Assembly: GCF_900182935.1 (NCBI RefSeq)
Contig: NZ_FXUE01000002.1
Location: forward strand, 186,001-250,000
Origin: Fibrobacter sp. UWB10
GTDB taxonomy: Bacteria; Fibrobacterota; Fibrobacteria; Fibrobacterales; Fibrobacteraceae
Length of the DNA stretch: 64,000 nucleotides
Direction of reading: 5' to 3'
This document shows, one piece after another, positions 1-64,000 of the stretch. Every line of letters begins with the position of its first letter. The first letter of the stretch is position 1. The position numbers and the translations under genes were made by a program. The notes below the pieces were generated by a model. The model was not told the DNA's origin. It ran no database searches and saw nothing but the letters and a program-made list of their open reading frames with translations.

Positions 1-1287
<1,287 letters not shown>

Positions 1288-1313
1288 TTTCGCTTTCGAT
1301 TAGCGTTTAGAAA

Positions 1314-1347
1314 ATGTCTCCGGAAAAAATCCGGGGGCATTTTTTTT
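1314..1347 (+). terminator. Rho-independent terminator of guaB
   Basis: A 10-bp stem (two T-G wobbles) closes an AAAAAAT loop and is followed by eight T residues. It lies 27 bp after the guaB stop. Confidence 0.9.
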
Positions 1348-1383
1348 GTACTCATTTTTTCGAAAAAATTATATAATTGTAGT

Positions 1384-2022
1384 ATGATGAAATTTTGTAC
1401 TAAATCATTGCTTTTGTTGAATTTCTCGCTTGCGTTTCTTTGTGCATGCGGAGAAGTGACAACGACTGAACCCAATTATTACAAGTGTAGCGACAATTCG
1501 AAAATCAGTGGGTTTGCCGCAGAATTTGGCAATTATAAAGTTGGCAAGACAATCCCGTACAAGCATTCGGATGGCTACCTGTTTTCGCTCGCTGTCATTG
1601 ATCGTGATAACTATATCGATGAAGTGTGCTATAAGCATTTGAATACAATTTTGGAATCGGCGTATCCCATCTATTCCGTTTCTCTTTCTACGGAAACGAC
1701 AACCTTCTACTATAATGAACAAGATAAATTGAATCAAACTATTACGGTGGAATTCGGTCAGTACGTTTTTTCTCTTAAGAATCCGGAAACTCTCAAAAAC
1801 ACACACGATTCGTCGTATATCGAAAAAATGGAAGTAAATGGGGTCACGTATACCGATGTCGCTGTAGTTGATGGGCGCAAATACGAACAACCGCGTAAGA
1901 GTGAATATCAGACAAAGACTGTTGAATCAGATGCCAAGTTGTATTACCAGACAAAGAAGGGCATTTTGAAAATAGAGATGGAAGACGGCAGCTACATCGC
2001 AATCAACGAGGAGGACGACTAA
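1384..2022 (+). CDS. Small lipoprotein, unknown function
   Basis: A 212-residue protein with a lipoprotein signal: a charged start (MMKFCTK), a hydrophobic stretch and a lipobox-like LCAC with the acylated Cys near residue 22. The mature part is polar and Tyr/Thr-rich, with no motif I recognise. ATG codons at 1384 and 1387 are both possible; no clear Shine-Dalgarno is present, and an A/T-rich TATAATTG box sits 6 bp ahead. The stop overlaps the next gene's ATG (TAATG), so the two lipoproteins are co-transcribed and probably act together at the cell envelope. Function cannot be assigned. Confidence 0.8.
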   Translation: MMKFCTKSLLLLNFSLAFLCACGEVTTTEPNYYKCSDNSKISGFAAEFGNYKVGKTIPYKHSDGYLFSLAVIDRDNYIDEVCYKHLNTILESAYPIYSVSLSTETTTFYYNEQDKLNQTITVEFGQYVFSLKNPETLKNTHDSSYIEKMEVNGVTYTDVAVVDGRKYEQPRKSEYQTKTVESDAKLYYQTKKGILKIEMEDGSYIAINEEDD

Positions 2023-2825
2023 TGAAGAAGGTGCTTTTTCTTGCTGTTGCGGCGCTTCTTTGTGCTTGTGGCGATGATGAGAGTTCTTCGCTTCCCAAAG
2101 ATGTGCAGATGTTGCTGGATTCTAAGAACGGTTTTAGCGAGGATACTGTCATCTATTTTGCGGATACGGTCAACTTTGTCGACAAGATAAACCAGTATGT
2201 CGATTTCGGTACCGAAGACCAACCCAAGATGGACTATGCAGCCAAGGCGCTTGCGTCTGCCATTGATGTACGACTGTATGTGGATCAACAATTGAATGAT
2301 GGTTCTATTGTTGTTCTTTGTAATCCAGCCTTGAATACAAAAATCATTTTCGATGATCCCGATCTCCCGGTGACAAAGAATGATTATAAACTGAGTTTCA
2401 AGGATTCGCTCAAAGTGGGTGATTCTACGTATTACGACATTGTGGTGTTCAACGCAAATGAAGACAACAACGTATGTAATATTTCGGCGTTCTATTACGG
2501 TATCCATGATGGCCTTGTCAGAGTCGTGAGTAAGAATGGTGTCACGCTGAACCGTGTTCCGGCGAAGGTCTATGAAGATGCTGTAGATCGAAGGGCCAAG
2601 GAAAAGGCTATCGCCGATTCAATCGCCCAAGCGGTGGCGGATTCTATTGCGCAGGCTGTTGCCGATTCGATTATCAAGGCGAATACAATTGACAGTACCG
2701 ATGACGATGGAAACCCCATTGAAATTCCTCAAGAAGTTGTAGACCTTGCAGAATCTGTTGCCGAGTGCATCAAGAAGGCGTATTCGTCCGGTTCGCTTTC
2801 GGCAATTAAAGATTGCAAAATCTAA
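2022..2825 (+). CDS. Lipoprotein with ADSIAQAV repeats
   Basis: A 267-residue lipoprotein: MKK start, hydrophobic core, lipobox LCAC with Cys16, then an acidic/Ser tether (GDDESSS) typical of Fibrobacter lipoproteins. Residues about 190-215 contain three near-identical units of ADSIAQAV, predicted helical and possibly coiled-coil. Its start overlaps the stop of the preceding lipoprotein gene by one base, so it is translationally coupled to it. A strong terminator follows. No enzymatic motif was recognised; envelope location is inferred from the signal only. Confidence 0.82.
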   Translation: MKKVLFLAVAALLCACGDDESSSLPKDVQMLLDSKNGFSEDTVIYFADTVNFVDKINQYVDFGTEDQPKMDYAAKALASAIDVRLYVDQQLNDGSIVVLCNPALNTKIIFDDPDLPVTKNDYKLSFKDSLKVGDSTYYDIVVFNANEDNNVCNISAFYYGIHDGLVRVVSKNGVTLNRVPAKVYEDAVDRRAKEKAIADSIAQAVADSIAQAVADSIIKANTIDSTDDDGNPIEIPQEVVDLAESVAECIKKAYSSGSLSAIKDCKI

Positions 2826-2850
2826 GACCGCTGTTTTTTAGCCGACGAAA

Positions 2851-2880
2851 AAAGACCTGTTCCGAAGAACAGGTCTTTAA
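2851..2880. terminator. Bidirectional terminator
   Basis: A perfect 12-bp inverted repeat (AAAGACCTGTTC / GAACAGGTCTTT) with a CGAA loop lies between convergent genes. A tracts on one side and T tracts on the other let it serve both the lipoprotein operon and gatA. Confidence 0.9.
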
Positions 2881-2899
2881 ATTTTAACGGAGCGCGAAC

Positions 2900-4318
2900 T
2901 TACTTGTTCAACTTCTCTGTTGCAGCAGCGACGCTGAGCAAGTCGGCTTCCTGGAACGGCTTGCCAATCCACTGCAGACCCACGGGGAGTCCGCCGGCCA
3001 TGCCACACGGCACGCTCACGCCCGGTAAGCCAGAAAGGTTCAGGCTTACGGTGTAGATGTCGCTGAGGTACACAGCCATCGGGTCGGATTCGTTCATGCC
3101 GCACTTGAGCGGGAGACCCGGCATCGTGGGGCTTGCGATCACGTCGCAGCTTTCGAATGCCTTGTTGAAGTCGTCGGTAATCAAGCGACGGACCTTCTGG
3201 GCCTGCACGTAGTAGGCATCGTAGAAGCCTGCGGAAAGCACGTAGCTGCCGAGGAGAATACGGCGCTGGACTTCCTTACCGAAACCTTCGCTGCGGGACT
3301 TGGCGTACAGGTCGAAGAGCTTGCGGGCTTCTTTGCTGCGGTAGCCGTAGCGAACGCCGTCGTAGCGGGAAAGGTTCGAGCTAGCTTCGGCAGTTGCAAT
3401 GATGTAGTAGCTGGACACGGCGTAGCTGATGTGCGGAAGGCTGATTTCCTTGAGGGTGGCGCCTTCGGCTTCGAGCTTCCCCAGCATGCCTTCGATAGCG
3501 GCCTTGCATTCGGCGTCGAGGCCTTCGCCAAAGTATTCCTTGGGAACGCCAATCACCTTGCCCTTCACGCCGGCGTCGAGCTTTGCGGTAAAGTCTTCGG
3601 TCGGGCGAGTGCTGGTGGTGTTGTCGTGCGGGTCGATACCACAGATGGCGCCGAGGAGGGTGGCGGCATCTTTAACGGTTGCACCGAAGGGGCCAATCTG
3701 GTCCAAAGAGCTAGCGTAAGCCAACAGGCCGTAACGGGATACACGGCCGTAGGTGGGCTTGAGGCCCACAACGCCTGTGCAGGCAGCGGGCTGACGAATA
3801 GATCCACCGGTGTCGGAGCCGAGCGCACAGGCGACCGTGCCACTGGCCACGGCTACGGCCGAACCGCCACTGGAGCCTCCCGGAACGCGGGATTCATCGA
3901 GCGGGTTGATGACCTTACCGAAGTAGGAGGTCTCGTTGCTCGAACCCATGGCGAATTCGTCCATGTTGGTTTTGCCCACGATGATTGCACCGGCGGCTTC
4001 GAGCTTTTCGATAGCGGTAGCGGTGTAGGGGGCGACAAAATTTTCAAGAATCTTGGACGCGGCCGTGGTGCGTGTGCCTTCGATGCACATGTTGTCCTTT
4101 ACGGCAACCGGAATTCCGTCGAGGGCTCCGAGAGTCTTGCCTTCGGCACGACGCTTGTCGGATTCGGCGGCCTTCTGCAAGGCGCGTTCGTTCAAAACAC
4201 TGATATAGGCGTTTAAATTCTTAGTAGATTCAATCTTTGCGAGGGATTCTTCGGTAAGGGCCACGGCAGTCTTGCTGCCGTTAGCGAGCTTGCCGCTCAA
4301 TTCTTGGATGGTCTCCAT
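2900..4318 (-). CDS. gatA: Asp-tRNA(Asn)/Glu-tRNA(Gln) amidotransferase subunit A
   Basis: Amidase subunit of GatCAB, which releases ammonia from Gln/Asn for transamidation of mischarged tRNA. The 472-residue protein carries the amidase signature with the Ser-cisSer-Lys triad: Lys74 (VAVKDN), Ser149 in PGGSSGGS and Ser173 in DTGGSIR. The spacing is that of characterised GatA. The start is METIQELS, not the longer frame: a GGAGG sits upstream and the ATG overlaps the stop of the preceding membrane gene (TAATG). gatB and gatC are not in the window, so the complex is encoded at scattered loci. High certainty. Confidence 0.96.
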   Translation of the reverse strand: METIQELSGKLANGSKTAVALTEESLAKIESTKNLNAYISVLNERALQKAAESDKRRAEGKTLGALDGIPVAVKDNMCIEGTRTTAASKILENFVAPYTATAIEKLEAAGAIIVGKTNMDEFAMGSSNETSYFGKVINPLDESRVPGGSSGGSAVAVASGTVACALGSDTGGSIRQPAACTGVVGLKPTYGRVSRYGLLAYASSLDQIGPFGATVKDAATLLGAICGIDPHDNTTSTRPTEDFTAKLDAGVKGKVIGVPKEYFGEGLDAECKAAIEGMLGKLEAEGATLKEISLPHISYAVSSYYIIATAEASSNLSRYDGVRYGYRSKEARKLFDLYAKSRSEGFGKEVQRRILLGSYVLSAGFYDAYYVQAQKVRRLITDDFNKAFESCDVIASPTMPGLPLKCGMNESDPMAVYLSDIYTVSLNLSGLPGVSVPCGMAGGLPVGLQWIGKPFQEADLLSVAAATEKLNK

Positions 4319-4641
4319 TACTTTCCTCCGGACCATTTCATGATGTAGATGCCGAGAATCATGCCGATAATGCTTACCACGTTCAGCTTGATTCCGAAGC
4401 CGAATGCGATTTTGACCAGATAAAGGTCAAGAACCACGGGCTCGGGCCTGTCGGCAAAACCGATGTTGAGGTTGAAGGACGAAACGAAGAAGTTGTGGAC
4501 TACGTTATTGAATCCACCTGCGTTCATCAGTTCGCCAAGCTGACCAAACAGCATACCGAGGCATTCGCCAAGGATTCCGCCGATGATCAGGCCCAACACG
4601 ATAAAAACCAGTAGACGACCAAAAGTATTATTTCGATTCAT
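4318..4641 (-). CDS. DUF4321-like small membrane protein
   Basis: A 107-residue membrane protein with an N-terminal transmembrane helix (GRLLVFIVLGLIIGGILGE), a central soluble part and a C-terminal helix (NVVSIIGMILGIYIMKW). The layout and the GLIIGGILGE stretch resemble the DUF4321 family of unknown function; this match is from memory. It heads a two-gene unit with gatA (one-base overlap). A TATATT box on the minus strand at 4649-4654 lies seven bases before the ATG with no Shine-Dalgarno, suggesting a very short or absent leader. Confidence 0.75.
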   Translation of the reverse strand: MNRNNTFGRLLVFIVLGLIIGGILGECLGMLFGQLGELMNAGGFNNVVHNFFVSSFNLNIGFADRPEPVVLDLYLVKIAFGFGIKLNVVSIIGMILGIYIMKWSGGK

Positions 4642-4673
4642 GGCAGTTAATATAGAAAATACTAGACGCTGGA

Positions 4674-4762
4674 AATGTGTAATGTGTGGTGTGTAATGTG
4701 TGATGTGTAATGTGAAATTAAAATTTACATTTTGATATTCATCTCACACTTCACATCTCACA
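4674..4762. repeat. Two opposed heptanucleotide repeat arrays
   Basis: Six exact-register heptads of type RRTGTGW run from 4674 to 4715 (AATGTGT, AATGTGT, GGTGTGT, AATGTGT, GATGTGT, AATGTGA). Three heptads in the reverse orientation (TCTCACA, CTTCACA, TCTCACA) fill 4742-4762. The two arrays could pair into an imperfect hairpin between ung and the DUF4321-like gene. Related arrays occur at 16754, 28013 and 57828. Confidence 0.8.
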
Positions 4763-4763
4763 C

Positions 4764-5441
4764 CTACTTGATGCTCCAGTCGATGGGTTCGAGGCCCTTG
4801 CTTTTGAGGTATTCGTTTGCCTTGCTGAAATGCTTGCATCCGAAGAAGCCTCGGTAGGCTGAAAGTGGGCTCGGGTGCGGTGCGGTCAAGATCAGGTGAC
4901 CACGATTCTTGGCGACGAGTTCTTGCTTTTTGATGGCGAAGCTGCCCCACAAAAGGAATACCAGGTTTTCGCGCGTTTCGGACAATCGCTTGATAATGGT
5001 GTCGGTGAATTGTTGCCAACCGATTCCGGCGTGGCTTGCTGCCATGTGGGCGCGAACCGTGAGCGATGCGTTCAGCAGAAGAATTCCTTGGTGAGCCCAA
5101 CTTTCGAGGTTTCCGTGCGGGGGCGGGTTAATGCCCAAGTCATCGTGGAGTTCCTGGAAAATGTTGATGAGCGAAGGCGGCGGCTGAATGCCCATGGGCA
5201 CAGAGAAACAAAGTCCGTGAGCCTGGCCCGGATTGTGGTAAGGGTCTTGCCCGATAATGACGGCCTTGACTTTATCTACAGGGCAAAAATCCAGGGCCGC
5301 AAAAATCTGGGATCCCGGCGGATACACCACATGGTGTTCTGCTTTTTCTTGCAAAAGCTTTTCTTTAATCTGCTTAAAATAGGGCTGCTCGAATTGGTCT
5401 GCGAGCAGGTTGAGCCAAGATTCTTCGAGTTTAACGGACAT
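4764..5441 (-). CDS. ung: Uracil-DNA glycosylase
   Basis: Family-1 uracil-DNA glycosylase, excising uracil from DNA to start base-excision repair. At 225 residues it is of normal family length. It has the water-activating loop GQDPYH with Asp66, the Pro-rich loop (GIQPPPS), LLLNASLTV with the uracil-binding Asn, and the minor-groove loop HPSPLS with His189. All catalytic residues are present. It lies directly downstream of the THUMP-like methyltransferase gene on the same strand, 7 bp apart, and probably shares its transcript. Confidence 0.97.
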   Translation of the reverse strand: MSVKLEESWLNLLADQFEQPYFKQIKEKLLQEKAEHHVVYPPGSQIFAALDFCPVDKVKAVIIGQDPYHNPGQAHGLCFSVPMGIQPPPSLINIFQELHDDLGINPPPHGNLESWAHQGILLLNASLTVRAHMAASHAGIGWQQFTDTIIKRLSETRENLVFLLWGSFAIKKQELVAKNRGHLILTAPHPSPLSAYRGFFGCKHFSKANEYLKSKGLEPIDWSIK

Positions 5442-5448
5442 GCTGTTG

Positions 5449-6744
5449 TCATGCCCGCGGAAGCGGGCATCTCCTTGTTAGAATTGCGATTTTTTCGCCA
5501 TAGGCGCGGGTGTAGAAAAGGATTGCGGATTCTTTGCCCTTGGGCTTTAAACGCTTGATTTCGGCGTCTGGGTCGAGTTTTACGCCGCGGAGTTTGAGCG
5601 TAATCTTGCCGATGCCATGTTCCTTGAGCATATTGCGGACGGCGCCCGTTGCAATTTCGGCGTGGGCGAGCACTTTGTAGCTGGCAAATTCGGGAGCCGG
5701 AAGGGGTAATTCGCTTGCTACGTAGGCAATGCCTTCAGAAATCAGGTGGGCACTTGGGTCGCAGGCGAGGGCCGCTTGGTTAAAGAGGTGGCTTCGAATA
5801 AGGACTGGCGCCGGTTCCGAGATGTATTGGCTGATCTCGCCGAGAGGAAGGTCGCTTTTGCTGGTCGCAGTGCGGTAAGTGCGGTCTTTGCCTTCGAGGC
5901 TGTCGTTTTTGTCCAATTTTTCTTGAAGGTCGTCGTCCAGAGTTTCTGTTGAACGGTCGCGCTTACGGCTCCATTCGGCAAGTGTTTCGCCAGATTTGTC
6001 GACAATGATTGCGCGTACGGTGTCTGGATTCTTGGCGAGGGCGCCGAACAGCACGAGGCATTCGCGGCAGTCGCTGTGTCCGCCTAAATAAAGAATCTCG
6101 CTGCCGTCGGGGATTTCTGCCGGCGGGTATCCGGGCGGAAGCTTGGCCATGCCGCCTTTGTAATGCTTGCTGATTTCAACGACTTCTTCGAGCGTGGGCG
6201 TCAGATTGCGCAAATCACGCTGGTTTTCGCCTTCGAGGGCGCGGCGGGCTGGGTCGATGGTGAAGTAATCTGCCGCGTTTTCGACCGAGCGCACGTCGCG
6301 GCACTGGGTGTCAACAGATTTCCCGAGGGCCTGCATGTTGTAGCGGTACATGGCAAGGCGGTCTCCGTCGAGGTCGAAGCCGGTAACCTTTAGGGTTTCG
6401 GGCAAGAAAAGGCTATCGCCGCCCATGCCGCAGCAAAGGTCGCTTACAGTGCCTTCGGTTGGCCAAAGTTTAGCTTTCCAGCGACCGATATCTTTCGCGG
6501 TGCTCTGCTCTAGGGCAAGGCGGTCACAAAGCAGAAATTTGCCTTTGCCGCTTTTGTCTTCAAAGAATTTTTCACGGTACTTGGGCACAAGTGCCATGTA
6601 ATCCATAATGGCGGAGCGTTCTTCGTTGCTGTAGCCCTCTTTGGCAAGGCGTGTCGAAACCTGCAAAGCGTCTAGCCGCTTAGAAAAGGCTTCTTCAATA
6701 AAGCCTTGAATCTTAGCCGAGGTGAGCAGGTCCCAGAAATTCAT
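5449..6744 (-). CDS. SAM-dependent methyltransferase with THUMP-like C-terminus
   Basis: A 431-residue class I methyltransferase. The SAM-binding motif I appears as DLCCGMGGDSLFL, followed by an acidic strand (GFDLDGDRL) and a DPARR motif that replaces the usual motif IV. The last ~60 residues (LKLRGVKLDPDAEIKRLKP) match my memory of the THUMP-like domain family, implying an RNA substrate; the exact target is unknown. The start is MNFWDLL at 6744, with a TATCTTTG box five bases ahead on the minus strand. The final codons run into a palindrome (5451-5470), so the C-terminal residues CPLPRA are encoded by a repeat-like element. Confidence 0.85.
   Translation of the reverse strand: MNFWDLLTSAKIQGFIEEAFSKRLDALQVSTRLAKEGYSNEERSAIMDYMALVPKYREKFFEDKSGKGKFLLCDRLALEQSTAKDIGRWKAKLWPTEGTVSDLCCGMGGDSLFLPETLKVTGFDLDGDRLAMYRYNMQALGKSVDTQCRDVRSVENAADYFTIDPARRALEGENQRDLRNLTPTLEEVVEISKHYKGGMAKLPPGYPPAEIPDGSEILYLGGHSDCRECLVLFGALAKNPDTVRAIIVDKSGETLAEWSRKRDRSTETLDDDLQEKLDKNDSLEGKDRTYRTATSKSDLPLGEISQYISEPAPVLIRSHLFNQAALACDPSAHLISEGIAYVASELPLPAPEFASYKVLAHAEIATGAVRNMLKEHGIGKITLKLRGVKLDPDAEIKRLKPKGKESAILFYTRAYGEKIAILTRRCPLPRA
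5451..5470. repeat. GC palindrome of the ATGCCCGC..GCGGGCAT type
   Basis: Perfect 8-bp arms with a GGAA loop; one frame reads MPASAGMT, the typical translation of a widespread intergenic palindrome family. It covers the last codons of the methyltransferase gene and sits just before ung. Confidence 0.7.
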
Positions 6745-6749
6745 GTTTG

Positions 6750-6757
6750 CAAAGATA
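6750..6757 (-). promoter_or_regulatory. TAnnTTTG box for methyltransferase-ung
   Basis: TATCTTTG on the minus strand, five bases before the ATG at 6744. It is divergent to the box at 6775. Confidence 0.5.
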
Positions 6758-6774
6758 CCTTTTTTAAATTTAGT

Positions 6775-6782
6775 TATATTGC
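6775..6782 (+). promoter_or_regulatory. TATATT box for the phosphoesterase gene
   Basis: TATATTGC ends five bases before the ATG at 6788; no Shine-Dalgarno is visible. It fits the window-wide near-leaderless pattern. Confidence 0.5.
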
Positions 6783-6787
6783 AAGGC

Positions 6788-7789
6788 ATGAATAATTCCC
6801 TTGATTTTATCGGCGATGTTCACGGACACTGCGATGAACTCCGCGCCTTGTTGCAAAAGCTAGGTTATGTGGAGTCTGCAGGTGCGTTCCGGTATCCGGG
6901 CGGTGAACGGTCGGTGGTATTCTTGGGGGATTTCGTAGACCGCGGGCCCAATGCGCGCGAATCGTTGAATCTGGTGCGCGCCATGCGCGATGCCGGGTCG
7001 GCAATTGCGTTAATGGGAAACCATGAATTTAACATGCTTTCATTCTGGCAAAAGAATGGGGCTGGTGGCGGTCATTTCTTGCATCGCTTTAAAGACGGCT
7101 TTTTGCGCGAACACAGCTTTAACAAGATTGCAATCCATTCGCGGACGGTTACCTCTTTCGTGGGGCACAAACAAGAGTTTCTAGAAGCTCTTGAATTTGT
7201 GAAAACGTTGCCGGTTTACTTGGAAACAGAATCTTTTAGGGCGCAACACGCTTGTTTTGATGTCGATGCAGTTGCTGCGTTAAAGCGCGAAGGCATTACT
7301 TGCTTTGCCGATGGCAATTTCGACGAACTCATTGCCCGTGCAAATGATGAAGATTTTGAATACGAAGATAGCCTTTTTGTGCCCATGAGCACGCTTTTGA
7401 AGGGCCCGGAAATGCCTTTGCCCGAAGGCGAGCATTTTACCGATGCCGAAGGCGTTCGCCGTATTAAGACTCGTATTGCTTGGTGGCTGGACCCCACTAA
7501 GGCGAGTTTTCAGGAATTGTGCTTTCAACCGGGTGTTTCGATGGATGTTAAAGCCGATGTATTGCCGTCGGTACGTGCTCGAAAATTTTACGGCGAAAAT
7601 GAACGCCCCGTTTTCTTTGGGCATTATTGGTTGACGGGTCTCCCGAAATTGATTCGCGATAATGTGTGCTGTCTAGATTTTAGTGTTGCCGGTTACCGCG
7701 GAGACGGCCGATTGGTGGCGTACCGCTTTGATGGCGAACAGAAATTGGATGAAAGAAAATTTGTGTGGGTCGAGGCCTCTACTCGATGA
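6788..7789 (+). CDS. Metallophosphoesterase, PPP-like
   Basis: A 333-residue calcineurin-like phosphoesterase with the three metal-binding signatures: GDVHGH (residues 9-14), GDFVDRGP (about 47-54) and GNHEFN (about 79-84). A later GHYW provides the C-terminal His. Bacterial relatives hydrolyse diadenosine tetraphosphate or phosphoproteins; the substrate cannot be told here. The start MNNSLDF was chosen because the motif block begins at once and the TATATT box lies seven bases before it. The gene overlaps the cytochrome c assembly gene by four bases (ATGA), so the two are translationally coupled. Confidence 0.88.
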   Translation: MNNSLDFIGDVHGHCDELRALLQKLGYVESAGAFRYPGGERSVVFLGDFVDRGPNARESLNLVRAMRDAGSAIALMGNHEFNMLSFWQKNGAGGGHFLHRFKDGFLREHSFNKIAIHSRTVTSFVGHKQEFLEALEFVKTLPVYLETESFRAQHACFDVDAVAALKREGITCFADGNFDELIARANDEDFEYEDSLFVPMSTLLKGPEMPLPEGEHFTDAEGVRRIKTRIAWWLDPTKASFQELCFQPGVSMDVKADVLPSVRARKFYGENERPVFFGHYWLTGLPKLIRDNVCCLDFSVAGYRGDGRLVAYRFDGEQKLDERKFVWVEASTR

Positions 7790-9837
7790 AAAAACTCTCG
7801 TCTCTAAAATTTACGGTCGTTCTGTTAATCGCATTTTTGCTGCTAACCTTTTGGGGCGTACTTGCCCAAGTGAATGCCGAATCTGCGGGGTTGCCCGCAT
7901 CGGTTGCGGTAGACCGTTTTTTTGGCAGCTATTTCATTTGGATTTTAGGTGTGATTCCGTTGCCGGCATTTAAAGGCCTTGCGGTGTTGGCGGCAGTGAA
8001 TGTACTTGCCTCGCTTATGTTCCGCATGCCTCGCGGATTAAAAAATGTAGGCCTATGGGTGATTCATATTGCTTTATTGGTCTTGCTTGTAGGCGGTGTT
8101 GTCGAAAGCGAAATCAAACGGGAATACAACGGGTATCGCGATGTGTCAATTGCCAATGCGACAGTTTCTTATTTCGCCGTCGATGATAGCTTGAGAGTGA
8201 CTCCAGTTGAAGTCGATGAAAATGAATATGTCTACTCGGTCCATTATCACGGCAGGGTAGATGATGTGATGGGAACGTCGGTGGATTTGTACAAGGCAAC
8301 CTACGATCCCTTGCGTTTTGTGCCTTATGCGTTTATGGTGCTGTTCCTTTTGGGAGCGTTTATTCACTATGTAGTCAAAATTCGCTGTAAACAAAAAGCT
8401 CAAACATCGTCTGTTGTTAAAGCTTTGCCATTTGTCTTGATGCTTGCGGCTTTGCCGGTGGATTCTCATGCCTCTGCACGCCCCATCCCGATTTGGGAAG
8501 CTTTGCATTCGGACACCCCGGTTTTGGTAGAATCTTCAGTGCGTCCGTTTGATTCTTTTGCGCGAGGTTTCCTTGATAATTTGAGCGGTCGCGTGAAGTA
8601 CAAAAAGATTGCTGCAGCCGATGTGGTGCGCCATATTTTGGTTTCTCCTGAATCGGCTAGACATTACGAAATTTTTAAGGTGCTTCGCAATGAAGTGTTG
8701 GTGATTCTACATTTGCCGCAAGAAAAACGCTATGTGAGCTATGCGGAACTCGCTCCGTTAAAAGATGTCCTTAAGCTTTATGCATCTCGTAACGATGACT
8801 TGGCGGCGACTGCAGAAATGCGTCGACTTTATTCGAATTTGCTACTGTACGAATCTGTGGCAGACCATTCGGCATTTTCAATTGTCACGAAATATTCCTT
8901 GACGCATTCCGATGTGAATCCTCATCGCCTAAAGGCCGAAGTTTTATACCATTGGCTGAATCTGGCCTTGTTTGCCTTTGTGGCGGCAATGCTTGCCGGT
9001 CTTTTGGCTTCGTTGAATGTGGCGTTTCGGTCTTTAAAGCTTGATACTGTTGCCAATGTTTTCTGCATTGTGACGGCCGTTATATTGACAGCCTTGTTTG
9101 CAATGCGTAGCTATGTCGCAGCCCGTCCGCCAATGTCGAGCTTGTATGAGGTCGTAATGTTGGTGGCGCTGCTGTTAATGTGTTTTGAATCGGGTGCATT
9201 TGTGTTCTGCAAACGCCGTAGCTATACCTTGATGATTCCGATAACTTTAATGGCGGCCGCACTCCTGTTTTTTGCCAAGTTTATCTTGGAACCGGGCGAT
9301 ACGTTCCAGCCCATTTCTGCTGTGCTGAATTCGTCGGTATTTTTGACGGTTCACGTGTTTACGATTGCGCTTGGCTTTGCGGGAATGATTTTGTCGGGGG
9401 TGGTTGCGCATTTGGTTCTGTACCGTGGTGCGAAAGCGACGCCTCTTTATACGTTGATGTATGCGTCGCTTGTTTTTGGTGCCGTATTTACGGTTCTGGG
9501 AACGCTCCTCGGTGGCGTTTGGGCTGATTTTGCCTGGGGCCGTTTTTGGGGCTTTGATCCGAAGGAATGCGGTGCGCTATTTGTGATTCTATGGGCTATG
9601 CTTGCCCTCCATTTGCGGGCGGGTAAATTGGTGTCGTTGCGTGGTTTTGCAATCATAAATTGCTTTAATGTGATTGTCACGTTCCTTTGCTGGTTCGGCG
9701 TGAACCTGCTTGGCGTAGGCTTGCACAGTTACGGATTCCAAAGTAATTCCGTCATTTGGCTTGTCGCGTTTATAGTGGTAGATTTGATTATGATAGCCCT
9801 GCTTACGTATCGCCTTCGCCGAATTTTCGCCTACTAA
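7786..9837 (+). CDS. Cytochrome c biogenesis fusion protein (ResB-CcsA type)
   Basis: A 683-residue polytopic membrane protein. The N-terminal third has ResB-like transmembrane helices flanking a short periplasmic loop. The C-terminal ~270 residues form a CcsA/CcmC-type haem-handling module with helices around the Trp-rich WGRFWGFDPKE motif, and later LLGVGLHSYGF carries a candidate haem-ligand His. Fusion of both System II partners is known in Bacteroidetes and epsilonproteobacteria. Inferred role: haem export and ligation to periplasmic cytochromes c. It overlaps the phosphoesterase gene by ATGA. The lipoprotein at 28048 with one CxxCH is a conceivable client, but that is speculation. Confidence 0.88.
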   Translation: MKKLSSLKFTVVLLIAFLLLTFWGVLAQVNAESAGLPASVAVDRFFGSYFIWILGVIPLPAFKGLAVLAAVNVLASLMFRMPRGLKNVGLWVIHIALLVLLVGGVVESEIKREYNGYRDVSIANATVSYFAVDDSLRVTPVEVDENEYVYSVHYHGRVDDVMGTSVDLYKATYDPLRFVPYAFMVLFLLGAFIHYVVKIRCKQKAQTSSVVKALPFVLMLAALPVDSHASARPIPIWEALHSDTPVLVESSVRPFDSFARGFLDNLSGRVKYKKIAAADVVRHILVSPESARHYEIFKVLRNEVLVILHLPQEKRYVSYAELAPLKDVLKLYASRNDDLAATAEMRRLYSNLLLYESVADHSAFSIVTKYSLTHSDVNPHRLKAEVLYHWLNLALFAFVAAMLAGLLASLNVAFRSLKLDTVANVFCIVTAVILTALFAMRSYVAARPPMSSLYEVVMLVALLLMCFESGAFVFCKRRSYTLMIPITLMAAALLFFAKFILEPGDTFQPISAVLNSSVFLTVHVFTIALGFAGMILSGVVAHLVLYRGAKATPLYTLMYASLVFGAVFTVLGTLLGGVWADFAWGRFWGFDPKECGALFVILWAMLALHLRAGKLVSLRGFAIINCFNVIVTFLCWFGVNLLGVGLHSYGFQSNSVIWLVAFIVVDLIMIALLTYRLRRIFAY

Positions 9838-9842
9838 TTATC

Positions 9843-9850
9843 TATATTTA
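9843..9850 (+). promoter_or_regulatory. TATATTTA box immediately before dgt
   Basis: The box ends four bases before the ATG at 9855. A -7/-10 element here places transcription start at or next to the start codon. Spacing is identical to that at 59559. Confidence 0.55.
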
Positions 9851-9854
9851 GTTC

Positions 9855-11162
9855 ATGCTTCAATGGGATACTTTGCTTTCTGCGACGCGCTACGGGCACC
9901 CTGCTGATTTGGACCCGAACCGTTCCGATTTCCATCGCGATTACGACCGCATTGTTTTTTCGACGGCTTTTAGACGCCTTGGTCGCAAGACTCAGGTGCA
10001 CCCGTTCTCGGTGAACGATCACGTGCATAGCCGCTTGACTCACAGTATCGAAGTTTCGAGCGTGGGCCGCAGCCTTGCCATTACGGTGTACCACCTGATA
10101 AAAAAGTATCTGCCCAAGTATATTAACGAATACCATTTTGGAACCATCGTGCAGTCTGCATGCTTGGCTCACGATATCGGCAACCCGCCTTTTGGCCATG
10201 CGGGCGAAGCTGCTATTCGTGAATGGTTCCGCAAGAACCGCAATTCCGCTCCGCTCCGTGATTTGAGCGAAACTGAAATTGCCGACTTTGAAAATTTTGA
10301 TGGCAATGCACAAGGTCACCGCATTTTGAGCAAGCTGGAATACCACTTTTTGGATGGTGGCATGCGCTTGACTTACGCAACTTTGGGCGCCATGATTAAG
10401 TATCCGCAACTTGCCAAGTTCGGTTCTCCGACAAGCTTGTTCGCGACCGAAGCTGACCTTTACCGCGTTACGGCATACACGCTCGGCATTCCCGAAGTGG
10501 AAACGGGCAAGTGGGTGCGTCACCCGCTGGTGTACTTGATGGAAGCTGCCGACGATATTTGTTACAGCATTTTGGATGTGGAAGACGCCATTGAACTTGG
10601 CATTTTGAGCTACGGCGATGTGCGTGGTATGTTCAGCTACTTGTGTGGCCCCGATGTGGACATTGACCGCGAATTCCAGGAAAACGGCCAGAACTTCCGC
10701 GACTTCTTGAGCAGCGTGCGTGGTCGCGCTATCCAGAACTTGATTGACGATGTGGCCGTAACCTTCGTGAACCATTACGAAGAAATCATGGCAGGGGAGC
10801 GAGTCAAGCATTTGACGAATCTTTCCCGTTCCGACGTAATGGAAGGTATCCGCATTGCAAAGCGCTTGGGTGTGGAACGCATTTACCCTGACCGCCGTAA
10901 GACCGAACTTGAAGTCGGTAGCTACACGACGCTTGCCACGGTGCTTGATGCCTTTATCAACGGCGTTTACGACTTCCGCTTGAATGGCAACAATTCTTAC
11001 CGCGCCGACCGCATTGTGCGACTTATCGGCCAGGCAAAAATTGGCCAGAGCGTGACGGTGGCAGAAGCTTACCACCAGGTGCTCGACTTTGTGAGCGGCA
11101 TGACGGATAACTACGCCACCTACCTTGCTCGCCAAATTGGCGGCCTTGCCATGGGATACTAA
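9855..11162 (+). CDS. dgt: Deoxyguanosinetriphosphate triphosphohydrolase-like
   Basis: HD-superfamily dNTP triphosphohydrolase (435 residues), cleaving dNTPs to deoxynucleosides plus triphosphate. The N-terminal signature FRRLGRKTQVHPF is followed by HSRLTHSIEVSSVGR and the metal-binding LAHDIGNPPFGHAGE containing the HD pair. LMEAADDICYSILDVEDA supplies the distal Asp. The type 2 subfamily is likely. The ATG follows a TATATTTA box by only four bases and has no ribosome-binding site, so the mRNA may be leaderless. The HAD phosphatase gene follows after 6 bp and is probably co-transcribed, consistent with nucleotide housekeeping. Confidence 0.93.
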   Translation: MLQWDTLLSATRYGHPADLDPNRSDFHRDYDRIVFSTAFRRLGRKTQVHPFSVNDHVHSRLTHSIEVSSVGRSLAITVYHLIKKYLPKYINEYHFGTIVQSACLAHDIGNPPFGHAGEAAIREWFRKNRNSAPLRDLSETEIADFENFDGNAQGHRILSKLEYHFLDGGMRLTYATLGAMIKYPQLAKFGSPTSLFATEADLYRVTAYTLGIPEVETGKWVRHPLVYLMEAADDICYSILDVEDAIELGILSYGDVRGMFSYLCGPDVDIDREFQENGQNFRDFLSSVRGRAIQNLIDDVAVTFVNHYEEIMAGERVKHLTNLSRSDVMEGIRIAKRLGVERIYPDRRKTELEVGSYTTLATVLDAFINGVYDFRLNGNNSYRADRIVRLIGQAKIGQSVTVAEAYHQVLDFVSGMTDNYATYLARQIGGLAMGY

Positions 11163-11168
11163 GCCCGT

Positions 11169-11822
11169 ATGGTTTGGCTGTTCGATTACGATTTGACTCT
11201 ATACGGAACCGAGGAACGGTGTGTCATCAATTCGCTGGACCACCGGATTTCTCTGTTTGTGCAAAAAACAGTCGGCGGTGATTTTGAGTCGGCGCATAAG
11301 ATTCGTACTGATTATTTGGAACGGTTCGGAACGACGCTTGCAGGCTTGATGGCCATGAACAATACGGATCCCGACGATTTCTTCGATTTTATCCATGTGC
11401 CGGATTTTTTGATTTACCCCAAGAAAGCGCCCGAAAAGTTGGCCTTATTGCAAAGCTTGAAAGGTCCGCGATTCGTGTTTACGAACGGTCGTCACGACTG
11501 GAGCGAGGCGGGTATGGCTCACATGGGGATTGATTCGGCCATCGATGGCGTGTTTGACTTGAAACAGCTTGACTGGGTCGGTAAACCGCACGACAGCGCC
11601 TACGTGAAAATGGAAAAGTGGCTTGCCGAAAAGCTTGCTGGTATGGGCATCGCTTATCCCGAAAATCCAAAGGAAATCGTGCTGCTCGAAGATTCTCTCC
11701 GCAATCTGGAGCCGGCGCATCGCCGCGGCTGGACAACGATTTTTGTGAATCCGACTACAGATACCCCCAATTGGGTGGATTACCATATTCCGCATCTGAT
11801 GGATTTGGCAAAGATTTTTTAA
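11169..11822 (+). CDS. HAD-family hydrolase, pyrimidine 5'-nucleotidase-like
   Basis: A 217-residue HAD phosphatase. Motif I is DYDLTLY (nucleophile Asp plus general acid two residues on), motif II is FTNGRHDW, a Lys lies in DWVGKPHDSAYVKM, and motif IV is LLEDSLRNLEPAHRRGW. This arrangement matches the SDT1/YjjG-type pyrimidine 5'-nucleotidases, which dephosphorylate nucleoside monophosphates. The gene starts 6 bp after dgt, so the pair may process dNTPs to nucleosides in sequence; this pathway link is inferred from adjacency. Confidence 0.82.
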   Translation: MVWLFDYDLTLYGTEERCVINSLDHRISLFVQKTVGGDFESAHKIRTDYLERFGTTLAGLMAMNNTDPDDFFDFIHVPDFLIYPKKAPEKLALLQSLKGPRFVFTNGRHDWSEAGMAHMGIDSAIDGVFDLKQLDWVGKPHDSAYVKMEKWLAEKLAGMGIAYPENPKEIVLLEDSLRNLEPAHRRGWTTIFVNPTTDTPNWVDYHIPHLMDLAKIF

Positions 11823-11995
11823 TTAATGCCACACGGATTGTACTAAAGTACTAAATGCTAGACTCGGAAATAGGCTTGTAAACAATCCTACTTCACTCGT
11901 CTTACGCATTTATTGGATTTTGCTAACGCAAAATCTGTTCTATAAAAGATGTGGTAATGGATGTCTGAATACTCTTTTTTGTATTTTATATGTGT

Positions 11996-13108
11996 ATGAA
12001 AATTTCTGCCTTTTTAGCTGTGTTTTGCCTTTTGGCGGTGTCGTTTGCTCAAGCGATGCCTGAACCTGCGAAGCGTAATAGCTTTAACAATATGACTGTT
12101 ACGACGGAGTATTCGGAACTTTTGAAAGAAAAGAATGCCCGTAACGATTCGCTTTTGCCGGCCCTCGATGGCGACAAGGCCTTTGCCGAAGTGCTTCGTC
12201 TGAATCCGAACTTTTGGAGCTTGGGCGGTGAACTTAAAAAAGAAGAATCCCTGGTGACAAAGCTTAATGCGAAGGTCATTTTCATTGACGGTATTCGCGA
12301 AGATCCGTTCTGCGAATTGGACAAGAATGCGGGCAGCAATGCCGGCGAATGGAATGTGCGCATTGGCGTAGACTTTGTTTCGGGCGGTTCCAATACGGTG
12401 CATATTCACGTGCAACAGTGCTTGGACTATGTGCGCGATCAGTTGGGCTATGCAATCAAGAAGGGCGACAAGATTGTATTTGTTCCGCCCAAGAAGGTTC
12501 TCGATAAAATCAAGGAAAGCGAAATTCCTGACGCCATTGATATCGACTTGCAGCAGACGCTTTTGAAGGCCCACGAAGACGTGAACCTGACCGGCAAATG
12601 CCCGAAAGATATCGAAGCCTACATTATTTTGATGAATGTTTATGAACAAGTTAAAAGTCAGAAAATGGACTACGTGGTTATTAATGACCAGTTGAACAAG
12701 AAACGTAATGGTGCTGGTCGCGTGCAGAGCTGCGCCTTTAGCCGTGAATGGAACAAGCGTTACCACGAAAGTGCAAGTTTTGAATGCGATATCGATAACG
12801 ACCGCTGCACTTACCGCCAAGAAAACGACGGCAATTCCGACTGGTCCATCAATTACGACAAAGACCGCTTTGAATACATCAATAAAAAATTCCTGTTCTT
12901 TAACAGGAATCCGAAAAGCATTCATAAGGGCGGCACCATGCTCGACCTTCGTCTGCTCCGCCTTTCGACGAACTTGTGGCTCGAAGCCTATTTGAACCTG
13001 AAGGGCGACCCCGTGACTCTCGGCTTGATTATCGTTCCTGGTGGCGACAAATCAATCGAAGATTACGACGACGGCAGCGAAGAAAACGACGGTACAATGT
13101 TCGAATAG
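11996..13108 (+). CDS. Secreted protein, unknown function
   Basis: About 370 residues with a clear Sec signal peptide (MKISAFLAVFCLLAVSFAQA, cleavage after AQA). An ATG two codons upstream (11990) is equally possible; neither has a Shine-Dalgarno. The mature protein is charged and soluble, with several Cys (DPFCELDKN, QQCLDYVRDQ, FECDIDNDRCTY) that could form disulfides in the periplasm. The C-terminus is strongly acidic (EDYDDGSEENDG). I recognise no family. It stands alone, separated by ~170 bp from the HAD gene and ~130 bp from the PDZ gene. Confidence 0.75.
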   Translation: MKISAFLAVFCLLAVSFAQAMPEPAKRNSFNNMTVTTEYSELLKEKNARNDSLLPALDGDKAFAEVLRLNPNFWSLGGELKKEESLVTKLNAKVIFIDGIREDPFCELDKNAGSNAGEWNVRIGVDFVSGGSNTVHIHVQQCLDYVRDQLGYAIKKGDKIVFVPPKKVLDKIKESEIPDAIDIDLQQTLLKAHEDVNLTGKCPKDIEAYIILMNVYEQVKSQKMDYVVINDQLNKKRNGAGRVQSCAFSREWNKRYHESASFECDIDNDRCTYRQENDGNSDWSINYDKDRFEYINKKFLFFNRNPKSIHKGGTMLDLRLLRLSTNLWLEAYLNLKGDPVTLGLIIVPGGDKSIEDYDDGSEENDGTMFE

Positions 13109-13239
13109 AGGTGTATTTTAGCGTTTTTTGCAACATTTGGCTCCAATGAGACTGATTTTAGAAGAATCTAGACGAATGGAGTTGCCGAAACGATTAAATA
13201 ATATATATTTAGAGCGGATAGATTTTCAAGGAGAATTTC

Positions 13240-14052
13240 ATGAACAAGTTTATCAAGGCTTCTCTTATTGCAGCAATGCTTGCTGCTCCGATTATGGCCG
13301 ATGAAGAATTCGGCGGTATTGGTGTGACCATTTATCAGATTCGCGACGGTGTCAAGGTGGCCGAAGTTATTCCGGGTACCCCTGCTGCCGAAACCAAGCT
13401 CCAGGCCGGTGACGTGATTACCGCTGTCGACGGTGTGAGCCTGAAGGGCAACGACATCGAAGCTTCCAAGTCCATGCTTCGCGGTCAAGTGAACAAGCCG
13501 CTCGAAATCACCTACGTGAGCGAAGGCGAAACTTATACGGCTACAATCCGCCGCGCCCAGATTACCGTGAAGGATCTGGAAAGCTCTAAGGTTGAATCTT
13601 GGTACAACAAGGCTGAATTCAACGCTCAGGAACTTGAAACCTTCGCAAGCGCAACCGAAGACAACAGTAAACAGCTGGTGGCCGTGCTCCAACAGGGTTC
13701 GCTGGTCGCTTCTGACGCCAAGGTGAAGGCCACGAACTTGAACGGCATTTATGTGGAACGCGTAAAGGAATTTGCCCCGAGCCCCAAGGTGAATGCTAAT
13801 GTCAAGCCGGCTTCGGCAACGCTCAAGGGCTTTAGCCGCAAGGCCATTAGCTTTGACCTTAAGTCTGCAGGTACCGCTCACATCACGATCTTGAATTCTG
13901 ATGGTGCTGAAGTGGCAAGCCTCCGTGCCGACAATGCTCAGCCGGGCTTCAACACTCTCCGTTGGAATGGCGAAAACGTTCCGAGCGGTCGTTACCTTGT
14001 TCGTATTGACCACAACGGCTCTGTCTCTGGCAAGAACGCCGTGCTGAAGTAA
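13240..14052 (+). CDS. Secreted PDZ protein with FlgD/sorting-like C-terminal domain
   Basis: A 270-residue exported protein. The signal peptide (KASLIAAMLAAPIMA) is followed by a PDZ domain at about residues 24-103, with GIGVTIYQI and the carboxylate-loop region PAAETKLQAGDVITAVDG. A middle linker leads to a C-terminal beta domain (residues ~195-270). Its TLRWNGENVPSGRYLVRID matches the FlgD-Ig/type IX-sorting-like end seen on many FCB surface proteins. There is no protease domain, so PDZ probably tethers or recruits partners. An AAGGAG Shine-Dalgarno precedes the ATG and TATATTTA lies further up at 13204. Outer-surface delivery is inferred. Confidence 0.85.
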   Translation: MNKFIKASLIAAMLAAPIMADEEFGGIGVTIYQIRDGVKVAEVIPGTPAAETKLQAGDVITAVDGVSLKGNDIEASKSMLRGQVNKPLEITYVSEGETYTATIRRAQITVKDLESSKVESWYNKAEFNAQELETFASATEDNSKQLVAVLQQGSLVASDAKVKATNLNGIYVERVKEFAPSPKVNANVKPASATLKGFSRKAISFDLKSAGTAHITILNSDGAEVASLRADNAQPGFNTLRWNGENVPSGRYLVRIDHNGSVSGKNAVLK

Positions 14053-14077
14053 TAAACACTTGATTAATGATTTATAG

Positions 14078-14108
14078 AAATTCTCTGAGTGCATCAGAGA
14101 ATTTTTTT
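14078..14108 (+). terminator. Rho-independent terminator of the PDZ gene
   Basis: An 11-bp stem AAATTCTCTGA / TCAGAGAATTT is followed by a run of T. Confidence 0.92.
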
Positions 14109-14169
14109 TTGTATAAAATAAGATTCTTGCTTGTGAAACAAAGCGTCGGCCAAGGAAGGGGAGGGTGCA

Positions 14170-14216
14170 GGGAGGGGACCGTGCGGCCTTCGCAACTCTG
14201 AGCTAGGTCCCCTCCC
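14170..14216. other. Long nested hairpin upstream of lptD
   Basis: A perfect 11-bp stem GGGAGGGGACC / GGTCCCCTCCC encloses a smaller TGCG/CGCA hairpin. It has no T tract, so it is not an ordinary terminator. It ends about 56 bp before the lptD promoter box. Confidence 0.6.
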
Positions 14217-14271
14217 GCATAATATTTGAATTTAAATGAAAAAGAAGTGAGTCTTAGGGAGTGAAACTTCC

Positions 14272-14279
14272 TATATTTG
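14272..14279 (+). promoter_or_regulatory. TATATTTG box for lptD
   Basis: A perfect TAnnTTTG element ending seven bases before the GTG start at 14287. Confidence 0.55.
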
Positions 14280-14286
14280 CCCCAAC

Positions 14287-16752
14287 GTGATTTTATCTAG
14301 AACCCATCATCTTCTGTGGGCTTTTTTGGCATTATGGATTTTTGCCATCGCCGCTCCGACCGCCTTCGGTCAGGAGATGACTCGCTTTGAACTTGAAGAA
14401 CGCGAGCAGGTCGAAGAAGATACGACCGAAGTGGACTGGATGAACGACACGACTGGTGTCGATACGATTGAATACCACGCCGTAGACTTGGTTTACGATG
14501 TCGATAAATCGACTTTCAACTTGAACAATAGTGCCCAGCTCAAGTACCGTACCGCGACTTTGGATGCCGACACGATTTTGTTCGATCAGGAAAACAGCAT
14601 TTTGGCGGCAACTGGCGAACCGGTTCTTCGCGAAACCAAGAACCCATCGCTTTCGGGTATGCGGCTTAAGTACAACATGAAAAGCCGTATTGGTGAAATC
14701 TATTACGCGACTACGTATCAGGATAACCAACAGCTGAACGGTATGGAAGTGCGTCGCTTGCCTGACCAGCGAATTCAGATTGCTCGTGGTGACTTTAGTA
14801 CCTGTAATGATTCTACGCACCAGCACTTCTATTTTTACGGACGACGCATGGTGGTAAAGCCCAAGGAAACGATTACCGCACGGCCGGTGGTGTTGAATAT
14901 TGCCGATGTGCCGGTGGCGGTGCTCCCGATGATTGTGGCTCCTTTAAAGAGCGGACGTAAGTCAGGTTTGTTAACGCCTAAGTTCGGTGGCGACCAGAAG
15001 CAGGGGTATTACATGAGTAACCTCGGCTTTTATTACGCCGCAAATGACTACTGGGATGCAACCATCAAAGGTGACATTATCGAAGGTGATGAAGCCCGTT
15101 TTGAACGCTCGACTTTGACTGGTGAAGTCCGTTATAAAAAGCGTTACGTGCTTGATGGAAACGTGTCGTACAAGGCGTACCTCGAAGAATTCGATTTCGG
15201 AAACAGTGGCTACGATATTCGCTTTACGCATAACCAGAACTTGACTCCAGACGGAAAGCAGACTTTGAGTGGTTCGGGCTCGTTCGTTTCTAGCCAGAGC
15301 ATTCGTAAAGATAAGGCACTCGATGCCGAAACGATTTTGGACCAACAGGCAAACGCTCAGTTGACTTATTCAGGACGCTTTGGAACGAACAAGAGCTTGA
15401 CAATTAAAGCTCGCCAGAACCATAACTTGGTGACTGACATGATGGAACGTGAAATTCCTGACATTCAGTACCGCATGAACGGACAGCTCTTTAATTTCGA
15501 AGTGGGTGAAGACGAAGAAGCGTACGAAGACGGCTCATTCGTGAGCTACTTGGAAAAGTTCAACTACAACTTTAACAACCGCTTTAATTACTACACCAAG
15601 CGCGCCCGCGATACTGTGAACGCAGTAGATACGACCGCAGAGTATGTAGGTTACACAGGCTCGTTCTCTTTGGATTATTCGGGCTCGCTGTTCGATGTCA
15701 TCAACATTACGCCGCGCGCATCGTTTACTGGATATTGGACTGGAACGGGTTGGATTAACCCTGAAGATTCGCTCAAATACCGCAAGCGTTACATGAGCCT
15801 TGACCCGGAGCACGATGAATATGGTCAAGTGGCGTACAACCACAATTACAGTATTACTGCCGATACCAAGTTGTATGGTATTTGGGTGCCTGAAATCGGT
15901 CGCTTTACGGGTGTAAGGCATGTGCTTTCGCCGAGTGTTTCTTATACGTATGCACCAGAAATCGATACCGTGAAAAAGTTCGCAGCGCATCCGTTGCTGG
16001 GACAGAACCCTTACCAAATTGAACAGAAAACATTTGGCTTTGGTTTGAGCAATGACTTTGATATCAAGTATTTGAAGGTGGTGGGGCATGCTGCCGATAC
16101 GACCAAGGGTGACACGGCGAAGGCGGTGGAAGACCAGTATGGTACGCGTCGTTTGCTGACAACTCGCCACAGCATGTCTTATAACTTTGCTGCTGATTCT
16201 TTGCAGTTCTCGGATATTACGTCTTCGTTCGGATTCCAGATTTTGCCGGATTACCTGTTTACAATCAATACGCGTCACAGCGTTTACCACAAGTTTACTG
16301 AAGACCCGCACAAGATTCAATTCCCGGAACTCACTTACTGGGGTTATGACTTTTCCAAGCGCTTTAGCTGGAGCGGTGAATTTAACGCAGGCTTGCCGTC
16401 GCAACTGGGTAAGTACGAAATGCTCAAGTGGACCTTCGGGCTCGATTATAGCTATAGCTTTAGCAGTACCCGAGTGGCGCGCGACTTGTTCCAGGATCGT
16501 GTAACGCACTCTACTGGAATCAGTGCAACTTTGCAGCCCACCAAGAATTGGGAAATGACTTACAGTACGCGTTACAATTACAACGAAGGTCGATTCGTAA
16601 CGCATAGCTTTACTTTTAACCGTGTGTTGCATTGCTGGCAGCTAGACTTTAGCTGGACGCCGACTGGTCCTGCCGCGGGCTGGAGTTTCTCGATTTACGT
16701 GAGAGATTTGCCGGACATCAAGCTTAATGCGGGCAGCACGGAGACGAATTAA
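14287..16752 (+). CDS. lptD: LptD/OstA-like LPS-assembly outer-membrane protein
   Basis: An 821-residue protein of the size expected for LptD, which inserts lipopolysaccharide into the outer membrane. The signal peptide ends near TAFGQ. Residues ~60-200 form the OstA/LptA-like beta-jellyroll (LDADTILFDQENSILAATG, GMRLKYNMKSRIGEIYYA). PMIVAPLKSGRKSGLLTPKFG, a conserved hinge in LptD, leads into a long beta-barrel rich in alternating aromatic strands. The start is GTG with a TATATTTG box seven bases upstream and no ribosome-binding site. maf, a rodZ-like gene and hisB follow on the same strand. Confidence 0.88.
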   Translation: MILSRTHHLLWAFLALWIFAIAAPTAFGQEMTRFELEEREQVEEDTTEVDWMNDTTGVDTIEYHAVDLVYDVDKSTFNLNNSAQLKYRTATLDADTILFDQENSILAATGEPVLRETKNPSLSGMRLKYNMKSRIGEIYYATTYQDNQQLNGMEVRRLPDQRIQIARGDFSTCNDSTHQHFYFYGRRMVVKPKETITARPVVLNIADVPVAVLPMIVAPLKSGRKSGLLTPKFGGDQKQGYYMSNLGFYYAANDYWDATIKGDIIEGDEARFERSTLTGEVRYKKRYVLDGNVSYKAYLEEFDFGNSGYDIRFTHNQNLTPDGKQTLSGSGSFVSSQSIRKDKALDAETILDQQANAQLTYSGRFGTNKSLTIKARQNHNLVTDMMEREIPDIQYRMNGQLFNFEVGEDEEAYEDGSFVSYLEKFNYNFNNRFNYYTKRARDTVNAVDTTAEYVGYTGSFSLDYSGSLFDVINITPRASFTGYWTGTGWINPEDSLKYRKRYMSLDPEHDEYGQVAYNHNYSITADTKLYGIWVPEIGRFTGVRHVLSPSVSYTYAPEIDTVKKFAAHPLLGQNPYQIEQKTFGFGLSNDFDIKYLKVVGHAADTTKGDTAKAVEDQYGTRRLLTTRHSMSYNFAADSLQFSDITSSFGFQILPDYLFTINTRHSVYHKFTEDPHKIQFPELTYWGYDFSKRFSWSGEFNAGLPSQLGKYEMLKWTFGLDYSYSFSSTRVARDLFQDRVTHSTGISATLQPTKNWEMTYSTRYNYNEGRFVTHSFTFNRVLHCWQLDFSWTPTGPAAGWSFSIYVRDLPDIKLNAGSTETN

Positions 16753-16753
16753 C

Positions 16754-16816
16754 AGTGTGTAGTGTGAAGTGTGTAATGAGTAATGAGCAATGAGTAGTGT
16801 GGAATGAGAGGTGAGA
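16754..16816 (+). repeat. Heptanucleotide repeat array before maf
   Basis: Nine consecutive 7-mers of consensus RRTGWGN fill the lptD-maf spacer (AGTGTGT, AGTGTGA, AGTGTGT, AATGAGT, AATGAGC, AATGAGT, AGTGTGG, AATGAGA, GGTGAGA). The last abuts the maf start region and provides its purine-rich ribosome-binding site. Confidence 0.85.
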
Positions 16817-16817
16817 G

Positions 16818-17390
16818 ATGGGAAAAACGAAAGTGATTTTGGCGAGTGGGTCGCCCAGACGCAGAGAAATTCTGCAACTGATAGGCGTAGATTTTGAGGT
16901 GGTGGTTTCGAACGAAGAAGAAAAGCCGACTGCCAAGGACCCGCTTGAGTTCCCGAAAGAAAATGCTTCGATCAAGGCGCTTGCCGTTTCGCGCAAGATG
17001 CCGTCGGAAATTGTCCTCGGGTTTGACACGCTTGTGTTCTTGGATGGTAAGCCTTTGGGCAAGCCGCATAGTGAAGCGGAAGCTCTTGAAATGCTTACAA
17101 ACCTTAACGGAAGGTCGCACAAAGTAATAACCGGTGTGGCGATTGCCCATGGCGGACAAATTATTAAAGCGGAATGCGAAGAAACAGAGGTTGTTTTTAG
17201 AGACTGTTCTAAACAAGAGCTCGAAAATTATGTAAATTCTAAAGACCCGATGGATAAGGCTGGCGCCTATGGGATTCAGACCGCAGGAGCGAGACTTATC
17301 AAGGAAATTCGGGGTTGTTATTACAACGTTGTGGGGCTGCCCGTTGCACGAATGCTCCAAATGTTAAGAGAGTTGAAGGTAGAGGTATAA
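16818..17390 (+). CDS. maf: Maf-family nucleotide pyrophosphatase
   Basis: A 190-residue Maf/HAM1-fold house-cleaning pyrophosphatase acting on non-canonical or pyrimidine NTPs. It has the P-loop-like ILASGSPRRREIL at the N-terminus, DTLVFLDGKPLGKP with the catalytic Asp, GRSHKVITGVAI and the C-terminal DKAGAYGIQ. The spacer before it is a heptamer array whose final purine-rich unit (GGTGAGAG) acts as Shine-Dalgarno. Its stop overlaps the ATG of the rodZ-like gene (TAATG), giving coupled translation; Maf and RodZ relatives both connect to cell shape or division. Confidence 0.94.
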   Translation: MGKTKVILASGSPRRREILQLIGVDFEVVVSNEEEKPTAKDPLEFPKENASIKALAVSRKMPSEIVLGFDTLVFLDGKPLGKPHSEAEALEMLTNLNGRSHKVITGVAIAHGGQIIKAECEETEVVFRDCSKQELENYVNSKDPMDKAGAYGIQTAGARLIKEIRGCYYNVVGLPVARMLQMLRELKVEV

Positions 17391-18376
17391 TGTCGAATCC
17401 GACTGAAGAAATGCGTCCCGAAGAAAAGTTGGGCGAGTTTATTGCAAGAGTCCGCGTGAGTCGCGGAATGAAGCTTGAAGAACTTTCTGATAAGATCAAG
17501 CTTAATGTGACGCATGTCAAGTCTATTGAAGCGAGCGATTGGAAGGCTTTCCCGGTGGCCGCCTATGTGCGTGGTTATTTACGCTCCATCAGCCAAATCC
17601 TTAATTTGAATGCCGACGAGGTGCTTAAGGCTTACAGTGCCGAAAGTGGTGCCCCGCGCAAGAATGATTTTGAAGACGTTTCTCGCGAAACGAAGCTTGT
17701 TCCCCTCAAGGAAGGTGAAATCAAGAAGAAGAGCATGGCAGTGCCTGTCGTGATTGTGCTTCTCGTACTGGCATTCCTAGTCGCGTCTCATTTCTTGGAT
17801 GTGGAATCCCTTTCTCAAAAGCAGGCTAACGAACAACAGCCGGCAGAAAATGTTCCGGCCGCTGTCGAAGATTCTATGACTCAGGAAATTCCGGATGGTG
17901 CCGAAGCCGTGCCGGCCGATTCTATGGCAACAGCCGCTGCGGCCAAGGATTCGTCTGCTGAAAAGGCTGCTGCCAATGCAACAGTAAGCCAGGCTGTGGT
18001 TGATTCGGCTGTCAAGAAGTCTGATCTGCCCGCTTCTGCAACGATTTTCATTTCGTCTGATTCCAAGAAGGAAACCGTTGCTGAAGAAGCTCCGAAAACA
18101 AGCAAGACGAATTTTGTTTTGGTCGGTTCTGGCGAAGCCCTTTCTTGGGTTGGCCTGAAGCGTCGTGAAAATTCGGATGCCTTCCTTAAAGAAGCTAATA
18201 TTTCTAGAGCTGGCGTTCGCATGGTTTACAACACGAATGATACTTTGTGCGTAACTATCGGCGATCCGGTCGCTATTGCCAAGATGCTTCTGAACGGTGT
18301 CGAAACTCCGCTTCCGGAAATGAAGTTTGGCCGCGTGACACGTTTCCGCGTGTACGGTGGCAAAATCGTAAAGTAA
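17390..18376 (+). CDS. RodZ-like HTH-transmembrane protein
   Basis: A 328-residue single-pass membrane protein. An N-terminal cro-type HTH (HTH_25; GEFIARVRVSRGMKLEELSD through VAAYVRGYLRSIS) covers residues ~12-75. A transmembrane helix (AVPVVIVLLVLAFLVASHF, ~112-132) is followed by an Ala/Ser/acid-rich periplasmic linker and a C-terminal DUF4115-like beta domain with WVGLKRRE. This is the RodZ layout, which links MreB to the elongasome in rods. The start MSNPTEE overlaps the maf stop. Between RodZ and other HTH/DUF4115 proteins I favour a RodZ homologue; mreB is not in view. Confidence 0.82.
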   Translation: MSNPTEEMRPEEKLGEFIARVRVSRGMKLEELSDKIKLNVTHVKSIEASDWKAFPVAAYVRGYLRSISQILNLNADEVLKAYSAESGAPRKNDFEDVSRETKLVPLKEGEIKKKSMAVPVVIVLLVLAFLVASHFLDVESLSQKQANEQQPAENVPAAVEDSMTQEIPDGAEAVPADSMATAAAAKDSSAEKAAANATVSQAVVDSAVKKSDLPASATIFISSDSKKETVAEEAPKTSKTNFVLVGSGEALSWVGLKRRENSDAFLKEANISRAGVRMVYNTNDTLCVTIGDPVAIAKMLLNGVETPLPEMKFGRVTRFRVYGGKIVK

Positions 18377-18385
18377 AGGTTCAAT

Positions 18386-18970
18386 ATGCGTAGCACGAAT
18401 ATCTCTCGCAAGACAGGCGAAACCGATATTACCCTCTCTCTGAATCTTGATGATTCTACTCCGGGTAAGATTAGTTCCGGTAATGGCTTCTTGGACCACA
18501 TGCTTAATTTGTTCCAAGTCCACGGTGGAATCCACCTGGATTTGACTTGCGTGGGAGATGTCCATGTCGATATGCACCATAGCATGGAAGACATTGCGAT
18601 TGTGCTTGGTCAGGCTTTGGTCGAATGCCTTGGCGACAAGAAGGGTATCGAACGTTACGGATTCTACTTTGTGCCGATGGACGAGGCTTTGAGCCGCGTG
18701 TGCATTGACTTTAGCAACCGCATTGGTTTTGTGTGGAACGTGAAACTCCCGGCTGCTATGGCTGGCGGTATCGAAGCGAGCATGTTCGAACACTTCTTCA
18801 AGAGCCTGTGCGAAAATGCCCGCATGAACCTGCATGTGGAACTGTTCTACGGTAACGACAACCATCATTGCCTGGAATCGATTTTCAAGGCTTTTGCCCG
18901 CGCCGTGGCTATGGCTATTGCCCCGAGCCGTACGGTGAAGGGTATTCCAAGCAGCAAGGGCGTGCTTTAA
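18386..18970 (+). CDS. hisB: Imidazoleglycerol-phosphate dehydratase
   Basis: Histidine biosynthesis enzyme (194 residues) dehydrating imidazole glycerol phosphate to imidazole acetol phosphate. The two internally repeated Mn-binding motifs are present: HHSMEDIAI and DNHHCLESIFKAFARA, with GFLDHML near the N-terminus. It is a stand-alone dehydratase without the N-terminal HAD phosphatase domain of the enterobacterial bifunctional HisB. It lies 9 bp after the rodZ-like gene rather than in a his operon, and ends at a strong terminator. Confidence 0.96.
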   Translation: MRSTNISRKTGETDITLSLNLDDSTPGKISSGNGFLDHMLNLFQVHGGIHLDLTCVGDVHVDMHHSMEDIAIVLGQALVECLGDKKGIERYGFYFVPMDEALSRVCIDFSNRIGFVWNVKLPAAMAGGIEASMFEHFFKSLCENARMNLHVELFYGNDNHHCLESIFKAFARAVAMAIAPSRTVKGIPSSKGVL

Positions 18971-18998
18971 TCCCTCGCTGGAAAATCTGGTTTAAAAA

Positions 18999-19027
18999 AA
19001 ACGCTCCTGATTCCAGGAGCGTTTTTC
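18999..19027. terminator. Bidirectional terminator hisB / FISUMP
   Basis: Stem AACGCTCCTG / CAGGAGCGTT with an ATTC loop, flanked by an A run on the left and a T run on the right, between convergent genes. Confidence 0.9.
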
Positions 19028-19050
19028 ATATTTAGAACTTGTCGTACTTG

Positions 19051-20661
19051 CTAGTTTTTGATGCAACGGACATGGGCATCGAAATCTTTTACGGAACGGC
19101 CTATAGCTTCGAACGTAACGCCTGTTTCCTCTGATATAGGAGTTGCCCAGAATTGGTAGGAGTGGTATCCGCTGATGCTTCCAGAGTATTGGATGCTAGA
19201 TGCAAATACTGCGCCTATGCCGAATTCTCCGGTTGAATAGTATTTTGCCTTATAATAGGGGAAGATGCTGAAACCATAAGTGTCGTACCCCCAGAAACTG
19301 ACGGAGTCTTGGGCTCCGTTGATGCGTCTGAACGATTTCCTAGCAACCAAATTATGGGGGAATTCGTTCCCGCGGGCGCTTTTTGCAAATGCGATCAAGG
19401 TATTCCATTCCGTGGAGTCAGGAATATGCCAACCATTGGGACAAACGCCCTGTGCGGGCAAATTGACGCCGTAATAGTGTACCGTGATGGTCGGCTTGCT
19501 TATTTCGAGCATTTGCGTAAAGAAGTATTGCCTTCCGTACAGGTCGCAGTTTTCTTCTAAGTCGTCTTGGCAGTATCCGCCGAAATTTCCGTCATAGTTC
19601 AGGTTTTCTGCCATCCAAGTCTGTTCGCCGATTTTGACCGTTCTGTAGAAGTGTTCGTCTCGTTCATCAATCAATAAGCCGTAATCGATTCTCTCTTTCA
19701 TGTCGTCCCAGAAGGGCTTGTAATAGATGTTGCTGCTGTCAATCACTTCGCCTTCGCCTTTAATGCAGCGGACAGAGTATCCGTTTCGCTTGTCTTTGGT
19801 GGGGGAATGGTATGTTTTTCCGGCAATAATGGCGAACACGTCTGCGGTAGAGTAAGAAATATCGCTGGCAGCCCAGAAACCAGCAATGTTAAGGCTGTCG
19901 GTAAAAGTGGGTGTGCGCCAGTCCATATATCCTGAACCGACGGCGAAGAATCCTATATCGTTCGTGCCTTCGGTATTATTTTCCCAACCGTAGGGAGCGC
20001 GCAGCTTTTCGTAGGCGTTAGTGTTGCCGCTTAATTTTTGCAGGGCCTCGAAATCTTTTGTGGTGGGCAGGTGCCAGCCTTCGGGACAAATCCCTTGAAC
20101 AGGGGCGTCTGGCCGCTTGCGCCAAAGGCGTTCCGTATTATACTTTTCATCGACATTCATGGCGCCACTCCAAGTGTAGAGGGCTCCGTATTCGGGACAC
20201 CTTTCGTCGTGGTTGTTATAGCACCAGTCGTTGATATGGTTCAACGAATCGAATCCCTTGCGGTAGCGCAAATTTTCGGCCATCCAGACTTGCTTGCCGA
20301 TGGTGATGTACTTGTAGGACTGGGAATCTCTTGCGTCGATAAAACTCGGTAGCGAATCGAAATTGATGACGATGCGTTCGCTGCTAGAAGACTGTAGCTC
20401 TTCAGACGACGATACCGGCTCTTCAGAAGATGATACGGGTGCTTCTGATGACGAACTCAGTTCTTCTGACGAAGATTCCGGGATGGGTTCCGACGATGAA
20501 TAGGTTGGCGTCACTTCGTCAGAGGATGATTCTATAGCATCTTCTGAAGACGAAGAAATTTCTTGATTGTCCGGCTCCGAGATATTGTCTTGCACGATAG
20601 TGTTATCGCTGGTGCAAGCGAATAAAATAGACAATAAGGGTAAAAGGTATATCTTTTTCAT
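19051..20661 (-). CDS. FISUMP lipoprotein with two FISUMP domains
   Basis: A 536-residue lipoprotein (lipobox LFAC, Cys16) with an acidic Ser-rich tether of SSSSE-type repeats to about residue 100. Two copies of the Fibrobacter succinogenes major paralogous (FISUMP) domain follow. The first is marked by IGKQVWMAENLRY, LYTWSGAMN, GICPEGWHLPT and a terminal YSVRCIK. The second is marked by IGEQTWMAENLNY, GVCPNGWHIPDSTEWNTL and a terminal VRCIKN. The domain's molecular role is not known; these proteins are surface-exposed lipoproteins. It follows the LysM-like lipoprotein gene after 26 bp and is probably co-transcribed. Confidence 0.92.
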   Translation of the reverse strand: MKKIYLLPLLSILFACTSDNTIVQDNISEPDNQEISSSSEDAIESSSDEVTPTYSSSEPIPESSSEELSSSSEAPVSSSEEPVSSSEELQSSSSERIVINFDSLPSFIDARDSQSYKYITIGKQVWMAENLRYRKGFDSLNHINDWCYNNHDERCPEYGALYTWSGAMNVDEKYNTERLWRKRPDAPVQGICPEGWHLPTTKDFEALQKLSGNTNAYEKLRAPYGWENNTEGTNDIGFFAVGSGYMDWRTPTFTDSLNIAGFWAASDISYSTADVFAIIAGKTYHSPTKDKRNGYSVRCIKGEGEVIDSSNIYYKPFWDDMKERIDYGLLIDERDEHFYRTVKIGEQTWMAENLNYDGNFGGYCQDDLEENCDLYGRQYFFTQMLEISKPTITVHYYGVNLPAQGVCPNGWHIPDSTEWNTLIAFAKSARGNEFPHNLVARKSFRRINGAQDSVSFWGYDTYGFSIFPYYKAKYYSTGEFGIGAVFASSIQYSGSISGYHSYQFWATPISEETGVTFEAIGRSVKDFDAHVRCIKN

Positions 20662-20687
20662 GTTCTCTCCTTCAAATTTTTTGCGCG

Positions 20688-21278
20688 TTAGAGCTTAGGA
20701 ACGCGGACCTTGTCTCCTGCATTTAAATGCTCTAGCATAACGCCGGCGTTTACGGATTGTAAGGCCGAAAGTACGTAGAAGCGGGGGAGACCTTGGACTC
20801 CGGCGCCGTAGGTGCGCTTTAACAGCTTGAACAGGTCGTCGCCGTCGTTTGCGGTAACGGTCTTGTAAAGGCTAGCGTTGCTGGGGTCGGACTGCAACTT
20901 GGAAAGGGCGGTCGCGAACTTGTCGGCGAAGAGTTCTGCAGAATTGTCGGTTTTGGTGGGCGCCTGTTTTGCCCCCGCGGACTTGCCTGTGTGGTTCGCC
21001 TTCGGAGTAGCGTCCTTTTTGCCTGTGACGGAGCCCGGAAGTTTGAAAATCGGGGCGTCGAACACGTTCATGTTGATTTTGGCTTCGGCGTCTGCGCCCT
21101 TTTTAATGGGTTCCAGGGCCAAAATAGAGTCCAGCGAGGCGATGTAGGCGCTGTCGGGCCACTCGGTAAGGGGCATTTTTTGGTCAGTTACGATGATTTT
21201 TGCCATGGGAGTTTCGTTCCCGCAGGCCATAAAAAGCGAAGGGATAATTGTAAAAAATGCCACAGAAATTCTATTCAT
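20688..21278 (-). CDS. Lipoprotein with LysM-like C-terminal domain
   Basis: A 196-residue lipoprotein (signal MNRISVAFFTIIPSLFMAC, Cys19). A Lys/Thr/Ala-rich linker occupies residues ~85-110. The last ~55 residues resemble a LysM peptidoglycan-binding repeat: VTANDGDDLFKLLKRTYG, then a helix, then LNAGDKVRVPKL. Expected role: an outer-membrane lipoprotein touching peptidoglycan. The LysM assignment rests on motif spacing. The gene begins the unit that also encodes the FISUMP lipoprotein. Confidence 0.72.
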   Translation of the reverse strand: MNRISVAFFTIIPSLFMACGNETPMAKIIVTDQKMPLTEWPDSAYIASLDSILALEPIKKGADAEAKINMNVFDAPIFKLPGSVTGKKDATPKANHTGKSAGAKQAPTKTDNSAELFADKFATALSKLQSDPSNASLYKTVTANDGDDLFKLLKRTYGAGVQGLPRFYVLSALQSVNAGVMLEHLNAGDKVRVPKL

Positions 21279-21369
21279 GTTCCCAAAAATACTATTTCCC
21301 TTGCCAAAATGGCGAAATTCTTCTAAATTTAGGCTCTCAAAATCTAACTACTTCATAGGAAGTTTAAAA

Positions 21370-21672
21370 ATGAAAGAAGGTATCCACCCTAACTATCAAC
21401 CGGTCGTGTTCGTCGATGCGAATACGGGTAAAGAATACATCACCCGCTCCACGAAGTCTTCCGCCGAAAAGAAGACTATCGATGGTGTTGAATATAGCGT
21501 AATTTCTCTCGAAATTACGGCTGATACCCATCCGTTCTGGACGGGTAAGCAGCATCGCGTGGATACGGCTGGCCGTATCGACCGCTTCAACAAGCGTTTC
21601 GCTGGCAACATCACTGGTGCAAAGCGTAAGACCCGCAAGGCTGCTCCTGCCAAGGCTGAAGACGCTGAATAA
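21370..21672 (+). CDS. rpmE: 50S ribosomal protein L31, type B
   Basis: Ribosomal protein L31 (100 residues) of the C-minus (type B, zinc-independent) class: it starts MKEGIHPNYQPVVFVD, lacks the CxxC zinc ligands, and contains SLEITADTHPFWTGKQ and AGRIDRFNKRF. The C-terminus is extended by a Lys/Ala-rich tail. The start is fixed by the family N-terminus and a GGAAG Shine-Dalgarno nine bases before it. A TAAATTTA box about 55 bp upstream is a probable promoter. A weak hairpin follows the stop. Confidence 0.96.
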   Translation: MKEGIHPNYQPVVFVDANTGKEYITRSTKSSAEKKTIDGVEYSVISLEITADTHPFWTGKQHRVDTAGRIDRFNKRFAGNITGAKRKTRKAAPAKAEDAE

Positions 21673-21688
21673 TTACAGATAAATGAAT

Positions 21689-21717
21689 GGCTCCCTTCGT
21701 AAAAGAGGGGGCCTTTC
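21689..21717 (+). terminator. Probable terminator of rpmE
   Basis: Imperfect GGCTCCCTT / AAGAGGGGGCC stem followed by TTTCTT. Confidence 0.55.
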
Positions 21718-21732
21718 TTCAAAAGGATTCAA

Positions 21733-22596
21733 ATGAAAAAGCAACTCTTTATTGGTGCAGCCGCTCTCGTGGCTATGGCTATGACCGGTTGCCAGAAGAC
21801 TGGCACTATCGAAGGTGTCGTCCTCGATCCGTTTACTGGCAAGGCTATTGAAATGCCGACCGTTTGGATGGATTCTACCATCTTCGGTACGCAGAACCCG
21901 AAGTACCCCTACAAGGGCGAACTTCAGCAGGGTAAGTTCAAGTTTGAAAAGGTTCCCGTTGGCGAATACCTGATCAAGGCCCGTCGTTCCAAGTACATTC
22001 TCGGCCAGCAGAAGATTGCTACCGACGAAAAGAACCCGAACCTTTCTGTGACTTTGTACGAATACAGCGACCAGATCAAGCCGGGTCTCTACAAGAGCGG
22101 TACGACCGAAGGTCCTGAAAAGATTGATAACCAGTGGGTTGTCTATTCTACAAGCTGCAGCGAATCCGTTGCCGGTTACCGTTTGACCATGCCGATTGCT
22201 ACCGATGCCGCCAAGGTTCCGGGCAAGAAGGACAAAAAGAAGAAGAAGAAGGCCGACAAGGGCGCTGCCAAGGTTTCTAGCCTCCCGGCTCCGTTGGCTG
22301 TGGACGCTGCACTCAACGTGTTCTACGTGAATGCTAGCTCCGTGACTTCTCCGCTGGTCGTGACCTCCTACCCGGCTGTGGAAGGCAAGGTGGCTGACCA
22401 TTCCGACTGCCAGGGCTTCGGCGCCGACGAAAAGACGGGTCTCTTTGTAGACAAGTCCAAGGGCACGACTCTGAACGTGGAATACAAGGCCGAAAACCTG
22501 TTCCAGGTGACTGGCAATCTTCCGTCTGGCAAGCAGATTCTTCAGCTCGCCCAGGATGGCAAGACCCTGCAGACCTACTACTTCATGGTTAAGTAA
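21733..22596 (+). CDS. Lipoprotein with carboxypeptidase-regulatory-like fold
   Basis: A 287-residue lipoprotein (lipobox MTGC, Cys20). The part just after the Cys (GTIEGVVLDPFTGKAIEMPTV through FKFEKVPVGEYLIKARR) has the pattern of a carboxypeptidase-regulatory/CNA-B-like beta sandwich. A very basic stretch (GKKDKKKKKKADKG) sits at about residues 166-180, then a C-terminal beta-rich region ends in LQLAQDGKTLQTYYFMVK. No catalytic residues were seen. It stands between two terminator-like hairpins as its own unit, with translation signal AAGGATTCAA before the ATG. Function unknown. Confidence 0.8.
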   Translation: MKKQLFIGAAALVAMAMTGCQKTGTIEGVVLDPFTGKAIEMPTVWMDSTIFGTQNPKYPYKGELQQGKFKFEKVPVGEYLIKARRSKYILGQQKIATDEKNPNLSVTLYEYSDQIKPGLYKSGTTEGPEKIDNQWVVYSTSCSESVAGYRLTMPIATDAAKVPGKKDKKKKKKADKGAAKVSSLPAPLAVDAALNVFYVNASSVTSPLVVTSYPAVEGKVADHSDCQGFGADEKTGLFVDKSKGTTLNVEYKAENLFQVTGNLPSGKQILQLAQDGKTLQTYYFMVK

Positions 22597-22637
22597 TTTT
22601 ACGGCATAGGGCTTAGCCCTGTCTGTTGAATTTAGCG

Positions 22638-22664
22638 AAAGGCTCCGCAATGCGGGGCCTTTTG
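22638..22664 (+). terminator. Rho-independent terminator
   Basis: AAAGGCTCCGC / GCGGGGCCTTTT stem with an AAT loop and T run, downstream of the 21733 lipoprotein gene. Confidence 0.85.
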
Positions 22665-22753
22665 CTGTATGTGGAGCTGTTTTTTGCCGCGCATGGCCTA
22701 GTGTAAAGAATTCGTTTGTTGATTTTTCGGGGCATTTTGTATAGATTAGGAGC

Positions 22754-24304
22754 ATGGGAATTCGATTGGGAAAATTTGGTCTAGCCTCTTTTACGACGTT
22801 ATTTGCGCTTGTCGTGAATGGTTGCGATAACGGCTCTAACAATGCTGCGGAATATGACTACGAAGTCATAGATAATGAACGCGATTCATCTGCGGTAACT
22901 GTTCTCGATACGATTTATGATACCATTCAAATGCCACCGTTTGATGAGGTCTTAGTTTATCCGCCCCAAGGCGGGGATACGCTTGCTTACCTGAGTTCTT
23001 CTACAGCGGATACTCCGAATTCATCGGCACTTGAGGTGGATCCGGGTGCTTCTTCTGGCATGGAACCGCCACACTCTTCGTCGTCGGAAATGTCTTCGGG
23101 CGTTATATTGCCGAATTCGTCTTCGTCGGGAATCGTTCCTGATTTATCTTCGGACTCGAGGCCGCTACGTTCCTCGTCTTCTAAGATAGAACCTCCTCCG
23201 GAATCTTCTTCTAGAATGGTGCCACCCTCTTCTTCGAGCAAGGGGCCGGTGCTTGACTTTAGCTTCTATAACGGTGCGGACATTTCGACGGTGCAGGAAT
23301 ACGAGCGCTGGGGTGCCAAATTCTACGATGTGGATGGCACCGAGAAAGATGTCTTTACGCTCCTGAAAGATCACGGGTTTAATGCGATTCGTTTGAAGAC
23401 TTTTGTGAGTCCGAAGGCTCAGTATGGTTATGCCGCGTCGGGCTGCGATCACGATGCCGAAGCTTACGCCGACAAGGACCATATTATTGCGTATGCGAAA
23501 AAGATTAAGGCTGCTGGCATGGCCTTCTTGCTGGACATTCATTACAGCGACAACTGGGCGGATCCTGGCAAGCAGATTATTCCGAGTCGCTGGCGCAGCG
23601 TGACAAGTTCCGATGCGATGGCGGATTCTGTATACAATTACACTTACGACTTGATTAATTCGCTTAAGCAAGTGAATGCGACGCCAGAGATGGTGCAAAT
23701 CGGTAACGAAACCACGCCGGGCATTTTGATTCATGTGCCGAACAGCAAAACAGACTGCTGGGGCAACGGGGTAGACAAGGCATCTACTGCAATCAATGGT
23801 GATATGGGTACAAGTGCCGGCAAGGCTAATGCGGGCAAGTACTTTAAGGCGGGTATTCGCGCTGTCAAGGCGGTGTCGCAAGACATCAAGACTGTGCTCC
23901 ACATCGAAAGCATCCGCAAGACAAGTACGGTCGATTGGTGGATGAATGAAATCTTCAAGAACCAGAAGGTTCCTGCCGACGTGATGGGATTTTCGGCGTA
24001 TACCGCTTACGGTGATGACAAACCGGACAAGTGGAATAGTTTGTTCAGAAACTTGATTTCGACTTATCCGAATTTGGAATTCATTGTGGCCGAATACAAC
24101 GGCGGCGAATCGGATAATACATATTCTTACGATGGCTCGCGCAAGAAGGCTGTAGATATGGTTCGCGGGCTAGACCGCTGGATTGGCGCCTTTTTCTGGG
24201 AACCCACTTTGAGCGGGGCCTGGGGACCGTCTCTATTTGATTGGGATGGCCCGGATTTAAGGGCGAATAAGAAGGCTTTTGACGAGTACAAGGTGGAGTT
24301 TTAA
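22754..24304 (+). CDS. GH53 endo-beta-1,4-galactanase lipoprotein
   Basis: A 516-residue secreted lipoprotein (signal ends VVNGC). A ~100-residue Pro/Ser-rich linker with repeated SSSS blocks leads to a C-terminal glycoside hydrolase family 53 domain (about residues 170-516). Family marks are FYNGADISTVQEYERWGAKF, LKDHGFNAIRLKTF, LLDIHYSDNWADPGKQ, the general acid in MVQIGNETTPGIL and a Glu-containing strand FIVAEYNG near the nucleophile position, then WEPTLSGAWG. GH53 enzymes cleave beta-1,4-galactan side chains of pectin, fitting a plant-cell-wall degrader. It is a single-gene unit preceded by AGGAG. Confidence 0.9.
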   Translation: MGIRLGKFGLASFTTLFALVVNGCDNGSNNAAEYDYEVIDNERDSSAVTVLDTIYDTIQMPPFDEVLVYPPQGGDTLAYLSSSTADTPNSSALEVDPGASSGMEPPHSSSSEMSSGVILPNSSSSGIVPDLSSDSRPLRSSSSKIEPPPESSSRMVPPSSSSKGPVLDFSFYNGADISTVQEYERWGAKFYDVDGTEKDVFTLLKDHGFNAIRLKTFVSPKAQYGYAASGCDHDAEAYADKDHIIAYAKKIKAAGMAFLLDIHYSDNWADPGKQIIPSRWRSVTSSDAMADSVYNYTYDLINSLKQVNATPEMVQIGNETTPGILIHVPNSKTDCWGNGVDKASTAINGDMGTSAGKANAGKYFKAGIRAVKAVSQDIKTVLHIESIRKTSTVDWWMNEIFKNQKVPADVMGFSAYTAYGDDKPDKWNSLFRNLISTYPNLEFIVAEYNGGESDNTYSYDGSRKKAVDMVRGLDRWIGAFFWEPTLSGAWGPSLFDWDGPDLRANKKAFDEYKVEF

Positions 24305-24327
24305 GCGACACCAAGGAGCCATTTTTC

Positions 24328-24335
24328 TAAATTCA
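24328..24335 (+). promoter_or_regulatory. TAAATTCA box for the aromatic operon
   Basis: Ends five bases before the chorismate mutase ATG. No ribosome-binding site lies between. Confidence 0.4.
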
Positions 24336-24340
24336 ACACT

Positions 24341-24595
24341 ATGAATATTGAAGACTGGCGCAACCGTATTGATGAACTGAATGATGAACTGATTGCCCTT
24401 TTGAACAAGAGGGCAAGTTATGCGACTGAAATCGGAAAAATCAAGAAAGAAAAGGGTCTCCCTGTTTTCGATGCCAGTAGGGAAGATGCCGTTCTCGAAA
24501 AAGTTTCGTCCCTGACAAAGGGCCCGCTTTCGCCGGAATCCATCAAGAATATTTTCCGCGTCATTATGCAAGAAACCCGAAAGGTGGAGGAGTAA
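24341..24595 (+). CDS. Chorismate mutase, AroQ class
   Basis: An 84-residue all-helical AroQ-type chorismate mutase converting chorismate to prephenate. Motifs include WRNRIDELNDELIALLNKRASYATEIGKIK with the first active-site Arg and the Arg/Lys pair of helix 1, then FDASREDAVLEKV and a C-terminal FRVIMQETRK. It is the free single-domain form, not fused to prephenate dehydratase or DAHP synthase. Its stop overlaps the tyrA start (TAATG), so it opens a tightly packed operon for tyrosine/phenylalanine synthesis. Confidence 0.93.
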   Translation: MNIEDWRNRIDELNDELIALLNKRASYATEIGKIKKEKGLPVFDASREDAVLEKVSSLTKGPLSPESIKNIFRVIMQETRKVEE

Positions 24596-25737
24596 TGCGC
24601 TTTACTTTTGTTGGCTTTGGACTTTTGGCAAGTTCGGTAGCCGCTGCCATTAAACAGGCAAAGTTGCCGACGGTGGTACGTGCGGTGAGTAGCCCTGCAA
24701 CGCTTGCTCGTGCAAAGGAACTGGGGCTTGCCGATGAATTTTTCGGCTACGATGAAATCAAGGACTGGGTTCCCGGTTCCGATGTGATTTTGCTTTGCGC
24801 CCCGATTCTCCATATTTTAAAGACGATTGAAAACTTGTCTCAGATGGATTTGTCGCTGCTGGATGCACGAAAGCAGATTCTAGTGAGCGATATCGGATCG
24901 ACTAAGGTGGAAATTTGCAAGGCGGGTGCCAAGCTCCCGAAGCCGTTTGTGTTTGTGGGCAGCCACCCGATGGCGGGTTCCGAAAAGCGTACGCTTGAAT
25001 ATAACGATCCCTCGATTTTTGAAAATGCATACTGGTTTGTATGCCCGCCAGAAGGCATAGACGAATCGGTGTACAAGCCGCTCTTGAACTTGATTTCGTT
25101 TGTGGGCGCAAATGCCGTGGTGTTTCCGCCGGAACATCATGACCGCACCATGGCTTGGGTGTCGCACATGCCGCAGATGCTTTCGTCGACGTTGGCGGCG
25201 AGTATGCCGGAACGCTTGGTAAAGCCCAACTACCAGCATTACGCTGGCCGCGCCTTTAGAGACATGACGCGCATTGCCGCCTCTGGCTGGAACATGTGGC
25301 ACGATATCGCCGTCACCAACCGCGATCAGACCGTGCTTGCGCTTAAAGAAGTGCGCGCCGGAATCGACAAAACGGTGGAAGCCATGGAAAGCCTGAAGGT
25401 GGTTTGCGAAGGCAAGCCCGCGGGCGATGATTGCTCTGCTGCGTTGGAGACTGTTTTCAAGGCCGGTAACGATGGCCGTGCAAGCTTGTTTGCACCGGGT
25501 CGCAATGCCGCAGCTGCCTTCTCTGAAATTACGGTGCCCCTGAAAGATGTTCCGGGTGCGCTGTTGCAGGTGCTGCAACCCCTTGCCGACAACAATTTGA
25601 ACATTCGCGATATTGAACTGATGAAAGTCCGCGAAAATATTGCAGGCACTTTGCTGCTTGCGTTTAAGACCCCTGAAGAGGCCCGCCGTGCCATGCAGAT
25701 TCTCTTGCAGCTTGGTTACGACGTAAAGGAACGCTAA
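24595..25737 (+). CDS. tyrA: Prephenate dehydrogenase with ACT domain
   Basis: A 380-residue NAD(P)-dependent TyrA, making 4-hydroxyphenylpyruvate from prephenate. The Rossmann start is FVGFGLLASSVAAAI (dinucleotide loop slightly divergent: GFGLLA). SDIGSTKVEI, GSHPMAGSEKRTLEY with the catalytic His region, and the helical AWVSHMPQMLSSTLA / AGRAFRDMTRIAASG block follow. A C-terminal ACT domain (about residues 305-380, VPLKDVPGALLQVLQPLADN) probably binds tyrosine for feedback inhibition. One-base overlaps couple it to the genes on both sides. Confidence 0.94.
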   Translation: MRFTFVGFGLLASSVAAAIKQAKLPTVVRAVSSPATLARAKELGLADEFFGYDEIKDWVPGSDVILLCAPILHILKTIENLSQMDLSLLDARKQILVSDIGSTKVEICKAGAKLPKPFVFVGSHPMAGSEKRTLEYNDPSIFENAYWFVCPPEGIDESVYKPLLNLISFVGANAVVFPPEHHDRTMAWVSHMPQMLSSTLAASMPERLVKPNYQHYAGRAFRDMTRIAASGWNMWHDIAVTNRDQTVLALKEVRAGIDKTVEAMESLKVVCEGKPAGDDCSAALETVFKAGNDGRASLFAPGRNAAAAFSEITVPLKDVPGALLQVLQPLADNNLNIRDIELMKVRENIAGTLLLAFKTPEEARRAMQILLQLGYDVKER

Positions 25738-27113
25738 TGGAATTTGTTTTAAACCCCGACCGCGAACGCATGGAGCTTGCGCTGGTGATGGCGCTGCTCG
25801 TGAATGGTCGTACCGTTTTTGAAGATTTCTCTTTTGCCGCAGGTGTAGAACCTTTTGCCGAGGCCCTCAAGGAATTTGGCCTGAATTATATGCAGCAAGG
25901 TCACCAGTTGGTGCTGGAAGGCAAGGGCTTTCAGTATGCGCTCCCGAGCATGCTCCCGATGGATTTGGGCGAATCGCGCTGCGTGATGCTTTGGACGCTT
26001 GCTTCTAAGGATGTCGAGCAGATTTATACCTTTGCCGCCGAAAATGACGAAGCGGGAATTGCAAAGGTCGCACACGCCAAGGAACTTTTGCAGAAGTATT
26101 TCAAGGTAAAGCCTGTCGACGATGAACCGGCGAAGTTTACGTTTACCTTTGCGCCCGAAGAAGTGGCAATTAAAAAGGATTCGCTCGGCAACGTAGCGAC
26201 CGTGATGCGTAACCGCTTGCTTTTGCGTACGCTTATTCGCGGCGAATACCTGTCCTTCGAAGAAAAGGGCTCGGTACACGACCAGTGGACTAAAATGCTC
26301 ATGTACTTTGGCGTGAATGTCAAGTACGAAAGCCGTGGCATGGAACAGTTGACCGAACTGGAACGTCGCATGATGATTGCGCGCGGCCAGAAGGTGGAAC
26401 GTTCGCAGTTTACCGAAATTTCGGAAACCCAAGTGATTACGGGCCGCGACTACTACATTCCGGGTGATGCGACTGAAGCGATGGCTTTTGTCTTGCTCAC
26501 GACGATTGCGGGCATTCCGAAGAATACCGAAGTCTGCCTCAAGAATGTGGATTTGAACAGTTCCCGCGCGGGCGCTCTCACTTGCCTTAAGCGCATGGGC
26601 GGTAATTTCGAAACCGTAAGCCGTCGCGAACGCTTTGGCGATGTCTATGGCGATATCATGGTGTATCCGCTTGCTTCGGGAAAGCGCTTGCAGGGTAGGC
26701 GCTTTTCGGAAGATACGATGGCGACCGGAATCGAAGAATTCCCGTTCTTGGCGGTGGCCGCTTGCTTTGCCGAAGGCGAAACAATTTTGCGCATTCCCAA
26801 GGAATTGCGTGCCGAAATGCGCCCGATTAACGAGGCTCTGGCCGAAAACTTGCGTAAGACGGGTGCCGAGGTTGGCGTTTATGACGACGGCCTTGTGATT
26901 CGCGGGCTTGAAACGATTGTGAACGGTAGCGATTTTGACGGCGGAGACGTGCCTCAGAATGGTCTTGCGCTTTCGGTGCTTTCGATTGCACTTGAAAACG
27001 ACGAGCCTGTGGCCAATTCTGAACTTGTTGAAAGCACTTACCCAGGTGTCTTGCAGAAGCTTGAACAGCTTTTGGAAATGGCAACGGCAAAGCCTGAAAC
27101 GGAGGTGTCGTAG
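25737..27113 (+). CDS. EPSP synthase-fold protein lacking canonical active-site motifs
   Basis: A 458-residue member of the EPSP synthase/MurA fold by overall pattern: YYIPGDATEAMAFVLLTT matches the IPGDxSxAAFF strand, and EEFPFLAVAACFAEGET matches DEIPxLAVAAAFAEGET. The substrate-binding signatures are not recognisable. The N-terminal LPGSKSxSxR is LNPDRERMELAL, the NSGTxxR motif is LGESRCVML, and KESDR is RAEMRPI. It sits in place of aroA between tyrA and nadK with one-base overlaps. Either it is a highly divergent EPSP synthase or a paralogue with another role. The fold is reasonably sure, the activity is not. Confidence 0.75.
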   Translation: MEFVLNPDRERMELALVMALLVNGRTVFEDFSFAAGVEPFAEALKEFGLNYMQQGHQLVLEGKGFQYALPSMLPMDLGESRCVMLWTLASKDVEQIYTFAAENDEAGIAKVAHAKELLQKYFKVKPVDDEPAKFTFTFAPEEVAIKKDSLGNVATVMRNRLLLRTLIRGEYLSFEEKGSVHDQWTKMLMYFGVNVKYESRGMEQLTELERRMMIARGQKVERSQFTEISETQVITGRDYYIPGDATEAMAFVLLTTIAGIPKNTEVCLKNVDLNSSRAGALTCLKRMGGNFETVSRRERFGDVYGDIMVYPLASGKRLQGRRFSEDTMATGIEEFPFLAVAACFAEGETILRIPKELRAEMRPINEALAENLRKTGAEVGVYDDGLVIRGLETIVNGSDFDGGDVPQNGLALSVLSIALENDEPVANSELVESTYPGVLQKLEQLLEMATAKPETEVS

Positions 27114-28009
27114 TGAACAAGGTCAAAAAATTCCAATTCCGCACGATTGGTATCGTGGGCTGGAAGGACAAAAATCCGGATTTGGCGCTTGCGCTCGACG
27201 TGATTTCGAAATGGGCGGTTGAGCATCCGCAGGTGACATTCTGCGTGCTGAATAACCTGAAAGATTTGGTGCGCAAGCCCATCAAGATTGTCAAGGAAAG
27301 CGAACTTTGCAAGTCCGACTTGTTGCTTGCTATTGGCGGCGACGGCACTGTGCTTTCGGCGGCGCACATGGCGCTCGGGCACGACACGCCCATTCTGGGC
27401 GTGAACGCGGGTCGTGTGGGTTTCTTGGCTGAGACTCGTGTTGAAGGCCTTTCGCAGACTTTGGATAGCTTGCTTGCTGGCGACTTTTCGACCCGCGAGC
27501 GCATGATGATTGACGCGGTAGTTTACCACGGTAAAAAGCAGATTGCCAAGCAGACGGTGCTAAACGAGGTGCACGTTCGTGCGCACGCGCCCGAGCGCAT
27601 GGTGAATGTGAGCGTGACTTACAACGGAACTGCTCTGACCGATTACTGGGCCGATTCCGTGCTCGTTTCGACTCCAACAGGCTCTACCGCCTACAATCTG
27701 GCGGCTGGTGGCCCTATCATTCACCCGGCTACGCCTGCGGTGGTGCTGACTCCGGTGGCGGCGAGCAGCCTTTCGGTGCGTCCGCTGGTGCTTTCGCTTT
27801 CGTCCAAGAAACTCCAGATGAAATCTGCAGTCGATGGACCGCTGGACTTGGTATTTGATGGCCGTACCACGGTTGTCTTGAAACCGAATGATGTGCTGAC
27901 TCTTGCCGAAAGCAAGTCGGTGACGACATTTATTCGCTTGCGCCATACGGGATTTGTGGGCGCGCTTCGCGAAAAGCTTGGTTGGACGGGAAAACCGAGG
28001 CAGGTTTAA
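27113..28009 (+). CDS. nadK: NAD kinase
   Basis: ATP-NAD kinase (298 residues), phosphorylating NAD to NADP. The diagnostic GGDGTVLSAAHMA lies after LLLAIGGDGT, followed by GVNAGRVGFLAE, VLNEVHVRA and the conserved second motif LVSTPTGSTAYNLAAGGPI. Translation begins at GTG overlapping the TAG of the EPSP synthase-like gene by one base. It closes the operon of chorismate mutase, tyrA and the EPSP synthase-like gene, perhaps balancing NADP for biosynthesis; that link is inferred from order only. Confidence 0.96.
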   Translation: MNKVKKFQFRTIGIVGWKDKNPDLALALDVISKWAVEHPQVTFCVLNNLKDLVRKPIKIVKESELCKSDLLLAIGGDGTVLSAAHMALGHDTPILGVNAGRVGFLAETRVEGLSQTLDSLLAGDFSTRERMMIDAVVYHGKKQIAKQTVLNEVHVRAHAPERMVNVSVTYNGTALTDYWADSVLVSTPTGSTAYNLAAGGPIIHPATPAVVLTPVAASSLSVRPLVLSLSSKKLQMKSAVDGPLDLVFDGRTTVVLKPNDVLTLAESKSVTTFIRLRHTGFVGALREKLGWTGKPRQV

Positions 28010-28012
28010 ACT

Positions 28013-28047
28013 AATGAACAATGAAAAATGAGTAATGAGAAATGAAA
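28013..28047 (+). repeat. Heptanucleotide repeat array
   Basis: Five perfect-register heptads (AATGAAC, AATGAAA, AATGAGT, AATGAGA, AATGAAA) fill the whole spacer between nadK and the next gene. The next start codon(s), 28042 or 28048, lie in or directly after the last unit. Confidence 0.85.
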
Positions 28048-28899
28048 ATGAAGGTAAATAAAATCACATTTGCTTTTGCGTGTTTCCTCTGCATGAGTTT
28101 TTTGTTGTTTGCAGGTTGCGCGGGTAGCCAGGGTGGCGATGATGCTTCGGGCGATGCGAGCATGAAGGACGCTCCATGTCAGGAATGCGGAACTCGTGGC
28201 GATATCGAACTCAAAATTTCAAACGAAAAATTCTACCGCGAATGGAACAAGAAGGCTTATAGCCGCATGGATTCTTCGGCGGTCTGGGGCGTTTTCCCGG
28301 CGCTTTCGGTCAAGGCCGATCGCCCCGAAAAATGCAAGTTCTGCCACAGTTACAGTGCAGACGCCTTGGATTTTGACTTGGCCCGCGTTGAAGATTCCTT
28401 GATGGTCAAGGCGTTCCCCAAGATGCGTCGCGAACTCATGCTCCCGGGCATGCGCCTGCCGGATGCTGATTCTGCCTACGTTGATAGCCTTTCCAAGTTG
28501 CTTTTGAATTCGGTTTTTGCCGACGGTAAAAAGTTGAGCGATATGAGCCCGTGGCTTGAACGCGACGGAGTAGAGCAGGATATTTCCCGTGAACTTTCGA
28601 AGGATTTCAAGAACTTGCTGAATGCATTAGCTAGCCGCTACGAATTGCGTTACCTTTCGATTCCGGTGGTGCTGAATGTGCGCATGGATCCCGATTTGGG
28701 TAAAAATGGCGGCTTCACTTGGCAGACGCTCTGGACGCTGTGGGACGCCCGCTACGGGGAGCTTGTGTTCCTGGTGTATTCGGAATTTACCGCTGCGACT
28801 ACGAGCCGCGTGGCGCCCGAAAAAGAATGGGCGGAACCTTTCGCGTCCCGCCTCTGGAAAATGCTTTCGACTGATTTAAGCAAGCTCGAAAATCACTAA
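28048..28899 (+). CDS. Lipoprotein with two CxxC motifs (one CxxCH)
   Basis: About 283 residues. Signal sequence ITFAFACFLCMSFLLFAGC with lipobox FAGC, then CQECG at about residue 45 and CKFCH at about residue 95. The second is a formal haem-c attachment motif (CxxCH), but the pair could equally be a zinc-knuckle set; no distal Met ligand is obvious. The rest is helical and charged, with PVVLNVRMDPDLGKNGGFTWQ near the C-terminus. A start six bases upstream (28042) is possible. The gene lies behind a heptamer repeat and before a terminator shared with ffh. Function unknown. Confidence 0.75.
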   Translation: MKVNKITFAFACFLCMSFLLFAGCAGSQGGDDASGDASMKDAPCQECGTRGDIELKISNEKFYREWNKKAYSRMDSSAVWGVFPALSVKADRPEKCKFCHSYSADALDFDLARVEDSLMVKAFPKMRRELMLPGMRLPDADSAYVDSLSKLLLNSVFADGKKLSDMSPWLERDGVEQDISRELSKDFKNLLNALASRYELRYLSIPVVLNVRMDPDLGKNGGFTWQTLWTLWDARYGELVFLVYSEFTAATTSRVAPEKEWAEPFASRLWKMLSTDLSKLENH

Positions 28900-28916
28900 A
28901 GCGTTTTATTAAAGCA

Positions 28917-28945
28917 AAAGCCCGGTTTGACCGGGCTTTACTTTT
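28917..28945. terminator. Bidirectional terminator before ffh 3' end
   Basis: AAAGCCCGG / CCGGGCTTT stem with a five-base loop, between convergent genes. Confidence 0.85.
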
Positions 28946-30308
28946 ATTTTTTCTTCTTTTTCTTCTTGTCCTTAGGCGGCGTGTAGTTGGAACCTACGGC
29001 GCCGCCATTGTTTTGCTTGCGGGCCATGTCGCCGACCTTCTTGAACATTTCCTTCATGGTTTCGTACTGCTTGAGCACAGCGTTCACGCGACCGATTTCA
29101 GTGCCGGAACCCTTGGCTACGCGAGCCTTGCGGCTACCGTCCAAAATGTCGGGCTTCTTGCGTTCCTTCGGGGTCATGGAGCTGAGCACGGCTTCCACGT
29201 AAACCAGTTCCTTTTCGTCAATCTGGTCAATCGGGAGCTTGTTCAGGCCAGGAATCAGGCTCAGAATGTCCTTGATACGGCCGAGCTTCTTGATGGTGCG
29301 CAGCTGGTTCAAGAAATCGTTCAGGTCGAAGGTGTTATTGAGAATCTTTTTCTTCAGGTCCTTCGCGTCTTTTTCGTCGATAACCTGCTGGGCCTTTTCC
29401 ACGAGGCTGACCACGTCGCCCATGCCGAGGATTCGGCTGGCCATACGGTCGGGGTGGAACAGTTCAATTTCGGGGAGCTTTTCGCCGACACCGATAAAGC
29501 AGATAGGCACACCCGTCATCTTCTTGATGCTGAGCGCTGCACCGCCACGGGTGTCACCGTCCATCTTCGAAAGGCAAACGCCCGTAAAGTTCAGACGGTT
29601 CCAGAAGGTTTCTGCCACATTCACCGCTTCTTGACCGATCATGGCGTCGGCCACGAACAGAATTTCGTCCGGGTGAACGGCGTCGCGGGCTTTTTCCAGT
29701 TCCTGCATCAACTCTTCGTCGATCTGCAAGCGGCCTGCGGTATCGTAAATCACTAAGTCAAAGCCGTTGTCCTTGGCGTACTGGTAACCGTGCTTGATGA
29801 TTTCCACCGGATTGCCCTGGCCTTCGTCGTAAACGGGAATGCCAATCGACTTGCCGAGCACCTGCAACTGCTTGATAGCGGCGGGGCGGTACACGTCGGC
29901 GGCAACCAAGAGCGGCTTGCGCTTCTTTTTGCTGCGCATCCAGAGGGCGATTTTGCCAGCGAAGGTCGTCTTACCGGAACCCTGCAGACCGACCATCATA
30001 ATGCCGACTGGAGCCGGACCAGAAAGGTTGATTTCCTTGGTTTCGCCACCCATCACGGCCACGAGTTCGTCGTGGATGATTTTCACAATCTGCTGACCGG
30101 GAGTCACCGAGGAAAGCACTTCGGAGCCCATGGCCTTTTCTTTAACGGCCTTAACGAAGTCGCGGGTCACGTTGAAGTTCACGTCGGCTTCGAGGAATGC
30201 ACGGCGTACTTCGCGCAGTGATTCGGCGACGTTTTCTTCGGTGAGCTTGCCCTGCCCGCGCAGGTTCTTGAGAGTAGATTCTAGAGAGTCAGTCAGCTGT
30301 GAAAACAT
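28944..30308 (-). CDS. ffh: Signal recognition particle protein Ffh
   Basis: SRP54 GTPase (454 residues) that binds signal peptides and 4.5S RNA for co-translational targeting. It has an N-terminal helical bundle, the G domain with GLQGSGKTTFAGK (P-loop), VAADVYRPAAIKQL, DTAGRLQIDEELM and SKMDGDTRGGAAL. The Met-rich M domain (from about residue 300) contains IPGLNKLP and the RNA-binding RKARVAKGSG, and a Lys-only tail follows. All G motifs are intact. A minus-strand TATATTTG box at 30316-30323 lies seven bases ahead of the ATG without a ribosome-binding site. Confidence 0.97.
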   Translation of the reverse strand: MFSQLTDSLESTLKNLRGQGKLTEENVAESLREVRRAFLEADVNFNVTRDFVKAVKEKAMGSEVLSSVTPGQQIVKIIHDELVAVMGGETKEINLSGPAPVGIMMVGLQGSGKTTFAGKIALWMRSKKKRKPLLVAADVYRPAAIKQLQVLGKSIGIPVYDEGQGNPVEIIKHGYQYAKDNGFDLVIYDTAGRLQIDEELMQELEKARDAVHPDEILFVADAMIGQEAVNVAETFWNRLNFTGVCLSKMDGDTRGGAALSIKKMTGVPICFIGVGEKLPEIELFHPDRMASRILGMGDVVSLVEKAQQVIDEKDAKDLKKKILNNTFDLNDFLNQLRTIKKLGRIKDILSLIPGLNKLPIDQIDEKELVYVEAVLSSMTPKERKKPDILDGSRKARVAKGSGTEIGRVNAVLKQYETMKEMFKKVGDMARKQNNGGAVGSNYTPPKDKKKKKKK

Positions 30309-30315
30309 AGTGGGT

Positions 30316-30323
30316 CAAATATA
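30316..30323 (-). promoter_or_regulatory. TATATTTG box for ffh
   Basis: A perfect TAnnTTTG on the minus strand, seven bases before the ffh ATG. Confidence 0.55.
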
Positions 30324-30433
30324 GTAATTTCTTGCTTGGACTTTGAATTTGAGGTAAGCCGTTTGCTCACGATAAAATGAACTTGTTATAGAAAAAAACT
30401 ATCAATTGCCATGAAAAAATAGTATTGGACGTA

Positions 30434-30489
30434 AACCTCCGTAAAATCTAATATTGAGCCCGATTTAAAACGAATACAAACGGAGGCTT
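30434..30489 (+). promoter_or_regulatory. Inverted repeat that can mask a ribosome-binding site
   Basis: AAACCTCCGT at 30434-30443 is complementary, with one mismatch, to ACGGAGGCTT at 30480-30489. The latter contains the Shine-Dalgarno of the 30492 gene. Confidence 0.45.
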
Positions 30490-30491
30490 CA

Positions 30492-31850
30492 ATGACAATT
30501 CATAATAATTTTGCTTTATTCTCGGCAGCAATTCTTGCTTCTACACTTTTCTTTGCCGCCTGCTCTGATGACTCAAGTAGCGCCCCCGAAGAAAAATCTT
30601 CTCACGAAGAAGAAACATCCCACGAAGAAAATGCATCCCACGAAGAGCACCATGGTCATCACATGGAAGAACCTAGTGAAGGCGACCTGACGCTTGGAGA
30701 TGAAGATATTCAAGATGGATTCATTTTCTTGCAAGATACAACAATCAATGGTGTGCTGACGGTTTCTACGACAACGCCAGGTGCAACGGTCCTAAAGAAT
30801 GTCAAGGTGACCGGAAATTTGCTCATCAAGCGTTCTGGCCGTGTCGATTTTTCGGGAAGTGCCGATGTTGTTCATGTGGGGAGCAGCAATACGGATGTCT
30901 ATGCCTTTGAAGATGAAGCTCAGGTGAACGGGCATCATTTTATGGGCAAGAACAATACCTTTACGACAAAGAGCTTTGCCGAATACCAGAATGTCGACTG
31001 GACTGAAAAATCGGTTGACCTTGCAACGGGAATACATTTGGCCTATACAGTGACGGGTGATGAAAAGGGAACTCCGGTCGTATTGATTCACGGACTTACC
31101 GATGGTCGAGTTTCTTGGTCGCAGGTGGCACCGGCACTTGCCAAAAAAGGCTATCGCGTTTATGTGCCCGAATACCGCGGCAACGGAAAAACGGACAAGC
31201 CGATTGATGAATCTTCGTATTCCGTTGCTGAACTTGCAAGCGATATAGCAGCCTTTGTCGAAAAACTTGGCCTGAAAAAAGTTCACATTGTGGGACATTC
31301 GCTTGGAGCCTTTATTGCTCAGGAATTATCCATCACGAACGCAGAAATTGTTTCTTCAATCACCTTGATTGGCTCGGGCGCTTCGGTCGACAAGAAAAAT
31401 GCCACGCTGGATTGGCTTGTGAACGGTACCGACGATGAATCGTTCGATGGCATTTATGCATACGATTCGACCCAGAAACTCCCTGAAAGCTTTATTCAGG
31501 CGTGGGGCTACAGCACGAATCCGGATAAGGATTTTCAGGCCGCCAATCTGGAACACTTGAAACAAGTGCCTTACTATGTGTGGAAATACTTGGTCAAGAA
31601 TCTTTTGAAAATTGATAATACCAAGCGCCTTTCTTCGATTGCGACCGATGTTCAAATCATATGGGGTACTAAAGATGCCTTGTTCGATAACGAATCTCAG
31701 AAGACTTTGCAAAAGGGACTTTCTGGAGCAAAAAGTGTTGTGTTCCACGAAGTCGAAGGTGCCGACCACAATACCCATTGGGGCTCTGCCGAAGACGTGA
31801 AAACGGTAATGGGTTATATCGATGAATTTATTAAGAGTTTGAAAAAGTAA
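30492..31850 (+). CDS. Lipoprotein alpha/beta hydrolase with His/Glu-rich linker
   Basis: A 452-residue lipoprotein (lipobox FAAC, Cys24). After DDSSSAPEEK come repeated SHEE units and HEEHHGHHMEE (residues ~35-58), a candidate divalent-metal binding segment. A region of short hydrophobic strands (~65-160, TINGVLTVSTTTPGATVLKN) looks like beta-helix rungs. From ~170 an alpha/beta hydrolase follows: VVLIHGLTDG, VPEYRGNGKTDKP, nucleophile elbow GHSLGAF, acid in WGTKDALF and His in GADHNTHW. The triad is complete; the substrate is unknown. Its start (CGGAGG) could be masked by an upstream complement. It heads a three-gene operon with a Met-rich porin-like protein. Confidence 0.85.
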   Translation: MTIHNNFALFSAAILASTLFFAACSDDSSSAPEEKSSHEEETSHEENASHEEHHGHHMEEPSEGDLTLGDEDIQDGFIFLQDTTINGVLTVSTTTPGATVLKNVKVTGNLLIKRSGRVDFSGSADVVHVGSSNTDVYAFEDEAQVNGHHFMGKNNTFTTKSFAEYQNVDWTEKSVDLATGIHLAYTVTGDEKGTPVVLIHGLTDGRVSWSQVAPALAKKGYRVYVPEYRGNGKTDKPIDESSYSVAELASDIAAFVEKLGLKKVHIVGHSLGAFIAQELSITNAEIVSSITLIGSGASVDKKNATLDWLVNGTDDESFDGIYAYDSTQKLPESFIQAWGYSTNPDKDFQAANLEHLKQVPYYVWKYLVKNLLKIDNTKRLSSIATDVQIIWGTKDALFDNESQKTLQKGLSGAKSVVFHEVEGADHNTHWGSAEDVKTVMGYIDEFIKSLKK

Positions 31851-31883
31851 CAAGTTGCGTTACGGGTGCCAGAATTTATTTGT

Positions 31884-33065
31884 ATGAATAAACGAATATT
31901 ACTATATGTCCTTCTATTAGTCGGTTTATCGCTTGCCTTTGAGCGTCCTAAGCTGGACCTTTCGGGAATGATCATGGTTCACGCTTATGCCGACTGGAAT
32001 ACCGATGAATCAAACGTTGTGCATCGTTATGAATCTATGCTAGATTTGGATTTCGATGTCCGTTTTAACGATCGTTGGTCTGCATGGCTCGAAATTGAAG
32101 CGATGGGAATGGCGATGGATGGAATGGAAGAGATGGAAGGCATGGATATGGGCGATGACGCAACCATGGATCCTGTGCACCCGACTGTCGTTTTTAACGG
32201 AGCTTATGTTCAATATGCGCCTTCTGAACACTTGGCTTTTCGTATTGGCGATTTAAATTATTTCGAAGGTCTGTTCAAAAATTATTATGATTTTGGCGAC
32301 CCTCGGGACGATGCGGCGGGCATAAGGCAAAAGTCTATTCGCGGCGTTGAATTCTTGTGGAATGGCTTGCAACTCGATGCCGGCTTTGGTAGCGGAAGTA
32401 ACGACCAAAGTTGCTATTACCACTATATGTTCGGCGAATACATGGGAATGGATTGCAAAGAAGGCCTTACGTACGAAATTCATGCCGCTTACGATCTTGA
32501 ATTGGCCGGACAAGTGTTTCGCCCTTATGCCGATTACAAAAGCTATCAGCGAAAGGATTTTAATGAACTTTATGCTGGGCTAGATATTTCGCTTTCGTCG
32601 GAACATTTTGCCTTGCATGGATTATACGGCTTTCATTCGGTCTTCTTGGCTAGCGATGATGCGGTATCGAATCATGTATTCTTGGCTGAACCGTCGTTTG
32701 AATTTTCGAGATTTTGCATCATAGGTTCTCTGTTCTATGCGGTTATCGATGACCCGGAACGTACATTCTTGGAAATGACAACTCGTCCGGAATACTTTTT
32801 TGTAGCGGTAGAACCGAGCGTAGCCTTACTGGAATCCTTAAGTATCGGTATCCCTCTTGAATACCATACGAATACTTTAGACAAAGATGAAGATTTGCAA
32901 TCGTGGCGCGTCGGTGGACGGTTCTACTTTAATGTTCCCGGTTACAAAATAAATATTATCTCGATGGTTCTTGCCGATATCCCTGACGATAAAGGTTGGC
33001 CGTCCGAAGGCAATAAAAACGATCCTTCTCTGATATTCGGCGTCGAAGTTATGTTCGATTTCTAG
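31884..33065 (+). CDS. Outer-membrane beta-barrel-like protein with Met-rich segment
   Basis: A 393-residue exported protein: signal ILLYVLLLVGLSLAF, then amphipathic strands typical of an outer-membrane barrel, ending in FGVEVMFDF with the C-terminal Phe favoured by BAM. A loop near residues 68-95 is unusually Met-rich (AMGMAMDGMEEMEGMDMGDD), resembling soft-metal (copper/silver) binding segments. The start is taken at MNKRILL because the signal peptide begins there. It is 33 bp downstream of the His-rich hydrolase and 10 bp before the small MetQ-like gene. Metal or methionine handling is a plausible but unproven theme. Confidence 0.78.
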   Translation: MNKRILLYVLLLVGLSLAFERPKLDLSGMIMVHAYADWNTDESNVVHRYESMLDLDFDVRFNDRWSAWLEIEAMGMAMDGMEEMEGMDMGDDATMDPVHPTVVFNGAYVQYAPSEHLAFRIGDLNYFEGLFKNYYDFGDPRDDAAGIRQKSIRGVEFLWNGLQLDAGFGSGSNDQSCYYHYMFGEYMGMDCKEGLTYEIHAAYDLELAGQVFRPYADYKSYQRKDFNELYAGLDISLSSEHFALHGLYGFHSVFLASDDAVSNHVFLAEPSFEFSRFCIIGSLFYAVIDDPERTFLEMTTRPEYFFVAVEPSVALLESLSIGIPLEYHTNTLDKDEDLQSWRVGGRFYFNVPGYKINIISMVLADIPDDKGWPSEGNKNDPSLIFGVEVMFDF

Positions 33066-33073
33066 GGGGGGGG
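33065..33073 (+). repeat. G9 homopolymer before a start codon
   Basis: Nine consecutive G residues start at the last base of the barrel gene's stop codon and run to two bases before the GTG of the next gene. The tract serves as its ribosome-binding site and is prone to slippage. Confidence 0.8.
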
Positions 33074-33075
33074 CT

Positions 33076-33429
33076 GTGAAAAAAATACTTTTATTATGTG
33101 CTTTATTAAGTTCTTTTGCTGCGGCTCGATTTGACTGTTGCGCCCGTAAGCATGCAACCCTCAAAAAAGAAGTGACGGCAGTGACCGTGACGGTGGGCGT
33201 CGTAAACGCAGAAGATGAATCAACGCTGAAAAAAGTGTCGGCTTCGCTTTCTAGCGAAGGAATCCAACTCCAGGTAAAAAAGTTGGGCGACCAGGGCAAG
33301 GCATCCGAAGCGCTTTCAAACGGGCTTGTCGATGCACTGTATACAGGTAGCCTCCAGGTTCGCCTCGATACCGAAAAGAAAGAAGTCCTTTCAACCTTAA
33401 AAAAGAAACTGGAAAGTGTTGCTCGATAG
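33076..33429 (+). CDS. Small exported protein resembling the N-terminus of a MetQ/NlpA binding protein
   Basis: A 117-residue protein with a short signal peptide (KKILLLCALLSSFAAA) and a DCCARKH motif just after it. The segment VTVGVVNAEDESTLKKVSAS through SNGLVDALYT has the spacing of the first lobe of MetQ/NlpA lipoproteins (VGxxxxxxxLxxVxxxLxxEGIxLxV...ALxxGxxDA). The protein ends where the rest of a ~250-residue binding protein would begin. It may be a truncated or single-lobe derivative. It begins at GTG preceded by nine G. The resemblance is by eye and uncertain. Confidence 0.6.
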   Translation: MKKILLLCALLSSFAAARFDCCARKHATLKKEVTAVTVTVGVVNAEDESTLKKVSASLSSEGIQLQVKKLGDQGKASEALSNGLVDALYTGSLQVRLDTEKKEVLSTLKKKLESVAR

Positions 33430-33455
33430 AAACTTGCATAAATTGTAAAAATTTC

Positions 33456-33463
33456 TATATTTG
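33456..33463 (+). promoter_or_regulatory. TATATTTG box for the MATE gene
   Basis: A perfect TAnnTTTG ending nine bases before the ATG at 33473. Confidence 0.5.
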
Positions 33464-33472
33464 TCGCCCAAT

Positions 33473-34900
33473 ATGGTCGACGCGATACTCAATAAGTTCT
33501 ACAGACCGTCTAAATTCAAGAAAAACGGCGATGTAAAGGATGTGCTCGTGGTAGCACTTCCCATGCTTATGTCGATGTCTTTCGACACCATCATGACTTT
33601 TATCGACCGCCTGTTCCTTTCGAAACTTGGCCCTGCCGAAATGAATGCGGCGCTTGGGGCGGGGGCGGTGCAACTTGCGCTCACTATGTTCTTTACCGGT
33701 GCCATCAGCTACACAACCGCTATGGTGGCGCAGCGTCTGGGTGGCAAAAAGCGCTGGGATTGCGCCCGCGTGTTTATGCAGGCGGTGTACCTGTCGCTTG
33801 TTTCGGTGCCGCTTTTGTACCTCACGATTCCGCTTGGCCATTTGGCTTTTGGAATGGAGCATTTGCCGGCGGATCAGCTGCAGTACCAAAAGACCTACTT
33901 TAACATTCTGATGTTCGGTGGCATCATCAACTTGGTGCGCAATGCGGCTCCCTGTTTCTTTAGCGGTATCGGTGAAACCAAGATTGTCATGAAGGCTGCC
34001 TTTGTGGGCATGCTTGTGAATGTGGCCTGTAACTTCTTCTTGATTTACGGCATGGGCCCGATTCCCGCTTTGGGCGTAGCGGGCGCTGCTTACGGTACCT
34101 TGATCGGGAACCTGGTTTCGACAGTGATTTTGTTCGCGAAATTCTTCGGCAAGAATTGTCACGACCGTTTCCGCACCCGTTATGCGTTTGCATTCAGTTG
34201 GCCCCTGACCAAGGAACTCTTGCAGAAGGGTATTCCTTCGGGTGTCGAGATGTGCCTGAACATGGCGGCGTTCCAGCTCCTGATTCTCATGTTCCATGCG
34301 CTCGGGCCCGAATCGGCAACGGCGTCTTCGGTCATGTTCAACTGGGACATGGTGGCCTACGTTCCGCTGATGGGCCTTGAAGTGGCGTCTACGAGCTTGG
34401 TGGGGCGTTACGTGGGTGCGCGTGACGGTGCGGCGGCCTCGCGTTCGACTTATTCCGGCCTTAAACTCGGCTGGGGATATTCCTTGCTGATGGGCATTTT
34501 CTTTATCTTCTTGCCTGGGATTCTCACGGACATTTTTAAGCCCGATGCGGCTGAAGCTTCTGCCGAGGCGCTGGCCATTTTTGCGGCGGCGCGGCCCATG
34601 AGCATTTTCATGCTACGAATTGCGACCTTCTACATTTTCGTGGAAGTCTTGCTTGTGATTTATGCGGGTGCGCTTCGCGGTGCGGGCGATACCGTATGGG
34701 TCATGTTCGCGTGTGCCATTATGAACTGGTGCGTGGCGGGTGCCTTGTACGTGGCGGCTTACATTTTCCACCTGCCGCCTCAATACGCCTGGATTACGGT
34801 CGTTGCCGTGTACAGTACGGCACCGCTTATTTTCTGGCTCCGCTGGAAGAGCGGTAAATGGCGTAAGCACGTGATGGATAAAGACCGCCTGGCAGCCTAG
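33473..34900 (+). CDS. MATE-family efflux transporter
   Basis: A 475-residue polytopic protein with twelve likely transmembrane helices and the internal two-fold repeat of MATE (NorM/DinF) cation-coupled multidrug exporters. Typical pieces are ALPMLMSMSFDTIMTFIDRLFLSKLG at helix 1-2, YTTAMVAQRLGGKK, GIPSGVEMCLNMAAFQL in the second half and GALRGAGDTVWVM. Substrate unknown. The start MVDAILNKF follows a TATATTTG box; an upstream TTG in frame would place the start inside that box and was rejected. Confidence 0.92.
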   Translation: MVDAILNKFYRPSKFKKNGDVKDVLVVALPMLMSMSFDTIMTFIDRLFLSKLGPAEMNAALGAGAVQLALTMFFTGAISYTTAMVAQRLGGKKRWDCARVFMQAVYLSLVSVPLLYLTIPLGHLAFGMEHLPADQLQYQKTYFNILMFGGIINLVRNAAPCFFSGIGETKIVMKAAFVGMLVNVACNFFLIYGMGPIPALGVAGAAYGTLIGNLVSTVILFAKFFGKNCHDRFRTRYAFAFSWPLTKELLQKGIPSGVEMCLNMAAFQLLILMFHALGPESATASSVMFNWDMVAYVPLMGLEVASTSLVGRYVGARDGAAASRSTYSGLKLGWGYSLLMGIFFIFLPGILTDIFKPDAAEASAEALAIFAAARPMSIFMLRIATFYIFVEVLLVIYAGALRGAGDTVWVMFACAIMNWCVAGALYVAAYIFHLPPQYAWITVVAVYSTAPLIFWLRWKSGKWRKHVMDKDRLAA

Positions 34901-34902
34901 CC

Positions 34903-35871
34903 TTATTCGTCTAGAGAAATCTCGACGATTTCCATAATTTCTTCGGCGTATTCCAATTGCTTCGAAAGAATTTTGGCCGCGTTGATTTTTGTGTTGGTCC
35001 GCGGGCTAGGTGTGACAGCGGAATTTTCGCCTGCAAGTTCCTTAGTAAAGAATCGGGCCAGGTTCCAGAAGAAAAGCGCGAATTGGCGCTTGCCCTGTTC
35101 GCGGCCTTCGAAAAGGCACTTGGCGTAATGTCGGTAAATCAGGTAGGCGAGCAGTCGCGCGCTTTCGGTTTCCGAGAAGAATCCTTGGTCTACAATCGGT
35201 TCGCTTGACTCAATTCGGGCCTTGATGCGCGAAAGGGCGGCTTCCCAATCTGGGCCGTAGCTTTCGAGCTTTGCCAAAAGTTCGAACATAGCTTTCGCAT
35301 TTTCAAAAGGCGCAAACGGATTCTCGCCTGTGTAGTCGAAAATTTTGTAGAGTCTTTCGGCGAAAGGCAAGCCTTGGTCGGCAAGCGTTTCGAACATCCA
35401 TTCGCGTTCACCAAGAACTTGGTCGCGGACTTCGCGGTCATCATCATCTAATTCGTCTTCAGGCTCATCGCATTCTTCGCAGGTAAAGGCCAGCGGGCCT
35501 TCGCCTTCAAGCAACAAGCGCGCGGCCTCTTCGCAGCAGAGCCCGAGCCCCCGCTCCATAATATCGCCATAGACCTCGACAAATCGCGGATGCTCGGTGC
35601 AAATATCGCACAGGGCGTCTTCGCCCAAATGCTGGTAAACCTCGCATAGGTTGTCTTTGTCTAAAAACGGGCAACGGTCGTGGGGGAGTAATTTAAAATG
35701 CCCGTCTTCAATGTTTGCGCGGAGTCTGTCGCCGAAAACGCCCGATACCTTGCGGTAAACTTCTTGCGTTGCCTCGTCAATATCGATTTCCCAGCCAACG
35801 CAACAAGTGTCCGTGCATCGCGAGGCGATGCACTTGAATTGGTCATAAAAATCGGGCTTTCGAAGAATCAT
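34903..35871 (-). CDS. FliB-like lysine-N-methylase family protein
   Basis: A 322-residue cytosolic protein of the flagellin lysine-N-methylase (FliB) type. It has a Cys-rich N-terminal cluster FKCIASRCTDTCCVGWEIDI, then CPFLDKDNLCEVYQ and LCDICTEHPRFVEVY, ending the core with GLCCEEAARLLL. The eight or so Cys probably bind an Fe-S centre. Known members methylate flagellin lysines, but no flagellar gene is in the window and Fibrobacter is not flagellated, so another substrate is likely. Its ATG directly abuts the stop of the upstream membrane gene, implying an operon. Confidence 0.85.
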   Translation of the reverse strand: MILRKPDFYDQFKCIASRCTDTCCVGWEIDIDEATQEVYRKVSGVFGDRLRANIEDGHFKLLPHDRCPFLDKDNLCEVYQHLGEDALCDICTEHPRFVEVYGDIMERGLGLCCEEAARLLLEGEGPLAFTCEECDEPEDELDDDDREVRDQVLGEREWMFETLADQGLPFAERLYKIFDYTGENPFAPFENAKAMFELLAKLESYGPDWEAALSRIKARIESSEPIVDQGFFSETESARLLAYLIYRHYAKCLFEGREQGKRQFALFFWNLARFFTKELAGENSAVTPSPRTNTKINAAKILSKQLEYAEEIMEIVEISLDE

Positions 35872-36606
35872 TTAGTTTGACTTGTTGTCAGAAAGCAAAC
35901 CGAAAACTTCGCCCTTTACAAGCCAGCTGACACCGAAGAAGGTGAGCGCTATGGCTTCGGCGATGAAAACTCTTGCAGAAATCTCAATCATCTTCAAGGG
36001 AACCAAAACCAAACCGCAAAGCATGCCTACGCCGCAAACCCTAAAAATAATGTTTTTGATTTTCTTCTGTTTTGTTTGCGGTATATAAACCTTGTTGCCG
36101 TTTTCGTCTTTGTACCAAGAGCGTGTGAACAGGAACAAACTGTTAAATGCCAATAGGATAAAGAATATGACTGCCGCGGTGCAGTGAATGATGTGCGATA
36201 CCTCAGCCGGCAATTGGAAAAAGCCGACTAAATCATTCGGATTTACTTGCGCGCAATTGCAAGGGAACAAAACAATCAAGGTGCCAAAGATGCCTGATAT
36301 AGAAGTTATGGCATGGTCAATTAAGTCGTAGCCCTTGTAGCTCATCAGAATCACAGCGGCAGTTGTTAAAACTCCTGCTAATGCCGGGGTTACGTAATAG
36401 GTTTCCGAAATAGACAAATCTGTCCAAAAACCGGACTTAATTGCGTCTGGTTGTGCTTTCGAGACAATATAAGCGCCGAGCAGCGCAATCCACGGGAGCA
36501 ACATTCCGAGGAATCCCGCAAAAACGCGAATACGCTTTAGCCAAATCTTGTTCGCCTTTCTTGTGGCTTTAAGAACTTCTTCGGCATTTTGAATTTCGTC
36601 GCTCAT
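35872..36606 (-). CDS. Polytopic membrane protein, unknown function
   Basis: A 244-residue protein with about six transmembrane helices (AGFLGMLLPWIALLGAYIV, VTPALAGVLTTAAVILM, ISGIFGTLIVLFPC, CTAAVIFFILLAFNSLFLF, VCGVGMLCGLVLVPL, FIAEAIALTFFGVSWLV). The CNCAQVNPNDLVGFF loop has two Cys, and an HIIH pair lies before helix 4. The pattern is loosely that of DUF998-like proteins, but I cannot confirm it. An AGGAG precedes the ATG. The stop abuts the FliB-like gene. Confidence 0.75.
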   Translation of the reverse strand: MSDEIQNAEEVLKATRKANKIWLKRIRVFAGFLGMLLPWIALLGAYIVSKAQPDAIKSGFWTDLSISETYYVTPALAGVLTTAAVILMSYKGYDLIDHAITSISGIFGTLIVLFPCNCAQVNPNDLVGFFQLPAEVSHIIHCTAAVIFFILLAFNSLFLFTRSWYKDENGNKVYIPQTKQKKIKNIIFRVCGVGMLCGLVLVPLKMIEISARVFIAEAIALTFFGVSWLVKGEVFGLLSDNKSN

Positions 36607-36664
36607 AAATAAATCTCCTAAATGTTTTCAAAAAATATAGCTTATTTGTAATTGTACTATTTGC

Positions 36665-37582
36665 TTAGAACAAATCCAGCGAGCTATCCAAGTAAATTTC
36701 TTCGCGTACCTTGAGTTGGTATTCTGACTTGGTCATATAGTAAAGTAAAAATTCCAAAATGAGCGCGCTGCCGAGACTTCGTCCTTCGATTTTAAAGTGG
36801 CGAAATCCAGCGGGAGCGTATGTGTTCTGAATGTTGTCAATCCCGATAAAGCCTGGGTTCTTCATGGCGTCGGAGAACCTATAGCCCCTTTGTGCTGTAG
36901 GTGAAACGCAAATGTGGTCGGCGCAGTCTTCGCCAAGGCTTTTCTGGCTTACGTTCTCGTAGCATTTCTTGCGGTCAAAACAGCCATACCAACAGCATTC
37001 ATTGCACAGGAATTCGACCTTTTGCTTTTGGGCATCTGTAAGCGCATTCAGTTTGTCGAATTGTCTGTTCAGCCTGAAATCGGGAACCACATAGCGGAAT
37101 TCTTCGCGATTCAGCTCAGCCTTGAATTGTTCGAAATCCGTGATGACTTTTGTGGTCGAAGAGACAAAATAAAAATTGGGATATTTTGCCTTGAGGTAAT
37201 TCAACAACAGGTCGGAATGAACGATGATTCCGTTTTGAGGTGCGCCGGGGGTTGTCCCGCCGTTTTTAAACATTTCGCATAGGGCATTGCACCGAGCGTC
37301 GTCAAGGTGTTCGTCGCGGAGTAGGGAATTGCTGAAGGTGAGTCTTGCCGAAATCCCGTATTCCTTCATGAGGGCGGCGACAGCATTGGGCTCGGCGTCT
37401 CCAAATCCGACGCGCCCACCACCCCAAATACAGTCACTGGGCGCCCCGTAAATAGAGCCGATTTCGCACCAGTCGTAAAAGAATTCCCGGTGCTCGCGGT
37501 ATAGTGGCAAAAACGCCTTGTACAGCTCGTAGAATTCAAACAGTCCAGGAAGGTGGTAGTAGACGGTCATAATATTTTTCAT
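36665..37582 (-). CDS. Peptidase U32-like (UbiU/V-type) protein
   Basis: A 305-residue soluble protein. The barrel-like pattern includes SARLTFSNSLL, IIVHSDLLLNYLK, FYFVSSTTKVI, YVVPDFRLNR and, near the end, FRHFKIEGRSLGSAL. It resembles U32 collagenase-like/UbiU-UbiV proteins, whose LKIEGR signature is almost exact here. Cys in CNECCWYGCFDRKKC could hold the [4Fe-4S] cluster typical of that superfamily. Members act in tRNA/rRNA hydroxylation or O2-independent ubiquinone hydroxylation; which applies is unknown. It is transcribed divergently from the 37645 lipoprotein. An alternative start at 37570 (MTVYYHLPG) is possible. Confidence 0.6.
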   Translation of the reverse strand: MKNIMTVYYHLPGLFEFYELYKAFLPLYREHREFFYDWCEIGSIYGAPSDCIWGGGRVGFGDAEPNAVAALMKEYGISARLTFSNSLLRDEHLDDARCNALCEMFKNGGTTPGAPQNGIIVHSDLLLNYLKAKYPNFYFVSSTTKVITDFEQFKAELNREEFRYVVPDFRLNRQFDKLNALTDAQKQKVEFLCNECCWYGCFDRKKCYENVSQKSLGEDCADHICVSPTAQRGYRFSDAMKNPGFIGIDNIQNTYAPAGFRHFKIEGRSLGSALILEFLLYYMTKSEYQLKVREEIYLDSSLDLF

Positions 37583-37644
37583 CCGTGATAAATTATAAAA
37601 AAAGAGAAGATAATTTTATATATTCTCTTGAAACAGGAGTCTAT

Positions 37645-38520
37645 ATGAAAAAAGCCTTTTCCCCTTTATTTGCGGTTGCGCTGGCCTTGACGGTGGCTGG
37701 CTGCAGCGATACGAAGACGGTCAAAGAAACTGCTGAAACGAATGTGGTGCCTGAAACTGCAGCTGCAGTTGAAGGAACGAAGACGGTTTCGCTTGCAAAT
37801 GGGGCGAAGGTTACTTGGATTCAGGATAACGCGGGCGAAAAACTGATGCCGCGCGATCTTTTTAGCGATGCAAGCGATTCGCTTTATGCAAGCTTGAACA
37901 TGCCGGCAGGGATTCCCGCTTCGGTCAGTACTTTCTTGGTGCAAATCGACGGCAAGTACATCTTATTTGATGCGGGCCTTGGCGCTTGGGGCGGGCAATT
38001 GCTGAACCGCCTTGTTGCCTTAGGCGTGAATCCTGACAGCATCGGGCTTGTCTATTTGACGCATTTCCATGCAGACCATATTGCGGGCCTTGTAAAAACT
38101 GGCGATGCAGGAAAAACGGAAAAGGTTTTCAAGAATGCCGCGGTCTATGCGGGCAAAGTTGAATATGACGCTTGGATGAACGATATTCCGAAGAATGATT
38201 TGCAGAAAGATGTCATGGCCCTTTACAAGGATTGCCTTCATCTGTTTGCCTTTGGCGACACGCTCCCGCATGGAGTGCTTGCGATGGATGCCGTGGGCCA
38301 CACGCCGGGCCATACTGCATTCCAGCTGGCAAACCTGCTTGTCGTGGGCGACTTGATGCATGGTTATGCATTGCAGAAAGATCACTCCGAAATCAATTCC
38401 AACTACGACATGGATAAGGCTAAGTCTGCCGAGAGCCGCAAACGCTTAATGCAATACGCCCGCGATAACAAACTCTTGATGGCGGGTATGCACCTGCCGC
38501 CTCCGGCCTTCGCGGAATAG
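37645..38520 (+). CDS. Metallo-beta-lactamase-fold lipoprotein
   Basis: A 291-residue lipoprotein (lipobox VAGC, Cys17) with a metallo-beta-lactamase fold: THFHADHIAG as the HxHxDH zinc motif, the strand ILFDAGLGAWGG before it, AVGHTPGHTAFQL with the next metal His, LVVGDLMHG with the bridging Asp and GMHLPPP at the end. The zinc set is complete. The overall pattern is like quorum-quenching lactonases/MBL hydrolases (substrates such as lactones or thioesters) rather than true beta-lactamases. Its periplasmic or surface location is set by the signal. CAGGAG precedes the ATG. Confidence 0.88.
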   Translation: MKKAFSPLFAVALALTVAGCSDTKTVKETAETNVVPETAAAVEGTKTVSLANGAKVTWIQDNAGEKLMPRDLFSDASDSLYASLNMPAGIPASVSTFLVQIDGKYILFDAGLGAWGGQLLNRLVALGVNPDSIGLVYLTHFHADHIAGLVKTGDAGKTEKVFKNAAVYAGKVEYDAWMNDIPKNDLQKDVMALYKDCLHLFAFGDTLPHGVLAMDAVGHTPGHTAFQLANLLVVGDLMHGYALQKDHSEINSNYDMDKAKSAESRKRLMQYARDNKLLMAGMHLPPPAFAE

Positions 38521-38532
38521 TGTTTCCTGTTG

Positions 38533-39153
38533 TTATCCCCGCGTAGGCGCGAATCTCCACGCCAGCGGAATAAGTCCGCCGCCGATAGAATTCCCGATGG
38601 TAATAACCACGAGGGATTTAAGCATGAGTGCTGAAAAATCTCCGGCGAGCGAGAAGTAGAACATATCTGCGATGCAGTGTTCGAATCCGCTCAAGATAAA
38701 GACCATGACCGGGAGAAAAACGACAACGACTTTTCCGGCCTGATTTTCGATGCTCTTGTAACCGTCGGCGGCAATGAACATGAGCATGCCGCAGAAAATG
38801 CCCAGTATGAGAAGGCTTACGATGCTGTCGCCGTCTTTGACGAGGCAGAGGGCGCTTGCCTTGGCCTGCAGGGCGGCTCCGTAGCGCGTGAGCGCAATCA
38901 TTCTAGCAAAAAGGAATGTCCCGATAAAGTTGCCGAGCCATACGATTCCGAGGAATCCCCAGTAGCTAGGCTTGTTGTTGACGAAATAGCCGACTTTGCC
39001 CGTGAAAAGGTTAAAGCCGAAATTCAAGATGGTAAACAGCCCGAGTCCGAAAAGGAAGGATCCTAGAACCTTGTTATCGCAAGAAAGGTAGGCGGTGCCG
39101 CCAAGGCCGATGCAGAGGCCAGAGTAAATAGACAGAATAAGATTTTTAATCAC
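38533..39153 (-). CDS. Formate/nitrite transporter (FNT) family channel
   Basis: A 206-residue membrane protein with six helices and FNT signatures: LFTGKVGYF after helix 2, GFLGIVWLGNFIGTFL, LSGFEHCIADMFYFS as the conserved SGFEHxxANMxF, and GNSIGGGLIPLAW near the C-terminus. FocA/NirC-type pentameric channels move formate, nitrite or hydrosulfide; formate is a natural product of Fibrobacter fermentation. The conserved central His is in SGFEH. I place the start at GTG 39153 (VIKNLIL), six bases after a minus-strand TAAATTTG box, rather than at the TTG inside the box. At ~206 residues it is slightly short for the family. Confidence 0.85.
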   Translation of the reverse strand: MIKNLILSIYSGLCIGLGGTAYLSCDNKVLGSFLFGLGLFTILNFGFNLFTGKVGYFVNNKPSYWGFLGIVWLGNFIGTFLFARMIALTRYGAALQAKASALCLVKDGDSIVSLLILGIFCGMLMFIAADGYKSIENQAGKVVVVFLPVMVFILSGFEHCIADMFYFSLAGDFSALMLKSLVVITIGNSIGGGLIPLAWRFAPTRG

Positions 39154-39267
39154 GGGCGGCAAATTTAGAAAAAATTATACCCGTGTCTAACTTTTAATTG
39201 AAATAATTATTTCTTTCTTTATTTTTGGATTTACGGTTTTTGTCGGTGTGACATTTTCCGTAAAAAC

Positions 39268-40374
39268 TTATTCCACGACGAGCGATTTGTCGTAAATATA
39301 GTCGACTTCTTCGGACGTGATCCCGCCAGGGACAAGGTCGAGCTTGGAGCGGTTCACCTTCATGGCGGCGGCAAACTGGTCGCGCATTTCGCGAGAAACC
39401 TTGCATTTGCCGATGAGCTTGTCAAGCATTTCGGTGAAATGGGCGGTGTTTTTGAGGCCTAAAAGAACCAAAATGTGCTTGACATCTTCGGGAACCTTCT
39501 TTTCGCAAACTTCTACATATCCGGCCAGGAAGTAACCGACGGCAGGGCCGTGGGGTACACCTTGATGCAGCGTGAGATCATAGCTCATGCCGTGCGGTAC
39601 GGAGGTGCTTGTGTGCGCGATAGACATGCCCGCGATAGTCGAGGTGAGCATGAGTTTTTCGTAAAGGCTTTCGTCGACGGGGGCGTCGGAAAGAAGTGCA
39701 TCCTTGAATTCGCCCCAGAGTTTGAGACCGTATTCCGGACACATGCGGTTGAAAGCGTTGGAATAGACATTCAAGATGCTTTCGACCATGTGGGCGAGCG
39801 CATCGACTGCGGTATTGATAATCAGCGTTTTCTTGGCCGAGGCGAGGTACTTTCCGTCGACAAGCGCGAGCGCCGGGAAAATGCGGTGCGGAATGCTCTT
39901 TTTCAGTTGTATCTTGTGGTTTGTGATGATGGAAACCGGTGTTGCCTCGGAACCCGTTCCGCAAGTAGTCGGTACGGCAACGACAGGCACATGGCCGAGC
40001 GGCTTTTCGGGTGCCTTGTGCAAATTGTCCGCGAGAAGATTCGGGTTCGCAAGGAGCAAAGCGACTGCTTTTGCAGCGTCAATGGCGGAACCACCCCCGA
40101 TACCGATGATGTAATCGGCGCCGAAATCGCGAGCTTGTTGGGCTGCGTTTCCCACGGTATCGGTAGACGGATTTTCTTCGACCTGATCAAAAATTTGGTA
40201 TGGCACGTGGCCAGCGTCCAGAACGGCAGTAACATCGTTCAATGAACCATTCTTCTTGGCAGAAGTTTTGCCCGTCATAATGAACGCGCGCTTTCCAACC
40301 GCAAGCAAATTTGATGCGTGATTCTTCACGCAGTCTTTTTCGACATAGATGTCCGTGGGTACATAGAAACGCAT
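39268..40374 (-). CDS. Iron-containing alcohol dehydrogenase
   Basis: A 368-residue group III (iron) alcohol dehydrogenase. N-terminal MRFYVPTDIYVE precedes the NAD(P)-binding IGIGGGSAIDAAKAVAL, VPTTCGTGSEATPVSII, ALAHMVESILNVYSNAF with the first metal His and HTSTSVPHGMSYDLTLHQGVPHG with the others. The metal ligands Asp/His/His/His appear present. The substrate (ethanol, butanol or glycerol-like) is unknown. A 36-bp second copy of its first 12 codons lies at 41258-41293, marking a recombination event next to it. Confidence 0.93.
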   Translation of the reverse strand: MRFYVPTDIYVEKDCVKNHASNLLAVGKRAFIMTGKTSAKKNGSLNDVTAVLDAGHVPYQIFDQVEENPSTDTVGNAAQQARDFGADYIIGIGGGSAIDAAKAVALLLANPNLLADNLHKAPEKPLGHVPVVAVPTTCGTGSEATPVSIITNHKIQLKKSIPHRIFPALALVDGKYLASAKKTLIINTAVDALAHMVESILNVYSNAFNRMCPEYGLKLWGEFKDALLSDAPVDESLYEKLMLTSTIAGMSIAHTSTSVPHGMSYDLTLHQGVPHGPAVGYFLAGYVEVCEKKVPEDVKHILVLLGLKNTAHFTEMLDKLIGKCKVSREMRDQFAAAMKVNRSKLDLVPGGITSEEVDYIYDKSLVVE

Positions 40375-40406
40375 AGAATGATTACCTCAACTCAAAAATA
40401 TACAAA

Positions 40407-40679
40407 TCACCTCGCTCGTTCCGCGAGGTAGAGAGGAATATTGTCCATCCAATCCTGTTTTCGATAGGGCGACATGGACAGACGTAGTCCATGGGTGCCT
40501 TCGTGGTCCTGAACAAACTGTCTGAGAGACTTAGCGCGCAGGTTCTCTTCGGCCTTGACTTCTATCGGAATAATTTGTTCGCCTTTTTGTAGCAAAAAAG
40601 CGTGTCCGTACCGAGCGAAATGCCCGAGATTAGTCCCAGGTCGCGCATAACACGTTCCTTTGAGAATCCGCCTTTCCAT
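40407..40679 (-). pseudogene. DUF4143 ATPase remnant (C-terminal part)
   Basis: A 90-codon frame whose second half (FLLQKGEQIIPIEVKAEEN through NIPLYLAERAR) matches the C-terminus of the complete DUF4143 ATPase at 50195 (FLIEIKNELMPVEVKAEEH through LPLYLCGKMF). The first ~28 codons have no such counterpart and the AAA domain is gone. The reading frame before it is broken, so I call this the decayed tail of a second DUF4143 ATPase. It may still be expressed as a short protein, but function is unlikely. It lies between the two copies of the alcohol dehydrogenase 5' end. Confidence 0.7.
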
Positions 40680-40838
40680 ATCCTAAACATACCTAAAAAT
40701 GTTTGTTTTTACACAAAAATGCTGGAAGTTTGTGCTGTTTTTTACATAAAATCACCCGAATGTCTGCTATATGCCAAGGCTTGTCTTCATTAGAAGCGTA
40801 TTTCTTGGCGTCTGGATAAAATTGGTAGCCAGAGTGCT

Positions 40839-41234
40839 TCAATTTACAAACAGGGTCGGGAAAAGTATAATCAAATATACTGAACATGCGGTAAAAACCA
40901 CGACAAAAGCAGATATATAAGCAATGATTTGCATTTTACCATACCCTTTTCGATGATATTTCCTGCCAAAGAAAATGGATGCGCCCGCACTGATGCAAGT
41001 CAAAAGCGATGTGAAGAAAAAACGGATAAAAACATCAGCATTCAAGTATGCAGGAATAACGAGGTAACTCGTACTTTTCCCTGGCATACGGCAAATCACA
41101 GTCGCACCTTTAGGTACGTAATCTCCGACAGTAAAAAAGCCATTACTACCTAAAAATACTATGAGAAAACCAATTAGAAAGCATCCTATTCCCAAAATAA
41201 TATTTTGTTTTTTATACTCATCTAATTTAAACAT
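40839..41234 (-). CDS. Small membrane protein, unknown function
   Basis: A 131-residue protein with three predicted transmembrane helices ([60 protein letters not shown]) and a short outward loop [20 protein letters not shown]. It is A/T-rich compared with the core genes and has no recognised family. It sits inside the segment bracketed by the duplicated alcohol dehydrogenase 5' end, so it was probably acquired together with the DUF4143 remnant. Confidence 0.65.
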
Positions 41235-41257
41235 TGTTTTCTCTTCCTAAAATTCAA

Positions 41258-41293
41258 TTCAACGTAGATATCCGTGGGTATGTAGAAACGTAT
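41258..41293 (-). pseudogene. 12-codon duplicate of the alcohol dehydrogenase 5' end
   Basis: Reads IRFYIPTDIYVE against MRFYVPTDIYVE of the gene at 40374. Six differences in 36 bases are mostly synonymous third positions and the ATG is lost to ATA. It derives from a related allele rather than from recent copying. Confidence 0.85.
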
Positions 41294-41507
41294 AGAAAAT
41301 TAATTTCTGTTTTGAATATACATTATTTTGCGGAGTCGCAAACATTTTTATGAAGAAAATGTAAAAGAGTCTATTCCGCTTTTCACCTAGTGTAAAGCGC
41401 TTTTGCGCGAGGTTTCTTGAGGATAATTTGTCCGATGTGGCGGGTGAAAATCGTTTTTATATTTCGTCGTGTGAACCCCGATAAGAAGTCCGACTTGGAG
41501 GCTTAAG

Positions 41508-42494
41508 ATGATTTGTTTGAACGACTACTTGTTCTCTGGAAACACGGTGCTGAAAATTTTGCATCAGTATTCGAATGACCTTAGGAATGGTGCGAAGGAA
41601 ACGCGCAACAGCATTGATCTTGCACACTCGAATTTTCTGATTCAGATTATCGAATTACTCGAACACAACGACTTCTTGACCTCGCAGTCTCAACGAATAA
41701 AAGAGTTCTACAAGTTCATGACAAGGGAATATCCCTTCCTTGCCTTTACGTTCAAGGGACGCATCAAGTCTTTGATTCGTGCCGAAGAAAAATTCAACGG
41801 CTATATCCTTGAATTTGTCTACAATTATTACAAAAAGAATGGAGTGTTTCCGTCCGAAGCAGAAATTAAAAGCCAACTGAATTTCCGCGATTTGATTGCC
41901 TACCGTATCGTGATCTCGATGCCGGTTTGCCATATCAAGAAAGGCGAAGACAGAAGCGAAGTTGAACGGAAGTATTTGTATGAAATCGCAAATGCTCTGC
42001 CTGAATTCCTTGAAGAACGTGGATTTACTCCAGAAATTTCAAGACATAAGGATGGCGGCCATTGCGACTTGCTAAAAGATGAAGTTCAGCCGTATTATCA
42101 TGACTCTGTGGCGACTCCGCGAACATCCGGTTATCAATCGTTGCATATAACGATGTATGATAATCTTGCACGTTGCTACACGGAAGTTCAATTGCGTACA
42201 AAGGATATGGATGACTTCGCTGAAATCGGTGAGGCGAATCATTTTGGTTACGAAAAAACGCAAGAAACGCGGCGCTCCAAGCATGACCAGATTCCGAGCG
42301 GCGAGTGCGTTTATTTTGACGAGGCGTATGAACGCCTTGTGAAGTTGCAGGAACTTGAACTTGCAAAAATCGACGTGAACATGTTCAAGGCCATCAACAA
42401 TCAGTTAATTAACGATGGCTGCGGATTGTTCAGAGGCCGCCAAATCTTGCCGTTTGAACACCTGTCAAGGTTCCAGAATGATCTGATTGATTAA
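41508..42494 (+). CDS. Stand-alone RelA/SpoT synthetase-domain protein
   Basis: A 328-residue protein with a central (p)ppGpp-synthetase-type nucleotidyltransferase domain and no HD hydrolase, TGS or ACT domain. Visible motifs: TFKGRIKSLIRAEEK (residues ~81-95, substrate-binding Lys/Arg), FRDLIAYRIV with Asp128, SGYQSLHITMYDN with Tyr209, and the catalytic EVQLRTKDMDDFAEIGEANHF with Glu226. The N- and C-terminal extensions are unfamiliar. It could be a small alarmone synthetase or a toxic alarmone/tRNA-modifying member (toxSAS). No recognised antitoxin adjoins. GGAGG precedes the ATG. It ends 3 bp before a GNAT tail remnant. Confidence 0.82.
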   Translation: MICLNDYLFSGNTVLKILHQYSNDLRNGAKETRNSIDLAHSNFLIQIIELLEHNDFLTSQSQRIKEFYKFMTREYPFLAFTFKGRIKSLIRAEEKFNGYILEFVYNYYKKNGVFPSEAEIKSQLNFRDLIAYRIVISMPVCHIKKGEDRSEVERKYLYEIANALPEFLEERGFTPEISRHKDGGHCDLLKDEVQPYYHDSVATPRTSGYQSLHITMYDNLARCYTEVQLRTKDMDDFAEIGEANHFGYEKTQETRRSKHDQIPSGECVYFDEAYERLVKLQELELAKIDVNMFKAINNQLINDGCGLFRGRQILPFEHLSRFQNDLID

Positions 42495-42497
42495 GGA

Positions 42498-42602
42498 TTA
42501 CGGATATTTCGCACCGGGAATATCCTTCAGGATTTCTTTCACGGAAAGAATATAAAAATGCCCAGCAGAACCCTCAAAACCATTTTTACGTATTTCATAC
42601 AT
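42498..42602 (-). pseudogene. GNAT gene remnant (34 codons)
   Basis: The last 14 codons and stop (KEILKDIPGAKYP) are identical over 43 bp to the 3' end of the GNAT gene at 45366. Upstream codons (YEIRKNGFEGSAGHFYILS) look like a GNAT core strand/helix with internal deletions. An ATG opens it, but this is almost surely a relic. Confidence 0.75.
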
Positions 42603-42670
42603 TTAATATAGGTTAAAAAGGCGGAAAGTCAAAAATTTTTTTGCCGCGAAGGAATGCTTAAAAGCTAATG

Positions 42671-43117
42671 TTAAATTGAAATTTTGATTTCAAACAGTTG
42701 GTTTGCAAGCCCGACCGTTGGTTCGAAATCGGCAATCTTCTTGAACCCGTATTTTTCGTATAGGCCGTGGTGCTCGCTTTTGAGATAAACTTTTTTGTAG
42801 CCGAGCCTTTGGGCGTAATTAAGCGCTGCGTCAATTAAGCTTTTGGATAGCCGCTCTCCCCGGAATTTTTCGCTAACATAAACGAGGTTAATAAAGGGGC
42901 TGCAATTGAATTTCGGAGGAATGTTCCCGTTCTCCTCGAGAACGCAAAAGCCGACAGCATCTTCACCGTGTACAGCAATGAAAATTTTTTCCCAGTCTAG
43001 GAAATCGTTTTTTGACATTCGCTCGGCTAAACGACGCCCCGGCAGCCATGGGCAATCATTCGCGAAAGCGCGCGTCTTTTCCCACCACGGTTCATCTTTG
43101 TTGATCGCGATTATCAT
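42671..43117 (-). CDS. GNAT-family N-acetyltransferase
   Basis: A 148-residue acetyltransferase fold. FINLVYVSEKFRGERLSKSLIDAALNYA is motif A with a variant acetyl-CoA loop (RGERLS in place of the usual R/QxxGxG/A), and KVYLKSEHHGLYEKYGFKKI is motif B. Acceptor substrate unknown. It is distinct in sequence from the GNAT at 45366. It lies inside the segment bracketed by the duplicated GNAT tail, followed upstream by decayed DNA. Confidence 0.85.
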   Translation of the reverse strand: MIIAINKDEPWWEKTRAFANDCPWLPGRRLAERMSKNDFLDWEKIFIAVHGEDAVGFCVLEENGNIPPKFNCSPFINLVYVSEKFRGERLSKSLIDAALNYAQRLGYKKVYLKSEHHGLYEKYGFKKIADFEPTVGLANQLFEIKISI

Positions 43118-43124
43118 TGCTTGC

Positions 43125-43156
43125 CTCGGCTTTTAAAGAATCCCTATAGGACTTAA
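43125..43156. repeat. CCCTATARGAC repeat, copy A
   Basis: AAAGAATCCCTATAGGAC core; related to copies at 43215 and 43612. It lies just ahead of the 42671 GNAT start. Confidence 0.5.
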
Positions 43157-43197
43157 CTAAACATGATAAACCTCTTTTAGGACAATATACCACTTTT

Positions 43198-43470
43198 TCA
43201 AAGGTATAGTTTTACCTCTGCCCAAAAAGAGCCCCTATAAGACATATCGAGTTTCTGAAAAACAAAGGCACCAATCAAGCCGCCATAAACGTAGACTTCG
43301 CGTCCGTTTTCCAAGGCGACAAGAAAAACAGTGCCGTAAAACTTGTTTTCAGAGCTTTGAACGGGAGACTTCAACTTTGGACAGCTTTCAATTCCAGCAA
43401 TGCGAAAATCAAGATGAAGGGGACCAAAGTGAAATAGAAAAAAAAGACCACCCAGGCTATACATCAACAA
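43198..43470 (-). CDS. Small hypothetical protein
   Basis: A 90-codon frame reading FYGTVFLVALENGREVYVYGG and LIGAFVFQKLDMSYRGSFWAEV. I recognise no family. Its 3' end (about 40 bp, encoding SYRGSFWAEVKL) recurs at 43600-43641 with an in-frame stop, and a shorter relative lies at 43125. The region around it has few coding signals, so it may itself be a fragment of a decayed gene. No convincing ribosome-binding site. Confidence 0.35.
   Translation of the reverse strand: MLMYSLGGLFFLFHFGPLHLDFRIAGIESCPKLKSPVQSSENKFYGTVFLVALENGREVYVYGGLIGAFVFQKLDMSYRGSFWAEVKLYL
43215..43246. repeat. CCCTATARGAC repeat, copy B
   Basis: Contains AAAGAGCCCCTATAAGAC, identical over 18 bases to copy C. It is within the 3' end of the small frame at 43198. 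Confidence 0.7.
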
Positions 43471-44257
43471 GGGATCACCCGGCTACCTCATTCTGGATGT
43501 ATCAGGGGATAACCGAGATCACCCATGATATACATCTTTTTTTAACGGAAGTCAATAGGAAATGTCAGATTTTATCAATGCAGACGTAGACATAGGCAAA
43601 TTTAGTTTTTTCTCCGCTCATAAAGAGCCCCTATAAGACCTACTTTCTGAATATACCTTATTTTATGCGGGTTCGCAAGCGGTTTGACGCTGAAAAAATC
43701 AGAAAAATTGGATAGATTCTTTCCAGGAACTCCCTATCCGTGACGCTCAGCTGGCAAACCGTGGAGCGGGGCTCGATTAAATTGGTGATTCGTCGGCGGA
43801 CGGCATTGTGCCTTTATTGCGCCGTGGATTCCGTAATCCCCGATGCTTCAGGGTGGCCACTGGATGCGGATTTCTTGAAGAAGATGAAACTCTGGTGGTT
43901 TGAAACTAGCGGCGTGCCCCTTGACCGGGAATACACATTTACTTATATTACAATCGTAATTCGATAATCCTCGCGACAGTCGACATAGACCATTTGGTCC
44001 GTACGTGCATTCGCGGCGGGGCCCATCAACCTTCTTGACGGTCCTGTTGGATAGCTGGTAGGAAAATACCCTACTCGGGTTCATTCGAAAGAGTGACAGG
44101 TAACGCCGGGGAAAGCCCCCGCCAACAGAATCGCAAGATTATCCCATTCCACGCAAGGCGTGGAAACTCCATTACAAAGCAAAAAAGCAAGGGCGTATAG
44201 TGCGTCGTTTTTACGGTGTATTCGCACCGTTGTGCAACCATTTTAAAGAGGATATCT
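43471..44257. other. 787-bp stretch without a convincing gene
   Basis: Holds repeat copy C and an isolated plus-strand frame (43740-43967, 75 codons) with no start signal or family I know. G/C content shifts sharply from A/T-rich to GC-rich near 43790. An ATTAC..GTAAT small palindrome lies near 43950. It looks like decayed or laterally acquired DNA; nothing functional can be supported. Confidence 0.6.
43612..43643. repeat. CCCTATARGAC repeat, copy C
   Basis: AAAGAGCCCCTATAAGAC, the partner of copy B. Similarity to B extends leftwards to ~43600. Confidence 0.7.
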
Positions 44258-45361
44258 ATGTCGAAAAAATCTATCAATATCTTGGACAAGGATTACATTC
44301 ACTGGGTCAAGGAACTTTCTTCCCGTTATCGCAAGAGCCAGATCAAGGCGGCGGTGAAGGTAAATAGCGAAATGTTGCGCTACTACTGGGAATTGGGGCG
44401 TGATATTGTAACCAAGCAGGCTGAAAGCAAATGGGGCAGCGGCTTCATGAAGAATCTGAGCCGAGACTTAAAGGCTCAGATTCCCAGTGCCACTTGTTTT
44501 TCTCCCACGAACATTCTGTACATGAAGAACTTTTATCTTATGTATCGCCCTTATTTGGAAAATGCACCCAAGATCGGGGAACAAAAGGAAGATTTTCCAA
44601 TTACTCAACAAGTTGTTGAGCAAATTGCCCATGACATCTTTTCAATTCCATGGGGACATCACGTTGTCTTAATGGACAAGTTCAAGGAAAATCCTCAAAA
44701 GGCCCTGTTTTTTGCCCGCCAGACGGTAGAAAATGGCTGGAGCCGTTCGTCCCTTTTGAATGCGCTTTCTACCGATCTTTACGAGCGCCAGGGAAAGGCT
44801 TTGACGAATTTTGAACGGACTCTCCCTGCCGAAACAAGCGATTTGGCTCAAGAACTGACGAAAGATCCTTATAATTTCGCGTTTACGGGTATTACGGGCC
44901 GCTACAACGAAAAACTGCTGAAAGATAGTTTGCTGAACAACATTACCCGTTTTCTTGTGGAATTGGGCACGGGCTTTGCCTATGTCGGCAGAGAATATGG
45001 CATTATGGTAGGCGAAAGGGAGAAGTTCATGGATTTGCTTTTTTACAACCTGAATCTCTCTTGCTATGTCGTTGTCGAGGTGAAAATCGGGCGCTTTGAA
45101 TTTGCCGATATCGGGCAACTGGGCGGATACATGGTGGCATGCAACCACATCCTTAAAAAGGAAGGGCGCGACAACCCGACAATCGGTCTGCTGATTTGCA
45201 AGGAAAAGGACAAGGTGCAGGCACAGTACGCACTGGAATCAAGTACGCAACCTATCAGCATTTCGGAATATGAATTGGAAAAATTCTACCCTGAAAAGGT
45301 TGAAGGCACAATGCCCTCTATTGAGGAAATTGAGAAAAGATTGTGCGAAGAGCCGCTGTAA
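44258..45361 (+). CDS. DUF1016 / YhcG-type PDDEXK nuclease
   Basis: A 367-residue protein of the DUF1016 family. The N-terminal helical, HTH-like domain carries KAAVKVNSEMLRYYWELGRDI. A middle region has IPWGHHVVLMDKFK and ARQTVENGWSRSSLLNAL. The C-terminal PDDEXK nuclease domain reads FMDLLFYNLNLSCYVVVEVKIGRFEF, with the Asp and ExK metal-site residues, then DIGQLGGYMVACN. YhcG-like nucleases often travel with restriction or other defence genes, but here no partner adjoins. The start MSKKSIN follows an AAAGAGG ribosome-binding site. The gene sits at the right end of the segment flanked by duplicated GNAT tails. Confidence 0.9.
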   Translation: MSKKSINILDKDYIHWVKELSSRYRKSQIKAAVKVNSEMLRYYWELGRDIVTKQAESKWGSGFMKNLSRDLKAQIPSATCFSPTNILYMKNFYLMYRPYLENAPKIGEQKEDFPITQQVVEQIAHDIFSIPWGHHVVLMDKFKENPQKALFFARQTVENGWSRSSLLNALSTDLYERQGKALTNFERTLPAETSDLAQELTKDPYNFAFTGITGRYNEKLLKDSLLNNITRFLVELGTGFAYVGREYGIMVGEREKFMDLLFYNLNLSCYVVVEVKIGRFEFADIGQLGGYMVACNHILKKEGRDNPTIGLLICKEKDKVQAQYALESSTQPISISEYELEKFYPEKVEGTMPSIEEIEKRLCEEPL

Positions 45362-45365
45362 AATC

Positions 45366-45896
45366 TTACGGATATTTCGCACCGGGAATATCCTTCAGGA
45401 TTTCTTTCCAGAAATCGCGGAATTCTTTGTCGGTGACGGTGCCGCCTGCAGAGAGTAGGCGGTAGTGCTCGCCTTGCCAGACGTAATCGACAGGGGAGGA
45501 GCCAAAGCCGTTGCGGGTGTAAAAGTCGCGGCGGCGGTTCCTGCGTTCAAGTTCCTCATCGTCTTTAGAATCTTCTTCGACTTCGATATCGACGACAATG
45601 CGTGAGTCGGGATGCTTTTCTCGGATGGCCTGCAAAATTTGCGAACCGTACCCGCGGCAGCGCAGTTCAGGTTCTACAGCAAAGTAGACAATGTTCGTGA
45701 TGTCGCCGTGCGAAATGGAATTTGAAAAACCGCAGAACAGATCTCCATCGAAAAACGCCCAAAATTCCCGCTTGATTTTGTTGTCCAGCAAATGCTTTAT
45801 AGGAATCCGCTCGTTGGCCGGAAACGCCGACTCGTACAGAGCCTTGACCTGCGGCAACCATGGTGATTTCTTTGTGACGTCGAAAAACTGGAGCAT
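45366..45896 (-). CDS. GNAT-family N-acetyltransferase
   Basis: A 176-residue acetyltransferase: YFAVEPELRCRGYGSQILQAIREKHP is motif A with the acetyl-CoA loop RCRGYG, IVVDIEVEEDSKDDEELERRNRRRDFYTRNGF is motif B, and a short C-terminal extension ends GAKYP. The acceptor is unknown. It begins 5 bp after the 45902 membrane gene stop, so the two form an operon on the minus strand. Its last 43 bp are duplicated exactly at 42498-42540. Confidence 0.88.
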   Translation of the reverse strand: MLQFFDVTKKSPWLPQVKALYESAFPANERIPIKHLLDNKIKREFWAFFDGDLFCGFSNSISHGDITNIVYFAVEPELRCRGYGSQILQAIREKHPDSRIVVDIEVEEDSKDDEELERRNRRRDFYTRNGFGSSPVDYVWQGEHYRLLSAGGTVTDKEFRDFWKEILKDIPGAKYP

Positions 45897-45901
45897 AGAA
45901 A

Positions 45902-46792
45902 TTAGTCGTTGCGACAGCCCTTCGTAGGGTCGAATTTTGAATCTTTTATAAGATTGTTAATCTTTTTTACTAAACGTTGTGCGTTGGGGTGATAACCATC
46001 AAGGTCTGGAAGGAGTAATTTTACCGTAGTCGCTTTTTTATTGTCTGCAAGTTCAATAGTAGCTGATGGATGAAGACACATGTCTTTACCTTGGCTATAT
46101 TCAATCTCTGGCTCGTAATAGATGATTTCTTCAATAATATCTTGAACCTGATTTGGTGGCAAATCATTGCGATAACAAGAATCTGTTTCCGATATGTCGT
46201 AATGGTGCTCTTTTGTTTTTAGAACAATTGAATCTTTATATACGGATATATTCGCTGTAAGCCATTCCCCTCCATTGTACAAAGACGCCGACACGTTGAT
46301 TTCGCCATTTTTATCGGCTTCAGGATGGTTCGCGTAAAAATCATTTATGGATAGGTCTTGTCGTTCCGTTTGATAAGCGATTTTTCCATAAGCTCGATTG
46401 TATGAGGCTTCATATCCCGAAAGGATTAAGGAGAATGCTATAAACGAAATGGCTAGATAACAGGCCCGTCGCTTTTTTGACTTTTTGCTTGTGGTGAAGT
46501 AGAAAGTGGACAAAGGAAGGACACCCATAGTTAGTCCGCAAAAACAGCATGCATAAACATAGAACGGCCATGCGTCCATTGGAATTACTATGGAATACGC
46601 TATTACGACAGAATGACCTACTGCAATAAAAATGGCCGACAGAATTGAAACGACTCGTCCTGCAATAAGAAATGGCTTGCGGTGCTTGGTGGAAATGTTG
46701 ACAAAAATGCCAAATACAAATGGAATAATGGCAAAAATGATAATAAGTACAATCTTTGCAATAATCGCGAATAACGGTTCTGTTGGTTCCAT
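45902..46792 (-). CDS. Membrane protein, unknown function
   Basis: A 296-residue protein with about five N-terminal transmembrane helices (to residue ~130: IIAKIVLIIIFAIIPFVFGIF, ILSAIFIAVGHSVVIAYSIV, FYVYACCFCGLTMGVL and others) and a ~165-residue charged C-terminal domain of mixed sheet and helix. A helix between SKKSKKRRACYLAISFIAFSLI and the soluble part fixes orientation by its basic cluster. A/T-rich codon use contrasts with the SDR gene diverging from it. No family recognised. Confidence 0.7.
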   Translation of the reverse strand: MEPTEPLFAIIAKIVLIIIFAIIPFVFGIFVNISTKHRKPFLIAGRVVSILSAIFIAVGHSVVIAYSIVIPMDAWPFYVYACCFCGLTMGVLPLSTFYFTTSKKSKKRRACYLAISFIAFSLILSGYEASYNRAYGKIAYQTERQDLSINDFYANHPEADKNGEINVSASLYNGGEWLTANISVYKDSIVLKTKEHHYDISETDSCYRNDLPPNQVQDIIEEIIYYEPEIEYSQGKDMCLHPSATIELADNKKATTVKLLLPDLDGYHPNAQRLVKKINNLIKDSKFDPTKGCRND

Positions 46793-46826
46793 AGCTTTAA
46801 AAATACCTTTTTTGCGGTGAGAAAGG

Positions 46827-46834
46827 TATATTTA
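46827..46834 (+). promoter_or_regulatory. TATATTTA box for the SDR gene
   Basis: Ends five bases before the ATG at 46840; no Shine-Dalgarno. Confidence 0.5.
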
Positions 46835-46839
46835 CCTAC

Positions 46840-47550
46840 ATGAAATCGTTTGAAAATAAAGTGGTCGTGGTGACGGGCGGGGCGCACGGGATTGGTGCGA
46901 CTGTCGTGAGTGAATTCGAGAAAGAGGGCGCGAAAGTCGCCTACATCGACATTCGCGAGAATCCCTGTTTTGTGGGGGACCTTTCAAAGAAGGATGTCCT
47001 CGAAAAATTTGCGCAGTTCGTCATCGAGAAATATGGCCATGTGGATGTGTTGGTGAATAACGCGCTCCCGCTGATGAAGGGCATTGACGAATGTAGCTAC
47101 GAGGAATTCAGCTATGCGTTGGCGGTCGGCGTGACGGCTCCGTTCTACCTCGCGAAACTTTTCGCGCCGCATTTTGGGTCGGGCGCGAGCATTATAAACA
47201 TTTCTTCAAGTCGCGACCGCATGAGCCAACCGCAAACAGAAAGCTATACGGCGGCGAAGGGCGGGATTGCAGCGCTCACGCATGCGCTGGCCGTGAGTTT
47301 TGCGGGCCGCGTGCGCGTGAATTCCATTTCGCCGGGCTGGATCGATACGGATTTCAAGATCTACGAAGGCCCCGATGCTACGCAGCAGCCCGCAGGCCGC
47401 GTCGGCAACCCGCTCGACATCGCGAACATGGTACTTTATCTCGCGAGCGACAAGGCCGGATTCATTACTGGCGAAAACATCTGCATCGACGGCGGCATGA
47501 CCCGCCAGATGATTTACCACAACGATTGTGGCTGGAAATTTGAAGGGTGA
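46840..47550 (+). CDS. Short-chain dehydrogenase/reductase
   Basis: A 236-residue classical SDR. The cofactor loop TGGAHGIG follows strand 1, VDVLVNNALPL stands for NNAG, the catalytic Ser lies in IINISSSRDRM, YTAAKGG is the YxxxK pair, and ISPGWIDTDF and the C-terminal GENICIDGGMTRQ are standard. The acidic YIDIRENPC after strand 2 favours NAD(H). Substrate unknown; clostridial-type glucose/steroid SDRs look similar. GC-rich codon use resembles the core genes rather than its A/T-rich neighbour. Confidence 0.9.
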   Translation: MKSFENKVVVVTGGAHGIGATVVSEFEKEGAKVAYIDIRENPCFVGDLSKKDVLEKFAQFVIEKYGHVDVLVNNALPLMKGIDECSYEEFSYALAVGVTAPFYLAKLFAPHFGSGASIINISSSRDRMSQPQTESYTAAKGGIAALTHALAVSFAGRVRVNSISPGWIDTDFKIYEGPDATQQPAGRVGNPLDIANMVLYLASDKAGFITGENICIDGGMTRQMIYHNDCGWKFEG

Positions 47551-47582
47551 ATGCAGTTATTTGTGAGCCGTACACAAATTTT

Positions 47583-47915
47583 CTAATGAATCTCCATCTT
47601 GGAGAATAAATTCAGCACGGCGACACCGCTGATAATCAGCAAAAGCCCGATAATGGCGCCTAGGTCAGGTGTCTGCTTGAAAAAGAACATACCGCTCAGC
47701 GTAATGAGCGCAATGCCGAGCGCCGACCAGGTGGCGTATGCGATGCCGATAGGAATCGTGCGCAGGCAAAGGCTGAGCGGGTACAGCGATGCCACATAGC
47801 ACAGCAGCGAAAAGATGCTCGGAACCAGTTTCGTGAACTGTTCCGAAAATTTAAGGAGCGTTGTCCCCGCCGCCTCCATGACGATTGCTAGAATCAAGAA
47901 AAGATAATTGAGCAT
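47583..47915 (-). CDS. Small multidrug resistance (SMR/EmrE-type) transporter
   Basis: A 110-residue, four-helix proton-coupled exporter subunit that works as a dimer. The membrane-embedded Glu is in LAIVMEAAGTTLLKFS near residue 14, with CLRTIPIGIAYATWSALGIALI and the terminal GLLLIISGVAVLNLFS characteristic of the family. It could export quaternary cations or guanidinium. An AGCGGAGG ribosome-binding site and a small CTTTAT/ATAAAG palindrome precede it. No guanidine riboswitch is visible upstream. Confidence 0.9.
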   Translation of the reverse strand: MLNYLFLILAIVMEAAGTTLLKFSEQFTKLVPSIFSLLCYVASLYPLSLCLRTIPIGIAYATWSALGIALITLSGMFFFKQTPDLGAIIGLLLIISGVAVLNLFSKMEIH

Positions 47916-48004
47916 AAAACCTCCGCTTTATAATAAAGTATAAAAAAATGTGTTTTTTTTATTTGTCTTTTAGGGGCTAAATTATCTACATTTGTTATAG
48001 TTTT

Positions 48005-48024
48005 TTTATATCGGGTTACCGGAG
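48005..48024 (+). promoter_or_regulatory. Shared leader box of two FISUMP genes
   Basis: TATATCGGGTTACCGGAG occurs here and at 53531 in the same position relative to ATGAAAAAGTTT. It carries the ribosome-binding site and a CGGGTTACCGG inverted repeat. A TACATTTG box lies ~20 bp upstream in both. Confidence 0.6.
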
Positions 48025-48029
48025 GTTTT

Positions 48030-49481
48030 ATGAAAAAGTTTTCTATTGTGCGTTGGGTGGCTGAAGTCGGATTCGTTTCTTTATTGGGCGCCTGCAGTTC
48101 TGAATCCGTTATTGCAAATTCCGTGGATTCTGTGAATTCGTCTTCTTCTGAGGCAATCATTTCAAGTTCCTCGGAAGTGCCTCCCTCAAGTTCTTCTGTG
48201 CAAGAACCCTTTAATCCGAGTGATTATCGCACCTGTGATGAAAAGTACGAAGGCAAATTCTTAATGTATCAGTACACGAAAGTGCTAGATGTCATGGGTA
48301 CGTCTTTTATAATCGCAACAGATTTTTATAAATGTGAAAGTGGTAAATGGTCTGAACCTATTACAAACGCAAACCCATGGATGGAAAAAATTGGTGGCGA
48401 TGCGATTGATCGCAATGTGATTGATGGTGATGTGGTTCGCGTTGCTCCAGATGAATGGGTATGCAGTGCTGAAAATGAAGGCTTGGTGCAGTCATGGTCG
48501 TATATGTATGCGGCGAATCATGCACCAGGGCGTACGCCAACTTATTATGCTAGGTGTGAACAGGGGGACTGGGTTTTATGCGAACCGGAAAGTTCGTCAA
48601 GCAGCAGTGAAAAGTCGAGTAGCAGTGTTGTGGAGTCTTCGTCTAGCGTCGAGGAATCGTCTTCTTCTGAAGTGACGCCGGAGTCTAGTAGCAGTTCTGC
48701 TGATGTGCAGTCTAGCTCTAGCGAAGCGGAGTCAAGTTCCAGTAGTAGCGAGGACAAGGTAGATTGTTCGGCACTTCTGGAAGGAGAAACGGGTTGGAGC
48801 TGGGATGTACCGAAGGAATGCCGTTTTAACCCTGATATTGACTACGGCTCCATGACCGATGAACGTGATGGCAAAACATATAAGACGGTGAAGATTGGTG
48901 ACCAAACTTGGATGGCCGAAAACCTGAATTACTATGATGCCTCGGATTTAAATGTGAAGGAAAAGAGTTGGTGCTTTGGAAAGAAGGACAACGGGGATAG
49001 CTCTACCTGCGATGTGGCTGGCCGCCTTTACACCTGGGCTGCTGCAATCGATTCCGTAAAACTGGCGACCGATACCAAGAATCCGCAGGATTGCGGCGAT
49101 GGCAAAAAATGCGCCTTGCCCGACACTGTGTACGGGATTTGTCCGCCGGGCTGGCACTTGCCGAGCAAGGCGGAGTTTGGAACCCTGCTCACGGTGATGG
49201 GCGGGCAATCTACCGCAAGCAATGTCCTCAAATCCCAGAGCGGCTGGGCCGAAAGCAAAAATGGTGCAGATGCATTCGGCTTTACTGCATTGCCCGTCGG
49301 CGGATGGGCTCCACTCTATGGTTTCTATCTCGCGGGCAATGGGGCCTACTTCTGGAGTGCCACAGGATTCGATGCCGACTATGCCGAACACCTGGGCATA
49401 GACTATGATAAAGAGAAAACGTTCCTGGACTTCGCCTACAAGCACGGCGGGAGTTCCGTCCGTTGCCTCAAGAACAATTAG
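48030..49481 (+). CDS. FISUMP lipoprotein
   Basis: A 483-residue lipoprotein with lipobox LGAC. A first Ser-rich tether is followed by a ~110-residue module of unknown type (residues ~65-180). A second long poly-Ser/Glu linker (~185-240) leads to one FISUMP domain from ~265: IGDQTWMAENLNY, LYTWAAAID, GICPPGWHLPSKAEF, and the terminal SSVRCLKNN. Surface display is expected; the molecular role is unknown. The alpha/beta hydrolase gene starts 3 bp after its stop. Confidence 0.92.
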   Translation: MKKFSIVRWVAEVGFVSLLGACSSESVIANSVDSVNSSSSEAIISSSSEVPPSSSSVQEPFNPSDYRTCDEKYEGKFLMYQYTKVLDVMGTSFIIATDFYKCESGKWSEPITNANPWMEKIGGDAIDRNVIDGDVVRVAPDEWVCSAENEGLVQSWSYMYAANHAPGRTPTYYARCEQGDWVLCEPESSSSSSEKSSSSVVESSSSVEESSSSEVTPESSSSSADVQSSSSEAESSSSSSEDKVDCSALLEGETGWSWDVPKECRFNPDIDYGSMTDERDGKTYKTVKIGDQTWMAENLNYYDASDLNVKEKSWCFGKKDNGDSSTCDVAGRLYTWAAAIDSVKLATDTKNPQDCGDGKKCALPDTVYGICPPGWHLPSKAEFGTLLTVMGGQSTASNVLKSQSGWAESKNGADAFGFTALPVGGWAPLYGFYLAGNGAYFWSATGFDADYAEHLGIDYDKEKTFLDFAYKHGGSSVRCLKNN

Positions 49482-49484
49482 CGA

Positions 49485-50081
49485 ATGAAACCCCTTGTCA
49501 TTTACGTGCACGGAAAGGGCGGGAACGCCGACGAGGCGCTGCATTACAAGAGCCTGTTCCCTGATGCCGATGTTCGCGGCTTCGATTACAAGGCGGAAAC
49601 CCCGTGGGATGCCAAGAAGGAATTCCCGGTATATTTTGATTCTGTCGCGGCGGGCTACGGCGAAGTGACTCTTGTTGCGAATAGCATCGGGGCGTTCTTC
49701 TCGATGAATGCGCTGGGCGACAAGCTCATCAAGCAGACCTATTTTATTTCGCCGATGGTCAACTTGGAAAAGCTCATTTGCAACATGATGATGTGGGCGG
49801 GGGTCTCCGAAGAGGAACTTCGCGAAAAGAAAACCGTGCCCACGAATTTCGGCGAAACGCTTTCATGGGAATACCTGTGCTACGTGCGTGAAAATCCGAT
49901 CGAGTGGCACATCCCGACGAGAATTCTGTACGGTTCGAACGACAACCTGACCTCGCTAGAAACGATGCGCGAATTCGCCCAGAAAATCGGTGCTCCCTTG
50001 ACCGTAATGGACGGCGGCGAACACTGGTTCCACACCGCCGAACAAATGGCCTTTCTGGACAAGTGGATGCTAAATTGTTAA
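49485..50081 (+). CDS. Alpha/beta hydrolase (RBBP9/YdeN-YqiA-like)
   Basis: A 198-residue cytosolic alpha/beta hydrolase: VIYVHGKGGNADEAL at strand 1, LVANSIGAFFSM as the nucleophile elbow (NSIG in place of GxSxG), LYGSNDNLTS with the acid and GGEHWFHT with the catalytic His. It appears complete. Substrate unknown. It starts 3 bp after the FISUMP gene. Its last 62 bp occur again, 90% identical, at 51521-51582 downstream of the DUF4143 ATPase. Confidence 0.85.
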   Translation: MKPLVIYVHGKGGNADEALHYKSLFPDADVRGFDYKAETPWDAKKEFPVYFDSVAAGYGEVTLVANSIGAFFSMNALGDKLIKQTYFISPMVNLEKLICNMMMWAGVSEEELREKKTVPTNFGETLSWEYLCYVRENPIEWHIPTRILYGSNDNLTSLETMREFAQKIGAPLTVMDGGEHWFHTAEQMAFLDKWMLNC

Positions 50082-50194
50082 AAAAACACGATTTTGGCCT
50101 TATTGGTGCGAAAATTGCGAGTTTTGTTGCGTTATTCGTATGAAAAATGCAGAAATTATTGCAAAATTGATATGAATAATGTAGATTTTGGGAC

Positions 50195-51508
50195 ATGGAA
50201 CGCGAAATACTGAAAAATTTCATAGAATGGATGTCTGAGCCTGGGCGTAAGCCGTTGGTGGTGACCGGGGTGCGTCAGTGCGGAAAAACCTACGCAATCA
50301 AGGATTTTGGGAACCGTTTTTTTGAAAATTTGGCGTATTTCAATTTCGAGGGAAATACTGCCCTGCAGTCCATCTTCGAGTACGATTTCGATGTCGCTCG
50401 CATTGTGATGGAACTGGAGCGCTATTCTAAGCAGAAAATTACGGATGGGAAGACGCTTGTCTTTTTCGACGAAATCCAGGCGTGCCCCAAGGCCATAACG
50501 AGCCTGAAGTATTTCTGCGAAGATCGTTCTGGGCTTCATGTGATTGCTGCAGGATCTCTCCTGGGAGTGGTTATCCGCAAGTCGGAAATTTCTTTCCCCG
50601 TGGGGAAGGTGGAACGTCTGCAGATGTTCCCCATGAGTTTTGAGGAATTCTTGATGGCGATTGATGACGGCCGGTCCCTACTCGAAGGTCTTTCGAACTA
50701 TGACCTGCGTCGTGCGCTACCGGAAATGTACACCATTCCGTTACAGAATTATCTGAAACTTTATTATGTTGTCGGCGGTATGCCCGCTGCGGTAGCGTCG
50801 TTTGTACAGGAAAATGATTTTGAAAAAGTGGACCGAATTCTGAAAAACATTCTCTTGGATTATGGAGATGATTTTTCAAAGCATGCTCCTCCATCGGATA
50901 TACCGAAACTTGGGCTTATCTGGGATTCCGTCCCCAAGCAACTGGCAAAGGACAACAACAAGTTTATGTTCTCGCATGTGAAGGCGGGCAAGCGTGCTGC
51001 TGATTTGGAAGATGCACTGCAATGGCTTTTTAATGCGGGACTTTTGCACAAACTAGAATGTGTGACGAATGCGGAACTGCCGCTATCGAACAATGCTAAC
51101 GGCACGGTTTTCAAGGTCTATATGAGCGATGTCGGGTTGTTGCGTGTGAAGTCTGGAATTGACGCCAGCACGATTCTTGAAGAAACACCGCTGTACGCAA
51201 CGTTCAAGGGTGCGTTTACGGAAAACTATGTAATGAATGAACTTGTGAAGCAGGGGCTGCACCCTTATTTCTGGCGGTCCGAGAACAAGGCTGAACTCGA
51301 TTTTCTGATTGAGATTAAAAATGAGTTGATGCCGGTTGAAGTCAAGGCGGAAGAACACACGAAAGCGAAAAGCTATGGCGTCTTTTGCAAGAGATTTTCG
51401 CCTAAGAAAGGATTCGTACTTTCGCAAAAGAATATCGCCGTGACGAATGACGGACAAACGGAAACATTGCATTTACCGCTTTACCTGTGCGGAAAGATGT
51501 TTCGTTGA
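50195..51508 (+). CDS. DUF4143-type AAA ATPase
   Basis: A 437-residue ATPase of the AAA_14/DUF4143 group. The P-loop-like VVTGVRQCGKTYAI carries a shortened Walker A, LVFFDEIQACPKAI is Walker B, and HVIAAGSLLGV is sensor-like. A DUF4143 domain covers ~200-370 and a PDDEXK-like end reads LDFLIEIKNELMPVEVKAEEH. These proteins are common, variable accessory genes in gut bacteria with undefined function. The start MEREIL has no clear ribosome-binding site. It is inserted between the 49485 hydrolase and a partial copy of that gene's end; a remnant relative lies at 40407. Confidence 0.9.
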   Translation: MEREILKNFIEWMSEPGRKPLVVTGVRQCGKTYAIKDFGNRFFENLAYFNFEGNTALQSIFEYDFDVARIVMELERYSKQKITDGKTLVFFDEIQACPKAITSLKYFCEDRSGLHVIAAGSLLGVVIRKSEISFPVGKVERLQMFPMSFEEFLMAIDDGRSLLEGLSNYDLRRALPEMYTIPLQNYLKLYYVVGGMPAAVASFVQENDFEKVDRILKNILLDYGDDFSKHAPPSDIPKLGLIWDSVPKQLAKDNNKFMFSHVKAGKRAADLEDALQWLFNAGLLHKLECVTNAELPLSNNANGTVFKVYMSDVGLLRVKSGIDASTILEETPLYATFKGAFTENYVMNELVKQGLHPYFWRSENKAELDFLIEIKNELMPVEVKAEEHTKAKSYGVFCKRFSPKKGFVLSQKNIAVTNDGQTETLHLPLYLCGKMFR

Positions 51509-51520
51509 CTGTGATGTGCG

Positions 51521-51586
51521 GGCGGCGAACACTGGTTCCATACCGCCGAACAGATGGTTTTTCTGGATAAGTGGATTCTAAAATAA
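51521..51586 (+). pseudogene. Duplicate of the hydrolase 3' end (22 codons)
   Basis: Reads GGEHWFHTAEQMVFLDKWIL then stop, against GGEHWFHTAEQMAFLDKWML of the gene ending at 50081. Over 62 bp there are six mismatches, mostly synonymous. The 16 bases 51511-51526 also equal part of the terminator hairpin at 56244-56259, so the junction lies at the shared GGCGGC. Confidence 0.85.
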
Positions 51587-51649
51587 AATCTATTGAAGGT
51601 TGTTGAATATATTACATTTGCACTGAATGAACTTTAGTAGGGGGCGTTT

Positions 51650-52792
51650 ATGAAGAAGATTCTTGATCTGTCATCTTGGCGGACAGCACTTGGCAACTTG
51701 TTGCCTAGTGCGCATGGCCACCAAGGTGGGAGCCGCAAGGCGGCGATAGGATTCATGCTTATTGTGGCGTTTGCTGTTGTCGGGTGCGACGATAGTTCGT
51801 CGGCGTCTGCAGGGCCGAATGATGAACCGGCTGTAGAGTCTTCTTCTGCTGCTGAGCACAGCTCGTCGAGTTCTAGTGCCCAGAAGAATTCGTCCAGCAG
51901 TGAAAAGGCGAAGTCTTCGTCTTCGAAAGAAGAGAATGTTGCTGAAGAATCGTCGAGTTCGGTAAAGTCGGAATCTTCGCCTTCTGTTGAGAAGACTCTG
52001 TCGAGTAGCAGTTCTACTGATGTGCTGTCTAGTTCTAGCGAAACTGTGGTGAAATCCTGTAGTAGTGAGGGTGTGTTGTCGTCAAGTTCTCAGATTGACT
52101 GGAAATGGGATTTGCCGAAAGAGGCTTACCTGAATCCGGAAATAGAGTATGATTCTATTACGGACGCTCGTGATGGTAAAGTGTATAAGACTGTAAAAAT
52201 TGGTGACCAAATATGGATGGCCGAGAACTTGAACTTTGACCCTGGTCAGGGTGGTTCGGGAGAGAATAAATATGACTGGTCTTGGTGTTTTCTTAATGAT
52301 GCTAAAAACTGCGATGTGATCGGTCGCTTTTACACATGGGCGGCGGCAATTGACTCAGTGAAATTGGCTAACGATGTGGACAACCCGCAGGATTGCGGCT
52401 ATGACAAAACCTGTACCTTGCCCGATACGGTGTACGGAGTTTGTCCGCCGGGTTGGCACTTGCCTGATTCAACAGAATGGGAAGTCTTATTTTTGACTGT
52501 TGGTGGTCAATCAGTAGCCGGCAAGGTGCTCAAGTCTCAGGTTGGTTGGAAAGATAATGGATATAATAATGGAAATGGTTCGGATGCTGTAGGATTCTCT
52601 GCGTTGCCAGCTGGCAATGGACAAGTCGGTGGTAAATTCTATCGTTATGGTGGTAACGCCCTTTTTTGGAGTGCCTTCGAAATCGATTCTACCTATGCAG
52701 GTGATGTGAACTTGAACTACCTTGATGAGTATGCAGGTGTGGCCGGCCATAATAAAATCAATGCGATGTCTGTCCGTTGCGTAAAGGACTAG
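51650..52792 (+). CDS. FISUMP lipoprotein with extended N-region
   Basis: A 380-residue lipoprotein. The hydrophobic core and lipobox (FMLIVAFAVVGC) match the FISUMP protein at 53554, but about 26 extra residues (LSSWRTALGNLLPSAHGHQ...) lie between MKK and that core. This leaves an unusually long n-region of ~35 residues. A Ser/Glu-rich tether runs to ~140. One FISUMP domain follows, with IGDQIWMAENLNF, FYTWAAAID, GVCPPGWHLPDSTEWEVL and MSVRCVKD. A TACATTTG box lies upstream and AGGGGG provides the ribosome-binding site. Function unknown. Confidence 0.9.
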   Translation: MKKILDLSSWRTALGNLLPSAHGHQGGSRKAAIGFMLIVAFAVVGCDDSSSASAGPNDEPAVESSSAAEHSSSSSSAQKNSSSSEKAKSSSSKEENVAEESSSSVKSESSPSVEKTLSSSSSTDVLSSSSETVVKSCSSEGVLSSSSQIDWKWDLPKEAYLNPEIEYDSITDARDGKVYKTVKIGDQIWMAENLNFDPGQGGSGENKYDWSWCFLNDAKNCDVIGRFYTWAAAIDSVKLANDVDNPQDCGYDKTCTLPDTVYGVCPPGWHLPDSTEWEVLFLTVGGQSVAGKVLKSQVGWKDNGYNNGNGSDAVGFSALPAGNGQVGGKFYRYGGNALFWSAFEIDSTYAGDVNLNYLDEYAGVAGHNKINAMSVRCVKD

Positions 52793-53015
52793 CAGTGAGG
52801 CGAGTGCAGCGCAGAAATGCTTGTATTTCTGCATTGTCGAGCCGAGCGGCGAGGGACTACGTAGTAGTCCCCTAGCAAGCCGAGTGAAGCGGTCGCCAAG
52901 TATACTTAAGCGGCCATTTCCGAGACGCAGCATTCTGCACTACGAAATAGTGCCACAACTAGGCCTGCCTGGCAGTGGGCCCAAAGGCGGAGACGGTTGT
53001 GGTGCCCCCTCTTTT
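52793..53015. other. Structured intergenic region with several hairpins
   Basis: Three perfect stems: GCAGAAAT/ATTTCTGC (52811-52832), GGGACTAC/GTAGTCCC (52853-52871) and GCACTA/TAGTGC (52937-52953). An enclosing CCACAAC/GTTGTGG pair (from 52953 to ~53001) is followed by a T run. It has no coding sense. It may be a terminator complex, an intergenic palindromic repeat or a structured RNA. Confidence 0.55.
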
Positions 53016-53033
53016 TTTTGAAAACATCTTTTT

Positions 53034-53049
53034 ACCAGGAAACTGGTAT
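53034..53049. repeat. Small GAAA-loop hairpin
   Basis: TACCAG/CTGGTA with a GAAA tetraloop, in the A/T-rich gap before the antitoxin gene. Apart from the hairpins and the operator at 53170, nothing is seen from 53016 to 53202. Confidence 0.4.
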
Positions 53050-53169
53050 TCAAACGCTTCAAAAAAGCGTGTATAAATAAGAATAGGGATAACCTCTATT
53101 CGCTCGCGGGAGGCGTTCCCGGTAAAAAGTATAATATGATCACACAATTAGTTGCTTTTCTCATTAAAT

Positions 53170-53188
53170 GTAATTATATTATAATTAC
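53170..53188. promoter_or_regulatory. Palindromic operator of the BrnA-like gene
   Basis: Perfect 8-bp inverted repeat GTAATTAT / ATAATTAC around ATT. It overlaps a TATATTAT promoter-like sequence. BrnA/CopG antitoxins bind such sites to repress their own genes. Confidence 0.6.
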
Positions 53189-53202
53189 GCCATGAGGTTC
53201 TG

Positions 53203-53223
53203 CATGGAAGTAGAATTTGAGTG
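53203..53223 (+). pseudogene. Possible BrnT toxin start remnant
   Basis: The first seven codons read MEVEFEW, like the BrnT N-terminus. The frame then continues with unrelated residues and overlaps the antitoxin frame. If real, nearly all of the toxin has been deleted. Confidence 0.3.
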
Positions 53224-53246
53224 GGTTGTTTTGTGGGAGACGGATT

Positions 53247-53462
53247 ATGAAAAAGGAATACGATTTTGCAAGCATGAAGGCGATGAAAAATCCTTATGCT
53301 GCCGCATTGAAAAAGCAGATTACAATCCGTCTGAATTCGAGTACTATTGAGTACTTCAAGAATATGGCGAAAGAGGTCGGCATTCCCTACCAGACCCTTA
53401 TTGACTCTTATTTGACGGATTGCGCCCAGTGCAAACGCAAACTGACCATGCATTGGAAGTAA
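53247..53462 (+). CDS. brnA: BrnA/CopG-family antitoxin, orphan
   Basis: A 71-residue ribbon-helix-helix protein: KNPYAAALKKQITIRLNSSTIEYFKNMAKEVGIPYQTLIDSYLTDCA is the BrnA-type core, with the beta-strand (QITIRL) for DNA contact. BrnA neutralises the RNase BrnT and represses the operon. Here no complete BrnT is present; only a seven-codon look-alike start precedes it. The perfect palindrome at 53170 is a fitting operator. The start MKKEYDF was chosen for the GGGAGA ribosome-binding site 5 bp before it. A strong terminator follows. Confidence 0.85.
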   Translation: MKKEYDFASMKAMKNPYAAALKKQITIRLNSSTIEYFKNMAKEVGIPYQTLIDSYLTDCAQCKRKLTMHWK

Positions 53463-53465
53463 CAT

Positions 53466-53491
53466 AAGGCGGTCGAAAGGCCGCCTTTTGT
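53466..53491 (+). terminator. Rho-independent terminator of the antitoxin gene
   Basis: AAGGCGGTC / GGCCGCCTT stem with a GAAA tetraloop followed by TTTTG. Confidence 0.9.
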
Positions 53492-53530
53492 CGTTTTAGG
53501 CGAAATAAATTACATTTGCTTAGAATTTAT

Positions 53531-53549
53531 TATATCGGGTTACCGGAGA
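53531..53549 (+). promoter_or_regulatory. Shared leader box of two FISUMP genes, second copy
   Basis: TATATCGGGTTACCGGAG ahead of the 53554 gene, identical to the copy at 48005. A TACATTTG box precedes it. Confidence 0.6.
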
Positions 53550-53553
53550 ATTT

Positions 53554-55170
53554 ATGAAAAAGTTTATTCTTGCGATGGGTTTGGTGGCATTTGCGTTTGT
53601 CGGATGCGATGATAGTTCGTCAGCATCGGCAGGGCAGAATGATGAACCGGGTGTAGAATCGTCTTCTTCGGTTAAGCAAGGCGAATCATCCTCCTCCGTC
53701 ATTCCGGGTGGCGACCCGGAATCTAGCAGTGGAAAGGCGAAGAGTTCGTCATCGAGTGTTGTTGATCCATTGACTGTAGTTATGGGGGTGATGATCGACT
53801 CCCGCGGTGGCCAGACCTACAAGACTGTTACCATCGGCACGCAGGTTTGGATGGCGGAAAACCTGAACTATGAAACGACGAACTCTTACTGCTATGACGA
53901 CGATCCTTCCAACTGCTCCAAGTACGGTCGCCTTTACACATGGGCTGCTGCGACAACAGCTTGTCCCATTGGTTGGCACTTGCCCAGCGACGATGAATGG
54001 AATACGCTTTTCACAGCGGTTGGCGGAGATTCAATAGCGGGCAAGATGCTCAAGTCCGCCGGCGGCTGGAATGATAATCACGGGGCAAGTGGCAACGGCA
54101 CGGACACCTATGCGTTCTCGGCGTTGCCTGCTGGCGTCAGAATCTACGGTGATTGGGGTTACGACTACGAGGGCACCGTCGTGCACTTCTGGAGTAGTTC
54201 TACGGAGGGCGGATTCGATGGCGTGTACAACGTGCTCATGGGCTACGGCTACGATGATGCGGACCTGGACTATACCGATAAGTACAACGGGTATTCCGTC
54301 CGTTGTCTCAAGGACTATTCGGATGCCCCAATGCAGTCCAGTAGTAGTGTAAAATCAAGTAGTTCAGTCAAATCCAGCAGCAGTTCCGCGAAGTTTAGTA
54401 GTAGTTCAGCCAAATCCAGTAGCAGTTTGGCAAAGTCTAGTAGTAGCGAGTCTAGCAGCAGTGTAAGCGAAGTATCATCAAGTTCTTTGAAAGACTTTGA
54501 TTGGAGTTTACCCAAAGAGACTTACTTGAATCCTGAAATAAAGTATGATTCTGTTACGGACACTCGTGATGGCAAGGTTTACAGGACGGTTAAAATTGGT
54601 GAACAAACCTGGATGGCGGAAAACCTGAACTTTGACCCTGGTCAGGGAGGCTCGGGTGAGGATAAATATGATTGGTCCTGGTGCTACAACGATGAACCTG
54701 CAAACTGTGATGTGACAGGTCGATTTTACACCTGGGCCGCGGCGATTGACTCGGTGAAACTAGCAAATGATGCCGATAATCCGCTTGAATGCGGTTACGA
54801 CAAATTTTGCAATCTGACCGGCACGGTGCAGGGCATTTGCCCCACGGGCTGGCACTTGCCATCGCGAACGGAATGGGATGTCCTGTTCACGGCAGTGGGC
54901 GGCCAATCCAGTGCGGGCAAGGTTCTCAAGTCGCAGAGTGGCTGGTATAAGAACAATGGTACGGATGCGTTTGGTTTTTCTGCGTTGCCTGCTGGCTTAT
55001 GGAATCATGCTTTCAATTATGACGGCTGGCTTGCGTATTTTTGGTGCTCAACTGAGAACGATCGCTCCCGCGCGTGTGCCGCGGCCATGGACTACTACCA
55101 CACGGATGCGAGCCTGGGCAACTCCACTAAGTACTACGGGTTTTCAGTCCGTTGCGTAAAGGACGAATAA
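53554..55170 (+). CDS. FISUMP lipoprotein with two FISUMP domains
   Basis: A 538-residue lipoprotein (signal MKKFILAMGLVAFAFVGC, Cys18). A short Ser-rich tether is followed by FISUMP domain 1 (IGTQVWMAENLNY, YTWAAATTACPIGWHLPSDDEW, YSVRCLKD). A striking low-complexity linker of SSSSVKS/SSSSAKS units occupies ~265-312. FISUMP domain 2 follows (IGEQTWMAENLNF, FYTWAAAID, GICPTGWHLPSRTEW, FSVRCVKDE). The second domain is closest to that of the 51650 protein, and DDSSSASAG after the Cys is shared by both, so the two arose by duplication. Role unknown. Confidence 0.93.
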   Translation: MKKFILAMGLVAFAFVGCDDSSSASAGQNDEPGVESSSSVKQGESSSSVIPGGDPESSSGKAKSSSSSVVDPLTVVMGVMIDSRGGQTYKTVTIGTQVWMAENLNYETTNSYCYDDDPSNCSKYGRLYTWAAATTACPIGWHLPSDDEWNTLFTAVGGDSIAGKMLKSAGGWNDNHGASGNGTDTYAFSALPAGVRIYGDWGYDYEGTVVHFWSSSTEGGFDGVYNVLMGYGYDDADLDYTDKYNGYSVRCLKDYSDAPMQSSSSVKSSSSVKSSSSSAKFSSSSAKSSSSLAKSSSSESSSSVSEVSSSSLKDFDWSLPKETYLNPEIKYDSVTDTRDGKVYRTVKIGEQTWMAENLNFDPGQGGSGEDKYDWSWCYNDEPANCDVTGRFYTWAAAIDSVKLANDADNPLECGYDKFCNLTGTVQGICPTGWHLPSRTEWDVLFTAVGGQSSAGKVLKSQSGWYKNNGTDAFGFSALPAGLWNHAFNYDGWLAYFWCSTENDRSRACAAAMDYYHTDASLGNSTKYYGFSVRCVKDE

Positions 55171-55244
55171 GATTGTCTCGTGGATTGTAAAATTTTCATG
55201 CGCCCCTTGCCAGTTTTCTGAATCTTAGGTACATTAATGCCCGA

Positions 55245-55277
55245 CGCATCTCGCTGTTTTAAGGCGAGGTGCGTTTT
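55245..55277 (+). terminator. Terminator after the FISUMP gene
   Basis: CGCATCTCGC / GCGAGGTGCG stem (one wobble) followed by TTTTCGTTTT. Its right arm overlaps the next hairpin (55271-55296). Confidence 0.75.
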
Positions 55278-55340
55278 CGTTTTATAGCGAAAACGCCTCT
55301 AACAACAAACAGGTCACCATGTGACCACAACAACGGAGGC
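55271..55340 (+). promoter_or_regulatory. Hairpin-rich leader of the DUF2442 gene
   Basis: A 9-bp stem GCGTTTTCG/CGAAAACGC (55271-55296) and a perfect GGTCAC-CAT-GTGACC palindrome (55312-55326). GCCTC at 55295-55299 is complementary to GAGGC (55336-55340) in the ribosome-binding site. This suggests an operator and possible masking of translation start. Confidence 0.45.
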
Positions 55341-55343
55341 TAT

Positions 55344-55589
55344 ATGGATAGACCAAACCTATCAGAAAAAGATGTAAAAAGAGTTTGGGTAGAGGACGAT
55401 GCAATTTGTGTTGAACTCAAAGATGGTCGAATTGGGTGGGAACTCATCCGCGATTATGAACCGCTGAGAAAAGCTACTCGAAAACAGCTGGAAAACTGTC
55501 GCGTTGATTGCGATGGTGTGTGTTTTGATGATCTTGATGAAGGTTTGGAACTTTCGAACTTCTTTTTTCCAGAAAAACTTGACGACTAA
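55344..55589 (+). CDS. DUF2442-like protein
   Basis: An 81-residue protein: VKRVWVEDDAICVELKDGRIGWELIRDYEPLRKATRKQLENC is the DUF2442 pattern (V.V..d..I.V.L.DGR....PL...P.L..A...q...), with a DLDEGL end where IxWPxLDEDI normally stands. DUF2442 proteins often sit beside toxin-antitoxin genes; their role is unsettled. Here the gene lies 23 bp before a RelE-like toxin. CGGAGG precedes the ATG and a palindrome lies just upstream. Confidence 0.82.
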   Translation: MDRPNLSEKDVKRVWVEDDAICVELKDGRIGWELIRDYEPLRKATRKQLENCRVDCDGVCFDDLDEGLELSNFFFPEKLDD

Positions 55590-55601
55590 TCAAAAATTGA
55601 T

Positions 55602-55609
55602 TATATTCA
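55602..55609 (+). promoter_or_regulatory. TATATT box before the toxin gene
   Basis: TATATTCA ends three bases before the toxin ATG at 55613. It suggests a separate leaderless transcript for the toxin-antitoxin pair. Confidence 0.4.
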
Positions 55610-55612
55610 ACT

Positions 55613-55876
55613 ATGTACAATGTAACTATAACCAAAAGAGCCCAAAGAAGTGCTGCGACGATGCCGAAGGCTGTGCAAAACAAGCTCAAGGCTCTCGTTC
55701 AGTCTCTAAAGGTCTCTGGGCCGGTGCAGCCATTGTTTTGGCATTACTCCAAGCTCGGAGGCGACAGGTATCATTGTCACTTGGCGCTAAACTGGGTGGC
55801 ATGTTGGACTTGTAAGGATAGCTCTATAGATATTGAGGTGTATTATGCTGGCAGTCGTGAAAAGGCCCCGTATTGA
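55613..55876 (+). CDS. RelE/ParE-like toxin
   Basis: An 87-residue small basic protein of the RelE-like cytotoxic nuclease group: YNVTITKRAQRSAATMPKAVQNKLKALVQSL forms the N-terminal strands/helices, and HYSKLGGDRYHCHLALNWVACW and IEVYYAGSREKAPY form the C-terminal sheet. The EVYYxGSREKAPY end is typical of a subfamily paired with a downstream HTH antitoxin. Expected to cleave mRNA in the ribosome. It overlaps the antitoxin gene by 32 bp, giving coupled translation with the toxin first. Confidence 0.85.
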   Translation: MYNVTITKRAQRSAATMPKAVQNKLKALVQSLKVSGPVQPLFWHYSKLGGDRYHCHLALNWVACWTCKDSSIDIEVYYAGSREKAPY

Positions 55877-56210
55877 AATCAGGGCGAAACATATCCCCGC
55901 TCCGCTTGTCCGGTTTTTGAAGAATACCTATAAACCGGAGAATGTAATCGTCAGTGACGAAGATGTTGCTGTTCCTTTTGAAGAATCGGAATGGTTTAAG
56001 TCCTTGGAAACGACTCCGGGCGAGATGATTGTGGCAAATAGGGATTTGCGCAATTGGTCGCAAGTGACTTTGGCGGAGAAACTTGGAATCCAGGTGCAAA
56101 ACCTGTGTGCTATGGAAAACGGACGCAGGACGGTTTCCCGTAAGATGGCGGTAAAACTTGGTGAAATCTTTGGAACGGATCCTGCGGCATTCTTTGATTT
56201 CGGGAAGTAG
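55845..56210 (+). CDS. HTH (Xre-type) antitoxin
   Basis: A 121-residue DNA-binding antitoxin. An N-terminal ~60-residue region binds the toxin by analogy. An Xre HTH (residues ~70-115: LRNWSQVTLAEKLGIQVQNLCAMENGRRTVSRKMAVKLGEIF) follows. The ATG at 55845 is inside the toxin gene. A hairpin terminator follows at 56239. With the preceding toxin it makes a reversed-order (toxin-antitoxin) pair, likely autoregulated. Confidence 0.88.
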   Translation: MLAVVKRPRIEIRAKHIPAPLVRFLKNTYKPENVIVSDEDVAVPFEESEWFKSLETTPGEMIVANRDLRNWSQVTLAEKLGIQVQNLCAMENGRRTVSRKMAVKLGEIFGTDPAAFFDFGK

Positions 56211-56235
56211 AGTGGCTTATCGCCTCTAAAATTTT

Positions 56236-56265
56236 AGCCGTCCGTGATGTGCGGGCGGCTTTGCT
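56236..56265 (+). terminator. Terminator of the toxin-antitoxin genes
   Basis: GCCGTCCG / CGGGCGGC stem with a TGATGTG loop followed by a T-rich stretch. Sixteen bases of its loop and right arm (56244-56259) recur at 51511. Confidence 0.75.
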
Positions 56266-56268
56266 CTT

Positions 56269-57018
56269 TTATTGGGCGAATTCGACTTTGCTGAAAGACT
56301 TGTAATGGTTGCCGGTGTAATAGATATTGCAACCGCTGCTATAGACGAGGCGGTTGGTTCCTCGGTTGCTTGCGAAGTAATCGACATCGGCTTCGTACCA
56401 GGTCCCTTGGGGCAATAATCCTTCGCGATTTTCGAAATAATCTCCGCCAATCATCACGCCGAGAGTTGTTAAAGGATTGAAATTCCATTTGGTAAAATAC
56501 CGGCCGGTTTTTTGCTCGTAGAGCCTTTTACCTTCGCTTTTGCTCACGTAGTTCGAAGGAAGACTCCCATTTTCGCAAATGTATTTGGCGACTTCATTCT
56601 TTGATGTGTACTGAGTTCCTGGTTGGCTTGTTGAAACTATCGGGGCTGCACTTGAGGAGAATGGCGACGATTTGCCGACAAATGTATAGATACCGGATAC
56701 GATTGCCAAGATAACGCATAGCGCGAACATAAAACTGCGCAGCGATTTGTTCTTTTTATGGTAGCCGGTGTTTGATGAGTAACGCGGTCGCGGTTCTTGA
56801 CGCAAAGCTACGCCTTCGAGGGTGCCTTTCTCGATTCGGGCACCTTTCTCGGTTTTACCGAAACTACTGATGATGATTGTGTCGCCGACTCGTGGCTGTC
56901 GAACAGGATGCCCTAATGCTGAAATGTGGAAGAAAAACTTTGTTCCGTTCACTGTGGCGAAACCGAATCCTTTTTCTTCGTTCCATTGCGTGACGGTAGC
57001 TTTATTTGTGATGGGCAT
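56269..57018 (-). CDS. Cold-shock domain - transmembrane helix - barnase-type RNase fusion
   Basis: A 249-residue fusion. Residues 1-70 are a cold-shock domain with RNP-1 KGFGFA and RNP-2-like FFFHIS. One transmembrane helix (FMFALCVILAIVSGIYTFV, ~96-114) is preceded by HKKNKSLR. Residues ~138-246 match barnase closely: NYVSKSEGKRL, IGGDYFENREGLLP, TWYEADVDY, NRLVYSS, NHYKSFSKV. Barnase catalytic residues are kept: Lys160, Glu209 (general base), Arg219/Arg223 and His238. The basic stretch before the helix predicts the cold-shock domain inside and the RNase outside. No barstar is recognised. The gene lies 46 bp downstream of the 57065 gene, possibly as an operon. I know of no described protein with this order. 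Confidence 0.88.
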   Translation of the reverse strand: MPITNKATVTQWNEEKGFGFATVNGTKFFFHISALGHPVRQPRVGDTIIISSFGKTEKGARIEKGTLEGVALRQEPRPRYSSNTGYHKKNKSLRSFMFALCVILAIVSGIYTFVGKSSPFSSSAAPIVSTSQPGTQYTSKNEVAKYICENGSLPSNYVSKSEGKRLYEQKTGRYFTKWNFNPLTTLGVMIGGDYFENREGLLPQGTWYEADVDYFASNRGTNRLVYSSGCNIYYTGNHYKSFSKVEFAQ

Positions 57019-57064
57019 GGTGAAACCTTTTGTTGTTGGACTTTTTTAATGTAGCAAAGAATTT

Positions 57065-57409
57065 TTAGCTTTCTTCTTTGAATTTCATTATGCTCCAGTG
57101 GCAATCGCATACAATTGAATTTTTGACAATCTTTGCACCTTCGAAATGTAGCGTTTTTATGATTTCTGGATTTGCATTCACTCGAATGTAGTATTCATGG
57201 AAATGATAGTCGCTCATCCTGCATTCTGTTATGGGAATGTTTCTTTCTTTTAATTGATTGATGAGGTTCTTCATCACGTCGCAAATGTAATCTGTACTAT
57301 AGACTGGGCTGTCGTGGTTTGTTGTCTGTGCGGCTTTTAAATCAACTGCTTGTTTTTTGGTGTTGCCGCCGAAGATATTTTTTATGAAAGAAAACGGGTT
57401 GCCCATCAT
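57065..57409 (-). CDS. Small protein next to the barnase fusion, unknown
   Basis: A 114-residue soluble protein, MMGNPF start (a second ATG one codon in is equally possible). After a ~30-residue polar lead it is predicted alpha/beta: YSTDYICDVMKNLINQLKERNIPITE, YHFHEYYIRVNANPEIIKTL, and SIVCDCHWSIMKF with CDC. It does not resemble barstar in sequence. Being upstream on the same strand as the barnase fusion, it is a candidate partner or regulator, but nothing in the sequence proves this. An AAGGAAAA precedes the start. Confidence 0.65.
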   Translation of the reverse strand: MMGNPFSFIKNIFGGNTKKQAVDLKAAQTTNHDSPVYSTDYICDVMKNLINQLKERNIPITECRMSDYHFHEYYIRVNANPEIIKTLHFEGAKIVKNSIVCDCHWSIMKFKEES

Positions 57410-57916
57410 TTTTCCTTGTTGAGATGACTTAGGGAATATACTTATTTTTGAAAGGGCGGGCTTTCAAAGTGTACGCATAGATTGCTTCGCGGAGTTTACC
57501 CTGAGCTTGTCGAATGGGCTCGCAATGACGTAAAAGGTTTGACTGCGCGAGAGCTTGCTCTCGCATAGGAAAAACGCATAGTCAAGCCTCGAAGAGGAAT
57601 GACGAGTGTGTTGAGTGTGGCGGAATCGCATGTGAGGCCTTTTGCCAATGAATCCGGGGTGTTAGGGGCGGAGCCACTAGGCGAGGGGGTGATGGAAGAC
57701 GCGGCGTGCCGCGGCTGCAATCAGGGGGAGCCTTCCCCCTTTTGTGTAATTCGGGACTGGATTCTTCGTTTCGTGCTTCGCACTTCACTCAGAATGACGT
57801 TTTTTGCACTTTTCTTGTGCAATTCCTAACCACTAACCACTGTTTACTGACCACTTCTCTCGTCTAAAATGCTATCTTTCCCCCCGGAAACATTCTAATT
57901 AACAGAGGTTCAAAAA
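57410..57916. other. 507-bp intergenic region with palindromes and repeats
   Basis: Contains a perfect GCGAGAGC/GCTCTCGC hairpin (57547-57564), a terminator-like AGGGGGA/TCCCCCT hairpin with a T run (57723-57744) and CGCGGCGTGCCGCGG at ~57700. A heptamer array lies at 57828-57855. A TATCTTTC box near 57869 and an AGAGG ribosome-binding site belong to ilvC. A 76-codon plus-strand frame here is not supported as a gene. Confidence 0.6.
57828..57855 (-). repeat. Heptanucleotide repeat array upstream of ilvC
   Basis: Four heptads AACCACT, AACCACT, GTTTACT, GACCACT; on the minus strand RGTRRWY units, the same family as the arrays at 4674, 16754 and 28013. Confidence 0.7.
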
Positions 57917-59395
57917 ATGAATTATTTCAATTCTATCCCTATGCGTCGCCAACTCGAAGAAATTGGCCACTGCCGTTTCATGGAACATTCTGAATTCAGC
58001 CGTGGTGTTGAAGCCCTCAAGGGCAAGAAGATCGTGTTCGTCGGTTGCGGTGCCCAGGGTCTCCATCAGGGTCTTGACCTGCGCGATAGCGGCCTCGACG
58101 TCTCTTACACGCTCCGCAAGGAAGCCATCGAACAGAAGCGCCAGTCCTGGAAGAACGCTACTGAAAACGGCTTCAAGGTCGGTACCTACGAAGAAATGAT
58201 TCCGGATGCAGACCTCGTTTGCAACCTCACACCGGACAAGCAGCACCACAACGTGATTCCGGCCATCATGAAGCTCATGAAGAAGGGCGCAGCCCTCTCT
58301 TACAGCCACGGCTTCAACATCGTTGAAGAAGGCCAGGAAATCCGCAAGGACATCACCGTGATCATGGTCGCCCCGAAGGGCCCGGGTTCCGAAGTCCGTA
58401 GCGAATACGTTCGCGGTTTCGGTATGCCCTGCCTTATCGCTGTGCACCCGGAAAACGACCCCGAAGGTAAGGGTTGGGACTATGCAAAGGCTTACGCCGC
58501 TGGCCTCCATGCCGACCGTCCGGGCGTTCTCGAAAGTTCTTTCGTTGCCGAAGTGAAGTCCGACCTCATGGGCGAACAGACCATCCTTTGCGGTATGCTC
58601 CAGACCGGCACCATCCTTTGCTACGACAAGATGGTGAAGGATTTCGGCGTTGAACCGGCTTACGCGGTCAAGCTGCTCCAGTACGGCTGGGAAACCATTT
58701 CCGAAGCCCTGAAGCACGGCGGCATCACCAACATGATGGACCGTCTCTCCAACCCGGCCAAGATCCGCGCCACGGAACTCGCCGAAAAGATGAAGAAGAT
58801 CATGAAGCCGCTCTACTGCGAACACCAGGACAACATCATCTCTGGCAAGTTCTCCAGCACCATGATGGTCGACTGGGAAGCCGGCGACAAGGATTTGCTC
58901 AAGTGGCGTGGCGAAACGGGCGAGCTCGAATTCGAAAAGGTCGAAGCTACCGACAAGGTCATCACCGAACAGGAATACTTCGACCGCGGCGTTCTCATGA
59001 CCGCCATGATCAAGGCCGGTGTGGAACTTGCATTCGAAACCATGTGCTCTGTGGGCATCAAGCCGATGAGCGCCTACTACGAATCCCTCCACGAAACTCC
59101 GCTCATTGCCAACCTCATCGCTCGTAAGAAGTTGTACGAAATGAACCGCGTGATCAGCGACACCGCCGAATACGGTTGCTACCTGTTCGCCAACAAGTGC
59201 GTGCCTCTGCTCGCCGACTTCATGAAGAACGAAGTGAAGAAGGACGACATCGGCGCTATCTACGGCGAAGGCAAGACCACCGCTGTGGATAACGAAGAAC
59301 TGATCAAGGTGAACAAGAACATCCGTCAGCATCCGGTGGAAGAAGTCGGTGCTTGGCTGCGTGAACGCATGAGCGGCATGACGAAAGTTGTCTAA
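57917..59395 (+). CDS. ilvC: Ketol-acid reductoisomerase, class II
   Basis: Acetohydroxyacid isomeroreductase (492 residues), second common step of valine/isoleucine synthesis, converting acetolactate to dihydroxyisovalerate with NADPH and Mg2+. The long class II form (two knotted C-terminal domains, as in E. coli) is indicated by length. Motifs: [20 protein letters not shown] (Rossmann), [15 protein letters not shown] (phosphate site favouring NADPH), [33 protein letters not shown] with the Mg ligands Asp/Glu, and a later GYLFANKC-like [12 protein letters not shown]. An AGAGG ribosome-binding site lies ahead. Codon use is strongly biased, as in highly expressed genes. Confidence 0.97.
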
Positions 59396-59415
59396 TCGGC
59401 GCAATACGGCGTTGC

Positions 59416-59455
59416 TCGCCCCCTCACGTACGCTCTAGTACGCTACGGGGGCTCG
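59416..59455. repeat. Intergenic palindrome around GTACG
   Basis: GCCCCC..GTACG / TACGC..GGGGGC arms around CTCTA after ilvC. It resembles a repeated extragenic palindrome rather than a terminator (no T tract). Confidence 0.55.
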
Positions 59456-59525
59456 CGCCTTGTCTTGCTTGATTATCCAACTTTCGAGAAAGATGTTTTG
59501 TCGTTCTCGAAATCGCGAAAATTTG

Positions 59526-59550
59526 GCCCGCCTTTTGGCGGGCTTTTTCT
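59526..59550 (+). terminator. Terminator downstream of ilvC
   Basis: GCCCGCC / GGCGGGC stem with a TTTT loop followed by TTTTTCT. Confidence 0.85.
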
Positions 59551-59558
59551 GTGTTGAC

Positions 59559-59566
59559 TATATTTA
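59559..59566 (+). promoter_or_regulatory. TATATTTA box for the deaminase gene
   Basis: Ends four bases before the ATG at 59571, the same spacing as at dgt; no Shine-Dalgarno. TTTG at 59534-59537 could be the matching -33 element. Confidence 0.55.
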
Positions 59567-59570
59567 GGGC

Positions 59571-60131
59571 ATGAACAATTCTCAATCTCGCAGCAAGCTT
59601 CGTGACGAAGTCTATACCCAGATGATGTGCGCGCAGGCGCGCCTTTCTAAAGACCAGAATACCCAGATGGGGGCGGTGCTGGTGAGTGCCGATGGTCGCG
59701 TAATCAGCACGGGCTACAATGGTGCTCCGGCCGGTTTCGACGACGAGACGGTGCCGTACACCCGCGAAAAGCAACTGCTGGCGTACGATTTGCTGGATGC
59801 CGATTCGGGCGAGGTCCTGAGCCACCACGAGTTCGAGGCGAACAAGTACCCGTTCATGGTTCACGCGGAAATCAACGCGTTGCACTATGCCCGCGGCAAG
59901 GTTCCTCCGGGATCCAAGCTCTATGTGATCGGTTTCCCCTGCGAACGCTGCGCTTTGGACGTGAGCCTTTCGGGCGTTGCCGAGGTGTTCGTGACCAAGG
60001 ACGATTACGACCCGAAGTCTACGCTGAACAACAGCCGTGACACAGCCTACTACATGTTTGCGCAGGCGGGAATTGTGGTGACGCTTTGCGGTAAGCGCAT
60101 TCGCCCCGTGGTTTCGAAACCGAAAAAGTAG
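59571..60131 (+). CDS. dCMP deaminase-family protein
   Basis: A 186-residue zinc-dependent deaminase. AVLVSADGRVISTGYNGAPAG, the zinc motif VHAEINALHYA (HAE) and PCERCALDVSLSGV (PCxxC) are intact. The insertion between the first strand and HAE (TREKQLLAYDLLDADSGE...) is longer than in T4-type dCMP deaminases. dCMP to dUMP conversion feeds dTMP synthesis; a ComE-like deaminase of unknown substrate is the alternative. It has its own promoter-like box and a terminator after it. Confidence 0.9.
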   Translation: MNNSQSRSKLRDEVYTQMMCAQARLSKDQNTQMGAVLVSADGRVISTGYNGAPAGFDDETVPYTREKQLLAYDLLDADSGEVLSHHEFEANKYPFMVHAEINALHYARGKVPPGSKLYVIGFPCERCALDVSLSGVAEVFVTKDDYDPKSTLNNSRDTAYYMFAQAGIVVTLCGKRIRPVVSKPKK

Positions 60132-60208
60132 TTTTTATCACACACCGAAAAGTGTGGACATAAATTTTTGCTTAAATGTAGACTTTTGGCAAAATATTTA
60201 TTATATTG

Positions 60209-60242
60209 ATAACCGGGAGCAATTTGCGCTCGGTTATTTTTA
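60209..60242 (+). terminator. Hairpin plus T run before the TIGR02147 gene
   Basis: ATAACCGGG-GC / GC-CTCGGTTAT stem (one mismatch) with an AATTT loop followed by TTTTTATT. It ends 12 bp before the next start. It terminates the deaminase transcript or attenuates the downstream operon, since a TATATT box lies directly before it at 60202. Confidence 0.7.
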
Positions 60243-60254
60243 TTGGGATTTTTT

Positions 60255-61199
60255 ATGGTGAATCTTTTTGAATATCTGAACTACCGCGAATTTTTGCGGG
60301 ATAGCTACGAGGAGCGGCACAAGGGCGACTGGCGCTTTAGCCACCGCTATATTGCCGACCGAGCTGGATTCGATGCGTCGATGTTCAATAAGATTCTGCA
60401 AGGCAAGCGCAATTTGACTAGCCGCCTTGTCTCTGTTTTTGCCGATATTTTCTGTAGCGATGCTCGCGAAAAGGCCTACTTTGCCGACATGGTGGCATTC
60501 AACCAGGCCAAGAACCATTCCGAAAGCCGCCAGTACCTGGAAAAACTGGTGGCAACCAAGGAATGCAAGGTCGAAAATGTGGCCAAGGATCAGTTCGAAT
60601 ACTTTGACCACTGGTACCATGCGGTGATTCGTGAACTGGTGACTTTTTATCCGTATGTGGGCGATGACGCTGCGCTTGGCCTGATGGTGCGCCCGCCGCT
60701 GACCGCTTCGCAGGTTAAGTCTTCGATTGCGTTGCTGGAACGCCTCTCGATGATCAAGAAGAACGAGGCAACAGGATTTTACGAACAGACGCAGGGCCTG
60801 ATTTCCAGCGGTTCCGAATCGTTTAGCACGGCGGTCAACTCGTACATTCAACAGAACTTGAATGTGGCGCAAGACGCCTTGGACCGCTTTGACCGCAGCG
60901 AACGCAATTTGTCGACGCTGGCCTTTGCGTGCGACGAGCCGACTTACAAGGAACTGGTCGAGATGGTTCGCCGCTTTAGGCGCGAAGTCTTGGCGAAGGT
61001 GGGGCAGTGTGCAAAGCCTAATCGGGTATTCCAGCTCGGCATGCAGCTGTTTCCGCTTTCGGACCCGTATCCGCCTCCGCAGCGCCGCGGGCGCAAGCGC
61101 CGTATTCGCGGTATGGAAATGACGAACGGCGACGAATTAGAAGTTGCCGGTGATGATATCGCCGGTGAAAATGCCGAAGGGGGTGCGGACAATGCTTAA
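60255..61199 (+). CDS. TIGR02147-family regulator (Fibrobacter paralogous family)
   Basis: A 314-residue protein of the TIGR02147/DUF4423 family, abundant in Fibrobacter. The start VNLFEYLNYREFLRDSYEERHKGDWRFSHRYIADRAGFD is followed by an HTH-like ASMFNKILQGKRNLT. A winged-helix-like middle (ASQVKSSIALLERLSMIKKN) and IQQNLNVAQDALDRFDRSERNLSTLAFACDE are diagnostic. The tail is basic (RRGRKRR) then acidic. A DNA-binding regulatory role is inferred from the HTH. The start at 60255 was chosen by family alignment. Its end overlaps the PL1-like lipoprotein gene by 8 bp, suggesting that it controls or is co-expressed with that gene. Confidence 0.9.
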   Translation: MVNLFEYLNYREFLRDSYEERHKGDWRFSHRYIADRAGFDASMFNKILQGKRNLTSRLVSVFADIFCSDAREKAYFADMVAFNQAKNHSESRQYLEKLVATKECKVENVAKDQFEYFDHWYHAVIRELVTFYPYVGDDAALGLMVRPPLTASQVKSSIALLERLSMIKKNEATGFYEQTQGLISSGSESFSTAVNSYIQQNLNVAQDALDRFDRSERNLSTLAFACDEPTYKELVEMVRRFRREVLAKVGQCAKPNRVFQLGMQLFPLSDPYPPPQRRGRKRRIRGMEMTNGDELEVAGDDIAGENAEGGADNA

Positions 61200-62880
61200 G
61201 AGAAAATCTTTATATGCAGTTCTAGCTCCCGTGGTGGCGGGAATGCTTTGCAGTAGCTTTGTGGGTTGCTCTGAACGTCGCGATGTCGCGGGCGGTACCG
61301 AAGCCGAATCGACGATCGCGTTGCAGATTCAGTTGGCAAGCGGTAAGCCAGCCGCTTATAGCCGTGTGCGTGCGCTCCCGGAAGGTTTTTTACCCGAAGG
61401 CAACCGCGTGGTGCCTTGGCTCGAAACGAATGATTCGGGCTTTGTCAAGATTCCGATGGAACCGGGTTCTTACACGGTGGAGGCTCGCCATGTCGATGGA
61501 ACAGTGGCGACAGGCGCTATCCGCAGCGTAGACTTGGAGAAAAAGTCGGTCGCTAGAATCGATACGGTCAAACTCGGCGAACTTTCTTCGATCGAAGGCT
61601 ACGTGATGCTTGGTGATTCGATGCCGGTGGTCCGTATTGCGGGCCTTGACCGCTACGTGATTCCGGACAGCACGGGTCACTTTGTGATTGACTCGCTCCC
61701 GGTGGGCGATTTTGATGTGCAAATCGGCGACCCGCAAGAGGTTTATTCGGCCAAGGTGCAGTCGACGACGGGCGATACCTTGTATGTAGACTGCTCTGAT
61801 TCCACTTCAAGCATTAATGTGGTCAAGCCTAAGGAAACGGCAGCAAGTGAATATCCCGATGCCGACTGGAACGAACACGATGCCTTGATTAAGTTGGCCG
61901 ACGGCTATGCTACAGGCGTGCTCGGTGCTGCGGGCGTTACCGATTCTGCGGGCAATATCAGCAAGCAGAAGGGCGAAGTCTGTATTGTGACCACAACCGA
62001 AGACTACATTATTGTCGAAGACACGACCAGTACGGATTCGGCGTCAACGACGGCGGTGATTGCACCGGGGTCTCTCCGTGAATGTGCTTACAAGGAAGGC
62101 CCGGTATGGGTGCTGTTCGAAAAAGACGGTACTTATAACCTGCAGGCTCCGCTCCGTTTGAAGTCCGACAAGACATTCGATGGCCGCGGCCGCGATATCC
62201 GCATTTCGGGCATGGGTGTGCTTACCGATGCATCGAGCAACTTGATCTTTGAAAATCTGACCTTTACGGCGCCGTCTATTACAGCGCAAGATACGACCTC
62301 TCGCCGCGCCCTTTCGATCCATAACCGTACGCATCATGTGTGGGTGGATCATTGCACCTTCGAGGAATACCCGCTGGTGGAATTCGATGTGAAGCGCTGC
62401 TCGCATAATGTCACGATTTCTTGGTCTCGTTTTGAAAATGCTCAGACGGGTGTGCTGTTCGGACTTGCCGGCGATATCATTATGGATACTGCCCAAAGCC
62501 TGACAATGCATCACAATTACTTTGAGGGACTCTCTCGCGACGGAATTCTTGCTCATGGAGGCAAACTTCATGCCTACAACAACTTCTTCTACTCTTTAGA
62601 TTTGTCGGGCGTGGTATGTTCAGATTCCGCTACCTGCCTGATAGAAAAGAACATCTTCAATAACGAAATGCCTGTGACGTTATACCGCTGGTATTACGAA
62701 GACGGGGCTCCGGTGGATTCTACCGTGGGCTTTGCCAACATGAAGTCTAACTGGCATACAGGCGGTGGCGAAGATTCCATTACCGATGCTCGCGGCTACA
62801 AGCCCGACTACAAGTATACGGCAGATGCTGCCGATGCTGACCTTGCTTTGTCTGTCAAAAAAGAGAGTGGTGCTCGATGA
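61192..62880 (+). CDS. Pectate lyase family 1-like lipoprotein, active-site Arg motif lost
   Basis: A 562-residue lipoprotein (signal ends SSFVGC). The N-terminal ~200 residues hold two carboxypeptidase-regulatory-like beta modules. From ~275 a right-handed beta-helix of PL1 type follows: VWVLFEKDGTYNL, SDKTFDGRGRDIRISGMGV, NLIFENLTF, HHVWVDHCTFEEYP and NVTISWSRFENAQTGVLFG. In HHNYFEGLSRDGILAHGG-KLHAYNN the usual RxPRxR is replaced by RDGILAH, so the catalytic Arg is missing. It may bind pectin without cleaving it or use a changed mechanism. The ATG lies within the end of the TIGR02147 gene; ATGA overlaps the next gene. Confidence 0.85.
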   Translation: MLKRKSLYAVLAPVVAGMLCSSFVGCSERRDVAGGTEAESTIALQIQLASGKPAAYSRVRALPEGFLPEGNRVVPWLETNDSGFVKIPMEPGSYTVEARHVDGTVATGAIRSVDLEKKSVARIDTVKLGELSSIEGYVMLGDSMPVVRIAGLDRYVIPDSTGHFVIDSLPVGDFDVQIGDPQEVYSAKVQSTTGDTLYVDCSDSTSSINVVKPKETAASEYPDADWNEHDALIKLADGYATGVLGAAGVTDSAGNISKQKGEVCIVTTTEDYIIVEDTTSTDSASTTAVIAPGSLRECAYKEGPVWVLFEKDGTYNLQAPLRLKSDKTFDGRGRDIRISGMGVLTDASSNLIFENLTFTAPSITAQDTTSRRALSIHNRTHHVWVDHCTFEEYPLVEFDVKRCSHNVTISWSRFENAQTGVLFGLAGDIIMDTAQSLTMHHNYFEGLSRDGILAHGGKLHAYNNFFYSLDLSGVVCSDSATCLIEKNIFNNEMPVTLYRWYYEDGAPVDSTVGFANMKSNWHTGGGEDSITDARGYKPDYKYTADAADADLALSVKKESGAR

Positions 62881-63194
62881 AAGAAAAACTGCCTGCGTTC
62901 CTGTTCATGCTCGCAATTCCGTTGTCAATCGTGCTTTACCTGAAGGTAGAGGCGGCCTCGGGTTCTGAAATTGTGGCGCTACTTTCGGCGGTGGCTTGCT
63001 ATTTGGTCATCTTCTTTTTGCTGGCATTGTTCTTCAATTCCCGCGCGAAAGATGCCGATGGTAAGGCAATCTCGGCCTTGGATAACTTGTTTGCAGAAAA
63101 AAAGACAAAGGCTGAACTTGCCCGTGAACAGATTCTGCGCATGCAAAAGGAACTAGAGGCTAAAAGAGCTTTAGAAGATAAGCTTGAGCCTTAG
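62877..63194 (+). CDS. Small two-helix membrane protein with coiled-coil tail
   Basis: A 105-residue protein with two transmembrane helices (AFLFMLAIPLSIVLYLKV and IVALLSAVACYLVIFFLLALFF) and a cytoplasmic helical tail (KKTKAELAREQILRMQKELEAKRALEDKLE) with heptad spacing of a coiled coil. No family recognised. It overlaps the PL1-like lipoprotein gene by four bases and is the last gene of that three-gene unit; perhaps an accessory or scaffold factor. Confidence 0.75.
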   Translation: MKEKLPAFLFMLAIPLSIVLYLKVEAASGSEIVALLSAVACYLVIFFLLALFFNSRAKDADGKAISALDNLFAEKKTKAELAREQILRMQKELEAKRALEDKLEP

Positions 63195-63228
63195 GCGCCT
63201 TATTGCAAACAAAATTATCTCCTTTAGC

Positions 63229-63236
63229 TATATTTG
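63229..63236 (+). promoter_or_regulatory. TATATTTG box for the 63254 gene
   Basis: A perfect TAnnTTTG element 17 bases before the ATG. Here a normal AAGGAG ribosome-binding site lies between. Confidence 0.55.
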
Positions 63237-63253
63237 GCCCGTAAGGAGATTAT

Positions 63254-64000
63254 ATGAAGAAACTCGCCCTAATTATCGCTTTTGCGGTAGCCTTTTCTGG
63301 TGCCGCAGAACGCTACAAAGACCGCATGTTTGACGTTTCTGTCCAGAAAAATGTCGTTTATGCAGCCAAAGTAAATCACCTCAAAACATTAAATTCCATT
63401 TCGACTGCCGCGATTGCGTATGCCGTATTGAATGATGGTATGCCGGTTTATCTTTATGAAAATGAGACGGACTTGACGCAAGTCGACTTGCACATGGACA
63501 TTTACCAGCCGAAAAAAGATACCGAAAAGAAACGCCCTGTAGTTTTGGTGATGCATGGTGGTGCTTTTGCGGCAGGCTCTAAGAACGATTATGATCAGCA
63601 TTCGATTACCTATTGCGATTCTTTGGCCGCTCGCGGTTATGTGAGTGCTGCTGTGGAATACCGCTTGGGCATTACGGCGGTCATCAAAAATAAGGCTCTC
63701 ACCGTCGATAGCCTCGATTTCTCGAGAACGGTGTATCGCGGGATTCAAGACGTTCGTGCCGCGGTTCGTTACATTAGGGCAAATGCTGACGAATTGGGCA
63801 TTGATCCGGATCGCGTTTACTTGATTGGCAATAGCGCAGGCGCAATCCTTTCGCTCGAAAACATCTACATGGATAAAGAGTCTGAAATCCCGGCGGCAGC
63901 AAAGAGAACTCCGGATTTGGGCGGCCTCGATGCTTATGGCGTGCAGGGGTATGGTTCTCAGGCGAATGCCGTAGCTGCCTTGTGGGGTGCTGTGCATGAT
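63254..64000 (+). CDS. Secreted alpha/beta-hydrolase (carboxylesterase-like), 3' end outside window
   Basis: 249 codons are open to the last base, so the gene is cut by the window edge. The signal peptide KKLALIIAFAVAFSGA is followed by an esterase/lipase-type alpha/beta hydrolase: LHMDIYQP, VVLVMHGGAFAAGSK with the HGG oxyanion motif, VEYRLG, DVRAAVRYIRANADELGIDPDRVYLIGNSAGA with the nucleophile elbow GNSAG. This is the pattern of hormone-sensitive-lipase/BD-FAE-like carbohydrate esterases that remove acetyl or feruloyl groups from hemicellulose. The acid and His of the triad lie beyond the window. Confidence 0.88.
   Translation, partial: MKKLALIIAFAVAFSGAAERYKDRMFDVSVQKNVVYAAKVNHLKTLNSISTAAIAYAVLNDGMPVYLYENETDLTQVDLHMDIYQPKKDTEKKRPVVLVMHGGAFAAGSKNDYDQHSITYCDSLAARGYVSAAVEYRLGITAVIKNKALTVDSLDFSRTVYRGIQDVRAAVRYIRANADELGIDPDRVYLIGNSAGAILSLENIYMDKESEIPAAAKRTPDLGGLDAYGVQGYGSQANAVAALWGAVHD

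Follow-up and report, generated by a model that had tools for sequence, protein, structure and literature searches.

Gene-exchange hotspots that lack mobile elements, and in which recombination acts at flanking core genes, were described in 80 species in 2017 (PMC5635113). In core defence hotspots, for example those of Pseudomonas aeruginosa, candidate defence genes of different kinds replace one another between a fixed pair of core genes (PMC10250203). One such candidate, PDC-S01, is an ATPase domain fused to a member of the PD-(D/E)-X-K superfamily; validation is pending for most PDCs (PMC12988326). PDC-S01 is very common in rumen genomes (PMC13356809).

Here we analysed 64 000 nucleotides of Fibrobacter sp. 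UWB10 (the window; contig NZ_FXUE01000002.1, positions 186 001 to 250 000), in which the 3′ end of a hydrolase gene occurs twice, on either side of an ATPase gene. We put the probability at roughly 0.82 that the haplotype of the window is recombinant, shaped by homologous recombination and short-homology joins at a hotspot of gene exchange between an SDR gene and ilvC in which no integrase was found. The duplicated gene end is a scar left at one chromosomal spot where candidate anti-phage and toxin-antitoxin genes have been shuffled repeatedly, not the mark of one recent insertion of an ATPase gene. Comparison across the genus revealed a variable interval, mosaic identity, re-paired flanks, recombination within the ATPase gene and an old join.

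The locus is a well documented new example of an already known kind of hotspot. It shares with the hotspots of PMC5635113 conserved flanks, fast gene turnover, the lack of a recognisable integrase (in the window interval) and raised divergence and mosaicism at a flank, and the proposed mechanism fits those published hotspots, which lack mobile elements. It differs from them in having base-level scars (hydrolase tails and a terminator arm) that record joins, in the presence of an rve-type transposase in one Fibrobacter haplotype (G032) and in that DNA uptake is here a proposed step. The locus resembles the defence hotspots of PMC10250203 in that what lies between its two core genes alternates among candidate defence genes; it differs in that these are putative (PDC-S01, S04 and S27) and interspersed with FISUMP and toxin-antitoxin genes. 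The locus gives a base-level view of candidate defence genes gaining new neighbours, with no integrase found, in an important rumen genus; the scars retained there allow tests of how, and in what order, the exchanges took place, and it is a place to seek more Fibrobacter defence genes.

A variable interval between two conserved genes

The left border of the interval is an SDR oxidoreductase gene (46840–47550, + strand), with 96–99% protein identity in most clade relatives at a nucleotide identity of merely about 91–92%. The right border (57917–59395, +) is a gene that we take to be ilvC-like from recognition of its protein sequence. Between 61 and 80 genomes of the genus, many of them fragmented assemblies, were searched for the interval, which spans 1050–17015 bp among the 31 haplotypes with both flanks visible. 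Four species hold just the SDR gene, a ribonuclease-like gene and ilvC (about 1.1–1.3 kb). Other haplotypes carry FISUMP genes, the hydrolase, HigBA-like and RelB/PIN pairs and DUF2442 proteins, together with candidate defence genes: a Fic protein (PDC-S04), two kinds of PDC-S01 ATPase and PDC-S27. The same conserved genes flank content that differs between genomes, as expected of a hotspot. No integrase or mobile element was found in the window interval among the annotated proteins searched, which include only some of the small open reading frames.

The ribonuclease-like gene of the window (56269–57018, −) encodes a barnase-type ribonuclease domain (PF00545), and its N-terminus resembles a cold-shock domain; it is this PF00545 gene that stands alone between SDR and ilvC in the four species with the shortest intervals. 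At 55613–56210 lies a HigBA-like pair, in which an 87-residue protein without a profile match overlaps an HTH antitoxin-like gene. An Rfam search of 46–60 kb gave no match.

Two copies of a hydrolase gene end

The alpha/beta-hydrolase-like gene (49485–50081, +; Pfam matches below the curated cut-off) is intact in the window and deleted or truncated in many relatives. Its 3′ end at 50013–50074 recurs at 51521–51582, 1508 bp away, with six mismatches in 62 bp (90% identity), as the first-pass annotation had reported. The DNA-level match has E = 6.6e−19, which excludes chance, and a search of the whole source genome (3.48 Mb, 10 contigs) found only these two copies. Five codons differ. The statement that most changes are synonymous was roughly right, in that three of the five are (CAC/CAT, CAA/CAG and GAC/GAT), but the other two replace Ala with Val (GCC/GTT) and Met with Ile (ATG/ATT). 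The states of copy 2 are found in other hydrolase alleles, with GGTTTTTCTGGATAAGTGG present not only in two intact genes (G032 and G069) but also in the G071 copy, which has an internal deletion. Copy 2 is therefore a different allele rather than a product of decay, and the earlier proposal of a diverged allele was borne out.

The repeat was first taken to begin at 51521. Tails in G007, G015, G029 and G091, which are free of terminator-like changes, visibly start at the ATPase stop codon, placing the beginning of hydrolase homology in the window at about 51505. The hydrolase-derived tail thus defined runs from 51505 to 51586 (+), from the ATPase stop codon to its own TAA at 51584–51586. No special structure above chance was detected at the second copy. 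A dispersed, integron-like cassette array was considered and dropped, the tail occurring nowhere else in the source genome.

Both copies lie within one genome and internal hydrolase deletions are frequent, so a local tandem duplication followed by deletion, with no exchange between lineages, might be envisaged. It is the least probable of the explanations we weighed, given that copy 2 carries the states of other alleles and runs into the FISUMP sequence of another haplotype, and that the ATPase and tail also occur without any upstream hydrolase.

The ATPase gene and its join to the hydrolase tail

The gene between the two copies (50195–51508, +) encodes AAA_14 and DUF4143 domains and matches the PADLOC PDC-S01 profile PDLC04786 essentially in full (E 4e−164, residues 1–435 of 437). 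The motifs GVRQCGKT and ELDF...VEVK are readable in the sequence, consistent with an ATPase joined to a PD-(D/E)XK-like domain. We thus regard it as a putative PDC-S01 defence gene whose anti-phage role is that of a candidate only. A sequence search found no solved structure for it. It resembles PDC-S01 in its full-length profile match and both domains, and differs at its C-terminus, where fusion to the hydrolase tail has put KMFR-stop in place of the original end. The gene is preceded by a leader (50082–50194, +); the final ~65 nt of this leader (from ~50127) are found as well in front of ATPase genes that directly follow the SDR gene, and leader remnants without an ATPase are found in G036, G083 and G080.

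The ATPase occurs at at least 95% protein identity in 10 other genomes, and G012 additionally holds the gene start at a contig end. Wherever the downstream side is visible, hydrolase sequence begins at the ATPase end (in G007, for instance, TTGACCGTGATGGACGGCGGCGAACAC), except in G005. The join lies at the same place in seven other genomes (G007, G032, G071, G085, G015, G029 and G091), and also in a contig of G001 identical to that of G091 and as a remnant in G093. The G001 contig (C71, L057) was not treated as independent, its ATPase being 100% identical to that of G091 (L137); a further SDR locus of G001 lies on C81, and the short contig C71 may be misbinned. The ATPase of G005 has a native-looking end, KMRMFI-stop, with neither tail nor terminator arm, from which it follows that the hydrolase supplies the stop codon in the window. 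Most likely, the hydrolase tail does nothing else.

What lies to the left of the ATPase varies. The SDR gene is directly upstream, with no hydrolase, in G015, G029, G085 and G091, and before the ATPase remnant of G093, whereas an intact or internally deleted hydrolase precedes the ATPase in the window, G007, G032, G067, G071 and G012 (in G071, about 1.8 kb of other sequence separates the two). The right junction CACC-TATATTAATAAAACC is common to G007, with the hydrolase on its left, and to G015, G029 and G085, with SDR on their left. The flanks therefore re-assort.

Relative to the window, the ATPase genes of the other genomes (G005 aside) show dS of 0.13–0.17; in the same genomes the SDR gene is far above this (0.38–0.53) and ilvC slightly below (0.07–0.13). 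In an alignment of nine ATPase genes, 57% of informative site pairs are incompatible (Hudson–Kaplan Rm 27), although such incompatibilities could also arise by repeated mutation, and a PHI-type test gave p = 0.009 with a 100 nt window and 0.25 with 300 nt. The ATPase gene is strongly recombined, and its join to the hydrolase tail is old.

A mosaic relative and an empty allele

In the compared sequence around the locus, the same-species genome G060 is mostly 95–97% identical to the window. Its SDR gene is at 91% (dS 0.51) and its hydrolase at about 90% (dS 0.40), while ilvC has a dS of 0.08. Between SDR and hydrolase, 47576–49375 is mostly 98–100% identical, with one 150 nt bin at 95%. The segment 50069–57876 is replaced, except for pieces of FISUMP genes, one of them 708 nt at 95%; the replaced part includes a PDC-S27 ATPase (DUF234; L096:5206–6609) where the window has PDC-S01. 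The SDR dS of 0.51 against 0.08 for ilvC in this locus-level comparison, with the recombination seen in the ATPase, points to homologous recombination at or near the flanks. The 47576–49375 cassette contains SMR-like and FISUMP genes; as it is near-identical in the two genomes and both its sides differ by about 10%, either the cassette moved or its sides were replaced recently.

It had been predicted that an empty site would show a hydrolase ending like copy 2 and running straight into the FISUMP gene at 51650. Such an allele exists in G028, where window positions 51506–51722 are matched unbroken (91.2% over 216 nt), so that the hydrolase end leads into the FISUMP gene and the ATPase is missing; the intergenic stretch and FISUMP gene of the window (51587–52792, +; gene at 51650–52792) there directly follow the hydrolase end. 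However, G028 is another species with a different left half, and its hydrolase carries an internal deletion of its own that joins codons 16 and 133 in frame.

A terminator arm within the tail

An intrinsic terminator (56236–56260, +; hairpin −18 kcal/mol, z −3.5) lies behind the HTH gene. The tail contains 16 bases (51511–51526, +) exactly equal to 56244–56259, the right arm of this hairpin, as the first-pass annotation had noted; the half copy forms no hairpin and its structure is no better than chance (z −0.3). That annotation regarded it as half of the ATPase's own terminator. The terminator instead recurs at the SDR–ilvC locus in many genomes, mostly directly after DUF2442-type or HTH genes and also behind other genes there. 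The G005 ATPase lacks such an arm, and the terminator belongs to neighbouring genes rather than to the ATPase. A terminator-like patch is present in the post-ATPase tails of G071 and G093, as in the window; the tails of G007, G015, G029 and G091 lack it, and G005 has neither tail nor arm.

A crossover within the shared GGCGGC patch had also been proposed. It is plausible, in both directions and later than the ATPase–tail join, because G032 shows the converse join (ATPase, hydrolase tail as far as GTGATGGACGG, then the 3′ side of a terminator, then a FISUMP gene) and the G071 tail has GTGATATGC, the terminator allele of G036 and G080. The G032 sequence after GTGATGGACGG is GGCGGCTATTGTGTTGAAGCTTTGGCC, which resembles the terminator 3′ side of G088, G011, G083 and G036. 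Alternatively, the window 16-mer may have arisen by stepwise mutation, GGACGGC to TGCGGGCGGC.

The empty allele of G028, the exact 16-mer, the converse join of G032 and the A-allele in G071 would all suit a single recent capture, as first suggested, in which the ATPase arrived with half its own terminator and was linked to the hydrolase at GGCGGC. We consider this improbable, since the join is present in seven other genomes, four of them without an upstream hydrolase, and starts at the ATPase end; a dS of 0.13–0.17 is not recent, and the terminator is that of other genes. The ‘recent’ and ‘own terminator’ parts of the proposal are already contradicted.

Proposed order of events

An old join fused the end of the ATPase gene, of the PDC-S01 kind, to the final ~80 nt of a hydrolase allele, and the resulting unit is now seen in several genomes, sometimes behind SDR and sometimes behind a hydrolase. 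In the recombinant-haplotype reading that we prefer, the join was probably a deletion in an SDR–ATPase–hydrolase order. A deletion origin is suggested by the Fic genes: in G011 the gene precedes an intact hydrolase (SDR–Fic–hydrolase), and in G025, G027, G002 and G069 the same gene is followed by a hydrolase tail, joined at GAAAAACG, the comparison resting on G011 against G025, G027 and G002. Outside DNA would then enter and be exchanged by homologous recombination, with the flanks, the ATPase and the hydrolase as the shared sequence. Left and right halves re-paired in this way would explain why an intact hydrolase stands left of the ATPase and a tail plus FISUMP gene to its right, and short common patches (hydrolase tail, terminator arm) may yield occasional additional joins. 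We infer this order because no haplotype with SDR, ATPase and intact hydrolase was found among the genomes compared. A literature search on DNA uptake by Fibrobacter turned up no paper.

Hydrolase deletions and promoter-like stubs

The in-frame hydrolase deletion joining codons 16 and 133 is found in five genomes (G028, G001:C81, G082, G067 and G092), at loci L051, L052, L103, L117 and L135. Further internal deletions, for example nt 14/543, likewise retain both gene ends. A sharp insertion or attachment site at hydrolase codon 195 was rejected as a candidate; the ends concerned (WIRE, WILK and WMLNC) merely vary around the natural stop.

The layout of gene, insert and copy of the gene end is what site-specific integration into the hydrolase 3′ end would leave, whether by an integrase or a cassette system; the repeats would then be the attachment sites, and many different continuations do start within the last hydrolase codons. 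Neither an integrase nor the fixed attachment sites of an integrative element or integron cassette were found, however: the annotated genes in the window interval include no integrase, the copies differ at 6 of 62 sites, and the left edges of the tails vary (hydrolase nt ~505, ~511, 543, 547 and 565). Integron-type GTTRRRY/RYYYAAC boxes were not seen by eye in the tail, and the confinement of tails to this locus in the source genome also speaks against it. With no integrase found and variable edges, such integration is improbable, though less so than tandem duplication.

FISUMP-type continuations have a common promoter-like TGGACA-N17/18-TATATT overlapping the hydrolase end. We have entertained the doubtful idea that the end of the hydrolase gene, together with the terminator arm that resembles it, forms a recurrent, recombinase-free exchange joint, in which short patches kept beside the cassettes as promoter or terminator parts would provide homology for swapping candidate defence cassettes; we rate it unlikely, if less so than a single recent capture. 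In 10 genomes, the SDR stop is closely followed by 20–25 nt left over from the hydrolase 3′ end, a stub that separates SDR from a FISUMP gene. The spacing from GGACA/GAACA to TATATT/TACATT in these stubs is always 17 nt, and this constancy suggests that the stub has been retained as part of a promoter. Stubs of this L083 type are found at loci L101, L100, L034, L117, L051, L115, L099, L109, L135 and L032.

Follow-up and report, generated by a model that had tools for sequence, protein, structure and literature searches.

Anchored barnases and membrane-bound cold-shock proteins

The barnase of Bacillus is a secreted enzyme paired with barstar, and it is the textbook example of an RNase that is survived only through a tight inhibitor. 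Barnases predicted to be lipoproteins or to be anchored by a transmembrane (TM) helix proved frequent in gut Bacillota and Methanobrevibacter as well as in other genomes of Fibrobacter. Cold-shock domains (CSDs) also occur in larger architectures, and 301 CSD-excalibur proteins, nearly all of them proteobacterial, have been reported alongside another CSD architecture, for which a membrane protein is predicted (PMC4679880).

A gene that joins a CSD, a TM helix and a barnase was found in the window, by which we mean the whole 64,000-nucleotide stretch analyzed here from Fibrobacter sp. UWB10, whose genome is of Fibrobacter type, 3.48 Mb in size and 100% complete. The open reading frame (56269–57018, minus strand) runs from an ATG at 57018 to a stop at 56269 and is translated into 249 aa; the original prediction gave the same coordinates and named no strand. 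Fibrobacter succinogenes and further Fibrobacter MAGs supplied the closest named relatives of this protein. A gene with a Fib_succ_major domain lies near it in the window. No report of a CSD-barnase fusion was found in the literature searched.

The RNase domain shares with Bacillus barnase and binase (PF00545) the fold, the catalytic residues and approximately 35–40% identity over the structurally aligned domain, whereas the Fibrobacter form differs from Bacillus barnase in being fused to a CSD-TM segment, in the lack of barstar and in a conserved cysteine pair. Similarly, the barnases of gut Bacillota and Methanobrevibacter (L102, L126, L136 and others) are placed behind an N-terminal hydrophobic segment, but they have no CSD and a barstar-like gene is usually adjacent to them. 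One Clostridia MAG presented two tandem barnase domains after an N-terminal signal-like segment (L131:3007-3864).

The N-terminal part of the fusion has its own counterparts. Three Fibrobacter proteins (L034–L036) presented a CSD-linker-TM-excalibur architecture, and the Aeromonas plasmid protein P0004 had the same CSD-TM-excalibur layout. These proteins resemble the fusion in their N-terminal CSD, basic linker, single TM helix and C-terminal domain predicted to be non-cytoplasmic, but they end in excalibur, a domain whose name denotes extracellular calcium binding, at the C-terminal place where the fusion carries its RNase. The CSD-TM segment is a known, reused membrane module, and the barnase cargo is the new part. 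The original prediction saw a new use suggested by a membrane-tethered form coupled to an RNA-binding domain; this was overstated as regards novelty, as tethered barnases and the CSD-TM-effector layout already exist. The parts of the gene are thus known and their arrangement is new, the unusual points being that a single protein combines CSD-TM with barnase and that it does so without barstar.

The barnase domain

Residues 140–247 (56278–56601, minus strand) are a barnase-type RNase domain by fold and by catalytic residues. The Pfam family Ribonuclease (PF00545) matched residues 145–245 with an E-value of 1.2e-13 and 51.9 bits (cut-off, 24), and phmmer matched residues 142–245 to PDB barnase at 3.7e-16. 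The AlphaFold model of the fusion had a mean pLDDT of 80, with values of at least 90 across most of the barnase domain, and its top Foldseek match was barnase itself (1b21; E = 1.5e-9; TM 0.81 on the target). The phmmer alignment to PDB barnase revealed the full catalytic set, Lys160, Glu209, Arg219, Arg223 and His238, which correspond to Lys27, Glu73, Arg83, Arg87 and His102 in barnase numbering, and a tally over 162 relatives demonstrated that these residues were near-invariant, with very few exceptions. These approaches bore out the barnase identity and the catalytic set named in the original prediction, and the domain is predicted to be enzymatically active.

The cold-shock domain

Residues 6–67 (56818–57003, minus strand) are, on the evidence of the structural model, a divergent CSD, weak by sequence and clear by structure. 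The Pfam CSD profile (PF00313) matched only residues 6–35 of the window protein (E = 0.0022), with 18.3 bits, below the cut-off of 27, and it matched 12 of the 17 fusions, with a best E-value of 0.0015. The model placed strands at residues 6–13, 18–23, 26–31, 47–56 and 59–67, and the domain folded alone reached a pLDDT of 85. Foldseek related this isolated model to CspA and the Bacillus caldolyticus Csp (TMq 0.71–0.73), as well as to YB-1 cold-shock domains, as expected of a five-strand OB barrel of CSP type. Both the RNP1 (KGFGF) and RNP2 (FFFH) motifs are present, and the RNP-motif residues Lys16, Gly19, Phe20 and His31 were invariant among 17 aligned fusions; Trp12 stands one position later than Trp8 of CspB, and several aromatic ligand positions differ from those of CspB. 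The description of this region as a complete CSD therefore held for the fold and the RNP motifs and was slightly generous as to completeness, given the partial and sub-threshold Pfam match.

The same PF00313 profile found no canonical CSD elsewhere in the complete window genome, so the fusion probably acquired its CSD rather than deriving it from a cold-shock protein of the host genome. A canonical cold-shock domain protein (PF00313) was present in 9 of 14 control genomes.

Membrane helix, topology and the cysteine pair

A disordered basic linker, predicted to be cytoplasmic (residues 71–95; 56734–56808, minus strand), and a single TM helix (residues 96–114; 56677–56733, minus strand) separate the two domains. 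The linker fell below a pLDDT of 50 at residues 76–90 of the AlphaFold model. The TM helix expected between CSD and barnase was recovered both as the most hydrophobic stretch of the protein, with a mean Kyte-Doolittle value of 2.47 over the 19 residues 96–114, and as a helix at residues 93–114 of the model. The 20 residues that precede it have a net charge of +6 in the window fusion, and in the 20 fusions scored the charge ranged from +4 to +7 before the helix and from –1 to +3 after it (20 residues each). From this basic N-terminal side we infer an N-in/C-out topology, with the barnase predicted to lie in the periplasm; the positive-inside bias is consistent with the earlier proposal of a CSD inside and an RNase outside. 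Cys101 (56716–56718), in the N-terminal half of the helix, was invariant in 17 aligned fusions, and a cysteine matching its position was also present in the CSD-less TM-barnases. Lipidation at Cys101 was considered and rejected, because the hydrophobic stretch lies mostly after the cysteine and not before it.

Most of the other Fibrobacter barnases carry a lipobox and are predicted to be lipoproteins, and one such protein is encoded in the window genome (G000:C5). That the window genome also encodes the enzyme as a predicted lipoprotein supports an exported RNase. These lipoprotein barnases (for example, G000:C5 and L002:1492-2004) are of the same subfamily as the fusion (60% identity), with the same cysteine pair and no barstar, but they carry a lipobox-type signal in place of the CSD-TM segment.

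Both members of this pair, Cys148 and Cys230, were present in each of the 22 intact fusions and in 54 of the 59 remaining Fibrobacter rows, a set that includes a few duplicates or fragments, and the pair occurred in none of the 80 sequences listed from other phyla. According to the phmmer alignment, the two cysteines occupy barnase residues 15 and 94, on helix 1 and on a central strand, respectively. In barnase, the end of helix 1 packs against Trp94, which makes a disulfide between Cys148 and Cys230 plausible. The window genome encodes a DsbA-like Thioredoxin_4 protein, and no match to DsbB or VKOR was found in it. The pattern of the pair may also reflect only shared ancestry or a single ancestral event.

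Distribution and history of the fusion

The search for further CSD-TM-barnase fusions recovered 22 intact copies, including that of the window, in 21 genomes from three genera of Fibrobacteraceae. Within two close clades, the saturated deep set that includes L065 and L066 being left out, dN/dS was 0.07–0.09 for the CSD and 0.04–0.07 for the barnase, with higher values for the linkers; both domains are under strong purifying selection, and the linkers less so. Errors of assembly, annotation or sequencing and a chance fusion were rejected on the strength of the 22 copies in 21 genomes together with these ratios. A fragment at L045:2695-3021 (G083) carries part of a CSD in frame with the last third of a barnase, without the TM helix, Lys160 or Glu209, and probably represents either a degenerate copy of the gene or a misassembly.

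In the tree, all fusions fell inside one clade of 27 rows (support 100/99), and three CSD-less TM-barnases (L026, L030, L047) were nested inside it (support 99/98). The simplest account of this history is one fusion event followed by one loss of the CSD. The clade also took in two divergent lipoprotein-like Fibrobacter barnases (L042:2444-3052, L044:3163-3816), which had long branches and whose placement in the tree is unsure. Outside the family, no CSD-barnase fusion was present among the 77 loci listed from other phyla, which derive from the 80 matches listed by a scan keyed on barnase motifs and of limited reach. Phage records gave no match to the fusion, plasmid matches were barnase-only or CSD-only, and matches on viral contigs were distant and devoid of a CSD; a phage or plasmid origin was rejected on the basis of these searches.

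Absence of barstar and the gene neighborhood

Barstar (PF01337) was not found in the window genome and was missing in 110 of the 111 genomes of the family, the exception being a MAG with 8% contamination, which accords with the idea of a barnase free of its inhibitor. Among the barnase loci listed from other phyla, 66 of 77 presented a barstar-like ORF. Since no barstar is recognizable, a barnase in the cytoplasm should be lethal, and protection by an inhibitor unlike barstar is possible. The 22 fusion loci had no conserved partner or immunity gene, and the gene order around the fusion varied by locus, ilvC and an SDR-type gene being nearby often but not always. An upstream gene of 114 aa (57065–57409) was considered as an immunity or partner gene and rejected, as it was found at 3 of 22 loci and matched no Pfam family. 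On the other side of the fusion gene and convergent with it, the window carries at 55613–56210 an ORF of 87 aa that matches no Pfam family and overlaps the gene for a 125-aa HTH_3 protein, with sizes and order like those of a HigBA-type toxin-antitoxin pair.

Proposed function and alternative explanations

With moderate confidence, the fusion is regarded as a periplasmic RNase anchored in the inner membrane, whose separation from the RNA of its own cell would depend on topology, and perhaps on a disulfide, and not on an inhibitor. The N-terminal CSD and the basic linker would remain in the cytoplasm, the single signal-anchor helix would cross the inner membrane, and the catalytically complete barnase domain would be located in the periplasm. 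Because the helix lies ahead of the RNase, the nascent chain could insert before the barnase folds, and Cys148 and Cys230 may pair as a disulfide after membrane insertion, so that location, and perhaps also oxidation, would replace barstar. The periplasmic enzyme would cut RNA released by lysed neighbors or leaky cells, or derived from phage and from plant or rumen material, either to scavenge nucleotides or to clear foreign RNA. As to the task of the CSD in the fusion, our guess is that it most likely binds RNA or single-stranded DNA in the cytoplasm, and that this binding would place or stabilize the protein at the membrane, with no contact with the substrate being required.

It is unlikely that the CSD is idle and that the fusion is just another way of anchoring a secreted housekeeping RNase for export, on a par with the lipoprotein form. 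For most Fibrobacter barnases a lipobox suffices, and the nested CSD-less TM-barnases fit a single loss of the CSD with the anchor kept; however, the dN/dS of the CSD is near that of the barnase and its four RNP-motif residues are invariant, which argues against an idle domain. A guard or suicide device, whose outside RNase would reach the cell's own RNA upon a breach of the inner membrane such as phage might cause, the CSD acting as its sensor or trigger, is very unlikely. The entry of the RNase would indeed be toxic without an inhibitor, variable accessory genes are present at several loci, and the HTH regulator adjoins the fusion gene in the window, but no PADLOC model matched the fusion, no defence partner was conserved at its loci, no mechanism of release can be seen, and an enzyme that depended on a disulfide would become inactive in the cytoplasm.

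Even less can be said for contact killing, one of the uses raised in the original prediction. Although barnase domains serve as the tips of polymorphic toxins (PMC3482391), Pfam revealed no toxin delivery domain in the fusion protein, no immunity gene is linked to it across the 22 loci, and the predicted signal-anchor topology would keep the enzyme on the producing cell; an antibacterial toxin is highly improbable and the claim is not supported. Hardly any probability is assigned to a cytoplasmic RNase that would receive RNA from the CSD, the helix being a membrane hairpin or a reversed anchor: a single RNA substrate for both domains would give the fusion an intuitive sense, but this scheme conflicts with the lack of barstar in the window genome, with a charge bias that predicts CSD and barnase on opposite sides of the membrane, and with the exported sister forms and the cysteine pair.

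Implications for the Fibrobacteraceae

The periplasmic, inner-membrane-anchored RNase could be taken a step further, as part of an inhibitor-free barnase lineage in which a signal anchor is combined with a disulfide that would leave the enzyme inactive in the reducing cytoplasm, and in which the cytoplasmic CSD would couple the periplasmic RNase to internal nucleic acid. This extended reading is unlikely; if true, it would mean that RNA sensing is coupled to RNA cutting across the membrane. The Fibrobacteraceae, with catalytically complete barnases and no barstar, make it testable how a barnase can be carried without its antidote. Moreover, the fusion adds an RNase to the domains carried on the CSD-TM module, and it may help to explain the widespread CSD-TM proteins.
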